Positions 1 through 40,447 of a stretch of 40,447 nucleotides of DNA are shown piece by piece. The stretch comes from a virus, in IMG/VR virus record IMGVR_UViG_3300045921_000272, positions 1 to 40,447 of that record. One strand, written 5' to 3'. The position numbers and the translations under genes are program-made. Within the stretch, counting starts at the first letter, position 1. Every line of letters begins with the position of its first letter. The notes under the pieces were generated by a model that saw only the letters and a list, made by a program, of their open reading frames with translations, was not told where the DNA came from and made no database searches.

Positions 1-127
1 ACGACCCGGCAAACCAAAAAGCCTTTTATAACGTGTACGGTCCGGCTTGGGAAGCCGAAATGCGAAAGTATCAAAGCGATGCCGCCCGGAACTATTTGGC
101 GAAAACCGCTGAACTAGGAGATTTAAA
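1..127. repeat. Terminal direct repeat, left copy (circular assembly overlap)
   Basis: Bases 1-127 are identical to 40321-40447. The internal virion protein gene continues in the same frame across the join, so the contig is a closed circle of 40,320 bp. An overlap of exactly 127 bases equals a common maximum de Bruijn k-mer, so it is more likely an assembler artefact than a packaged terminal repeat. Confidence 0.95.
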
Positions 128-1046
128 CGTTTTAAACGAACGTATCGACAAGTTTTCAAACATCGTAGAAGGTACTGACGCAGAGGAATTTTATTCCCGA
201 CAACGGGCCATGGCTCAACAGGTAAAAGTAAAAGCGGAACAGGAACAGGAATTTCAAACTTCGGTTGAAGCCAACGAGATGTTAAGCGACATTCGGGATA
301 AAGCCAGTCGAGACGAATTAACGCAGACAGACGTTGATACGTTAACCGAATATGTCAAAACCAATAAAGGGGCCCCTGGAATGATTCGGGCGGCCAATTC
401 TGCTTTACAACAACAGAATTCCCGGTTATTACGTCAAGCGAAAACCGATGCCGAAAAGGTCGTTACCGAACAAGACAAAGAAGCAAAACGGCAAACGATG
501 TTGCAGGTACGCAAAGAACTGAACAGCGAATTCAATAACATTATCGGGAAAGACAAAGGCAAGGTCGGTCCTCGTAAAACCACGTTGGACGGCAAACCCG
601 TGACCCCCCGTATGTTGAGTGAATTGTACGCCAACATTGACCAAGCTGAAATTGATGGAAACATCTCTGCCGATTCGGCCAAAGCAATGCGAACCCAAGT
701 AGGATTGGCGATGCGAACCTTTAATAAAAAAGAACCGCAAGCCGCTTTGCACGCCCAAAACCTGATGCGCGATTCCGACCAGTTGATGAAGTGGGCCCGC
801 AAGGCAACTGAGAATCCCCAAGTGAATAAAGTCTTTGGTGTAAAGCTTAATAACGTTTATATGGATGAAGTTGCCCGGTTAGAGCGAAAAACCGGAAAAC
901 TCTCTACGGCACAACAACGACGGAATATTCTGGAAGCCCTTTGGCCGAAACTCTTAAAAGAAGCCCGGACCGAGTACGACGAACAACAACGCACCCGTAA
1001 ACAACGAGTTCAAGCGGAAACTGAAAAAAGACAAAAGGCGAAATAA
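1..1046 (+). CDS. Internal virion protein, C-terminal part (gene split by the contig ends)
   Basis: This is the 3' part of a gene that begins at 39723. Codons here fall on positions 3, 6, 9 and so on, the same frame as the start once the 127-base overlap is removed. The full protein is about 547 residues, mostly long charged helices rich in Lys, Glu, Gln and Ala. By position it corresponds to a T7 gp15-type internal core protein: it follows the gp13-like and gp14-like genes and precedes the giant internal protein. Proteins of this class are held in the capsid and ejected to help DNA cross the envelope. Sequence alone does not identify an enzymatic domain. The stop overlaps the next start by one base (TAATG), so the two are translationally coupled. 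An ATG at position 33 is only an artefact of the linear cut. Confidence 0.85.
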   Translation, partial: DPANQKAFYNVYGPAWEAEMRKYQSDAARNYLAKTAELGDLNVLNERIDKFSNIVEGTDAEEFYSRQRAMAQQVKVKAEQEQEFQTSVEANEMLSDIRDKASRDELTQTDVDTLTEYVKTNKGAPGMIRAANSALQQQNSRLLRQAKTDAEKVVTEQDKEAKRQTMLQVRKELNSEFNNIIGKDKGKVGPRKTTLDGKPVTPRMLSELYANIDQAEIDGNISADSAKAMRTQVGLAMRTFNKKEPQAALHAQNLMRDSDQLMKWARKATENPQVNKVFGVKLNNVYMDEVARLERKTGKLSTAQQRRNILEALWPKLLKEARTEYDEQQRTRKQRVQAETEKRQKAK

Positions 1047-4000
1047 TGGAACCACAAGGCTACCTGTCAGACGAAGAGTTGGAACAGATTGCAGGAGGGA
1101 AACCCGTCAAGGATACCCCTCCTGTCGGCTATGTTGAGCCTGACCTGGAAAACGATGATACTTTGGTTAAAGTCGCCAACGGAGAATATGAACCGTCGGG
1201 GCGATACAAAAACCCGTTAACCGCACCTTTTGAATTTATTCGAGATAACTATGAATTAGGAGACGCAACGGTTGTTCGTGGGGCTAAAGGCGTTGAGTTA
1301 ATGTGGCGTACCGATTTATCTGAAGACCAAGAGCGGGCAGAAGTCTCTGACCTGGAAACCCCTCATCTTCAATCCCTTCAAAAAGACGTAGACTTGATGA
1401 AGGAAAAACTCGGTGCGTGGAACTTTTGGCAGTTTGCCGGGGATGCCGGAAACCTTGCCCCATCTACCATCCACACCTTAAAAGGCAGTGGGGCCGGAGG
1501 GTTGACCGGCGGATTACTCGGAGGCACCCTTGGGGCGTTGACCACTAAAACTCCGGCCGGAACTTTACGTGGGGCTCAAATTGGGGCCCGTATCGGAAGT
1601 CCGATAGGCGGGTTTGCAGCCGGGGCGCAAATGAATATGGGGAATGTCTATCTTGACCTTCGGGAAAAAGGCATCTCCAAAGAAAACGCGACAAAGTTTG
1701 CCATCGGGTCTGGCGTCCTGATGGGAGCAATGGAGTACTTCGGGTTAAAACAAATGTCTGGGGTTGCCCGAAAAGCGTTTGCTAAACAACTTCAAACCCC
1801 GGCCGGAAAAAAAGCGGTTGAAGGAATGCTTCAAAAATTCCAGGAATCCGGTGTGTTCGGTCGAATTGTAGAAGGGGCCGGGTCGGAAACCGTTACGGAA
1901 GTTGGGCAGGAAATGACCCAATTAACCGCAGAAGCTTTATCGGTTTGGGCAGAAACCGGAGAAGAGGTTTGGAACAACCCTAAATTTTGGCAGGAAGCCC
2001 AACAACGGGTTTCCCAAACCGCCGTTCAAACGGCACGCGGGTCGTTGTTTATGGCCGGAGGCGGGGAAGTCGCCGGTACCACTGCCGGTAAAATCACCAA
2101 TACGGCTCAAAAGAGTTTCCAAAGTATCGTGATGGAAGCTCAAATTGCGGAAGCAAGAGCCAACGCTACGCTGTTTCAGCGGGGAGTAAACGCAGTTACC
2201 TCCGGTCAAGTGTCGATGTCCGATGTTTTTACTGCCTTGAAGAGTGCTTTTTCTGCCGAAGCTCAAGCTGCCAGAGACGAAGCATTGGGGGATATCGTCG
2301 ATGAAATGGACGAAGATGAAGCGTTGGACGTGTTGTACGAAGGACGAGACCCGTCTCAAGTGGTTACCGGAGAAGACGGGCGAACGCTCATCCAGACGGG
2401 CGTAGCCGTTTTGGAAGAGGCGACCGGCGAAGCAGAGGACGCCGGTCAATCCGTTGCCGATACCGACTCAACGGGTCAAGCCGGGCAAGAGGCAGCCGGG
2501 GTCGAAGGCGGCACGGAAACCGAGTTGGATGCTTCTACCGATTTAGGGTTAACCGATGAAGACATTGCCGCAGCCGAAGCGGCAGCCGAAGCCGATTTTC
2601 AAGTTGAAGTTTCCCGGGAGGAAACGATGGGGCCCGATAGTCCGGAAACTGAAGCAAATGCCGAACCATCGGCAGAACCGGTTGCAGTGACGGATACGCT
2701 GACTGATGAAGAGGCAACGCAATTGGAGTTTAACTTTGACGCTGATGAGGAAGCCGCCGCAACAGGGGGGCTTTCTCCGGTTGAAACTCAAGCCCGGATT
2801 AACCAGATTAATACGGACATTCAACGTTTAAGCGAAAAAGAACGCAAATTGGACAAAGACTTAAACACCAAAATGGAGCGTGGATTTAAGACTGATGCGA
2901 TGTTGGAGCGTATGGAAAAGTTGTTGCAACAGAAAGAAGCGCTTCAACTGGAAAAGGAATTGCTAGAAGCCGGATTGTTAAACCGGGAAGAGGTAGCCGC
3001 CCTTCGAGGTCAAGCCCGGATGTCAGTCTTGGCAAAATTGGTAGACCGAGTACAACGTTCTGCAAATTCAATGGCCCGTCAACGTCGGGCCTTCCAGAAA
3101 AAACTTGCTAAAGCAACCGGCACCGCCTATAAGCGGGGCCAATTTGCCGAACAGAAGACCGTCCGCAGCCTTCAAAATCAACTGATTCAAATCATTAACG
3201 CCGCAACCACCGACCGGAATTTCCGAACCCGGCTTAAAACAATGGTGAATAAAGTAGCAAACCTGAAACAGTTCAATACGGCCGCTAAAAAAATCCAGAA
3301 AGAACTGAGAAAACTTCAACAGAAAAAAGCCGATGCCGCTTATAAAGCTTCCCGCCAAAAGGTGTTGAACCAAATTGAACGGATGCTCAAAGACCGGGTA
3401 CGGTATCAAAACGGAAACCCGACCGTCCGGACGTTAGATGCCGATACCGTTGCACGGCTTAAACAGTTTCGGGATTTTCTGTCTAATCAAAAAACCGCTG
3501 AAACCGCGATTCAAGATTTTCTGAATGCCTTTGGTCCTCAACTGCAAAACCGTCAACTGCATTTGATTCCAACAGACGCCTTGGAAACCTTTCAAATTGC
3601 ACAAATGGCGTATGAACTGGATAAGAAAGACCTGATGTCGTTGAATGTGATTGCCGGAAATGTCGCTCAATGGTTGGATGACGGGCGTAATGAGATTCTG
3701 CAAAAACAGGCTGCCTTAAAACAGCAACGGCAAGATGAGCGGGCAATCGCTGATGCTAGTGTCGGAGTAGATGTGGAGGAAGTCCGAAAAGCGAAAGCTG
3801 AAAGTAAACAGAAAAAACGAGGGCTTCGTCAACTGAAAGCTTCCACCTTGATGTGGAATACGTTACTCGATTGGGTATCCCCGAAAGACCCGAACCACGC
3901 TATTACTGAATTATTGGATACGACCCAAGCCCGTGATAATTACCTTGCCGGTAAAGAACTTTCCACCTTGGCGTTTAAGGCCAAGCTCCAACAAGCGTTA

Positions 4001-6115
4001 ACGGCCATTGGGTCTAAAAAACGATTGGCCGATAAGATTTATGAGGATAGCCGTAAAACTGTAAAGTTTGACTACGTGGACCAAACCGGGAAACGTCAAT
4101 CCTTAGAACTCGACCGGGCGCAATTACTGGAAGCGTGGTTGAAAATCAAAGACGATTCTTTACACGCTTCAATGCGGGATACAAACACAGGAAACGCTTG
4201 GACATTAACCGGAGATGTCGCTCAAGGGGAGTCTTTCCAGGAAGCCGTAGAGGCGCTATTGTCTCCCGAAGACCTTGCCGTTGGGCAAGCGATTTTGGAT
4301 TTTTACCAAGACTACCACGCCCGGTTCAACAAACCTTACCGGGATAAGTATGGGGTAGACCTCCCGATGCGGGCAAACTATTCTCCTGTCAGCCGAAAAG
4401 GCTATCAGGTAGACCCTGGAAATTCTTTTGAATTTGGAAGCTTACTTCCCGGGGCAGCTATCAGCCGGACCAACACCCTACTTCGGGTAGAACTGCAAAA
4501 CCCGTATGCCGTATTAGAAAACCACGTTTCTCAGGTTGAGCGGTTTATCGCTTTTGACAGTTTGGTCGGGACAATGCGAAACGTTTTTGGCGATTCTAAT
4601 ATGCGGGAAACCCTTCGTCAACGCTACGGCAACGGAACTGTCCAAGTCATTGACGATTATATTCAACGGTTTGTCCAGAACCGAACCACCAATTGGGCGG
4701 ATTCTGATAGCCTGTTGACGGCGGCAATGAGTGACCTGTCTTTGTCGGCTTTGACCTTTAAATCGCTTCATCAGTTTTTGGTTCAAATGACTTCGCTGAC
4801 TGCGATGTGGGCTAACTACTCCCCGATGGAAGTAGTAAAAGGTATTGCGATGTATGCTAAAAATTTATCGCAAACCGAAGCGAAATTCCGCTCTTCTCAA
4901 ACCTTGGCGTACCGATTCAAGCAAGGGGCCTCGTATGAATTCAGTTTGGCTTTGCGTAAAAATGGAATCGGTTTAAACCTTATTTCCGCCCTTCTGGATA
5001 AGAACCCTCCGACCCTATCGCCCAAGTGGTACCAGATGGTGTCAAACGTCTTGTACGGGGCAATGAGACTAGGGGATGCGGGGGTGGTTCGAGCCGGGGG
5101 CGGACCGATATATTGGGCAGAAATTGCCAAAGGAAAAACTGAATCTCAAGCCTTGCTGCGGGTGTCTCAGTTAATGGAGCAAACCCAACAAGGGGATGAT
5201 GCTTCTCAAATGCCGTCTTTATATGCCAACAATCAATATGCGTATTTGTTTGGCGGGATGTTTGCGTTACAACCCTTACAGTTATTGGGGTTGGCTCAAA
5301 CAAAAATAAACGATTTTATCAACAACCCGACTCCGAAAGCCGCCATCAAATTGGGCGGACAGATTGCGGCCCTTTGGTTAATTCCGGGGTTTACGTATGG
5401 GTTGGTCCGGAATATGCCGCTCCTCATCGCCCCACCGGATGACGATGATGACGAGCTGTTGAAAGAAGCGGCAGTAGATATTGGGGTATCTACCTTAATG
5501 GGCCCAGGTAATGCGATGCCGTTAATCGGGGATATCGTAGAGCGTGCTTGGTGGGCATCGGCTTCTTTTGTAACCGGAGAAGATGCCCCGCGTTGGACCC
5601 AAAGCAGTCGTGATAATCCGATTGCCCAACTTTACACCGACCCGGAACGGGCTTTAAAAGCGTGGATGAAGTTGGCCCAAAAGGACGACAGCGAAATTAT
5701 CATTGATGAAGACACGGATAAGCAGGCAGAAGAGCAACAAAAAGCATTGGCTAAAACGATTCGGGCTGCCAGTCGTTGGGGTGGAGTCTCCAATGCCTTA
5801 TTAAATATGCCCGGCAGCGTCATTAATGCTGTAGAAAAAGGCGACTATGCGGCAGCCGTGATGGCGATTTTAGGAGCTTCTCCCGGTAAAATTTCCCGCA
5901 GACTTCAGACGACATCCGAAGAGTCGGACATCGTTACGGAAGATGAAGAGACGGGTTTTAATTGGTTTGGTGATACGGATGCAGAGATTGAAGCCTTGCT
6001 GAAAGAACAGTTTCCCGACCCGGTTCAGCCGGAACAGACAGAAAACGCTGACTTGGTATTTCCAGGTTTGGAATATAACGATACAATGGATGATGATATA
6101 GAAAAAACCCCATAG
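1046..6115 (+). CDS. Giant internal virion protein (T7 gp16-like by position)
   Basis: A 1,689-residue protein, the largest in the genome, and the last internal virion gene before the tail fibre. Residues about 145-200 form a Gly/Ala-rich, weakly hydrophobic stretch of the kind that can insert in membranes. Residues about 450-620 are very acidic and low in complexity. Residues about 590-780 and 860-960 look like long coiled coils (Lys/Gln/Arg-rich). The C-terminal third has mixed hydrophobic segments near residues 1405-1470. I see no N-terminal lysozyme or transglycosylase motif like that of T7 gp16, so peptidoglycan opening may rest with another protein. Function (DNA ejection conduit) is inferred from size, position and composition. 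The start is fixed by the TAATG overlap with the upstream gene. Confidence 0.8.
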   Translation: MEPQGYLSDEELEQIAGGKPVKDTPPVGYVEPDLENDDTLVKVANGEYEPSGRYKNPLTAPFEFIRDNYELGDATVVRGAKGVELMWRTDLSEDQERAEVSDLETPHLQSLQKDVDLMKEKLGAWNFWQFAGDAGNLAPSTIHTLKGSGAGGLTGGLLGGTLGALTTKTPAGTLRGAQIGARIGSPIGGFAAGAQMNMGNVYLDLREKGISKENATKFAIGSGVLMGAMEYFGLKQMSGVARKAFAKQLQTPAGKKAVEGMLQKFQESGVFGRIVEGAGSETVTEVGQEMTQLTAEALSVWAETGEEVWNNPKFWQEAQQRVSQTAVQTARGSLFMAGGGEVAGTTAGKITNTAQKSFQSIVMEAQIAEARANATLFQRGVNAVTSGQVSMSDVFTALKSAFSAEAQAARDEALGDIVDEMDEDEALDVLYEGRDPSQVVTGEDGRTLIQTGVAVLEEATGEAEDAGQSVADTDSTGQAGQEAAGVEGGTETELDASTDLGLTDEDIAAAEAAAEADFQVEVSREETMGPDSPETEANAEPSAEPVAVTDTLTDEEATQLEFNFDADEEAAATGGLSPVETQARINQINTDIQRLSEKERKLDKDLNTKMERGFKTDAMLERMEKLLQQKEALQLEKELLEAGLLNREEVAALRGQARMSVLAKLVDRVQRSANSMARQRRAFQKKLAKATGTAYKRGQFAEQKTVRSLQNQLIQIINAATTDRNFRTRLKTMVNKVANLKQFNTAAKKIQKELRKLQQKKADAAYKASRQKVLNQIERMLKDRVRYQNGNPTVRTLDADTVARLKQFRDFLSNQKTAETAIQDFLNAFGPQLQNRQLHLIPTDALETFQIAQMAYELDKKDLMSLNVIAGNVAQWLDDGRNEILQKQAALKQQRQDERAIADASVGVDVEEVRKAKAESKQKKRGLRQLKASTLMWNTLLDWVSPKDPNHAITELLDTTQARDNYLAGKELSTLAFKAKLQQALTAIGSKKRLADKIYEDSRKTVKFDYVDQTGKRQSLELDRAQLLEAWLKIKDDSLHASMRDTNTGNAWTLTGDVAQGESFQEAVEALLSPEDLAVGQAILDFYQDYHARFNKPYRDKYGVDLPMRANYSPVSRKGYQVDPGNSFEFGSLLPGAAISRTNTLLRVELQNPYAVLENHVSQVERFIAFDSLVGTMRNVFGDSNMRETLRQRYGNGTVQVIDDYIQRFVQNRTTNWADSDSLLTAAMSDLSLSALTFKSLHQFLVQMTSLTAMWANYSPMEVVKGIAMYAKNLSQTEAKFRSSQTLAYRFKQGASYEFSLALRKNGIGLNLISALLDKNPPTLSPKWYQMVSNVLYGAMRLGDAGVVRAGGGPIYWAEIAKGKTESQALLRVSQLMEQTQQGDDASQMPSLYANNQYAYLFGGMFALQPLQLLGLAQTKINDFINNPTPKAAIKLGGQIAALWLIPGFTYGLVRNMPLLIAPPDDDDDELLKEAAVDIGVSTLMGPGNAMPLIGDIVERAWWASASFVTGEDAPRWTQSSRDNPIAQLYTDPERALKAWMKLAQKDDSEIIIDEDTDKQAEEQQKALAKTIRAASRWGGVSNALLNMPGSVINAVEKGDYAAAVMAILGASPGKISRRLQTTSEESDIVTEDEETGFNWFGDTDAEIEALLKEQFPDPVQPEQTENADLVFPGLEYNDTMDDDIEKTP

Positions 6116-6161
6116 CGTGGACACTCCCTGAACCGGCAGCCAGGGGAAGAGGAGTGGCAGG

Positions 6162-7844
6162 GTGACCGTAACAGCAACAAGCGATAGACAGACTCATACC
6201 GGAGATGGCGTAACAACGACGCCCTTCGGTTTTAGCTTTAAGGTGTTTCAGACTACCGACATCGAGGTTTACATCGATGGTGTCTTGAAAACCATTACTA
6301 CCCATTACAGTGTAGCTTTAACCGACAGTGGTAATAGCGGCGGGGTCGTAACTTTCGTAACCGCTCCGGCCAACGGGGCGGTTATCCTGATTCGTCGAAA
6401 ACTGACTTTAACCCAAGGAACCGTACTCCCCATTGAAGGACCGTTCCCGGCAAAGTCGGTTGAAAAGATGAGCGACCGGGTAACGATGCTCGTTCAACAG
6501 GTGAACACCGAATTAGAACGAGCTTTACGTTTGGCGACCACCTACACCGGTTCTTTCACAATGACGTTGCCCACCACTTTAACGGCCCGGCGGGCAATTA
6601 TGATTAATACAGCCGGTACCGGTTTAGAACTTTCCACCTATGACCCGGATACCTTACAAGCCGCAGCCGCAGCCAGTGCATCCGCCGCAGCGGCCAGTGC
6701 CGCAGCCGCCGCTACCAGCGCAACCAACGCTGCAACCTCTGCGACCAATGCCGCTACCAGCGCAACCAACGCTTCTACATCAGCCACGTTGGCCCAAGAT
6801 TGGGCGACCAAAACCAATGGCTATGTAACTGGTACGGATAACTCTTCAAAATCTTGGGCCATCGGAGGCACCGGAAACGGACAACCGACTTCAGGCCCCG
6901 CCAAAGATTGGGCGACCAAAACATCAGGTAACGTTGATGGGTCTGAGTTTTCCGCCAAAGAATACGCTCAAGGCACCCAAGTCGCAACCGGCGGGTCTGC
7001 CAAAAATTGGGCCCAACAAACCGGAGCCGACGTTACCGGGGCGGCCGCCAATAGCCGTTCTGCCAAATCGTGGGCTCAAGATGCGTTGACCGGAGCCACA
7101 TTAGGCGGTTCTGCCAAGGATTGGGCCCAAACCGCCGAAGATACCTTGGTCAACGGGACTGAATATTCGGCTAAACATTACGCCGCAAAAGCCGCCGCAT
7201 CCGCCGCTTTTCTGAACACCAAAGGACAAATCCTCACCCACGATGGGACCCAAAACCAACGACTCAACGTCGGGGCAAACGGCAAAGTGTTGATGGCCGA
7301 TTCGGCCCAAACCAACGGCATTAAATGGGACCACCCGGTTCCCGTGGGGTCGGAGTTTGCATATGGCGGGTCGTCTGTCCCATCTCGGTATCTGTTGGCG
7401 TATGGACAAGCAATCTCCAGAACCACGTATTCAGAGTTGTTCGCCATCTACGGAACGACGTTTGGTTCCGGAGACGGGTCTACCACGTTCAATATGCCGG
7501 ATAACCGAGGCCGAACCAATATCGGGAAAGACAATATGGGGGGTTCGGCGGCAAGCCGAATCACATCGGCGTCCACCAACGGGGCCAACTCGACGACCTT
7601 GGGCGGGGTTGGCGGCGCACAAACCCACACCTTGTCCATTGCGGAATTGGCGTCTCACGACCACGGAGTTGGCGGGCGTTTCAGTAACAACTCCGGAACA
7701 ACCAGTACGGCCGGGCAGTCTACCGTAGGCTATGTCAACAACACATCGGGTAATACGACCTCCCTGAGTACCGGAAGTGACAACGCCCACTCCAATACGC
7801 AACCCTGGATTGCGAAAAACATATTAGTATACGCAGGAGTATAA
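6162..7844 (+). CDS. Tail fibre with collar-type tip domain
   Basis: A 560-residue receptor-binding fibre. Residues 1-150 resemble the T7 gp17 N-terminal domain that attaches fibres to the tail: VTATSDRQTHTGDGVTTTPF, then a beta-rich segment. Residues about 165-210 are an Ala/Ser/Thr coil with repeated SATNAAT heptads. Residues about 210-345 carry repeated units around DWATKT, SAKEYA, SAKNWAQ and SAKDWAQ. The C-terminal part (about 385-560) matches the phage tail collar fold: GSEFAYGG, RYLLAYGQAISR, then NMPDNRGR and a Gly/Asn/Thr-rich end with HDHGVGG. The start is GTG at 6162 behind AGAGGAG. The shaft repeats make length variation and host-range change plausible. Confidence 0.9.
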   Translation: MTVTATSDRQTHTGDGVTTTPFGFSFKVFQTTDIEVYIDGVLKTITTHYSVALTDSGNSGGVVTFVTAPANGAVILIRRKLTLTQGTVLPIEGPFPAKSVEKMSDRVTMLVQQVNTELERALRLATTYTGSFTMTLPTTLTARRAIMINTAGTGLELSTYDPDTLQAAAAASASAAAASAAAAATSATNAATSATNAATSATNASTSATLAQDWATKTNGYVTGTDNSSKSWAIGGTGNGQPTSGPAKDWATKTSGNVDGSEFSAKEYAQGTQVATGGSAKNWAQQTGADVTGAAANSRSAKSWAQDALTGATLGGSAKDWAQTAEDTLVNGTEYSAKHYAAKAAASAAFLNTKGQILTHDGTQNQRLNVGANGKVLMADSAQTNGIKWDHPVPVGSEFAYGGSSVPSRYLLAYGQAISRTTYSELFAIYGTTFGSGDGSTTFNMPDNRGRTNIGKDNMGGSAASRITSASTNGANSTTLGGVGGAQTHTLSIAELASHDHGVGGRFSNNSGTTSTAGQSTVGYVNNTSGNTTSLSTGSDNAHSNTQPWIAKNILVYAGV

Positions 7845-7847
7845 CGA

Positions 7848-8384
7848 ATGGCTTTGAAATGTAATTTCTCCAAAAACCCAATCGGAGTTCCCTTCCCGGA
7901 GTGCTACGCCGTTATCACCGAGTTGACGGCCAATAAGCTGATGGGGAACGCCCGGATGTTGATTGAGTTTTGGCCGACCAAAGCCGTTCGGGATAACGAT
8001 GTCCGGGAAAAAAGAATCGGCCTTCACCGGAAACAAGACGTGTTCAAAACGCTTATCGTAGAAACCGAAAGTCAACTCACCAACCTCAATGCGGCATACG
8101 GCCAACCCGATTCCGATAAAGACGCTATCGGTAAAGAGATTGAGCGGTTAGAAGCTTATCGGGTAGCCGTTTCCGAACAACTAAACACGTTGGTGAAAGA
8201 CGATGAAACCTTAACTGGGGACACGCCCTTTTTCCAAACCCTCTATGACATCCCGATGGACTTTGACACCATCGCCGAAAACCCGTTTGCCGCTGCCTAC
8301 AAGCTCTTAAAGACCAAAGAGATTATAGGCGTGGTAGACGGTAAAGAAGTCTACGTTAATTTCCAGGACGCCCAAGACGCATAG
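7848..8384 (+). CDS. Hypothetical protein after tail fibre (possible fibre partner)
   Basis: A 178-residue protein starting three bases after the fibre stop, behind AGGAG. It is mixed alpha/beta with a helical, charged middle (residues about 60-120) and no signal peptide or membrane segment. I do not recognise a family. Its place directly after the fibre and before another putative tip protein suggests a fibre chaperone or a second tip component. That is inference from position only. Confidence 0.7.
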   Translation: MALKCNFSKNPIGVPFPECYAVITELTANKLMGNARMLIEFWPTKAVRDNDVREKRIGLHRKQDVFKTLIVETESQLTNLNAAYGQPDSDKDAIGKEIERLEAYRVAVSEQLNTLVKDDETLTGDTPFFQTLYDIPMDFDTIAENPFAAAYKLLKTKEIIGVVDGKEVYVNFQDAQDA

Positions 8385-8394
8385 GAGACACGGT

Positions 8395-8844
8395 ATGCCT
8401 TTCGACCCGAACAACTGGGTATGTGGTGAACGCATCTTTGTTCCGGCCAAAAGCCCTCAACAAGAGTTGGGGATTTTCCTTAACAGTACTGACCCGTCTC
8501 ACCCCCAAGCCGGAACATGGCATACCAAAGACATTTCCGATAAAGTCCCCCCCAACACTAAAGCCGTATTCTTAAGCGGGTGTCTAATTATCACCCACGG
8601 GATGTATGCAGAAACGGCAGACCTCCGAATTGCCTTCCGTCGTCCCGGAGAAACGGCAGACCATTACTATAATTGGCAGTGCATCGAAGCACACGCAGGT
8701 GGCGGTCAACGCTCCACAATGGCCGTGTGGGTTCCGGTCCGTGACGGGAAAATTGAGTACAAGTGGTTGCGCACTAACAACGCGCCTTACCCCAATTATT
8801 CAGCTTACGGGGTGAATTTATCCATCAACGGCATTCTCGTATAG
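8395..8844 (+). CDS. Hypothetical protein, possible tail tip or receptor-binding domain
   Basis: A 149-residue protein with a clear AGGAGA ribosome site. It is rich in Trp, Tyr, Gly and short beta strands (for example NNWVCGERIFVP, TWHTKDIS, HYYNWQC, KYKWLRTNN-like segments), as in compact beta-sandwich binding domains. No catalytic motif is visible. It lies between the fibre genes and the lysis genes, so a small carbohydrate-binding or tip role is possible. The family is not recognised. Confidence 0.7.
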   Translation: MPFDPNNWVCGERIFVPAKSPQQELGIFLNSTDPSHPQAGTWHTKDISDKVPPNTKAVFLSGCLIITHGMYAETADLRIAFRRPGETADHYYNWQCIEAHAGGGQRSTMAVWVPVRDGKIEYKWLRTNNAPYPNYSAYGVNLSINGILV

Positions 8845-8854
8845 GAGGACTACC

Positions 8855-9097
8855 GTGGACCCGCAAACCCTTCAAGGCGTTCAAGCGTTAGCTACCTTAC
8901 TGAGTGGACCGACCGCCGGTTGGGTGGTCGCACACTTTTTATTAAAACGCCTTGATAAGAAGGACGGGGATTTGATGGCAAAACACGAAGCCCACATTGC
9001 CACGCTTACCGAGAACAACAAAAACTGCGATGAACGGTATAACCTGATTCTCCAACGAGTATTTCATCTGGAAGATAAGAAAGCAGACAAGTTGTGA
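8855..9097 (+). CDS. Small membrane protein, candidate holin
   Basis: An 80-residue protein from GTG at 8855, behind TAGGAGGA. Residues about 8-31 form one hydrophobic segment (VQALATLLSGPTAGWVVAHF). The rest is a charged, probably coiled-coil tail rich in Lys, Glu and Asp, ending EDKKADKL. One membrane segment followed by a charged tail, together with a GTGA overlap with the next gene (a cell-wall enzyme candidate), fits a holin. A spanin or signal-anchored accessory protein is also possible. Confidence 0.6.
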   Translation: MDPQTLQGVQALATLLSGPTAGWVVAHFLLKRLDKKDGDLMAKHEAHIATLTENNKNCDERYNLILQRVFHLEDKKADKL

Positions 9098-9573
9098 AAG
9101 ACGAATACGTTATATTCTTTGACCGCGACCTAGGGAATATCCACGGTCGCTTTACGCTTCAACGGGTATCTCCGGACGGAAAAGCCATCCCGGTATTCAA
9201 ACAACTCCCGGCCGCATCCGGTCAATACCCCTACACTGATGGTGGTAAAGAAGACTGGATAACCGGTAAAGGACCGATTCCCTTTGGACCCCATTGGCTC
9301 TCCACCAAAAAAGAACCGTTATGGATGGAGCCCAAAGGAACACCGTTCTATGTGATATCCAGTATTCCGGGTAAACGATTCATCACCGATGGTCGGGGTT
9401 TCTCCCGAGGCAATATCGGCTTACACCTGGAAAACCGCTCTCCCGGTTCTGCCGGTTGTATCGTGTTGTTGCACGATACACCACAACGTAGTGATACAGC
9501 GTGGAAGGTGTTTAAGTTTTTAGACAACCTGTATATGCAAGGAATCCACCATATTAAATTGGTCGTTCTGTAA
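9094..9573 (+). CDS. L,D-transpeptidase-like cell-wall enzyme, candidate endolysin
   Basis: A 159-residue protein from GTG at 9094, overlapping the upstream stop by four bases. Residues 108-126 (IGLHLENRSPGSAGCIVLL) carry the L,D-transpeptidase (YkuD-like) signature: His111, then Ser119-Ala-Gly-Cys122, the Cys being the predicted nucleophile. The region before it has the short beta strands and Gly/Pro turns of that fold. No signal peptide is seen, so it would need the neighbouring membrane protein to reach the wall. No other muramidase, amidase or peptidase candidate occurs in the genome, so this is the best endolysin candidate, although phage endolysins of this fold are unusual. It could instead modify peptidoglycan. 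The fold is fairly certain, the lytic role is inferred. Confidence 0.65.
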   Translation: MKDEYVIFFDRDLGNIHGRFTLQRVSPDGKAIPVFKQLPAASGQYPYTDGGKEDWITGKGPIPFGPHWLSTKKEPLWMEPKGTPFYVISSIPGKRFITDGRGFSRGNIGLHLENRSPGSAGCIVLLHDTPQRSDTAWKVFKFLDNLYMQGIHHIKLVVL

Positions 9574-9624
9574 CTAGGGAAAATCAACGCTATGCTATCC
9601 AACCCCCAGATTGAGGACTCGACT

Positions 9625-10053
9625 ATGGCCCACGTCGGAAAAGACGAATACTTGACCTATACCCCGACGGAATACCAATGGGTCAAAGGTGGGGCGAAAT
9701 TTCGGATTATCTATCCACCCGGGCAGAATACGGATTTAGCATCCTCCCCGGTGTTCGGTCGCCTTCTGGGGTTTAAGAAAGAAGATAAGCGTTGGTGGAA
9801 AGGGTCAAAGCTACACGATTTTCTTTGCTACCATATTCGATATAACAATGGTGTTCTACCGGAAGGGACATACCAATTCTGGAATCCGTTGGACTGGAAA
9901 TGGGAGAACTGCCATTCTTACCGGTGGCGACAAAAAGAAGCTGATGAGTTGTTTCTGAAAATTAATTTGGAAGAGGGCTTTCCGCCGGGCAAGGCAGAAT
10001 GGGCGTACCGGATGATTCGGATGTTCGGGTGGGCGCATCGTCTGTTAACATAA
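9625..10053 (+). CDS. DUF1353 family protein
   Basis: A protein of about 142 residues resembling DUF1353: DLASSP near the N terminus, KLHDFLCYHIRY in the middle, then KEADELFLKI and a C-terminal helix ending in RMFGWAHRLL. DUF1353 proteins are common in phages, often near lysis or tail genes, and have no established function. The conserved His and Asp residues (HDFL, EADE) would suit metal binding, which is speculative. ATG at 9625 has the better ribosome site (GAGGA, spacing 7). An in-frame ATG at 9592 behind AGGGA would add 11 residues. This is the last gene of the rightward arm. Confidence 0.75.
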   Translation: MAHVGKDEYLTYTPTEYQWVKGGAKFRIIYPPGQNTDLASSPVFGRLLGFKKEDKRWWKGSKLHDFLCYHIRYNNGVLPEGTYQFWNPLDWKWENCHSYRWRQKEADELFLKINLEEGFPPGKAEWAYRMIRMFGWAHRLLT

Positions 10054-10060
10054 GAAAAGT

Positions 10061-10088
10061 GCCCTGACAGCGTGGAAAGATTCAGGGC
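10061..10088 (+). other. Hairpin just after the last rightward gene
   Basis: GCCCTGA (10061-10067) pairs with TCAGGGC (10082-10088) across a 14-base loop, with no T-run after it. It precedes the strong terminator by about 30 bases and may protect or process the 3' end of the late mRNA. Confidence 0.5.
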
Positions 10089-10117
10089 GAGATGGTCGTA
10101 AAATTTAGAAGAGCTTT

Positions 10118-10152
10118 GCTCCCACTATCATCCGACAGTGGGAGCGTTTTTT
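10118..10152 (+). terminator. Rho-independent terminator of the late (rightward) arm
   Basis: A perfect 9-bp stem: GCTCCCACT (10118-10126) with AGTGGGAGC (10137-10145), a 10-base loop, then G and six T. It sits where the rightward and leftward arms converge. On the other strand the stem is not followed by a T-run. Confidence 0.9.
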
Positions 10153-10168
10153 AAATACCCCAAGTGGG

Positions 10169-10672
10169 TTATTGCAATTGGTTTTTGCGCCAATTGTACT
10201 CTGCAATTAAAAGCGCATCACACGTTTCCAGAGTGATTCTGGCTAAAGACGGAAATAACAATTGGGCTTTGTGCTTGTGTGCGTGCTTGCGTTTATCGCA
10301 ATACCCCGCTTTACAGATTCCACAAGGCCCCCGTTTAATGGTACCCAAGGCCATGGCCCGCTGCCAAACTTGCGGTTGTACGTATTCAACCGGGATATTA
10401 TTGGCCCAAATCAACCCATCCAGAAAACCGGTATACCGGCCAAAAGCAAAGGCAGAGGAAACCCCTTCTCCGGGCATCGCGTTAACTTGTTCAAAGTGGG
10501 CTGAAGCCGGGCCGAACAAAGACCATAAAGAGAAAAGAGCGGACAGGGAGCCTTTGGTTTTCCCACTCAGTTTCTCGACCCGAATGTCTTTCCGGTCCTT
10601 ACTGATAATGGCGACGGCTCCCTGCCCGCCGGGGTCGATACCCCACGAATACTCTACCTCTCTACTACGCAT
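10169..10672 (-). CDS. RuvC-like Holliday junction resolvase
   Basis: About 167 residues of the RuvC/RNase H fold. The first catalytic Asp lies in WGIDPGGQGAVAII near the N terminus. The second acidic site is in HFEQVNAMPGEG, followed by the typical AFGRYTGFLDG segment, and the third region is in HKHKAQLLFP...CDALLIAEY. RuvC-type enzymes cut four-way junctions, so this one would resolve recombination intermediates or branched concatemers before packaging. A CGICKAGYC cluster suggests a small metal site not seen in cellular RuvC. ATG at 10672 is chosen; TTG at 10675 is the alternative, touching the upstream stop. It is the last gene of the leftward arm. Confidence 0.85.
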   Translation of the reverse strand: MRSREVEYSWGIDPGGQGAVAIISKDRKDIRVEKLSGKTKGSLSALFSLWSLFGPASAHFEQVNAMPGEGVSSAFAFGRYTGFLDGLIWANNIPVEYVQPQVWQRAMALGTIKRGPCGICKAGYCDKRKHAHKHKAQLLFPSLARITLETCDALLIAEYNWRKNQLQ

Positions 10673-10675
10673 CAA

Positions 10676-10873
10676 TCAACCGTTTACTCGTTTATAAATG
10701 TGTCCGGCTTTACTGGTAAAATATTCTGCCCCTTCAAAGTAGGTGACACACCCGGGCGGTGCGGCATTGACGGCAATCCGAACTTTTTGGGCGAACTCCC
10801 GGTCAACGACTTGAAGGTAATCGTACTCTTCGTGTCCGGCCGGTGCGCCAATCTTTTTCCCTTTTGCTACCAT
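10676..10873 (-). CDS. Small hypothetical protein between polymerase and resolvase
   Basis: A 65-residue basic protein (KGKKIGAPAGHEEYDYLQVV...) starting behind AAGGATAAAACG, whose AAGGATAA also ends the polymerase gene. It has no recognised domain. Coupling to the polymerase and resolvase suggests a replication or recombination accessory role, by position only. Confidence 0.65.
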   Translation of the reverse strand: MVAKGKKIGAPAGHEEYDYLQVVDREFAQKVRIAVNAAPPGCVTYFEGAEYFTSKAGHIYKRVNG

Positions 10874-10877
10874 CGTT

Positions 10878-13016
10878 TTATCCTTTCTTATACCGGGGTC
10901 CGGCCCACCCTTCTGCCTTTACGGGTAACCCTTCGGCCCACGCCGGAAGTTCGGCCATCAGGGTTTCATACTCTTCGATGGACCCAAAGCCCAAAGGCGC
11001 TTCGGAGATTGCCTCATCGTGTACGGAGAGTAATGGCGTATAACCGGCTTTCTCAATCCGGAGAAACCCTTCAGCCATCAAATCCCGGGATACGGCTTGA
11101 GTGATGTTCTCTGCCAGTTTGCCTCCATAGGTGTCGATTCGGATGTATTGGTTTTTATCGTTGACTCCCATATAGGTCAACTGTTTTTTCGTTTGCCCCC
11201 ACGGGGTTTTGACATCTTTGAGCTTTGGGCGGTGGTAGGCCAGACATCGGCCCGACGGTAACTTAATATGGAGAAACCGCATCTCCCCGCCCCCATTCAG
11301 GAAAAAGACCACCTTGCCGCATCGAATCGGTTTCCCTGTTTGTACGGCTTCAATCGCTGCGTCTTCCAAGTCGTACCAATACTGAACAATCTTTTTTCGT
11401 TTCTCCCGATAGCGTTGTTTCACGATATCAGCGGCCAACCCGTATTCCATTGATACAGGTTCATCGGCTTGATGCTTATAGGCGTTGTATGCCTTCAACG
11501 CTTTTTCCCGCTCTTCGGGAGTTGTAGTTTTCCAGATGAGGGGGTAAACCGGTTCCATATCCAACCGATACGTATTTGCCATTTGAGCATAAGCGGCAAT
11601 CCCGCCTTGATACCCCAACGCCAAGATGCCGACCTTCCCGATTTGCCGCTCTTCAGTGTCTTGTTTGGTTACAACCTTATCATAGATGGTACTGGCTAAC
11701 GCGCAGTACGGGCACTCGTTATTATGGAATTGGTCTAACAGTTCTGTATCGTCGGCTAACCAAGCCAACACCCGGGCTTCAATGGCAGAGAAGTCGGCAA
11801 CAAAGAGTTGGTGTCCTTCCTCTGCGATAATCATTCCTCGAATAATTTCAGCAATCGTATCGGTGACAGAATACAACATTGAAAACGTGTCATAGTCGTA
11901 TTTCATTAAAGCGTCAACCGCTTTATACACATCGACTTTGGGACGGACAAAGTTTTGGGGTTGAACCCCTTTACCGGACCAACGGCCAGTTCGGGCAGCT
12001 CCGTAGTACAACATAGTGTCACGTAGTCTACCATCGGCGCTAACCCGTAACGTCATAGCAACGTACTTGGCAGTAGAGGTTCGACCTAATTGTCGGCGTA
12101 TCTGAAGCGCCCGATATACTTTCTCTGGAAGGAACGGTTCATTCTTATGGCGGGCCAACATCCTATCGACAGTCGCCGCCTGTAAATCAGACATAACAAC
12201 ATTGTGCGCCTCAATCCATTCAATAAAGCGGTTTCGTTGTGTCGGTTTCTCAACATACCCATCGGTAACTCTCTTAAACTCTCTCAGTAAACGGTCTTGA
12301 CAAATTTCAAGATATTCAATTGCACGCTTCACCGCCGGAATATCTAACCGGATACCCCGATGATTTAAACGTTGGTCCATAAACCATATCTCTTGTTCCA
12401 ACGGACGAAGCTCCGGCAGTAAGGTATCGACTTCACACTCAACATCTACGTCGGTCAGGTTGTAGTCATACAGCTTTTGAAAATCTTGAGGAACCACTTC
12501 CGGCTCCCACCAACGACTTGGGTTCAGCTTGGAAGGTTTACGGGGCCGGGCCAGTTTTTGCATCACCCGATGTCCGTCCATATCTTTACGGACATTCAGG
12601 TTTAACACTTCTCCCACCTTTTCTAACTTACGGGGCAACGCATAGAACGCTGCTTTGGCTGCCGTACATCGCCAACGGGGAATCATAATCTCTGGAAAGT
12701 CGTAGCGCTTTACCAGAATTTCTTTCCAGATGTTTTGTTCAAAGAAAGCGTTGTGCGCAACAAACACTACTTCCGGGTCTTCGGCTAAATCAATCAGTTC
12801 CATTATCCGGGCATACTTATCGTACCACTCTTCGGGGTCTGAAAGAGACCAATCAAAAAGGTCTTTTGCCGTTATTAAAACCTTCGGGCCTTTGCCTACT
12901 TTGTAGGTCAAACACAAAACAGAGGTGGAAGGGTGCGCGGCATACACCGCGCTCCCCACCTCTGACACGTCCAACTCAGACCGTGTTTCAAAATCTAGGT
13001 GGACGCGCTTACCCAT
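10878..13016 (-). CDS. DNA polymerase, family A, with 3'-5' exonuclease domain
   Basis: A 712-residue replicative polymerase. The proofreading domain is at residues 1-210: DFETRS at 9-14 with Asp8/Glu10, HNAFFEQN near 88-95, and YNLTDVDVE near 185-193. The polymerase domain has RTGRWSGKGVQPQN at 342-355, motif A DFSAIEARVLAW at 408-419, motif B (O helix) RQIGKVGILALGYQGG at 457-472, and motif C SVHDEAIS at 664-671. This is a complete set, so the enzyme should be active. It would act with the PrimPol-helicase and the DUF2815 ssDNA-binding protein. The ATG at 13016 overlaps the preceding stop by one base (TAATG). Confidence 0.95.
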   Translation of the reverse strand: MGKRVHLDFETRSELDVSEVGSAVYAAHPSTSVLCLTYKVGKGPKVLITAKDLFDWSLSDPEEWYDKYARIMELIDLAEDPEVVFVAHNAFFEQNIWKEILVKRYDFPEIMIPRWRCTAAKAAFYALPRKLEKVGEVLNLNVRKDMDGHRVMQKLARPRKPSKLNPSRWWEPEVVPQDFQKLYDYNLTDVDVECEVDTLLPELRPLEQEIWFMDQRLNHRGIRLDIPAVKRAIEYLEICQDRLLREFKRVTDGYVEKPTQRNRFIEWIEAHNVVMSDLQAATVDRMLARHKNEPFLPEKVYRALQIRRQLGRTSTAKYVAMTLRVSADGRLRDTMLYYGAARTGRWSGKGVQPQNFVRPKVDVYKAVDALMKYDYDTFSMLYSVTDTIAEIIRGMIIAEEGHQLFVADFSAIEARVLAWLADDTELLDQFHNNECPYCALASTIYDKVVTKQDTEERQIGKVGILALGYQGGIAAYAQMANTYRLDMEPVYPLIWKTTTPEEREKALKAYNAYKHQADEPVSMEYGLAADIVKQRYREKRKKIVQYWYDLEDAAIEAVQTGKPIRCGKVVFFLNGGGEMRFLHIKLPSGRCLAYHRPKLKDVKTPWGQTKKQLTYMGVNDKNQYIRIDTYGGKLAENITQAVSRDLMAEGFLRIEKAGYTPLLSVHDEAISEAPLGFGSIEEYETLMAELPAWAEGLPVKAEGWAGPRYKKG

Positions 13017-13564
13017 TAGGCTTCTAACGGCTCCCCGGCAGTAAAGTCGTACAGGTCGTCTTTGGTTTCCTGAACCCCGAATTGGTGGTCGCCGTCGTGG
13101 CTCTCTTCCTCTTTAATCGTAAATGGTGTGGCACTCAGGTCGGTGGTACTCGAAAGGTCGAGCCCAACATCCGGGGCATCGGACTGGGGGTTTTCGTTTT
13201 CCGGATGAAGTCCTGCGGCCACACGCGCTTCGGTAAATTGAGGAGCGGTCTCCGGCATATTGACGGATTCTGTAACAACAGGAATCTCACCAACTTGGAC
13301 TTCGCCCGGTTGCGGCTCCTCAAAAGTGGGAACATTCCCGAACGAACTAGGGTTTAAAGGTTGACCGGGATATTGCATTACAATCGCTTTGATAGCGAAC
13401 ATCCGGGTCAACTCCAAATAATGTTTCGCCGCATCCAGGTGGTCGGTGTGCGGGCACATCGCATCCATTACCGCTTCAAACTCGATGGCCCGAAGCCGGA
13501 TTTGTTCGCAGCGGGCTTTACCCTCGTCATCCGGTGTGTGATTCAAGTGGTCATTGATTGGCAT
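13016..13564 (-). CDS. Probable Acb2/Tad1-type cyclic nucleotide sponge (anti-CBASS) with disordered tail
   Basis: A 182-residue protein. Residues about 14-63 (ARCEQIRLRAIEFEAVMDAM, then PHTDHLDAAKHYLELTRMFA and IKAIV) look like the two-helix hairpin of the Acb2/Tad1 family: a helix, a short loop before a conserved Leu/Ala-rich helix, and a terminal aromatic/Ala-Ile segment. Acb2 proteins form hexamers that soak up cyclic nucleotides and block CBASS defence. Residues 64-182 are acidic, Pro/Glu/Asp-rich and probably disordered, which is longer than usual for the family. It lies two genes from a clear Tad2 homologue, which supports a counter-defence role. The family match is by pattern memory, not a search. 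The start is behind AGAGAAAGGTAAG. Confidence 0.5.
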   Translation of the reverse strand: MPINDHLNHTPDDEGKARCEQIRLRAIEFEAVMDAMCPHTDHLDAAKHYLELTRMFAIKAIVMQYPGQPLNPSSFGNVPTFEEPQPGEVQVGEIPVVTESVNMPETAPQFTEARVAAGLHPENENPQSDAPDVGLDLSSTTDLSATPFTIKEEESHDGDHQFGVQETKDDLYDFTAGEPLEA

Positions 13565-13592
13565 AGTACGTACTTACCTTTCTCTATCGACG

Positions 13593-13937
13593 TTACTGAT
13601 GTTGAACGGGGGTGATGATAGGGTGTTGAACCCCGGACCGGACACCCACCAATCCGGTTGGGGAAGGCTTCGCTTCAGGGTCTATGTTGGCTTTAGGAAT
13701 CGGGTTGTACGCCGCCCATCTTTCCAGAAAACCGGCAGCTTGTTCCCCTTTTAATTCGACCAAACCCCAAGTGGTTTTAATCTGAATGTGCAAGGGTTCG
13801 TTATCTCCGGATTCCCGTTTAGTGGGCCGGTCCACACCGATGTATTGAACGTCTGCCAAGTTGATATGCATATACCCGGTCATATCGAGGTTGGGATTCT
13901 TTTCTACCTGTACCCAGAATGCTTCTTTGTGTGTCAT
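13593..13937 (-). CDS. Hypothetical protein between two counter-defence genes
   Basis: A 114-residue protein with a compact N-terminal domain of beta strands (FWVQVEKN, YMHINLADVQYIGV, LHIQIKTTWGLVELKG) and a Pro-rich, probably flexible C terminus. No family is recognised. It sits between the Tad2 and Acb2-like genes, so a counter-defence role is worth testing. The start is behind AGAAAGGCAGAAG. Confidence 0.65.
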   Translation of the reverse strand: MTHKEAFWVQVEKNPNLDMTGYMHINLADVQYIGVDRPTKRESGDNEPLHIQIKTTWGLVELKGEQAAGFLERWAAYNPIPKANIDPEAKPSPTGLVGVRSGVQHPIITPVQHQ

Positions 13938-13977
13938 AATCTTCTGCCTTTCTGCTATATCAGTCGATGGAGGTAGT

Positions 13978-14040
13978 CCCTCCCTTCAGGGTTGCCCCTC
14001 ACACACGGAGCTACGTTAAACGTTTACCCTGAAGGGAGGG
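13978..14040 (-). other. Perfect 14-bp inverted repeat in the Tad2-downstream gap
   Basis: CCCTCCCTTCAGGG (13978-13991) is the exact complement of CCCTGAAGGGAGGG (14027-14040), with 35 bases between. In the leftward mRNA it forms a strong stem before the 114-residue gene. No T-run follows. Its outer three bases (14038-14040) are shared with the UUCG hairpin, so the two cannot both form fully. Confidence 0.7.
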
Positions 14041-14051
14041 GCCGAAGCCCC
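14038..14051 (-). other. GGGGC-UUCG-GCCCC tetraloop hairpin after the Tad2 gene
   Basis: In the leftward RNA this is a 5-bp GC stem closed by the very stable C(UUCG)G tetraloop, five bases after the Tad2 stop. It could protect the 3' end or act as a partial terminator. It competes with the neighbouring 14-bp stem for three bases. Confidence 0.65.
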
Positions 14052-14055
14052 GAAA

Positions 14056-14523
14056 CTAAACTTCAACCTGCCAATCGTTGGCTAACATATCAGATTGACT
14101 GGCAACCCAAGGAACGAATTCATCGTTAGCCGTTTTCATACCGATAAACGGACGAACACAATGGGAACCACTTCTTACGGCGTCTACTGCATAATTGGCA
14201 GAAGTAACTAATACCAACCACATATTTTTTCCGTTCCATCCAGCACGGCTTACCCGCTCTCCGGCTTTCAACGCTTCAAGAGCGTGACAAAAACTCAAAG
14301 AGTTTAACGGTTGGTAGGCTTTTTCAAATTGTTCTTTGGGAGACCAACTGACATAACCTTGGTGGCCGACGACGTTCGGTTTACCGCCATCCAGGTATTC
14401 CACCAAATAGCCTTCGTCTTCGCCGTTTTCATCGGACGGAAGTTCCCACCCACGATACAAGTTATAATCCAAACGGTTCATCGGACGAGCTTGAATCCGT
14501 TTAGTCCCGTAGTATGTTTGCAT
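14056..14523 (-). CDS. tad2: Tad2 (DUF2829) anti-Thoeris protein with N-terminal extra domain
   Basis: A 155-residue protein of two parts. Residues about 77-155 match DUF2829/Tad2: LSFCHALEALKAGERVSRAG, W96NGK, MWLVLV, then PFIGMKTANDEFVPWVASQS and DMLANDW. Tad2 proteins bind and hold the cyclic ADP-ribose-type signal made by Thoeris defence, so that the effector is not triggered. Residues about 1-72 (YYGTKRIQARPMNRLDYN, YRGWELP, GYLVEYLDGG, GYVSWSPKEQFEKAY) are a separate domain often joined to DUF2829 in phages, of unknown role. ATG at 14523 is behind AGAAAGGCAAACGT; the ATG at 14544 has no good site. Confidence 0.88.
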   Translation of the reverse strand: MQTYYGTKRIQARPMNRLDYNLYRGWELPSDENGEDEGYLVEYLDGGKPNVVGHQGYVSWSPKEQFEKAYQPLNSLSFCHALEALKAGERVSRAGWNGKNMWLVLVTSANYAVDAVRSGSHCVRPFIGMKTANDEFVPWVASQSDMLANDWQVEV

Positions 14524-14555
14524 ACGTTTGCCTTTCTGAAACAAATAATAAGGGT

Positions 14556-14594
14556 GCCGGGTTGGTTAGTAGACTCCCTTGCAGTTGACCCGGC
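14556..14594 (-). other. Intergenic hairpin between SSB and Tad2 genes
   Basis: GCCGGGT (14556-14562) pairs with ACCCGGC (14588-14594). In the leftward RNA it is followed by ACCCTTATTATTTG, so it may act as a weak terminator or processing site that reduces Tad2 expression relative to SSB. Confidence 0.5.
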
Positions 14595-14625
14595 GCAACA
14601 TCACACGCGTTTTTCAGCGGCCTAA

Positions 14626-15246
14626 TTAAATGTCGAGGTCGTCGTCACCGAACAAATCGTTGTTGTCGATGTCGGTATCATCCCCAAACAGGTCGGTATC
14701 AATCTCATCAAAATCGTCTTCAGGGTTCGAGATGTTAACCAACGGTTCACCGTCCTTCACCTTAATGATGTTCTGAAGTCCGAGTGCCACGCCGCGACCG
14801 CCCTTCGGATGGTCGTACCCGTATGCTGTTACACAAGCGATGGCGTAACATCCGCTATAGAACTCTTCCTGTTTTGTGATGGCCGGGAAGCGGTCTTTAT
14901 GACCCTTCGGTTTAGATTTATCCAGACGCACCACACCGACCGGACGGTTGTAAGAACGAGCAACAGCGATGATTTTGTCTTTGTATTCCGGATTCTTTTT
15001 CAGGTCGAACTCATCATCGGTGCCCGGGCGGAAGGTTTTTTTGAATTTACCAGAAGCGTTCTTACCGAACTTCCGTTCTTTTTCGGCAATGCACATTTTT
15101 TTCAATTCCGTTAAATCAGCATCGCTCTCGAAAATCATTGTCACGCTGTATACATCAGACTTTCCGTCTTCACTCTTCTGCGGAACCCAAAGGTGTGGAT
15201 AACTTACACGGAAGATAGGGGTATTTAACTTTTGTTTTTCAGCCAT
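14626..15246 (-). CDS. DUF2815 single-stranded DNA-binding protein
   Basis: A 206-residue protein of the DUF2815 family, phage ssDNA-binding proteins with an OB-type fold. Seen: N-terminal TPIFRVSYPHLWVP, VYSVTMIFESDADL, then a Lys-rich middle (KKTFRPGTDDEFDLKKNP) and FYSGCYAIACVTAYGYD, followed by GVALGLQNIIKVKDG. The C terminus is strongly acidic (about residues 178-206) and ends GDDDLDI, analogous to SSB tails that recruit partners. The same DLDI end is found on the SNF2 helicase and DUF2800 nuclease. The start is behind GAAAGGAAAACCGAA. Confidence 0.88.
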   Translation of the reverse strand: MAEKQKLNTPIFRVSYPHLWVPQKSEDGKSDVYSVTMIFESDADLTELKKMCIAEKERKFGKNASGKFKKTFRPGTDDEFDLKKNPEYKDKIIAVARSYNRPVGVVRLDKSKPKGHKDRFPAITKQEEFYSGCYAIACVTAYGYDHPKGGRGVALGLQNIIKVKDGEPLVNISNPEDDFDEIDTDLFGDDTDIDNNDLFGDDDLDI

Positions 15247-15291
15247 TTCGGTTTTCCTTTCGTCGTTAATACGTTACTACGTTGCTACCGT

Positions 15292-16494
15292 TTAAATATC
15301 AAGGTCGATAAAGTCGCTAACCGCTGACGGCAGTCGGGCTTCCCTATCATCCTCTACTCGTACCAGGGTTTTCCCGGCAGGAGGCTTTTCCCACAAACGC
15401 TCCAACTCTGCCCGCTTATCTTTCGGGAGCATCTTTTCGAGTTGAGCCGGGGATAAAAGTTTTTTGGTGTAAAGCTTTTCACCAAAATGCAATTCGTATT
15501 CATCGATAACCGCATCTTCATCAATCCATTTGCGGTTGGAACGTTTGTCTACAAGCTTATACCCGGGGATGTCGATGTTGTTTTCGGCCATCGTTCGGGC
15601 GTGTTCCAGCAAATCATCACACCAATCCTTGATGAACGGAACAAATTGGAGAAGATGGGCTACCTGTTCCGGGGTAAGCGTTCTAACATCCGGTGGACCC
15701 ACATCAATGTCGGCAAAGTCAACTGCCGCAAGACGAGCAACTTCATTCTTTGCTTCAGGGCAATGGGGTTTGCCGGGACAAAACTTACAATGCTTCCCGG
15801 CTTGGAGTGTTTCATCTCCTCCACGGACACGCTGTATGGCCCGGGATAATCCGCGCTCCCACTCAAGCAACTCTTGGACAGTATAGACCATACGCCGGAT
15901 AGTACCATCCTGATGAGCGCAACGAGGCTGTACAATAACCGTTTCAATATATTCAATATCACAACGTTCATCCTCCGGAAGACTATAATAAGCGCCTAAA
16001 CCATAATATTTGGTTTGTTTATTGTCTTCAATTTCAACCGAAACCCCGGCTCCGTGCTTATAGTCGATAACGATAATCCGGTTAAACGGAACATACAGCA
16101 TAGCATCACAGGTGCCATAAGCTTCAGGGTCAATATGAGAAAGGCTAAACCCTACCTCAACGTGAAGCCGGTGCCACGGAGAGTTGTATTTCGCCATTTC
16201 GTTATAAACAAAATCGACGTACTCCCCGACAGCATCTATCATATCCATATCAACGGGGATTAAGAAGGTTTGGTCTTCCTCTTCCACTTTGATGTTCACC
16301 CCTAGGAGACCGATATCCACGGGAATCCGTTTTCTCAGATAGGTCTCTCCTATGGTGTGGGCGGCCGTCCCTTGTGCGGCATAAAATGAACTTGGACTTT
16401 TCAGATGACCGTACAACGTAATGCTGCCCGGACAATTCCAGTACCGTTCACAAATGCTGGCCCCTATGTGGCTATGCTGTTTGCGTTCCGTCAT
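15292..16494 (-). CDS. DUF2800 nuclease, Cas4/AddB-like PD-(D/E)XK fold with probable Fe-S site
   Basis: About 400 residues. The PD-(D/E)XK core is visible as YGTCDAMLYVPFNRIIVIDY followed by KHGAG: Asp in CDAM and the D-Y-K catalytic triplet. The N-terminal ICERYWNCPGS and the later CKFCPGKPHC supply the four-Cys pattern of Cas4/AddB-type nucleases, probably for an Fe-S cluster. Such enzymes trim DNA ends in recombination modules. It ends FIDLDI, the tail shared with SSB and helicase. ATG at 16494 lies four bases after the helicase stop. Upstream extension to 16602 would overlap the helicase by more than 100 bases and is unlikely. Confidence 0.85.
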   Translation of the reverse strand: MTERKQHSHIGASICERYWNCPGSITLYGHLKSPSSFYAAQGTAAHTIGETYLRKRIPVDIGLLGVNIKVEEEDQTFLIPVDMDMIDAVGEYVDFVYNEMAKYNSPWHRLHVEVGFSLSHIDPEAYGTCDAMLYVPFNRIIVIDYKHGAGVSVEIEDNKQTKYYGLGAYYSLPEDERCDIEYIETVIVQPRCAHQDGTIRRMVYTVQELLEWERGLSRAIQRVRGGDETLQAGKHCKFCPGKPHCPEAKNEVARLAAVDFADIDVGPPDVRTLTPEQVAHLLQFVPFIKDWCDDLLEHARTMAENNIDIPGYKLVDKRSNRKWIDEDAVIDEYELHFGEKLYTKKLLSPAQLEKMLPKDKRAELERLWEKPPAGKTLVRVEDDREARLPSAVSDFIDLDI

Positions 16495-16498
16495 TGGC

Positions 16499-16864
16499 CT
16501 AGATATCCAGGTCTTTATCAGCGCTGGCTTCGGGGCCTGCGTTGAAAAGTTCGATGGCTTCGGCCCACTTATCCTCTTCCAGTTCGGCAAGAGTGTCGGC
16601 ACCCAAGCTTTTCAGAATCTCTTTGGCTTGGGCTTTAGTACCACCAAGGTTGTCCATAAAGTTTTTGGCGGCATCCCGCAGGTCTTCGTTGGTCGGACCT
16701 TTGGGTTTCTCTTTGCCTTTAGCCGCTCCACCTTTAGGCGCACCTTTTTTGGGCTCCTCTTTGGCGGGGGCTTTCTCTTCTTTAGACGGAGCTTGACCGG
16801 TTGCGTTTTTCGCCAACAGTTCGAGGGCGTCCGCAATCCGTTCAAGTTGTTGTTCGATTGACAT
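16499..16864 (-). CDS. Putative separate 121-residue product from an internal in-frame start
   Basis: Within the helicase gene, ATG at 16864 is preceded by GAAAGGA at a 9-base spacing, the same signal used by most leftward genes here. It would yield the C-terminal domain alone: MSIEQQLERIADALELLA, a basic linker, then an acidic tail ending DLDI. It may be a partner of helicase or SSB. Alternatively the site is a relic of two genes that fused after losing an intervening stop. Seen: start, site and frame. Inferred: use of the site. Confidence 0.4.
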   Translation of the reverse strand: MSIEQQLERIADALELLAKNATGQAPSKEEKAPAKEEPKKGAPKGGAAKGKEKPKGPTNEDLRDAAKNFMDNLGGTKAQAKEILKSLGADTLAELEEDKWAEAIELFNAGPEASADKDLDI

Positions 16865-18229
16865 AGGTGTTTTTCCTTTCATCAGTTTATTGATAACAGA
16901 GCTTTTACGCTCTAATACAGCGGCCATAATATTTTCCAAAGATTGGTCCGCTATCAGATAGCGGGCAAACACGGTTTCCTTTTGTCCGATTCGGTACAAT
17001 CTGGCTTTTGCTTGGCGCATCCCCCCTTCAGACCAATCAATTTCGGCAAACACTACGTTACTGCATACCTGTTGCAAACCGTCGATACCTTCTCCTCCGG
17101 CCATAATCTGACAGATAAGGACTCGACAGTTTGGTAAATGGATAAACTTATCAACGATGTCCTGTTTCTTTTTGGCGTTTACCCCACCCTGAATCACCAA
17201 CGGCCCGGCCCCGATACCGGCCAAGGCATCTTCCAAGGATTGAACGACTTGACGGTGATAAGCAAACACCAACACTTTATCAACGGTACCGAGTAAATCG
17301 ACAAGATAATTAAAGACTTGCGGGACTTTCGATTCTCCGATAATCCGACGAATGGTTGCCGGAGGCATTTCCGTTTCCGGGTCAAAGTCGTCAGTTCGAC
17401 AAACCAAAGTGACGGCTTTCTGCGACACCACTTCCGGATGCGTGCTGATATCTACATCCAGGTAAACGACTTCCTCGACCATTGACGGCAATTCGTGATA
17501 GACATCCTTCAACTCGCGGCGCAACATAAACGGGTGTAACCGTTCTCTCAGTTCCTCAATGTTGGAAGCCCCTTTGAAGTTCCACTTTTTACCGGTTTCT
17601 TTTTCTAAAACTCCGCCTACTTTATCTTCCCACCCGTTACAGAAATGCCGACCAAAGTCCACCCATTTGGTATACGGATGAATCAATTCCGGAGCAAGGG
17701 TTTTCAGGACAATATAAAACTCAATCGGGCGGTTGGGTACGGGAGTACCTGTTAAGAGAAATTTCCGAAAGCAATTCCGAATGATGCCCACCTTCCCCAA
17801 AACCATTTTGGAGCGGGCAGCGTCCATCGATTTTAGGCGGTGGGCTTCATCCAGAATACACACGTCAAACGTGCGATTGCTTAAAAACTTATGGATACGG
17901 GGGTTTATCACCAAATCGTAGTTGACGATGATGACCCGGCCAGAACCGGGAATGGTGTCGGCCCCACTGACTACGATAAAGATATCCCGCTCTTGGCAAA
18001 ACCCCCACTTGATGAGTTGTTTGCGCCAATTGTATTTAACACTGGAAGGGCAAACGATTAATAGCGTTTTGGCGTCACACTGGATGGAAGCGACTATGGC
18101 TTGTGCTGTTTTTCCCAAGCCTTGTTCGTCTGCCAACAGGCGGTGCGGTTTCCGGTTTAACTCAACCGGACGTTGCAATAGGAAATTCACTCCCACCTTT
18201 TGATAAGGGTATAGTTCCAAAGCTGCCAC
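16499..18229 (-). CDS. SNF2-type DEAD/DEAH helicase fused to a C-terminal accessory domain
   Basis: A 576-residue superfamily 2 ATPase. Motif I is DEQGLGKTAQ (34-43), motif II LDEAHR (126-131), motif III LLTGTPVPNRP (158-168). The second RecA domain has VLVFAYHRQVV, AGGEGIDGLQ and the motif VI segment QAKARLYRIGQ. This is the small SNF2 family common in phage recombination modules. Residues 456-576 are a separate part: MSIEQQLERIADALELLA, then a Lys/Pro/Ala-rich linker and an acidic helical end finishing DKDLDI. A strong ribosome site precedes Met456. The GTG start at 18229 is behind GGAG at a spacing of about 11. Confidence 0.9.
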   Translation of the reverse strand: MAALELYPYQKVGVNFLLQRPVELNRKPHRLLADEQGLGKTAQAIVASIQCDAKTLLIVCPSSVKYNWRKQLIKWGFCQERDIFIVVSGADTIPGSGRVIIVNYDLVINPRIHKFLSNRTFDVCILDEAHRLKSMDAARSKMVLGKVGIIRNCFRKFLLTGTPVPNRPIEFYIVLKTLAPELIHPYTKWVDFGRHFCNGWEDKVGGVLEKETGKKWNFKGASNIEELRERLHPFMLRRELKDVYHELPSMVEEVVYLDVDISTHPEVVSQKAVTLVCRTDDFDPETEMPPATIRRIIGESKVPQVFNYLVDLLGTVDKVLVFAYHRQVVQSLEDALAGIGAGPLVIQGGVNAKKKQDIVDKFIHLPNCRVLICQIMAGGEGIDGLQQVCSNVVFAEIDWSEGGMRQAKARLYRIGQKETVFARYLIADQSLENIMAAVLERKSSVINKLMKGKTPMSIEQQLERIADALELLAKNATGQAPSKEEKAPAKEEPKKGAPKGGAAKGKEKPKGPTNEDLRDAAKNFMDNLGGTKAQAKEILKSLGADTLAELEEDKWAEAIELFNAGPEASADKDLDI

Positions 18230-18282
18230 GCTGTTTTTACGACTCCAAAAACGATAAGACGGTTAGACGTTGTTACGTTATA

Positions 18283-18325
18283 CTACCTTACACTACTTCA
18301 TAGTATAAGTCAATACTTCTACAAC
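18283..18325 (-). promoter_or_regulatory. Possible promoter region for the helicase gene
   Basis: On the minus strand TTGACT (18313-18308) is followed 17 bases later by a weak TAAGGT. TATACT also occurs with a TTGAAG 19 bases upstream. A TACGTTAT motif lies at 18274-18281. The assignment is uncertain because no -35/-10 pair is clean. Confidence 0.35.
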
Positions 18326-20604
18326 CCTTCAAGCGAATCTATTTTACGACGAAAGCCGTTGCCTGTCTTTCCAAGTGAAGGGATGTGAAATTTTCCACGT
18401 TCCCACCCTAGGGAAATTAAGGCGTGGGAGATGCGAACTTGGGCAGTACGGTCTAACTGCCGGGCCGTTAAATTTAAAGCTTCATATCCCACTTGGGTTG
18501 ATGTAACCCGTTCGGGAAGGGTTTCATCTTCCATCCCTTTTCGCATCCAAGCCCCAATAATTTCGACCCACGAATCCTCAACCGTGCGGTCGGCTTGTTC
18601 AACCTCTGCCAACCGGATGAGTTCAGGGTCGGCAAGATGGTATAGCTCTCCTGAATGGTATCGTTGAACAGCTTCTGCCCATAATTGGTCACGGTCTTGC
18701 CGTAGCTTTTCCACGCCAATCTTTCCGGTGGTAACAGGCCAAAAACGGCGGTTCCCTGTAGTATCACGCAGGTAAGCGCCCCCTGAATCCGGGTTAATAG
18801 TGCCAATAATAACAGATTGTCTAGGGAAGTCCCGGGTACTACGGGCATACGCGGGGCGTACAAAGTCGCTAACTCTTGTGATAAAAGCCTTAAGTGCCTG
18901 TACATCGGCACGTCTGGCAAACTCCATTTCGCTTGCCTCAATAATCCAACCTCCCTTCATCGCGTCAATCGTGTCTTTGTTATGCGGGTCAATGACGATA
19001 TCCTTATACCACGGACCGCCTAACACCCGGACAAAGGTCGATTTGCCTGTGCCTTGTTGCCCTTCCAAGATTAATATATGGTCAAACTGGCATCCCGGTT
19101 CAAAGATTCGGGCGACTGCCGCGATTAACGTATTCTTTCCTACGGCTTTAGTGTACGGGTTAGAAACGGCTCCGGCATAATCGGACAACAACCGGTCTAA
19201 CCGGGGCACTCCGTCCCACTCCAAAGATTCCAGATACCGTTTTACCGGATGGTACCGGTAGAACGTTGTCGCCAAAGCGACTGCCGCTTCGTGACAGACG
19301 TTAATGTTGGTGATGTAATGTTTTTCAACAGACAGCCAATACTTCAACTGGATGGCGTCCGTATCGGTCCACACTTTTTGCGGGAAAGCCGCATTGTGCC
19401 ACGGAGCGGGAAAGTTAAATTCGATTTGGTCGGCAAATTCGTTGTACCGAAGTAACCGGTACAATGGGTTTACGAACGATTCAAAACTGGCATTCAGGAA
19501 GTAGTTAATGGTGTTGCCTAAATCATTGGGCTTTGGTTTATTACCGGGGAGCAATGACCATTTGACGTGGGCCTCTTCCTTTTCAGCCAAGGCATCGCGT
19601 TTGTCGAAGACCGCTTCGTCAAAATCCAGTTCGGGGTGAAGCGACCCCAATTTCCCTTGGGCATAGTTATAAGCGTTTTTGACTTTGGCCCGGAGTTCGT
19701 CTGGCTTCCAATGAGGTTGGCACCGAAAGTTCCAGTACTGCAACATCAACTCATAGGTGATATCAAACGATAAACCGAAGTCCCGACCCATTGCCGCCGT
19801 TTTATAGGTCGTCAGGTCGCCGTGACACCCTTCAATAGCGGCCGGAGCATTTTTAAGATACGTGATGTACCGATGTTGCGCCCCTTCATCATCGCGGGCT
19901 TCATCTAAACCGGGAACATTGGTTAACGTTTCAACCCGTTGAACGATATTAAGCATATCGGGAGGTGCTTCAATGGCGTCTTCCGGTGTAAGACGAATGA
20001 CCTGATAGGGTTTGTTGGTCTCCGGATGAATCGAACCCGGTCCTACCAGGAAGTGCCCTTTTGATTTAAACTCGATACCCGGATATTTCCGCACCAACAT
20101 TTGGTTTGGGAACCCGGCCGGTTTTTTGAGATAGATATGAAGGCCCCCACCCCCGGTCCGGACGATAAAAGTTTTCGGTTTAGCAGGCATCCCGGCGTCC
20201 TTTAAAAGACGCTGAACGGGGTTATCAATTTCGCCTTCTTTTAAACCCAACTCCTCTGGTTTCAGGTCTTTAGATGGACCCTGAAAAGGTTTTCCTTTTC
20301 CGGCACTGACCAACTGACCGTCAACACATTTGGCGAAGTTCCGAGGGTCGGCATCAATCACCAAATCGTCGGCTTTTAACACGACGCCATAGTTATTCGG
20401 GAAGTCTTCGCCCCCTAAAGTGGGGTCATACGGGGTATTCTGCCAATTTTTTGCTTCTTTAACCGGGTGTTTTCCGTTTAAACGAAATAATGAATATCCG
20501 GTTGCAACGAATCTATCAATCCAGTCCTCTTTAGAGTCCTTCGAGACAACTGTAATCTTTGTCTTCCGATTGTTGAGTCCGCTGCCCTGACTCGTATCCC
20601 TCAT
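18319..20604 (-). CDS. Bifunctional PrimPol primase and VirE-type (D5-like) helicase
   Basis: About 761 residues. The N-terminal AEP primase-polymerase domain spans roughly residues 28-220: catalytic DLVIDAD near 80-86, the GGGGLHIY His motif near 151-158, and FLVGPGSIHP near 185-194. The C-terminal helicase is of the VirE/virulence-associated E type: YLESLEWDGVPRLDRLL, Walker A LEGQQGTGKSTF near 513-524, and GTINPDSGGAYLRDTTGNRR. It should prime and unwind the genome with the polymerase and SSB. ATG at 20604 (GGAG upstream) overlaps the previous gene by about 74 bases; ATG at 20613 is the alternative, and a later non-ATG start cannot be excluded. It ends IDSLEGL, a variant of the CLEGL tail. 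Confidence 0.9.
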   Translation of the reverse strand: MRDTSQGSGLNNRKTKITVVSKDSKEDWIDRFVATGYSLFRLNGKHPVKEAKNWQNTPYDPTLGGEDFPNNYGVVLKADDLVIDADPRNFAKCVDGQLVSAGKGKPFQGPSKDLKPEELGLKEGEIDNPVQRLLKDAGMPAKPKTFIVRTGGGGLHIYLKKPAGFPNQMLVRKYPGIEFKSKGHFLVGPGSIHPETNKPYQVIRLTPEDAIEAPPDMLNIVQRVETLTNVPGLDEARDDEGAQHRYITYLKNAPAAIEGCHGDLTTYKTAAMGRDFGLSFDITYELMLQYWNFRCQPHWKPDELRAKVKNAYNYAQGKLGSLHPELDFDEAVFDKRDALAEKEEAHVKWSLLPGNKPKPNDLGNTINYFLNASFESFVNPLYRLLRYNEFADQIEFNFPAPWHNAAFPQKVWTDTDAIQLKYWLSVEKHYITNINVCHEAAVALATTFYRYHPVKRYLESLEWDGVPRLDRLLSDYAGAVSNPYTKAVGKNTLIAAVARIFEPGCQFDHILILEGQQGTGKSTFVRVLGGPWYKDIVIDPHNKDTIDAMKGGWIIEASEMEFARRADVQALKAFITRVSDFVRPAYARSTRDFPRQSVIIGTINPDSGGAYLRDTTGNRRFWPVTTGKIGVEKLRQDRDQLWAEAVQRYHSGELYHLADPELIRLAEVEQADRTVEDSWVEIIGAWMRKGMEDETLPERVTSTQVGYEALNLTARQLDRTAQVRISHALISLGWERGKFHIPSLGKTGNGFRRKIDSLEGL

Positions 20605-20824
20605 CCGTAGCATTCTCCATCGCTTTTACGACCATATTCAGTTTGTTTTCCGCATCATCCAAGTTAATCATCCAACGTCCCCGGTGTTTAAAACCTTTGA
20701 GTCCTTTAGGGTCGCCCTTCTTTCCCAATCGGGCCAAATGTCGGATGTGAAGTACCGAATAATCATACTTTTCAGCTACTTTTTCGGCGTAGTCATATTG
20801 TACACCTTTAACCGTCATTGACAT
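20531..20824 (-). CDS. Small HTH-type DNA-binding protein with CLEGL tail
   Basis: A 97-residue protein. Residues 10-55 (YDYAEKVAEKYDYSVLHIRH, LARLGKKGDPKGLKGFKHRG and RWMINLD) look like a MerR/excisionase-type winged helix: a helix, a turn, a recognition helix, then a basic wing. The C terminus is acidic and ends YSCLEGL. It is transcribed from a clear promoter with tandem 12-bp repeats in its own leader, which would suit autoregulation. It could be a replication initiator helper, as the PrimPol-helicase follows. The start is behind AAGAGGAAC. Confidence 0.7.
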   Translation of the reverse strand: MSMTVKGVQYDYAEKVAEKYDYSVLHIRHLARLGKKGDPKGLKGFKHRGRWMINLDDAENKLNMVVKAMENATDEGYESGQRTQQSEDKDYSCLEGL

Positions 20825-20839
20825 AGCGTTTAGTTCCTC

Positions 20840-20863
20840 TTACTTTACGAATTACTTTACGAA
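20840..20863 (-). repeat. Tandem 12-bp direct repeat in the leader of the HTH gene
   Basis: TTACTTTACGAA occurs at 20840-20851 and again immediately at 20852-20863 on the plus strand. It lies between the promoter and the start of the HTH gene, the typical place of an operator. Confidence 0.6.
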
Positions 20864-20875
20864 CTGTCATAGTAC

Positions 20876-20904
20876 ATAATACTACATCCTCATACGTTAT
20901 GCAA
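20876..20904 (-). promoter_or_regulatory. Sigma-70-type promoter for the HTH/PrimPol operon
   Basis: On the minus strand TTGCAT (20904-20899), a spacer of exactly 17 bases, then TATTAT (20881-20876). A TACGTTAT motif (20893-20900) lies inside. Transcription would start near 20868. Confidence 0.65.
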
Positions 20905-21505
20905 TACTACCTTGTCGGCTACCTTTTTCAACTTGCCGGTAGCACACCGAACATTCGGCAAAATCCGGACGAGTCGGCGCTTGGATGTGACCGGTCACTT
21001 TCAAACACCCCTCGCAGAATTTATCGAAGATATAATCCCCGGCTGGTTTTACGACAACGGGTTCCTGCCAAGGTTTACTAGGCGGGTCAGTTGCAGGACA
21101 TCCGTCTTCTGAGACAATGTGTTCAACCGCTTTCACATCTTCACGGTCTACCGGGATATGAGGAACAAACCGTTCTCCGTGGATGGCTTGGGCTGTCTCT
21201 TCATCGACAAAATCACGCATTCCACCGACCATAACGTTGACTTTGGGCGACACTAGTTGTCCTGCGATAGCCGCATACCCGCACATATCGACATAATGGT
21301 CCAATGCGCGACTTCCGGAAGTAGTACGACTGATTTTTTGGAGGATATTACAGATGGCGACTTGCTCCGGGGTGATAGGTACACCCAGATAAGCTGTCCA
21401 GAGTTCAGCAATGTTCGTAAGGTTGGTTTCCGGGTCACCATGGGTTTTATTTCTATCCTCCATTGTCGTTTTTATCGCTGTTTCTAATATATCTTTCCGG
21501 TTCAT
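20897..21505 (-). CDS. DUF6378 (MazG-like) protein with C-terminal zinc ribbon
   Basis: About 202 residues. Residues 5-90 (RKDILETAIKTTMEDRNKTH, EVAICNILQKISR-type region, ALDHYVDMCGYAAIAGQL) match the all-helical DUF6378 domain, related in pattern to MazG-type nucleotide pyrophosphohydrolases. Glu and Asp residues placed for metal binding are visible, but activity is not shown. The C terminus carries a CEGC...CSVC zinc ribbon. A role in nucleotide-pool or alarmone control is plausible. The ATG at 21505 overlaps the previous stop (ATGA). Confidence 0.75.
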   Translation of the reverse strand: MNRKDILETAIKTTMEDRNKTHGDPETNLTNIAELWTAYLGVPITPEQVAICNILQKISRTTSGSRALDHYVDMCGYAAIAGQLVSPKVNVMVGGMRDFVDEETAQAIHGERFVPHIPVDREDVKAVEHIVSEDGCPATDPPSKPWQEPVVVKPAGDYIFDKFCEGCLKVTGHIQAPTRPDFAECSVCYRQVEKGSRQGSIA

Positions 21506-22317
21506 CCACACACCGCCTTTCTGATGGTCTCTTGCCAGATTTTCAACGCTTCGTTTTCTGCCTTCAACCGGGCGTTTTCCTCCATTATTTTCTGGATGGA
21601 ATTTAACACGGCCATCGGGTCTAAATCACTCGCCTGTTTCGGCGGTTCAGGGGCTTCCGGTTGTTCAGATTTGGATGGGGCTTCATCCGGAACAGCCGCA
21701 TATGTTTTGTGTTGGATTAATTTCAATTTCTCTTCCTTCCATTTTTTATACGTCGAATTAGTGGTTAATATGGCTTTAGAATTATAGGTTTGAAACGGGT
21801 TACCGTTAGCTGAACGGTAGCCTGATTCATTCAGGAGCTTGCAAATTTCCTTGGCCGATAGCTCTCCGTTTTCGTAGGCAAACACCATTTCTGCCACGGC
21901 TTCCGGAAAATTATGAACGTTAATACACTGAATTTGGGTCTTCGGCATTGACAGAACTTCTTTTTCAAAGTCCATCATCCGTTTTACGTTATTCGGGATG
22001 ATGATTTTTTCCGCTGTTTTTACTGCCATTTGTTTTTCGTCCTTTCTTTCTCGATGTTCTTTTGCTTTATCTAGTACGGTTTTTACGGCTGTTTTAAAAT
22101 CCTTCAACTGAAAACCCCATAACGTGTCTGTCTGTTTACGCTTGGAGCATTGAAAGATGGTTCCGGTAGGTTGGTGAAACCAGTGGTGATGGGTGGTGTT
22201 GGAATACCGGTGTTTGAATCCCAGATATTCTAACACCCTGATAGCGTCTTTCCGGGATATCTTGGGGCTATCCGACTCCAAGACGTGGGTTAGAATCTTA
22301 TCAGCTTGTCGGCTCAT
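21502..22317 (-). CDS. HicA-like domain fused to recombinase-type HTH and coiled coil
   Basis: A protein of about 271 residues. Residues about 18-80 (ISRKDAIRVLEYLGFKHRYS, NTTHHHWFHQPTG, LWGFQLKDFKTAVKTVL) resemble the small HicA mRNA-interferase fold, with His residues where HicA has its catalytic His. The middle (ENGELSAKEICKLLNESGYR and then the TYNSKAILTTNSTYKKW segment) resembles the helical 'recombinase' domain of serine recombinases. The end is Pro/Glu-rich then a coiled coil (IMEENARLKAENEALKIW). No HicB partner and no serine resolvase catalytic domain are present. Both matches are by pattern, so function is open. ATG at 22317 is behind GGGGAGG. Confidence 0.6.
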   Translation of the reverse strand: MSRQADKILTHVLESDSPKISRKDAIRVLEYLGFKHRYSNTTHHHWFHQPTGTIFQCSKRKQTDTLWGFQLKDFKTAVKTVLDKAKEHRERKDEKQMAVKTAEKIIIPNNVKRMMDFEKEVLSMPKTQIQCINVHNFPEAVAEMVFAYENGELSAKEICKLLNESGYRSANGNPFQTYNSKAILTTNSTYKKWKEEKLKLIQHKTYAAVPDEAPSKSEQPEAPEPPKQASDLDPMAVLNSIQKIMEENARLKAENEALKIWQETIRKAVCG

Positions 22318-22627
22318 CGTCTGGACCAACCTCCCCGATTTTCATCTTGCCTTCAATCAACATTGTCAGACGTTCCCGCATTTCGGTTACCCGGCGTTCA
22401 AAGTCGTTCATCACCAAATTGGGGGCGAGCCCGTGGGCAATACCGGTTACAAACAAACCGAGAAACATTACCCTGACTACGTAATCGGTCATAAACACCC
22501 CGTAGTTATCGACCATTTCGCCCAAGACGTGTTCAGCAACTCGCATCCCCTGATTCCGTTGCTGTTCGGTAAGCCTCATCGGCTCTCCGTTTGCCGGATT
22601 AAACCCTTCTTTTTGAAAATAAACCAC
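22301..22627 (-). CDS. Hypothetical protein, mostly helical
   Basis: A 108-residue protein from GTG at 22627 behind AGAAAGGAAAAGAGC. It begins VYFQKEGFNPANGEPMRL and continues as helices, with a moderately hydrophobic segment (YVVRVMFLGLFVTGIAHGLA) that might associate with a membrane. The C terminus is charged. No family is recognised. It overlaps the next gene by 17 bases. Confidence 0.6.
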   Translation of the reverse strand: MVYFQKEGFNPANGEPMRLTEQQRNQGMRVAEHVLGEMVDNYGVFMTDYVVRVMFLGLFVTGIAHGLAPNLVMNDFERRVTEMRERLTMLIEGKMKIGEVGPDDEPTS

Positions 22628-22640
22628 GCTCTTTTCCTTT

Positions 22641-22886
22641 CTACAAATCATCCAAACACTTATACTTATTACGTTTTTCCCGTTGCAATCGAGCCATCTC
22701 CTTTCCACGGGCGACTTTATCGGGGTCTTTCTGGTTGGTGAAGCCCCCAAACACTTGGCAATCGATACAGTACTTGTGTTGAGCCGGGCGACTGGATACG
22801 TTGGTCTCATCCCGGTCAAGCCAAGTAGCCGTACATTTCTTATTCTTGCACCAATGAACGACAAACGGTTTTTCGCTACGACTCAT
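22641..22886 (-). CDS. Small zinc-binding protein with CLDDL tail
   Basis: An 81-residue protein. WCKNKKC and YCIDC give a C-x4-C/C-x2-C pattern expected to bind zinc. The rest is basic (RGKEMARLQREKRNKYK). It ends YKCLDDL, a variant of the Y-x-C-L-E-G-L tail on its upstream neighbour. The ATG at 22886 overlaps the previous stop (ATGA), with GGAGGGG as ribosome site inside the previous gene. A nucleic-acid or protein adaptor role is likely but unproven. Confidence 0.7.
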   Translation of the reverse strand: MSRSEKPFVVHWCKNKKCTATWLDRDETNVSSRPAQHKYCIDCQVFGGFTNQKDPDKVARGKEMARLQREKRNKYKCLDDL

Positions 22887-23065
22887 AGCCCCTCCAAACA
22901 ACGGTATTTCAACAATGACAATTCTCCGTGTCCGTAGGGGCAATACTGATGGTCTTTTGCCGATGTCCCCCATTCACAATATTGGCAATACTTAAGCACT
23001 GCATACCCGACTGACAGTTGCCATTCGAGAGTACGCCGGTATTGTTTCCATCCGACCCGGCTCAC
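22883..23065 (-). CDS. Small zinc-ribbon protein with CLEGL tail
   Basis: A 60-residue protein from GTG at 23065. CQYC...YCPYGH forms a compact zinc ribbon. It ends KYRCLEGL. The codons for LEGL also contain the GGAGGGG ribosome site of the next gene, so protein tail and translation signal overlap here. It is coupled to the upstream gene by a GTGA overlap. Confidence 0.65.
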   Translation of the reverse strand: MSRVGWKQYRRTLEWQLSVGYAVLKYCQYCEWGTSAKDHQYCPYGHGELSLLKYRCLEGL

Positions 23066-23244
23066 GACGCTTTACCTGATTCGCCCTGTTGGCGAATCCC
23101 CGCACTGCCCGTTCTACTCTTGAAAATCCCGGCCAAGACGTATAAATCATCTTTGGCGCTTTTCCAATTCCGTTCCAGTTGGTGATTCTCCGGCAATGCC
23201 GAAGCCGTCTCAATACTCCCATTAAGTTTTCCTTCCACGCTCAT
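23062..23244 (-). CDS. Small hypothetical protein
   Basis: A 60-residue basic, Ser/Gly-rich protein (MSVEGKLNGSIETASALPEN ... KSAKDDLYVLAGIFKS) with no recognised domain. ATG at 23244 is behind TTAGGAACG; the longer start at 23286 lacks a site. The stop overlaps the following GTG start. Confidence 0.55.
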   Translation of the reverse strand: MSVEGKLNGSIETASALPENHQLERNWKSAKDDLYVLAGIFKSRTGSAGIRQQGESGKAS

Positions 23245-23249
23245 CGTTC

Positions 23250-23450
23250 CTAATAGCAAACGTACTGACTTGCTTCCCGTATACAAGTAAACCCTGAGTT
23301 GATTGCAAGGTCAAGGGCAGAAATTGAGTCCGGAATAAACGACTCATTTTGATGACGGGTAGTGTTACCCCAAGTGGATACGTATAACGCCAAGAGAAGG
23401 ATTATTACTATGGACACCGGGTGTAATACTATCCGATTCAGTAAAACCAT
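23250..23450 (-). CDS. Small single-pass membrane protein
   Basis: A 66-residue protein. Residues about 7-27 (IVLHPVSIVIILLLALYVST) form one clear transmembrane helix, followed by a soluble domain with two Cys near the end (TCIREASQYVC). It is the first gene after promoter 23492-23520. It may be an inner-membrane protein made early, for example for exclusion or host control; nothing in the sequence decides this. ATG at 23450 is behind GGGGA; 23471 is an alternative start without a site. Confidence 0.6.
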   Translation of the reverse strand: MVLLNRIVLHPVSIVIILLLALYVSTWGNTTRHQNESFIPDSISALDLAINSGFTCIREASQYVCY

Positions 23451-23491
23451 TTCATCGTTTCCCCACAACATACTGTAATGTATTGAATCGT

Positions 23492-23520
23492 ATCATACCA
23501 TAGACTACATTATAGTGCAA
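23492..23520 (-). promoter_or_regulatory. Sigma-70-type promoter for the second leftward unit
   Basis: On the minus strand TTGCAC (23520-23515), 17 bases, TATGAT (23497-23492). It lies directly downstream of terminator 23526-23564 and upstream of the membrane-protein gene, so it restarts transcription. A TATAAT at 23514-23509 also lies between the elements. Confidence 0.6.
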
Positions 23521-23525
23521 CCAAA

Positions 23526-23564
23526 TAAAAACACTCTCCCCGACACGTCATCGAGGAGAGTGTT
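23526..23564 (-). terminator. Rho-independent terminator of the early (ribozyme) operon
   Basis: Read leftward, AACACTCTCC (23564-23555) pairs with GGAGAGTGTT (23539-23530) across 15 bases, then TTTATTT. It ends the first leftward unit, just after the 42-residue zinc protein. Confidence 0.88.
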
Positions 23565-23582
23565 AGCGCTTCCGAGAAAGGA

Positions 23583-23711
23583 CTAGAAACCCGGTTGCGC
23601 TGTTAATTCGAGATTCAGTTGTACCGTTTCCCCGTCTTCAGCCTGACACTTCAGGCAATAGGTTTCCCCAGATAAACAGGGTGTTCCGCATTCAAAGCAT
23701 TTTTCGACCAT
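23583..23711 (-). CDS. 42-residue zinc-ribbon miniprotein
   Basis: ATG at 23711, stop TAG at 23583. The protein begins MVEKCFECGTPCLSGETYCL followed by KCQAEDGE and an uncharged end. Cys-x2-Cys-x3-Cys and Cys-x2-Cys form a treble-clef or ribbon zinc site. The arrangement of Cys, a full set of sense codons, and a position exactly between the HTH gene and the terminator make it likely to be real despite its length. Ribosome site candidates are GGAG (spacing about 11) or GAAGACGG. A regulatory role is inferred only. Confidence 0.55.
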   Translation of the reverse strand: MVEKCFECGTPCLSGETYCLKCQAEDGETVQLNLELTAQPGF

Positions 23712-23777
23712 CCGTCTTCGTTCTCCATCGTTATACGACCGTTACGACCAAGTAACCGGTAACCCGGAATGCCCCTA

Positions 23778-24089
23778 TTATACCATCTCCGTAAAGTATT
23801 GGTGTTTGTACCGTCTATGCTCTTTAATGGTTTCCCGGTGTTCTTCTTTATCGTAGTACTGTTTCCATCCGCCCCGTTCCTGTCTCCGTTTCTTATTTTC
23901 CGTCAACGACTCCGGATTCTGTAGGAATTGGATGGTACGCCGGGAAACGCCGTGTATGGCCGCAAGCTTTCTTTGAGAGAACCCACACGGGTTCAAGCGT
24001 ATCCAGGTTTTTTGCATATCGGATAACTTTATCCGTCTATCGATTCCCGGTTCTTTGGGGAGTTTCATTTTTTCGGCTTTATACGGCAC
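23778..24089 (-). CDS. HTH DNA-binding protein, possible early regulator
   Basis: A 103-residue very basic protein. Residues about 23-56 (LSDMQKTWIRLNPCGFSQRK, LAAIHGVSRRTIQFLQ) form a homeodomain-like helix-turn-helix; SQRKLAAIHGVSRRTI is the helix-turn-recognition helix. The C terminus is rich in Arg, Lys, His and Glu. It lies in the early operon downstream of the hammerhead ribozymes and is a good candidate for the factor that reads the repeated TACGTTAT motif. That link is inference. Confidence 0.7.
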   Translation of the reverse strand: MPYKAEKMKLPKEPGIDRRIKLSDMQKTWIRLNPCGFSQRKLAAIHGVSRRTIQFLQNPESLTENKKRRQERGGWKQYYDKEEHRETIKEHRRYKHQYFTEMV

Positions 24090-24105
24090 GCTGTCCCCCT
24101 TTCTA

Positions 24106-24303
24106 TTAAATCACGGTTAATTCTTTTACGCTTGGAATCCAACTGATTGTAAGGTTTTCGGGTTTACACTTGTACGCTTTTTGCATATCAATCGCGTGGC
24201 TGAACGCCTGTTTTTCATTGTGGAACACGAATTTCGCCATTATCAAACCATCGTTATCCGGAGAAACCAAAACCGGGAAGTAAACTTTTTCCATTGCTTT
24301 CAT
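24106..24303 (-). CDS. Small early protein after ribozyme C
   Basis: About 65 residues (MKAMEKVYFPVLVSPDNDGL ... IMAKFVFHNEKQAFSHAI). Mixed alpha/beta, no recognised family. The longer ATG at 24366 lies inside the stem II loop of hammerhead ribozyme C and upstream of its cut site, so a start at 24303 or 24294, both after the cut, is preferred. AAGG lies just before 24303 and 11 bases before 24294. Confidence 0.6.
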   Translation of the reverse strand: MKAMEKVYFPVLVSPDNDGLIMAKFVFHNEKQAFSHAIDMQKAYKCKPENLTISWIPSVKELTVI

Positions 24304-24329
24304 TGCCTTATAAGGTAAACAGTAGGTTT

Positions 24330-24386
24330 GACGTGGACAAGGGAGTAAACCCCTTGTTTCGTCCATTCAGGACTCATCGGCACGTC
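24330..24386 (-). ncRNA. Hammerhead ribozyme C (type I, stem I open)
   Basis: Read leftward: GACGUG (24386-24381), core CCGAUGA, stem II GUCC-UGAAU-GGAC, GAA, stem III ACAAGGG/CCCUUGU with a 7-base loop, C17 at 24336, then CACGUC (24335-24330), which closes stem I with the first six bases. All three stems are perfect. The one departure from the consensus core CUGANGA is C for U4, which may lower activity. The final UGA of the core is the stop codon of the 75-residue gene upstream. Cleavage is expected between 24336 and 24335. Confidence 0.8.
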
Positions 24387-24601
24387 TGGTCATAGTACCT
24401 TTCGCCTACGGCATCTAATTCCATCCTTGCCTTCTTTATCTCTTGTTCCATCCACCATAAAGAGTTGTATACTCGATTTGTGGCCGCCGATTCAAGAGAA
24501 GGGTTTAACCCACTATTCAATGGACTTGATATTAGGATTGCCGCTTCGTTTTGGACGAGTTTCATTTTTTCAAAAATATAATTCCGTTGTTGTTCGTTCA
24601 T
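24374..24601 (-). CDS. Small early protein, stop codon inside ribozyme C
   Basis: A 75-residue helical protein (MNEQQRNYIFEKMKLVQNEA ... SLWWMEQEIKKARMELDAVG). No family recognised. It starts behind AAAGGACTAGAAACA, the leader shared by the early genes. Its last codons (C-R-stop) form the hammerhead core of ribozyme C, which may explain the non-consensus base there. Confidence 0.65.
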   Translation of the reverse strand: MNEQQRNYIFEKMKLVQNEAAILISSPLNSGLNPSLESAATNRVYNSLWWMEQEIKKARMELDAVGERYYDQTCR

Positions 24602-24636
24602 TGTTTCTAGTCCTTTCTGATATGTCTTACTACATT

Positions 24637-24999
24637 TTAATATCCGTACATTTGTTCAAATTCTCGACGGTTTGCGCGTGCTTCCCTTGCACTGTCTCCT
24701 CTTTGGTGTTTTTCGGCAAGGGCTTCAAGGCGCAAGGATTCATCTTCCCACGGTTTCCGGACGCAACCATTCCGGTACAAGTTTCTCCCTTTAATCCGGG
24801 TGGTGGAACCGTCCGGCAATTCAATCGTAAACGTGTGTTGCTGTTTATCGGTTCCGTATGAATCCCGGATAATTTTTCCTTCAACTGTTTCGTAATGGCT
24901 GAATTTGGGTTTTTTGAATGAACCGGTAAAAACGGCTCTATCGAATTTCACATAATCACCAATTACGGCGTCTCCAGTACAATCAATCCAGTTTTCCAT
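24637..24999 (-). CDS. Early protein with SH3-like beta-barrel pattern
   Basis: A 120-residue protein. Residues about 8-80 (GDAVIGDYVKFDRAVFTGSF, VEGKIIRDSYG, QHTFTIELPDGSTTRIKGRN) have the strand pattern of a small beta-barrel; TRIKGRNLYRNG recurs in phage proteins of unknown function. The C terminus is a charged helix. ATG at 24999 is behind AAAAGGACTAGAACA; the longer ORF start (25068) lies inside or before ribozyme B and is rejected. Confidence 0.7.
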   Translation of the reverse strand: MENWIDCTGDAVIGDYVKFDRAVFTGSFKKPKFSHYETVEGKIIRDSYGTDKQQHTFTIELPDGSTTRIKGRNLYRNGCVRKPWEDESLRLEALAEKHQRGDSAREARANRREFEQMYGY

Positions 25000-25035
25000 T
25001 GTTCTAGTCCTTTTCATCATTACTCTGATTCGTAA

Positions 25036-25094
25036 AGCCTCATCAGGTGGCCTGTTTGACCACGACACGCCGGGATTCCCGGCGTGTTTCGGCT
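25036..25094 (-). ncRNA. Hammerhead ribozyme B (type II, stem II open)
   Basis: Read leftward: AGCC (25094-25091), GAA, stem III ACACGCCGGG/CCCGGCGUGU (10 bp, loop AAU), C17 at 25064, stem I GUGGUC-AAACA-GGCCAC (6 bp with one G-U), core CUGAUGA (25046-25040), GGCU (25039-25036), which pairs with AGCC to make stem II. Every conserved core base is present. Stems I and III differ from copy A by paired changes while the core and stem I loop are identical. Cleavage is expected between 25064 and 25063. It overlaps the stop codon of the 138-residue gene. Confidence 0.92.
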
Positions 25095-25509
25095 AGTTCA
25101 TTCTGTAACAGTAGTAAGTCTCTCCATCAATATCAATTTCGTGTTCGTTGTGGTCGTATTGCGCAATAAAATGACCTCTGCCATCAACCGAAACGGCTTG
25201 TTTCACAAAGTCATCAAACCCGCCATCAGCGTTTTCAATACACTGCATAATAGCGTCGTTTGCCCCTTCACACTTGTCCTGAATAGCGGTAAACATCTCT
25301 TCAGGCAATCCGGTAAAATCGGAGAGGAAAGAGGCAGTAAAAGCCCAAACGGATTCCTCGATATACTCTTTAACCGCTTCATCGGCTTCATTGTCTGTAT
25401 ACGCTTTCCAGTCTTCACTATCGTAATAGCTTGCCGCTTCCTCTATGGTGCAATTGGCAGCTTCCCGAATCGCCATAATTTTAATCATTTCATCAGTGGT
25501 GTAAGACAT
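25093..25509 (-). CDS. Acidic early protein flanked by two type II hammerhead ribozymes
   Basis: A 138-residue strongly acidic protein (MSYTTDEMIKIMAIREAANC, IEEAASYYDSEDWKAYTDNE, ... GRGHFIAQYDHNEHEIDIDG, ETYYCYRMN). The C-terminal GHFIAQYD...IDGETYYCYR pattern recurs in small phage proteins of unknown function. Ribozyme A lies just before it and ribozyme B overlaps its TAG stop, so its mRNA would be released as a 517-nt RNA. ATG at 25509 is behind AAAGGACTAGAAACA; the longer start (25560) lies in ribozyme A. Confidence 0.75.
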   Translation of the reverse strand: MSYTTDEMIKIMAIREAANCTIEEAASYYDSEDWKAYTDNEADEAVKEYIEESVWAFTASFLSDFTGLPEEMFTAIQDKCEGANDAIMQCIENADGGFDDFVKQAVSVDGRGHFIAQYDHNEHEIDIDGETYYCYRMN

Positions 25510-25552
25510 TGTTTCTAGTCCTTTCGCTTTTACTATATTCTGATACGCTTTA

Positions 25553-25608
25553 AGCCTCATCAGTACATCTGTTTGATGTAGACACGGGAGTAATCCCGTG
25601 TTTCGGCT
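25553..25608 (-). ncRNA. Hammerhead ribozyme A (type II, stem II open)
   Basis: Read leftward: AGCC (25608-25605), GAA, stem III ACACGGGA/UCCCGUGU (8 bp, loop UUAC), C17 at 25581, stem I UACAUC-AAACA-GAUGUA (6 bp), core CUGAUGA (25563-25557), GGCU (25556-25553) pairing with AGCC. This is a complete consensus hammerhead. Cleavage is expected between 25581 and 25580. The A of the upstream gene's TAG stop is the first base of stem II. Confidence 0.93.
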
Positions 25609-25945
25609 AGTCTGGAATTAACCGTAATGCGGTTTTCTCGTCTATTCCGAAGTTTTCAATGAAATATTGCCGTAATTCGTTGCCGGGATAAGTTTCCGGG
25701 TAATCGTAATACATATCCACAAGATGCGCTATGCATTCGTCAAGGGTGAAAAAGACTTGCCAATCGGTACCATCAAGGTATCCAGGTGCCGAAAGCCTGC
25801 AAGCGTAGTTAGCATCATCGTTCCAGCAAAAATTTACACCGTCCGGTAATTCGATTGAATCCAAGTCTCCGTATATGTCATTGGGTTTTAAACCGGATTC
25901 TTTGATTTTCACTATTTCAGGTTTCTGTAAATCGTCTTGAATCAT
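25607..25945 (-). CDS. First early leftward gene, acidic hypothetical protein
   Basis: A 112-residue acidic protein (MIQDDLQKPEIVKIKESGLK ... FCWNDDANYACRLSAPGYLD ... FFTLDECIAHLVDMYYDYPE). No recognised family. It is the first gene behind promoter 25997-26025 and so probably the earliest phage product, suited to host takeover or anti-defence. The ATG at 25945 is behind AAGGACTAAATCA. Its TAG stop runs into ribozyme A. Confidence 0.7.
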   Translation of the reverse strand: MIQDDLQKPEIVKIKESGLKPNDIYGDLDSIELPDGVNFCWNDDANYACRLSAPGYLDGTDWQVFFTLDECIAHLVDMYYDYPETYPGNELRQYFIENFGIDEKTALRLIPD

Positions 25946-25996
25946 TGATTTAGTCCTTATTTTTATATGACGTGTTAGGCATTGGCCTATGTTTTA

Positions 25997-26025
25997 TATT
26001 ATGCACGGTAAAAAGTATCTGTCAA
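25997..26025 (-). promoter_or_regulatory. Strong sigma-70 early leftward promoter
   Basis: On the minus strand a perfect -35 TTGACA (26025-26020), then 16-18 bases, then CATAAT/ATAATA/TAATAT (26003-25996). A TACGTTAT motif abuts the -35 at 26026-26033. It would drive the ribozyme operon, with RNA starting near 25990. Confidence 0.75.
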
Positions 26026-26097
26026 TACGTTATGATACGTATCCCTTACAACATAAACAGGATGCGGGTTTCGCCGGGTTAATACGTTATACTACAT

Positions 26098-26393
26098 CTT
26101 ACCCATAAGGGTTGAGGGTAAGGTCAAGGGTAAGGTTAAGGGTAAGGTCGAAAAACCGCTCTATATCTATATTATAGGTATAATCTTACCCTCTTACCCT
26201 TGTTTTAGAGGTGTAAAGTATTTTAGATAGAATATTATACGTGTATAAGAATTTATAAAAGCTCTATAGAAAAGTTTGGGGAAAATTTTAAGGGTAAGAG
26301 GGTAAGGTTTTGCCGGAAACGGTCGTAGGTATTGGGTTTGACGACCTTACCCTTACCTTACCTTTGACCTTACCCATAAGGGTTGAGGGTAAG
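26098..26393. other. Candidate replication origin: symmetric iterons around an AT-rich core
   Basis: Copies of GGGTAAG/CTTACCC surround an AT-rich centre (26202-26289). Three layers are seen. A 25-bp sequence beginning CTTACCCATAAGGG occurs as direct repeats at 26098-26122 and 26369-26393. The arms 26116-26151 and 26341-26375 are near-perfect inverted copies. CTTACCCTCTTACCCTT (26185-26201) is the exact inverse of 26290-26306. Iterons flanking an easily melted region, in the gap between divergent arms, is the classic look of an origin. It has no coding capacity on either strand. Confidence 0.7.
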
Positions 26394-26494
26394 ATTTGTT
26401 TTTCGTGTGCTTCGCGTAAAAACATTGGTGTTTATTGGCTTTTTGCCCTTTTCATTCGATATTCGCGTTATTCAGGTTAAACCTAAAAAGAGAT

Positions 26495-26528
26495 AAAAGT
26501 ACATCGGTTGTGAGTAAAAAGTACATCG
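26495..26528. repeat. Two AAAAGTACATCG repeats 22 bp apart
   Basis: AAAAGTACATCG occurs at 26495-26506 and 26517-26528, start to start 22 bp, so both face the same side of the helix. A related inverted form (AAAATACATCG) lies near 26597. They are likely protein-binding sites beside the origin. Confidence 0.5.
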
Positions 26529-26541
26529 ATTTTGCCCTTTG

Positions 26542-26569
26542 AAAACCCGCATCCGCGTGTCGGGTTTTT
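26542..26569. terminator. Bidirectional terminator-like hairpin in the central gap
   Basis: AAAACCCG (26542-26549) pairs with CGGGTTTT (26561-26568), loop 11 bases. T-runs occur on both strands, so it can insulate the two arms. Confidence 0.65.
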
Positions 26570-26628
26570 CTCGTCGCAACGTTTCACAACGTATCACGAT
26601 GTATTTTAATACGTTTTAATACATTATA

Positions 26629-26817
26629 TTACAACGGACTACGTTTTAGTCGCTTCAATCGGTATAGCGTTTGTCCTGATTGACGTTTGACCGTCTTACC
26701 GTTATTGGGTTTGAGGTGCTTCAATCGGTATAGCGTTGATGGGTCAAGGGGTTTGACGGTGTGATGTTGAGCGGGTTTCGGCCGACGGGGGGCCGGGTTG
26801 TTCGACCCCCTATGCAT
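26629..26817 (-). CDS. Doubtful small basic repeat protein
   Basis: An open frame of about 62 residues from ATG 26817 (longer from TTG 26874), very rich in Lys and Arg, with a repeated TLYRLK(H/R)LK peptide. The repeat follows from a 20-bp direct DNA repeat at 26652-26671 and 26718-26737, exactly 66 bp apart. No good ribosome site is seen. It may be a DNA-binding peptide, or the DNA repeat may be the functional part and the frame accidental. Confidence 0.25.
   Translation of the reverse strand: MHRGSNNPAPRRPKPAQHHTVKPLDPSTLYRLKHLKPNNGKTVKRQSGQTLYRLKRLKRSPL
26652..26737. repeat. 20-bp direct repeat pair
   Basis: GCTTCAATCGGTATAGCGTT at 26652-26671 and 26718-26737. The 66-bp spacing is three times the 22-bp period of the AAAAGTACATCG pair. 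It lies in otherwise unassigned DNA between origin and late promoter. Confidence 0.6.
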
Positions 26818-27040
26818 CCCGACGCGCGGACGTGCCCGAAACGCCGGGACCCCTATATACGTAACAACCTCCAAATTGGAACAACGTATTATAACGTAGT
26901 ACGGAGTGACAAAAATTATAGGTAGTATGTAGCATGATGTATCATCATGTATTATGTAAATCTTTTATTACAAAAAACAGGTGAACCCTGACACCCGATA
27001 TAATGAAAACAGTCTAACCATTCCTTTCTTTCTTACGTAA
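26738..27040. other. Regulatory gap: GC-rich island, then AT-rich leader
   Basis: Bases about 26776-26855 are an isolated GC-rich block with short inverted repeats (for example GTTTCGG with CCGAAAC). It is followed by AT-rich DNA with a TACGTTAT motif (26891-26898, reverse) and TATAAT (26999-27004) that lacks a clear -35. I see no supported gene on the plus strand here. Confidence 0.4.
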
Positions 27041-27049
27041 TTTTCAAAT

Positions 27050-27088
27050 GCCGGGTTGCGCCTAATTTGCCTCCCGGCGTTTTGTTTT
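27050..27088 (+). terminator. Leader terminator 1 upstream of the late arm
   Basis: GCCGGG (27050-27055) pairs with CCCGGC (27073-27078), then GTTTTGTTTTG. It blocks rightward read-through before the late promoter. Confidence 0.7.
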
Positions 27089-27144
27089 GTACAATGAAGG
27101 TGTTTCAAACTGATTCGATATCCCTAAAATTCATCGTTTTTCGA

Positions 27145-27173
27145 GCCGTCCTGTTAACCAAAGGACGGCTTTT
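27145..27173 (+). terminator. Leader terminator 2 upstream of the late arm
   Basis: GCCGTCCT (27145-27152) pairs with AGGACGGC (27062+100, that is 27162-27169), loop 9 bases, then TTTT. Two terminators in tandem directly before a promoter isolate the late genes from central transcription. Confidence 0.8.
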
Positions 27174-27183
27174 ACTTTGGTGC

Positions 27184-27210
27184 TTGACCCATACGGTCGT
27201 GTGGTATGAT
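27184..27210 (+). promoter_or_regulatory. Late rightward promoter
   Basis: TTGACC (27184-27189), 15-16 bases, TATGAT (27205-27210). It is the only good sigma-70-like promoter between the two terminators and the first late gene. The spacer is a little short. Confidence 0.6.
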
Positions 27211-27253
27211 GTATGAAAAACGGTTGTTTTAGTTAATTAGGAGCGTGGAAGTA

Positions 27254-27913
27254 ATGGCAAAAACGAAAGCCAAAAAAGTATATGAAGTGACTATCGAGGG
27301 TGAGTATCACGCCCACACCAAAGACGGAAACGTCTTAAAGCCTTACAGTGTTTCCATCAAACTTGGCGAAGAGCATAAACAGGCAGGGTTTCTGTCGGTT
27401 TTCAAAAACCTTGTGGCCGGGAAGGTGATGAAACAGAAGTATCCGGATTACGCAGACGGGTTGTACACCCACCGGTTAGTGAAGGTTGTAGACCTGTCAG
27501 ACCCCGAATCCATCCCCAAAGACCCTTCTTTGATGAATTTGGCGCAATTGACAGCGTTTATCCAGCACAACGAACTGCCGGTTCAAATCGGTCTATATAA
27601 GGACGAAGACGAGCTGCGGCAAGCTGTCATTGAATGCCTTGAAGATGAAGAGGTGTTTACTCAGAATCAGGAAAAACGCAAAGAAGTGCGCGGCCGTGAC
27701 TTGGAGCTGACCAACAGCTTGAACGAGTTGAACCCGGAATTCGGTTTAGGACTGTCTACCACCGCAGCCGAAGCCGAAGCGGCCAACCTGAACCCCGCCC
27801 GGGTACCGTCTGCCGATGAAGTCACCCTTCCGGAAAAGCCGAAAACCGCTATTCAAACGGATGAGTTTAACGAAAACATCTTGACCGGCAAAGATGACGA
27901 CCTCGGAATCTAA
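27254..27913 (+). CDS. First late-arm gene, hypothetical protein with DLGI tail
   Basis: A 219-residue protein. The N-terminal part (KKVYEVTIEGEYHAHTKDG ... YSVSIKLGEEHKQAGFLSVF) is beta-rich. The middle has LYKDEDELRQAVIECLEDEE, a charged helix. The C-terminal part is acidic and low in complexity, ending KDDDLGI, close to the DLDI end of the replication proteins. No family is recognised. ATG at 27254 is preferred (AGGAG, spacing 10) over GTG at 27245. Confidence 0.7.
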   Translation: MAKTKAKKVYEVTIEGEYHAHTKDGNVLKPYSVSIKLGEEHKQAGFLSVFKNLVAGKVMKQKYPDYADGLYTHRLVKVVDLSDPESIPKDPSLMNLAQLTAFIQHNELPVQIGLYKDEDELRQAVIECLEDEEVFTQNQEKRKEVRGRDLELTNSLNELNPEFGLGLSTTAAEAEAANLNPARVPSADEVTLPEKPKTAIQTDEFNENILTGKDDDLGI

Positions 27914-27929
27914 TCATTCCACGCCCAAC

Positions 27930-27968
27930 CATCTTCCCGCACGTTCTAACCGGACAGGCGGGAAGATG
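27930..27968 (+). promoter_or_regulatory. Hairpin covering the ribosome site and start of the terminase small gene
   Basis: CATCTTCCCGC (27930-27940) is the exact complement of GCGGGAAGATG (27958-27968), loop 17 bases. The 3' arm contains the ribosome site and the ATG of terS, so the mRNA start is buried in an 11-bp stem unless opened by a ribosome, a protein or an RNA. Confidence 0.7.
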
Positions 27969-28409
27969 ATACGTTGGGAAAACGGGCAGCCGGTGCCGGT
28001 ATACGCTGACCCGATTAATAAAGACCAAATGTCGTCACTGATTACAGCGGCGCTTTCGTGTGAGTATGAGGGTGAAATAGACCCGGAGACCGGAGAACAG
28101 TATCGCTTTGACCCGCGCTTTGCCGGGATGACCAATGCCGAAGTAATGGCGATACGGTTGGCAGAAAAAGCCGCGTCAGGACACGATAAATCGATTACCG
28201 AAATTCTCGACCGCGTATTGGGCAAGCCGAAACAATCAGTTGAATCGGTCGGGGTCAAGATGAACTTTCGGGATTATCTGGATATGTTGGCGAAAAACGA
28301 AGAGGCACAAGACAAAGCGGAAGTGACCATCGACGTTACGGCAAGAGAATGGGATTTTGCCAATGAAGATGACGACGATGACCCTTACGCCTGTTTAGAA
28401 GGGCTTTAG
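27966..28409 (+). CDS. terS: Terminase small subunit (probable)
   Basis: A 147-residue protein directly before the large terminase. The pattern FAGMTNAEVMAIRLAEKAAS followed by GHDKSITEILDRVLGKPKQS is that of phage small terminases and related DUF5681-like proteins that recognise the genome for packaging. The C terminus is acidic and ends PYACLEGL. The codons for LEG also contain GAAGGG, used as ribosome site for the GTG of terL two bases after the stop. ATG at 27966 is preferred to 27894, which overlaps the upstream gene. Confidence 0.7.
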   Translation: MIRWENGQPVPVYADPINKDQMSSLITAALSCEYEGEIDPETGEQYRFDPRFAGMTNAEVMAIRLAEKAASGHDKSITEILDRVLGKPKQSVESVGVKMNFRDYLDMLAKNEEAQDKAEVTIDVTAREWDFANEDDDDDPYACLEGL

Positions 28410-28410
28410 A

Positions 28411-30033
28411 GTGCGGATAGATGAGTTGACACCCAAGCAACGGGCATTGATGGACCGGTTGCAGAATGACTTGGAGTATTTTTGCCGGACTTCGTTGAAG
28501 GTAGAAACCAAAGACGGCAAGATTGTACCGTTTGTTTGGAACAAAGCCCAACGGTACCTCCACGAAAAGTTAGAGGAACAACTCGAAAAAACCGGTATGG
28601 TCCGGGCGTTGATTCTGAAAGGGCGGCAACAAGGCTGTTCTACTTACGTAACCGCTCGTTATTACCAGAAAACAACGTGGTTTGACCATAAGAAAGCGTA
28701 CATTCTTTCCCACGAAACCCAATCGACTCAGACGTTGCTGGATAAGGTGAATATGTATTACGACGAATGCCCCGAAGTCATTCGTCCGAAAAAGGAAATT
28801 GGCAACCGAAACGAGTTGAAATTCGATAACAATTCGACGTACAAGGTCGGAACTGCCGGAGCAAAGAATACGGGTCGTTCTCAGACCAACCAATATTTTC
28901 ACGGTTCAGAGGTAGCGTTCTATGAGAATACGGAGGGCATATCAACAGGTGTGTTGCAGACTGTTGCGGATGTCCCTGGTACTGAGATTATTTTGGAGTC
29001 TACCGCTAACGGAACTGGTAATTTTTTCCACAAATCCTGTATGGATGCTTTGGCCGGACGTGGTAAATATATCCTCATCTTCATCCCGTGGTACTGGCAA
29101 GAGGAGTACCGTTCGTCCGTTCCGCCGGGTTGGGAGTTCACCCCGCACGAATTAGAGCTAAAAGAGCTGTATGAGTTAGACGGAGAACAACTCTATTGGC
29201 GGTATGAAAAGATTATTGAATTGAAGTCCGAATGGATGTTCAAACAGGAGTATCCGTTTACGGTTGCCGAAGCGTTTCAATCTTCGGGGAACAGCTTTTT
29301 CGCTTCGGATGATGTTCAACGGGCCCGTAAATCGACGGTTCAAGACCCGAATGCTCCCTTAATTTTAGGGGTGGACCCGGCCCGTAAAGGCGACCGAACC
29401 ATTCTGGTACTGCGGCGGGGGCGTCAAATTGTAGAAGTCATCAAGTATGACGAGATGGAATCGACGATGCGGTTAGCCGGAATCGTTGCCAACCTCATTG
29501 AAAAGCGGGGTGTTGCGAAATGTTTCATCGATTTTGGGTTAGGCTACGGAACGGTTGACCGCTTACACGAATTGGGGTATCAACGCATCGTCCAAGGGGT
29601 TCACTTCGGGGAAAAGCCGTCGGACCCGCAATACCTGAACAAACGGGCAGAGATGGCGTTTGACCTACGTGATTGGTTAAAAGAGGGGGGATGTAGTATC
29701 CCTGATGATGAGGAGATAGAAGCCGATTTAATGGCAATCCCTGATTTTAAGCAAAATAGCCGGGGCTTGCTATATCTGGAACCCAAAGATAAAATCAAGG
29801 AAGCGTATGGAAAAAGCCCTGATATTTTTGACGGGATGATTCTGACTTTTGCCTACCCGGTTGCATCCGAGATTCAGCAAAGCCGGAAACCCCGACGAAC
29901 CGAGAATACCAAGGGCGGGTCACAGTTGCGAACCTTAAGTCGTGTTCGCAATCACAACAAACAAGACAACGAAAGCGTGGACTGGGGGCCGGAACGACCA
30001 ACGACCGGTCATCAGAGTTGGAGGAAGAGGTAG
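28411..30033 (+). CDS. terL: Terminase large subunit
   Basis: A 540-residue packaging motor. The ATPase domain has Walker A LKGRQQGCST near residues 69-78, an ESTANG motif (ILESTANGTGN) near 196, and the coupling region around it. The C-terminal nuclease domain (RNase H-like) shows LGVDPARKGDRTIL with its metal-binding Asp, CFIDFGLGYG and the last acidic patch SPDIFDGMILTFAY. Start GTG at 28411 is behind GAAGGG in the previous gene. The stop TAG overlaps the next GTG by one base. Confidence 0.93.
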   Translation: MRIDELTPKQRALMDRLQNDLEYFCRTSLKVETKDGKIVPFVWNKAQRYLHEKLEEQLEKTGMVRALILKGRQQGCSTYVTARYYQKTTWFDHKKAYILSHETQSTQTLLDKVNMYYDECPEVIRPKKEIGNRNELKFDNNSTYKVGTAGAKNTGRSQTNQYFHGSEVAFYENTEGISTGVLQTVADVPGTEIILESTANGTGNFFHKSCMDALAGRGKYILIFIPWYWQEEYRSSVPPGWEFTPHELELKELYELDGEQLYWRYEKIIELKSEWMFKQEYPFTVAEAFQSSGNSFFASDDVQRARKSTVQDPNAPLILGVDPARKGDRTILVLRRGRQIVEVIKYDEMESTMRLAGIVANLIEKRGVAKCFIDFGLGYGTVDRLHELGYQRIVQGVHFGEKPSDPQYLNKRAEMAFDLRDWLKEGGCSIPDDEEIEADLMAIPDFKQNSRGLLYLEPKDKIKEAYGKSPDIFDGMILTFAYPVASEIQQSRKPRRTENTKGGSQLRTLSRVRNHNKQDNESVDWGPERPTTGHQSWRKR

Positions 30034-30317
30034 TGGCACCTGTAGTACCGTTCATCCCTTTAATCGCAGCGGGCGTAGGCGCTGCCGGGGCGATTACCGC
30101 TGCCGGTATTGCGGCGAAAGGTTCAAAGAAAGCGGCGGCCGCTTCTGCCTTGCCTAAAGCCCAACCCTTAAGTGTAGACCCAAAAACTTCGATGCTCCAA
30201 GACCCCGCGACCACCGACGATAAACGGAATTTGCGGGGAGTTCTCCCCATTGCAACTGGCCCTTTGGGCGACACCACTTCTCCGGCGTTGAACCGGAGTA
30301 AATTATTGGGCAATTAG
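30033..30317 (+). CDS. Small Ala/Gly-rich protein with one hydrophobic segment
   Basis: A 94-residue protein from GTG at 30033 (GGAGG, spacing 8). Residues about 3-27 (PVVPFIPLIAAGVGAAGAIT) form a hydrophobic segment that may cross a membrane. The rest is Pro/Ala-rich. It lies between terminase and portal. No family recognised. A TTG at 30018 would add five residues. Confidence 0.65.
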   Translation: MAPVVPFIPLIAAGVGAAGAITAAGIAAKGSKKAAAASALPKAQPLSVDPKTSMLQDPATTDDKRNLRGVLPIATGPLGDTTSPALNRSKLLGN

Positions 30318-30331
30318 GGAGGAATCGGAAA

Positions 30332-30580
30332 GTGACTTCAAGCGGTGCATCGGCCAAAGCAAAGGCTGAAAAACGGGCGCAACAAGAGGCGTCTCAACAG
30401 CAAGCCCAACAATTGGCTATTCAACAGCAACAGCTTGCAGTCGCTCAACAGCAAGCCGCTATGGCTGGCCAGACGAAAGCTCCGGATAAAAAAGCATTCG
30501 GTGCCTACTTCGGCGCACCGGAGACAAGCGGATTTTTAGGTACTGAAACCTTAAGCCGTTCGCGCTTTTTAGGGTATTAA
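30332..30580 (+). CDS. Small Gln-rich coiled-coil protein
   Basis: An 82-residue protein from GTG at 30332 behind GGGAGGAA. Residues 8-48 are a Gln/Ala-rich helix (RAQQEASQQQAQQLAIQQQQ). The end (FLGTETLSRSRFLGY) is more hydrophobic. Probably a virion or assembly accessory of the portal. Family not recognised. The stop overlaps the portal ATG (TAATG). Confidence 0.65.
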   Translation: MTSSGASAKAKAEKRAQQEASQQQAQQLAIQQQQLAVAQQQAAMAGQTKAPDKKAFGAYFGAPETSGFLGTETLSRSRFLGY

Positions 30581-32331
30581 TGATGAGACGAACCAAACCC
30601 CAACGAGTCGTTGACCGCTATAAAAAGATGCAAATAGAGAAAGCCCCATGGCTGCCTCTGTATCAGCTTTTAGGCGAGTACGTAATGACCCGTAAGCAGG
30701 ACTTTACGGCTGATATGACACCCGGTCAATTTTTGACCGATAAGATTTTCGACAGCACGGCCGGTTCGGCGTATCGATTAATGGCGTCGGCCGTCATTGG
30801 CGCTTTGTGGCCGAACGGGAGTAAAACCTTTCAGATTGAGATTCCCACTGCCTTAAAGGGTACGGAGTTTGAAGACGCTGAAACCAAAGAGTTTTACGAA
30901 CGAGCCAGTAAAGTAATGGCTGAAAAGATGGACAACCCGCGTGCCGGACTGTTAACCAGTCTGGAAGAGTATATGGGGGACCAATGTGTCTTCGGTATTT
31001 CCGGTATCGCCGCTTTTGAAACTGAAGACCTGGATGTTCCGGTTCAGTTTACCGCTGTTGACGTTAAGAAGATTGCCGTCGATGAAGGACGGGACGGGTT
31101 TGTCGATACGGTTTACATTGAAAAAGAACTGACTTTGCGACAGATGATTCAAGAGTATGGGTATGAAAGCTTGTCTCGACCGAATCAAGAGAAGTGGGAT
31201 AAGGGGATGTGCGATGAAAAGGTCAAAGTTTTGCACGCCATTGAACCCCGAATGGAACGTGACCCGTACAGCTATGGCGCTGCGAATATGCCGGTTGCTT
31301 CTATTCACATTGAACTTGCAACGCAAAAAGTTCTGAAAGAATCCGGCTTCACTGAGATGCCGGTTTTTGTATCTCGGTTTTGGAAGGCGATGAATGAGAA
31401 GTACGGTCGTTCTCCTGCGATGGAAGGGCTGCCGGATATCCTTGAAATTAACGCTATTCGGGAAGCTTCAATTATCGCCATTGAGAAAAGTCTCGACCCA
31501 CCGTTGGCCGTGTTTGATGATGGCACTTTAGGAGGCGGGGTGATTGACACCTCTGCCGGAGCCATCAACACGTTTAGCGTATCCGGGCGTTTGGGTAGTG
31601 CCGGGTCCAAACCGGTGGAGCCATTGGTGACGGTCGGAGAGTTGAACAGTACTTACGCCCGGATTACGGAGTTGACCGAAAATATCCGGAACCACTTTAT
31701 GATTGACCGGTTGATGGACTTCAACAACGAACAACGGATGACCGCATACGAAACCAGCGTGCGTGACAACCTTCGCGGCCAGACTTTGGGCAGTACTTTT
31801 TCCCGTCAAATCGCAGAAGTCTTTCTGCCGCTAATTGAGCGGGTGTTCAACATCCTGTTGCGAAAAGGTCTCTTTGGTGTTGTTCGGGGCTCCGTTGAAG
31901 AGCGGATGATTCTGGAAGAGGGTGGTATGCCGACCTATATTCCGGATAAAGTGGCAGACCTTATGCTTGACGGTAAAGACGTTTACAAAGTTACATTCAT
32001 TAGCCCGGCGGCCCGGATTATGCAGACCGAAGAGTTGATGGGTATTGAACGGACCGTCAATTTTGCTGTTACCGTGGCCGGGGTTCAGCCGGAAGTACTG
32101 GATAACCTGGATACCGATGAGATTATGCGAAGTGTTCAAACCCTTACCGGGGCTCCGTCTCGGATTATTCGGGATTTGGATACGGTCCGTAAAATCCGCC
32201 AAGCACGGGCAGAAGCACAAGCGCGGGCCGAAGAGTTGGCCGCGCAACGTGAAGAGTCTGAAGCAATGCGGAATGTGGCCCAAGCAGGCCAGATGGCGGG
32301 CTTGACGGGGGATGACCAACAGGCGGCGTAA
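30580..32331 (+). CDS. Portal (head-to-tail connector) protein
   Basis: A 583-residue T7-type portal. The N terminus (RKQDFTADMTPGQFLTDKIF, DSTAGSAYRLMASAVIGALW) and the middle (RFWKAMNEKYGRSPAMEGLP, DILEINAIREASII, EKSLDPPLAVFDDG) are typical of the bacteriophage head-to-tail connecting protein family. The last 60 residues are a charged coiled coil (ARAEAQARAEELAAQREESE). It forms the ring at the portal vertex through which DNA is packed. Confidence 0.93.
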   Translation: MMRRTKPQRVVDRYKKMQIEKAPWLPLYQLLGEYVMTRKQDFTADMTPGQFLTDKIFDSTAGSAYRLMASAVIGALWPNGSKTFQIEIPTALKGTEFEDAETKEFYERASKVMAEKMDNPRAGLLTSLEEYMGDQCVFGISGIAAFETEDLDVPVQFTAVDVKKIAVDEGRDGFVDTVYIEKELTLRQMIQEYGYESLSRPNQEKWDKGMCDEKVKVLHAIEPRMERDPYSYGAANMPVASIHIELATQKVLKESGFTEMPVFVSRFWKAMNEKYGRSPAMEGLPDILEINAIREASIIAIEKSLDPPLAVFDDGTLGGGVIDTSAGAINTFSVSGRLGSAGSKPVEPLVTVGELNSTYARITELTENIRNHFMIDRLMDFNNEQRMTAYETSVRDNLRGQTLGSTFSRQIAEVFLPLIERVFNILLRKGLFGVVRGSVEERMILEEGGMPTYIPDKVADLMLDGKDVYKVTFISPAARIMQTEELMGIERTVNFAVTVAGVQPEVLDNLDTDEIMRSVQTLTGAPSRIIRDLDTVRKIRQARAEAQARAEELAAQREESEAMRNVAQAGQMAGLTGDDQQAA

Positions 32332-32660
32332 TGACGGATACACCGAAAAAGCCTCAAAACGAAAAAGAGAAACAACGCATCGCGGCAAAAAAGCGACTGC
32401 GTAATTCCTTTATTCGAGTCGCTAACACTGAAGCCGGGCGAGATGTAATCCGGTATTTAATGGCTCAATGTGGCTTTCACACTCCCAGTATTAATGTAGA
32501 CCCCCAAACCACCAAGATTTTAACCGATAACACCGTGTACAACGAAGCCCGGCGGAACCTATATCTGGACCTTCGGAAATGGATTCCGCCAAAAATGTTA
32601 GTAAAGATAGAGTTCAACTTGGAGGCAGCCCCTGAAGATGAAGACGACGAAGACGAATAG
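32331..32660 (+). CDS. Bbp19-like structural-module protein
   Basis: A 109-residue protein starting in a TAATG overlap with the portal. FIRVANTEAGRDVIRYLMAQ, CGFHTPS and TDNTVYNEARRNLYLDLRKW match the Bbp19 family found between portal and scaffold genes of short-tailed phages. It ends in an acidic run (APEDEDDEDE). Function not established in the family. Assignment by pattern. Confidence 0.65.
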   Translation: MTDTPKKPQNEKEKQRIAAKKRLRNSFIRVANTEAGRDVIRYLMAQCGFHTPSINVDPQTTKILTDNTVYNEARRNLYLDLRKWIPPKMLVKIEFNLEAAPEDEDDEDE

Positions 32661-33657
32661 CGCATTTGACTTCCGCACAATGCGGATATTCTTTGCCCCG
32701 GATGACGGTGGTGGGGATGGCGGTGCCGGAGGAACCGGCGGGAGTACTGGGGGAGCGACTACCATTGTAGACACCCCTAGCACGACACCCGATTTTGACC
32801 CGGAAGCCGCAGCGGCCGCAGCCGCAACCCCGGCTGAAACACCTCCGGCTATTGAGTGGGAGAAACACGTTCCGGCTGAATTAAAAGAGAAGCCTTGGAT
32901 GCAAGACATTCTGAAAGCCGAAAATCCGACTGAACGGTTTTTCAAAGACTTTGAAGGTTTGCAAACCAAACTCGGTCAGCGGGTAGATGGGGCTCCGAAG
33001 CCAGATGCCCCGAAAGAAGAGTGGGACAAGTTTTACAATGCGTTGGGTCGGCCCGAAACTCCGGATGGGTACGAGTTTAAAGACCTTGAGTTGCCGGAAG
33101 AGGATAAGCCCATTGGTGAATTCATTAAAGCCGGACAGTCTGACGAGTTCATCAAAGACGTAAAGTCCCTGTTACACTCCAAAGGGCTGACGGCAAAACA
33201 GGCCCAAGAGTTGGTGAATGAATACGATTTACTGTACATCAAGCACAATAAAGAGTTTTTCAACCAAGCGATTAGCGCCCAAAAAGAAATGCAGTTGGAT
33301 TACGAAAAACACTTCAAAGAATTTTTCGGGGAACGGGCCGAAGGGGTTCAGGATATCGGTCGAAAGTTAATGGAAGAGACGCTTCCGGCTGAATTAAAAC
33401 CGATGATTAAGTCGGCCGATTCCAAAACTTTGGCGTTAATCGCGGCTGTGTTGGATGGGGTGAATACCAAATATATCAAAGAAGACGGTGGGTTCAATAA
33501 AGACACCATCGGCACGACGGCACGGTCTGAAGCGGAAATTCGGGCCGAAGGTATCAAACTGATGACTACACCGGAGTACAACGACCCGACGCACCCGCAG
33601 CACGAAGCGGTTAAAGCCAAAGTGAAAAGCCTGTACGCCAGTTTGCCGAAAAAATAA
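32638..33657 (+). CDS. Capsid scaffolding protein
   Basis: A 339-residue acidic, mainly helical protein placed just before the capsid gene, as scaffolds are. The N terminus is Gly/Ala/Asp-rich and disordered, followed by ERFFKDFEGLQTKLGQ, RPETPDGYEFKDLELPEEDK and long helices. It would guide prohead assembly and leave before packaging. ATG at 32638 overlaps the previous gene by 23 bases; GGAGG lies about 12 bases upstream. Confidence 0.85.
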   Translation: MKTTKTNSAFDFRTMRIFFAPDDGGGDGGAGGTGGSTGGATTIVDTPSTTPDFDPEAAAAAAATPAETPPAIEWEKHVPAELKEKPWMQDILKAENPTERFFKDFEGLQTKLGQRVDGAPKPDAPKEEWDKFYNALGRPETPDGYEFKDLELPEEDKPIGEFIKAGQSDEFIKDVKSLLHSKGLTAKQAQELVNEYDLLYIKHNKEFFNQAISAQKEMQLDYEKHFKEFFGERAEGVQDIGRKLMEETLPAELKPMIKSADSKTLALIAAVLDGVNTKYIKEDGGFNKDTIGTTARSEAEIRAEGIKLMTTPEYNDPTHPQHEAVKAKVKSLYASLPKK

Positions 33658-33676
33658 TAAAGTTCATAAATATAAC

Positions 33677-33709
33677 AAAGCCGGTTGCCAGATTCAAGCA
33701 ACCGGCTTT
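33677..33709 (+). terminator. Terminator-like hairpin between scaffold and capsid
   Basis: AAAGCCGGTTGC (33677-33688) pairs with GCAACCGGCTTT (33698-33709), 12 bp, loop 9. The stem ends in TTT followed by ATAATT. It should separate expression of scaffold and capsid. Confidence 0.7.
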
Positions 33710-33710
33710 A

Positions 33711-33867
33711 TAATTGCCGTAGAGAGTTGACGGGTAGCATCTTAAAAATGCGTGGATAAGGTGTCCGTCTGAAGGCAGTCAATTCTGCAAGGGGCATCCG
33801 TAGTAACGGGTAGTGCGCCGCAAAAGTTCTGTATCCGAATAAGTCTTAAGAGTAGGAGTGCTTTGCT
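33711..33867 (+). promoter_or_regulatory. Long structured leader of the capsid gene
   Basis: About 157 non-coding bases between terminator and capsid start. TTGACG (33727-33732) has no well-placed -10. GCAG (33774-33777) with CTGC and CCGTAGTAACGG hint at folded RNA. The ribosome site is TAGGAG before ATG 33868. A promoter or a stabilising 5' UTR for the most abundant protein is likely. Confidence 0.4.
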
Positions 33868-34755
33868 ATGCCAATGGAAACCATTGACACGCAGCTTATC
33901 ACCCAATTTACGGACAGAATGCACGTTAAGGCGCAGCAGATGAAAGCCCGGCTGCGGCCCGTCGTGATGGTTCTGCCCATCAAAGGTGATAGATTTGCGT
34001 ATGACGGTCTTGGGGACGTGGAAGCCCGTGAACTGACCGGCCGTTTCAACCAAACCCAGTTTGACGACATCGAGTTTTTCCGTCGCAAGATTGTTCGGCG
34101 TCGGTTTGTCGTAACCATCCCTATCGATGAGATGGACGTGGAAGCGATGCTGACCGAACCGACTTCTCAGTTGGCGGAAGCTTGCACCCGCGCAATGGAA
34201 CGGGTTTTCGACCGCGTTGCCGTTGAAGCCGCGTTTGCCGATGTCCAAACCGGTCGTGACTTTGAAACGACTGTTACGTTTGCATCCGACGGCGGTTTGA
34301 CCGTAAATGCCACGGCCGGTGTAACGCTTGCCAAATTGCTTGAAGTCCAGCAAAACTGGATTGACGGCGAAGTCGGCAACGATATGCCCGTTAAGAAAAC
34401 CCTGTGCATTTCCGGCGACGAACATACTGCAATGTTGCAAATCTCTCAGTTGACTTCCGGAGATTATTCCCGGCAGTTCGCTTTGGAGAAAGGCGAGATT
34501 CAGAATGCTGTTGGTCTGGACCTTGTTAAGTTCGGTGCATCTGCCCGTAAACCGGTTCTGTCGGTTTCCGGCGGGGTCCGTTCCTGCGTTGCGCTGGCAC
34601 AAGGTGGCATCGCCGTCGGTGTTGCGCGTGGTTGGAAGGTCACCGTCAAAGATCGTCCGGATTACGTGGATACCAAGCAAATCCAGGTGACTGGAATCTT
34701 GGGTGCCGTCCGAACTGAAGGCAAGTTGGTCCAGAAGTTCACGACCACCGACTAA
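33868..34755 (+). CDS. Major capsid protein
   Basis: A 295-residue protein with the position and pattern of the HK97-fold capsid of this podovirus group: TIDTQLITQFTDRMHVKAQQ, RRRFVVTIPIDEMDVEAMLT, LAEACTRAMERVFDRVAVEA, and the late SGGVRSCVALAQGGIAVGVA, RGWKVTVKDRPDYVDTKQIQ. It has its own leader, a strong ribosome site (TAGGAG) and a following hairpin, all fitting high expression. Confidence 0.88.
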   Translation: MPMETIDTQLITQFTDRMHVKAQQMKARLRPVVMVLPIKGDRFAYDGLGDVEARELTGRFNQTQFDDIEFFRRKIVRRRFVVTIPIDEMDVEAMLTEPTSQLAEACTRAMERVFDRVAVEAAFADVQTGRDFETTVTFASDGGLTVNATAGVTLAKLLEVQQNWIDGEVGNDMPVKKTLCISGDEHTAMLQISQLTSGDYSRQFALEKGEIQNAVGLDLVKFGASARKPVLSVSGGVRSCVALAQGGIAVGVARGWKVTVKDRPDYVDTKQIQVTGILGAVRTEGKLVQKFTTTD

Positions 34756-34764
34756 ACCCCGTTA

Positions 34765-34785
34765 GCCCCCGGTTTTGCCGGGGGC
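34765..34785 (+). terminator. Hairpin after the capsid gene
   Basis: GCCCCCGG (34765-34772) pairs with CCGGGGGC (34778-34785) across TTTTG, then TTCGGTCT. A partial terminator or 3' stabiliser. Confidence 0.65.
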
Positions 34786-34838
34786 TTCGGTCTACCCCTT
34801 TGTAGCATTACTGTTTTAAGAGATTGGAGGGCCATTCA

Positions 34839-35351
34839 ATGGCTGTACAAGATAAATACACCGACTCCAATATCAGTGGAAACGTTGTGAACAAACTCCT
34901 GAAAGCCATTAACGCCCACGGAGCCCAAGTTCACGCGATGTACGCAACTTTCGAGGTTGCGGCCGCTGACGATGACGGGTCGAAATACCGGGTCTTTAAG
35001 AACCTGGACCCCAACCTGATTCCTTTGGGGTTGTTTGTTGGTAACGATGCGCTTACGGCAGGAACCGATTACGGGTTAGGACTTTATAAGCCTGACCTCG
35101 GAGCCGTGATTAACAAAGATGCGTTTGCTGCCGGTATGGATATGTCGGTAGCTGCGGCTTCTTTGAACCCGAAAACTGCCAAAGACGGGATGGCCGCTGT
35201 AGCGATTGAGAACTACGGTAAGCGTCTGTTTGAACACGCAGGGCACGACATCACCAACAAGTTGGAAGCCTATGACTTGGTGTTCACCGCTGATACGGCT
35301 GGTACAGCTGCCGGTACCATTTCCGTTTTGGCGCTGTTCGCACAAGGTTAA
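34839..35351 (+). CDS. Putative head protein (decoration or minor capsid)
   Basis: A 170-residue protein (MAVQDKYTDSNISGNVVNKL, ... HGAQVHAMYATFEVAAADDD, SKYRVFKNLDPNLIPLGLFV) rich in Ala and Gly with a beta-rich start. It directly follows the capsid gene and is framed by two hairpins, so it is probably abundant. The family is not recognised. A decoration or minor head protein fits best by position. GGAGG lies 8 bases before ATG 34839. Confidence 0.7.
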   Translation: MAVQDKYTDSNISGNVVNKLLKAINAHGAQVHAMYATFEVAAADDDGSKYRVFKNLDPNLIPLGLFVGNDALTAGTDYGLGLYKPDLGAVINKDAFAAGMDMSVAAASLNPKTAKDGMAAVAIENYGKRLFEHAGHDITNKLEAYDLVFTADTAGTAAGTISVLALFAQG

Positions 35352-35362
35352 TAGGGTGGAAA

Positions 35363-35389
35363 GCAAGGCATCGGTTTCCGGTGCCTTGC
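35363..35389 (+). other. Long hairpin between head and tail genes
   Basis: GCAAGGCATCGG (35363-35374) pairs with CCGGTGCCTTGC (35378-35389), 12 bp including one T-G, loop TTT. TTTTT lies seven bases later, so termination would be inefficient. Confidence 0.55.
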
Positions 35390-35411
35390 ACCCACTTTTT
35401 CGGAGGATGGA

Positions 35412-36047
35412 ATGAGTTTACCGTTGGCCCCTGTTGATATTGTGAATTTGGCGCTTGACCATCTGAGTCAACCGCCAATTACCAGTATTGATGCGCCGAC
35501 GACTCCGGAAGAGGAAATATGTGCCCGGTGGTACGACCAAGTTCGCCAAATGCTTCTACGAGAATACGTTTGGAATTTTGCCAAAAAACGGGCAACCATC
35601 ACCCGGGCCGGAGACCCTGAATTTGATTTTGACGATAAGTACACGCTCCCGAATGACTGTCTTCGGGTGCTTTCGATTCAGGGAGATATCGAAGTCGCAC
35701 AGGAACAGGATTATGACATTGAAGGGCGTTACATCCTGTTAAACAACGGTGGCGGCAGTTCGATTACCCTTCGATACATTTCCGATGTTACAGACATTCA
35801 GCAATGGGATGTGCTGTTTAAGAACATCGTAGTTTTAACATTGGCCCTTCGATTGGCTTATAAATTCACCCTGAAAAAAGGGGTGGTCGAACAAATCAAC
35901 GCCTTGCTCAAATTAGACTTGGCCAAAGCGGTTTCGGTAGACGGACAAGAGCGTCCGCCACGTCGCATCCAACGGAGCAAGTATCTCAACGCCCGGCGTT
36001 CCGGCGTCAGCTCCAACGTGGCTGACCGGTACACGGTGCTTGACTGA
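35412..36047 (+). CDS. Tail tube protein A (T7 gp11-like head-to-tail adaptor)
   Basis: A 211-residue protein. PLAPVDIVNLALDHLSQPPI, EEEICARWYDQVRQMLLREY, VWNFAKKRATI and YTLPNDCLRVLSI are hallmarks of tail tubular protein A. It forms the ring under the portal. GGAGG five bases before ATG. Overlaps the next gene by ATGA-type coupling. Confidence 0.92.
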   Translation: MSLPLAPVDIVNLALDHLSQPPITSIDAPTTPEEEICARWYDQVRQMLLREYVWNFAKKRATITRAGDPEFDFDDKYTLPNDCLRVLSIQGDIEVAQEQDYDIEGRYILLNNGGGSSITLRYISDVTDIQQWDVLFKNIVVLTLALRLAYKFTLKKGVVEQINALLKLDLAKAVSVDGQERPPRRIQRSKYLNARRSGVSSNVADRYTVLD

Positions 36048-38650
36048 TGACGACGACTAACGCAGCCATTGCAAACCTTGTTGGGGGCGAACTGGCCCCG
36101 GTAATGTACGGGCGTACCGACCTACCGACCTTTAAGCGTGGGGTAGCCCGGGCCCAAAATTGGTTTGTAATCCCTCAAGGCCCTGCCCGGTATCGTCCGG
36201 GGATGATGTTTGTCCATTATACACGGCGCAATAAAAAAGCCCGGTTCATCCCGTTTCAGTTTAACGATACCCAAGCCTATCTGATTGAGGTTACCGACCA
36301 ATACTTCCGATTTTACAAAGACAACAATATCATTACCGAAGCCAATAAAACCATTACCGGAGCGACCCAAGGGGCGCTTTGTCGTTTAACGATTCCCGGG
36401 CACGGGATGTCGGTGGGCGATGAATTTTTCGTCAACAACGTCAACGGGATGACTCAGTTAAACGGAAAATCTTACCTAGTAAAAACGGTCGTAGGCGTTA
36501 ATGATGTAGACATTACGGATATCTGGGGGGTGGATGTCAATTCGACCGGTTATACGGCCTATAGTTCTGGGGGTGTCGCTAACCGGATTTATGAAATAAA
36601 GACACCATATCTGGAAGCCGATATGGCAAAACTCCAGTTTACCCAGAACGCCGATACGATGTACATCGACCACCAATTTTATGAACCCCGGAAACTCACC
36701 CGCTCCGGGCATACCAGTTGGAGTTTAGCCCGGTATACCCGAACGGCAGACCCTTTTACCGTTGCTAAAAACATTACTGGAATTACCCAAGCCAACCCGG
36801 GTGTGGTTACCTGTATCGGCCATGGTCGGTCAGTCGGCGACGAAGTTTTCATCGACCAAGTTGCCGGGATGACCCAAATTAACGACCAACACTATTTGGT
36901 GAATACCACGCCTACGGCAGACACTTTGACCTTAAAAACGATGGCCGGTGTAGTGGTAAATACTACTACGTATTCTGCGTACACCTCCGGCGGAAAATTG
37001 GAACATATCGGAAACACGGGTTATCCGCGTGCCGTTACTTTTACCAGTGACGGCCGATTGCTTCACGCCGGAACTGCCGGAAAACCGGAATCGGTTTGGG
37101 GAAGTAAATCCCCTTCTACCGGCACCCCTGCCTACGATGATTTTACCACCGGCACCAATGCAACCGATGCGGTTATTTTTACGCTGGCTCCGGTTCACGG
37201 GCAAGTAAATACCGTAGAATGGTTGTCCAATACCGATAAATTTATTGTTGCCGGTACCTTTGGAACGGTTCGTCGGATTTACGGTGGAACCGAACAAGAG
37301 TCCATCACACCTACCAGTATCACCGCCAAATCGGTTAATAACTATGGAGCCGCCGAATCTTCGCCGGTTTCTTTAGGGACGACCGTTTTTTATATTCAGC
37401 GCGGTAAACAGGTCATACGTAGTTTCGAGTATGATTACGTATCAGATGGTTATATGACCACCGACCGCAATTTGGTCGCCGACCATCTCACCCACCCCGG
37501 GCTAGAACAAATCGTTTCCCAACAAGGCAAATACGACACGATTTGGGCCTTACGTACAGACGGCGTATTGTTGGGGTTAACGTTCAAAGACAAAGAAGAC
37601 ATCTCCGGGTGGCATCGCCATCTTATCGGGGGTAGCCACATCAACACCAATAACCGTACCCGTGGGTGGGGCAAGGTGCTTTGGATTGGGGTGATGGCCC
37701 GACCCAGTTCGCAGGAACAGCTTTGGTTGGTTGTGGAACGTCAAATTAACGGGAAGACCGTTCGGACCGTTGAATATATGGCCGATTATCCGGTGTACCC
37801 AGAGTCGTTAGATTTTTATACCGGCGATAAAGACGATGATTTGGAGCGATTCGAGAATTACAAGTTTGAAACTCAAAAGAGCGCCGTCCATTTGGATATG
37901 GCGTTAACCTACGATGGGTCGGATTATGGTCGTGATGCAAGTGCAACCGTCACCCCGTCGGCAGTAACCGGAGATGCCATTACCTTAACGGCCAGTGCTT
38001 CAGTTTTCACGTCGGCGATGGTCGGTCGTCAGGTTTGGAAAAAATACGATGAGAACGGAGAAGGCGGGGGCCGGGCAGAGATAACCGGGTATACCAGCGG
38101 AACCCAAGTAACGGCTAAAGTTTTAAGTGATTTTGATAACCCCAACGCGATTGCGGTCGGGGATTGGTACCTGACAACGGCTAACTTATCTGGCCTTGAC
38201 CATTTAGAAGGGCAGGAAGTCGGGGTTATTGCTGATGGTGGCGAACACAATAACGTGACTGTTACAGGTGGGGCCGCAACATTGGACTATCAGGCCAGTG
38301 TTGTTCACGTTGGTTTTAAGTATTTGGGGATTTTAAAATCCTTAAACATTGATTTAGGCGGCGTTACCGGTTCAGCGCAAAACAAAAAACGCAATGTCCC
38401 TAAAGTGGCACTCCGTTTGTTGGATTCCGGGGGCATCCAGTTTGGTACGGATATTTACAATTTGAAACGTGTGGTTTTTCGAGCCGGAGATGATAAGATG
38501 GACCGGCCCGTTCCGCTGTATTCCGGGGTGAAAATAGAAGCATACGAAGATAAGTGGGAAGATGAAAAGGCGGTTTTCATTGTGCAAGACACACCATTAC
38601 CTTGTACAGTATTGGTGATGGATGTTTATGCGGATACGGCCGATGAATAA
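36047..38650 (+). CDS. Tail tube protein B (T7 gp12-like nozzle)
   Basis: An 867-residue protein. The N-terminal LVGGELAPVMYGRTDLPTFK, GVARAQNWFVIPQGPARYRP is diagnostic of tail nozzle proteins. Two inserted copies of a small domain resembling the E1 FCCH domain are seen near residues 105-185 and 243-325, marked by IPGHGMSVGDEFFVNNVNGM and IGHGRSVGDEVFIDQVAGM. The C-terminal half is beta-propeller-like with VLWIGVMARPSSQEQLWLVV. It forms the tail tip gate and fibre attachment site. Confidence 0.9.
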   Translation: MTTTNAAIANLVGGELAPVMYGRTDLPTFKRGVARAQNWFVIPQGPARYRPGMMFVHYTRRNKKARFIPFQFNDTQAYLIEVTDQYFRFYKDNNIITEANKTITGATQGALCRLTIPGHGMSVGDEFFVNNVNGMTQLNGKSYLVKTVVGVNDVDITDIWGVDVNSTGYTAYSSGGVANRIYEIKTPYLEADMAKLQFTQNADTMYIDHQFYEPRKLTRSGHTSWSLARYTRTADPFTVAKNITGITQANPGVVTCIGHGRSVGDEVFIDQVAGMTQINDQHYLVNTTPTADTLTLKTMAGVVVNTTTYSAYTSGGKLEHIGNTGYPRAVTFTSDGRLLHAGTAGKPESVWGSKSPSTGTPAYDDFTTGTNATDAVIFTLAPVHGQVNTVEWLSNTDKFIVAGTFGTVRRIYGGTEQESITPTSITAKSVNNYGAAESSPVSLGTTVFYIQRGKQVIRSFEYDYVSDGYMTTDRNLVADHLTHPGLEQIVSQQGKYDTIWALRTDGVLLGLTFKDKEDISGWHRHLIGGSHINTNNRTRGWGKVLWIGVMARPSSQEQLWLVVERQINGKTVRTVEYMADYPVYPESLDFYTGDKDDDLERFENYKFETQKSAVHLDMALTYDGSDYGRDASATVTPSAVTGDAITLTASASVFTSAMVGRQVWKKYDENGEGGGRAEITGYTSGTQVTAKVLSDFDNPNAIAVGDWYLTTANLSGLDHLEGQEVGVIADGGEHNNVTVTGGAATLDYQASVVHVGFKYLGILKSLNIDLGGVTGSAQNKKRNVPKVALRLLDSGGIQFGTDIYNLKRVVFRAGDDKMDRPVPLYSGVKIEAYEDKWEDEKAVFIVQDTPLPCTVLVMDVYADTADE

Positions 38651-39110
38651 GCCTTACGCCAAGATTGTTCCGTTTAAAATTGAACATCTGGATTTGATGG
38701 AACTACGGGATGAGGAAGCCCGGTTGGTCGCTTTAGACCCTAGTAAATATGCCGCCTTGGCGGAATTGGGGTGGGGCGGTACAATGATGTTTGATGGTCG
38801 TATCTTGGGAGCCCTTGGGTATTTTGAAATGTGGCCCGGTGTCTTTGAGGTATGGGTGATACCGACGGTCTATGTCCCGCAATATGCAAGGGTTTTTCTC
38901 CGAACGGTGCGTGGATATCTGGATAGAATGGAAGAGACCCACCCGGTACATCGTTTTCAAAGTCCCGCGCTGGCAGACCCAATGCACGACCACTGGATGA
39001 AACACTGCGGATTCGTGGAAGAGGGCGTTATGCCGAAGTATTCAGCGTTTAAGCAGGACTTTAAGATGTGGGGGAGGGTTGTCGATGACAGCACACAACG
39101 CAGCCGGTAA
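38643..39110 (+). CDS. Internal virion protein A-like (T7 gp13-like, GNAT-type fold)
   Basis: About 155 residues. The pattern MRDEEARLVALDPSKYAALA-type start, followed by LGALGYFEMWPGVFEVWVIP, ARVFLRTVRGYL and HCGFVEEGVM, is that of gp13-like proteins with an acetyltransferase-like fold. The catalytic role is doubtful; in T7 the homologue aids virion assembly. ATG at 38643 overlaps the tube gene by 8 bases; 38622 is the longer alternative. Confidence 0.8.
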   Translation: MNKPYAKIVPFKIEHLDLMELRDEEARLVALDPSKYAALAELGWGGTMMFDGRILGALGYFEMWPGVFEVWVIPTVYVPQYARVFLRTVRGYLDRMEETHPVHRFQSPALADPMHDHWMKHCGFVEEGVMPKYSAFKQDFKMWGRVVDDSTQRSR

Positions 39111-39723
39111 CGCCGCAGCCGCTTCTGCCGCCTCCACAACGACGCCCGGTTCTAGTTCTGGGGACAATATCGGAAAGTATTATATGGTTGTACAAGGGCT
39201 TTCGGCACTCATGGGGGTTGCCGGAGCTTTGAGTAATCGGGGTTCAACGAAAAACGAAGCTGCCGAACTTAATACACAATCTGAATTGGCGTTAGAGGAA
39301 TCACGTTTACTGGCTAGCCAAAAGGCTTCAGAAGTGAAGGCGTTCCGTGAAGACCAAGCCCAAGCCTATAACAGTAGCGGGGTTTTGTTGGAAGGAAGCC
39401 CGATGGTGGTTTTAAGCGACACCATCCGGAAAGGCAATCAAGAGATTGAAGCCATTGAAAAGCGGGGCAAAGCTTTGGCTCAACTCTACCGGTCGCGGGC
39501 CAAACAAACCGAGAAAGCCGGAAACTACGGGCTTCTCAGTTCGGTGTTAACCGGAGGGTTAGGGTTGGCAAGCGCTTGGATTCTCGGTAAGAAAATCGGG
39601 ATGTTTGGTAATAAAAACCCGGCACCCACGCCGACCCCATCGCCTTCTCCGACTCCGGCCCCAAAAGTGGGTGATACGGATGTATCGCTCCCGCATCTGA
39701 AATTTGGAGGCAAGACGTACTAA
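39085..39723 (+). CDS. Internal virion protein (T7 gp14-like)
   Basis: A 212-residue protein with an Ala/Ser-rich N terminus, a hydrophobic segment near residues 30-48 (VQGLSALMGVAGAL), a helical middle with the QAQAYNSSGVLLEGSPMVVL sequence typical of gp14-like ejection proteins, and a second hydrophobic stretch (YGLLSSVLTGGLGLASAWIL). The end is Pro/Thr-rich. It would form the outer-membrane part of the ejection channel. ATG at 39085 is behind GGAGGG; TTG at 39079 is too close to it. Confidence 0.82.
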   Translation: MTAHNAAGNAAAASAASTTTPGSSSGDNIGKYYMVVQGLSALMGVAGALSNRGSTKNEAAELNTQSELALEESRLLASQKASEVKAFREDQAQAYNSSGVLLEGSPMVVLSDTIRKGNQEIEAIEKRGKALAQLYRSRAKQTEKAGNYGLLSSVLTGGLGLASAWILGKKIGMFGNKNPAPTPTPSPSPTPAPKVGDTDVSLPHLKFGGKTY

Positions 39724-40447
39724 TGGCGAGAATCCCTCGTTACCAGCAAGACCAATTGGCGTCTTCAATGGTTGGCACCCCGGGAGTTGATACCTCTGCG
39801 GGGCGTGCTTTTGAATCGGCTACCGATTCATTAGGGACGGTCGGTAAAAATTTATACAGTGTTGCCGAAGCCGATTATCGGGCGGCTCAATTGGAACTTC
39901 GCCAAAAGCAGGCTGAACAACGGGCTGCAATGAAGGAACTTCAAAACCTTCAATACGAAAACAACGCGGCCGGAGCGGCCGCTGAAACCGATATAGCGCT
40001 TAATGAAATTGATAACCGTAACCGGCAAAAGTTTCAATGGGATACTTCCGGCGGTATGGAGGCGTTTAACGCCGAAGCTCAAAAGGTTATCCAAGATAAA
40101 CTGGATGGAATCACCGACCCCAAGCAGAAATTGATGACCGAAAAATTGTTGCAAAGTCGGTTGGCCTCTAAAACCCAACAGTTTGCCGATTATTTGAACA
40201 GCCGGGTTCCGGACATCGGAAAAGCCAACACCCAAAAAATCGGGGATGCTTTACGCCTGAGTACCAATAATTCAGGGCTTTCAGTGGTGGATGTTCAGAA
40301 AAAACTGGAAGATTTTAAAAACGACCCGGCAAACCAAAAAGCCTTTTATAACGTGTACGGTCCGGCTTGGGAAGCCGAAATGCGAAAGTATCAAAGCGAT
40401 GCCGCCCGGAACTATTTGGCGAAAACCGCTGAACTAGGAGATTTAAA
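39723..40447 (+). CDS. Internal virion protein, N-terminal part (continues at base 1)
   Basis: This is the 5' part of the gene whose 3' part is 1-1046. The protein begins MARIPRYQQDQLASSMVGTP, GVDTSAGRAF and continues as long helices (AEADYRAAQLELRQKQAEQR). The TAATG overlap with the preceding gene fixes the start. There is no stop before the contig end. Joining 39723-40320 to 1-1046 gives 547 residues. It is gp15-like by position. Confidence 0.85.
   Translation, partial: MARIPRYQQDQLASSMVGTPGVDTSAGRAFESATDSLGTVGKNLYSVAEADYRAAQLELRQKQAEQRAAMKELQNLQYENNAAGAAAETDIALNEIDNRNRQKFQWDTSGGMEAFNAEAQKVIQDKLDGITDPKQKLMTEKLLQSRLASKTQQFADYLNSRVPDIGKANTQKIGDALRLSTNNSGLSVVDVQKKLEDFKNDPANQKAFYNVYGPAWEAEMRKYQSDAARNYLAKTAELGDL
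40321..40447. repeat. Terminal direct repeat, right copy
   Basis: Identical to bases 1-127 and inside the internal virion protein gene. It should be removed once when circularising. Confidence 0.95.

Follow-up and report, generated by a model that had tools for sequence, protein, structure and literature searches.

What is the RNA structure that overlaps the end of the first gene in the early operon of this phage, and what role might it have on a stop codon? The window considered here is the whole stretch analysed, 40,447 nt of a 40-kb IMG/VR phage record, in which a rightward block carries structural genes (terminase, head-tail adaptor, tail) and a leftward block carries early and replication genes (DNA polymerase, VapE-like primase/helicase, SNF2 helicase, exonuclease, ssDNA-binding protein). 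The structure, ribozyme A, and two further elements, B and C, lie among the first, small genes of the leftward block, downstream of a promoter-like site (TTGACA-16-CATAAT, 11/12; 25998..26025, minus strand) that is a consensus match only and stands just upstream of the first gene. All elements of the operon are on the minus strand, in the order 112-aa gene (25607..25945), A, 138-aa gene (25093..25509, its length counted from an SD-preceded ATG), B, 120-aa gene (24637..24999), 75-aa gene (24374..24601) and C. The 120-aa product carries a DUF7699 domain (Pfam PF24766, E 2.1e-16), while the 112-aa product has no family match and no relatives in IMG/VR. Among named phages, we found no DNA relatives of the operon, and Streptomyces phage Samy, a weak DNA neighbour, gave no hammerhead by descriptor.

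Read along the minus strand, ribozyme A (25553..25608) begins with AGCC (25608-25605) and GAAA (25604-25601), continues through a stem III hairpin (CACGGGA-UUAC-UCCCGUG, 25600-25583) to U16.1 (25582) and C17 (25581), enters a stem I hairpin (UACAUC-AAACA-GAUGUA, 25580-25564), and ends with CUGAUGA (25563-25557) and GGCU (25556-25553). Stem II has 4 bp, stem I has 6 bp, and stem III has 8 bp including A15.1-U16.1. The hammerhead consensus at the three-way junction (CUGANGA, GAAA and UH) appears in both A and B as CUGAUGA, GAAA and UC, and in A stem II is open while stems I and III are closed by loops, as in a type II hammerhead. A sequence-only reading of this DNA had proposed exactly this core and these three stems, and the descriptor, covariance model and fold described below bear it out: judged by its sequence, A is a genuine, complete type II hammerhead with stem II open. 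The cut that the same reading placed between 25581 and 25580, i.e., after C17, agrees with the layout of core and stems, and self-cleavage of A in the phage is predicted.

A descriptor scan of both strands of the 40.4 kb returned exactly two type II elements, A and B, against an expectation of ~0.007 per window: over 150 dinucleotide-shuffled versions of the full 40.4 kb, there was a single match in total (stems of at least 4/6/5 bp). At gathering cut-off, Rfam gave no match in the window; RF02276 (Hammerhead_II), run on a 91-nt stretch containing A, scored 26.8 bits (E 4.6e-4), below its gathering threshold of 37. We also searched the window with a covariance model of our own, for which 45 type II hammerheads were taken from other phage contigs and none from the window. 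A scored 51.6 bits (E 1.6e-14), B scored 49.7 bits (E 6.9e-14) and the next-best match in the window reached 13.4 bits; the E-values are rough owing to a shortened calibration. The covariance-model check suggested earlier thus succeeds with our model, while the Rfam models stay below gathering. Within the 45 relatives, 99.2% of helix cells are paired and the covariation score is 0.703 versus 0.153 when shuffled, which is partly by construction, the relatives having been chosen by a descriptor that requires the stems. The sub-threshold Rfam scores could speak for a chance resemblance to a hammerhead, but the shuffles, the E-value of 1.6e-14 and a second copy ~460 nt away, with both copies at stop codons, make coincidence a negligible prospect. 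The predicted fold of A regains the three-way junction (-21 kcal/mol, z -5.2). When 96 nt of context is included, the fold of lowest energy is instead another, inactive one, though these energies ignore the tertiary core.

In ribozyme B (25036..25094, minus strand) the predicted cut separates 25064 from 25063, and this copy shares bases with the TAG that ends the 138-aa gene (25095-25093) just as A does with the stop of the gene before it. The two copies have the core, the loop and part of the downstream leader in common, a likeness that suggests duplication, while stems I and III have diverged with pairing intact. Such a common origin would also be expected if the copies were decayed, inactive relics of a mobile ribozyme cassette, a history with which one further observation is consistent: the 138-aa protein has relatives in Alicyclobacillus phage KKP_3916 and in contig L120 (52% identity), and the descriptor finds no hammerhead beside the L120 homologue. 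This absence indicates that the ribozyme is not tied to the 138-aa gene. Neither A nor B has lost a catalytic residue, however, and the stems have changed while keeping their pairing, so we regard decay as very improbable.

The leader GAAAGGACTAGAAACAATG occurs identically before two genes of the operon (24599-24617 and 25507-25525, minus strand), the leader behind B is a close variant, and a near copy with 3 mismatches lies at 23576-23594 on the plus strand. At the junction of the 120-aa and 75-aa genes, where no hammerhead was found, the interval 24602-24640 (minus strand) holds ATCAG and the leader motif and may be a lost ribozyme site.

The overlap between A and the end of the 112-aa gene, also noted in the sequence-only reading, is not peculiar to this phage. 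We surveyed IMG/VR by pattern scans with de-duplication, counting only forms that fit fixed patterns, with open frames standing in for annotated genes and with viral contigs that are mutually related; for each hammerhead with usable upstream sequence, the end of the stop codon of the upstream open frame (at least 60 codons) was placed relative to the first base of stem II. Among the matches listed, stop ends fall within 3 nt of stem II in 203/361 type II hammerheads (56%), in 274/489 (56%) of an enlarged set, and in 69 of the 124 of a later set. Random positions in these contigs give 1.6%. Terminator-like hairpins there give 1.7%, and instead peak ~20-40 nt past the stop. Stricter frames give similar values (60% at 100 codons or more and 59% at 150 or more, among the matches listed). 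The rule might have been an artefact of TAG arising from the A|G at the edge of stem II; this was rejected, since enrichment extends to offsets of 0, -1, -2 and -3. From these counts, stop-codon placement is a widespread rule among phage type II hammerheads, and since a stop adjoins or overlaps stem II in hundreds of other phage contigs, the overlap in A is one case of a general architecture. Our search of the open-access literature found no earlier report of such a rule for phage hammerheads. Type I forms provide a variant of it, in which U4-G5-A6 of the core is itself the stop codon (13/75 among the matches listed).

The rule could arise in part from compact packing alone. If a ribozyme in a compact genome simply lies as near the stop as it can, the overlap would have no function of its own, a reading that is compatible with cleavage of the message between genes. 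The modal offsets of 0 and +1 among the matches listed agree with this, for TAA, TGA and TAG can supply the A at -1 and the G at +1 that the structure favours. Terminator-like hairpins of the same contigs, on the other hand, are unanchored and keep their distance from the stop, which weakens the argument from packing, and the space behind the ribozyme is looser than the space ahead of it, the next SD-preceded start peaking 15-35 nt past the ribozyme (both among the matches listed). We consider packing as the full account possible, at clearly less than even odds; stop-codon placement could equally be of use for tight packing and for end protection.

The median distance from stop end to the base of stem III is 7 nt among the matches listed, a span that the footprint of a terminating ribosome would be expected to cover, and a ribosome on the embedded stop might therefore mask stem II and the GAAA strand and block cutting, so that cleavage would report translation of the upstream gene. 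Two further features are in keeping with such a switch: the overlap includes the stop codon and seldom reaches deeper into the coding frame (of the 489 listed, 2 lie at +4 and few go further), and an alternative fold of A joins the stop-codon strand to the upstream coding sequence. By inspection, however, that upstream pairing is absent from B; the same placement serves packing, and the ribozyme could fold co-transcriptionally ahead of the ribosome. Ribosome-dependent cutting is compatible with the stop-codon geometry, but a switch gated by termination seems unlikely to us.

How closely the stop codon is built into the ribozyme can be seen in A. Its TAG (25607..25609, minus strand, the end of the 25607-25945 frame) supplies not just the first base of stem II, as had been supposed when the overlap was correctly recognised, but the outer two, A25608 and G25607. 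The remaining base, U25609, covaries with A25574 of loop I, for which we predict a tertiary contact. The class to which A and B belong has a 4-bp stem II and a 17-nt stem I hairpin, and lacks the pseudoknot of other type II forms. Among the first 155 members of this class listed, loop I nucleotide 1 and base -1 are U and A in 140 cases and A and U in 14, with one exception (Fisher 4e-20 for these 155), although neither position is part of the descriptor. A fresh scan, run as a test of this prediction, yielded 59 new members among the matches listed, all of which follow the rule and 20 of which have the form seen in A and B; overall, 215/216 of those listed conform, and the swap is present in contigs with quite different stems. 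In A and B, base -1 is the U of TAG and the first loop I nucleotide is A, so each of the three stop-codon bases seems to have a use in the ribozyme, with U as a putative contact and A and G as stem II pairs.

A pattern restricted to the AAACA loop matched one other contig, L048, which is the sole exception to the loop-flank rule. When genome contigs were scanned for the TAGCC form, two matches were obtained: L429, in which three copies with U at -1 likewise have A at loop nucleotide 1, and L430, which failed the descriptor. L429, a contig assigned to a Lokiarchaeota MAG, has four type II hammerheads and may be an archaeal virus or else a mis-binned phage. In A and B themselves, no pseudoknot between loop I and the 3' tail was found, as neither tail (UAAAGCG, UUACGAA) contains a complement of AAACA, and the class with stem II of at least 4 bp has no overall excess of loop I-tail pairing among the matches listed.

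A second element lies downstream. The pentamer AUCAG follows A at 25540..25544 (minus strand), where it is complementary to the core CUGAU (25563-25559), and follows B at 25025..25029 (minus strand). Within 20 nt past stem II, AUCAG occurs in 41/324 of the listed hammerheads whose stem II has at least 4 bp, compared with 4.7 expected from shuffled tails, whereas it occurs in 1/181 of those listed with a 3-bp stem II, such that the enrichment is confined to the former class. The 5' end of the downstream product is predicted to form two hairpins, of which the second, just behind stem I, is made by AUCAG. Since stem II alone keeps the products joined, AUCAG may aid their parting and hinder re-ligation; it could alternatively compete with folding of the ribozyme before cleavage.

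Taken as a whole, we favor the view, at a probability of roughly three in four, that A and B are functional hammerheads for co-transcriptional dicing of the early mRNA. Lying in the promoter-proximal early operon, each would fold and cut as RNA polymerase proceeds, severing the polycistronic message ~26 nt past the upstream stop codon. The upstream message would end in a strong stem III hairpin (8-10 bp) bearing a 2',3'-cyclic phosphate, predicted at -12.8 kcal/mol (z -4.4), while the downstream message would start with a 5'-OH inside the base-paired stem I hairpin, its ATG 36-43 nt past the ribozyme, so that both new ends may be protected. After the cut, the freed core CUGAU could pair with the AUCAG behind it, helping to open the 4-bp stem II and rendering the cut irreversible. 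As the stop codon is itself a ribozyme part, no base would be wasted and the ribozyme would intrude no further into the coding sequence than the stop. The stop-codon rule points to a role in cutting long messages into single-gene pieces, and series of as many as 9 ribozymes at gene-length spacing among the matches listed are in line with dicing as the purpose; the inactive lowest-energy fold of A in its 96-nt context, L120 with its homologue but no hammerhead, and the 120-aa/75-aa junction without a ribozyme may be counted against it.

A bolder, rather unlikely extension of dicing would make phage type II hammerheads stop-codon-anchored devices, in which termination and dicing are physically coupled because the stop codon does work within the ribozyme, in stem II and in the loop contact, with AUCAG as the release hairpin of the pseudoknot-less class. 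Were dicing coupled to translation, it would offer a ribozyme-based way to uncouple the genes of one operon. PMC6155905 still treats the function of bacteriophage hammerheads as an open question, and the placement rule, the two-state loop-flank contact and the anti-core element make it testable.

Elements of the A/B kind are already known, since type II hammerheads, and clusters of them flanking single prophage genes, were described in 2011 (Perreault et al., PMC3088659). In that report, clusters from Agrobacterium tumefaciens, Azorhizobium caulinodans and Clostridium scindens were tested (its Figure 3), clustered phage hammerheads cleave within ~2 kb polycistronic RNAs in vitro, one cluster does so in E. 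coli, and the dicing idea is already put forward. A and B resemble those type II forms (RF02276) in their core, open stem II, phage intergenic site and frequent occurrence of several per operon, and the prophage clusters likewise place several ribozymes in a row around small genes. They differ from RF02276 in lacking the pseudoknot (in PMC3088659, ~40% of hammerheads have one between loop I and the tail) and in their 4-bp stem II, 17-nt stem I hairpin, AAACA loop, U on both sides of stem II and sub-gathering score. The stop overlap, loop-flank swap and downstream AUCAG were not found in the passages of the 2011 report considered here, in whose text the term "stop codon" has 0 occurrences. Its Figure S6 legend mentions a type I hammerhead of Pseudomonas phage PaP3, in which, by eye, the presumed stem I strand begins directly past the annotated orf67 stop; this hammerhead failed our strict descriptor and differs from A and B in type, core variant and phage group. 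Five phage contigs (L010, L219, L274, L018 and L465) carry 4-9 hammerheads in a row at gene-length spacing, and in L010 just 3/9 copies pass RF02276 gathering, at 37-39 bits. With A and B also below gathering, their subclass is probably under-counted.

A relaxed scan added a third element, ribozyme C (24330..24386, minus strand), a probable type I hammerhead with the core CCGAUGA (U4C) and a predicted cut between 24336 and 24335. Its closest Rfam family is RAGATH-1-hammerhead (RF03152), from which it differs by U4C and by a score of 24.9 bits, below the gathering threshold of 56.3; its predicted fold has -21.3 kcal/mol (z -2.9). The TGA stop (24376-24374) of the 75-aa gene forms U7-G8-A9 of its core. 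Because U4C is also found in 7 further hammerheads that have strong stems, while U4A and U4G occur in none (among the matches listed), C is probably real.

Elsewhere in the window, the non-coding interval between the divergent gene blocks (26080-26960) is origin-like: it contains iterons of the TAAGGGTAAGGT type, repeats of the ACAACGTAT type and long inverted repeats whose 46-nt arms are 78% complementary. A 182-aa protein encoded at 13016-13564 (minus strand) weakly resembles the Acb2/Tad1 hairpin domain (22.2 bits versus a cut-off of 27) and is a possible counter-defence protein.
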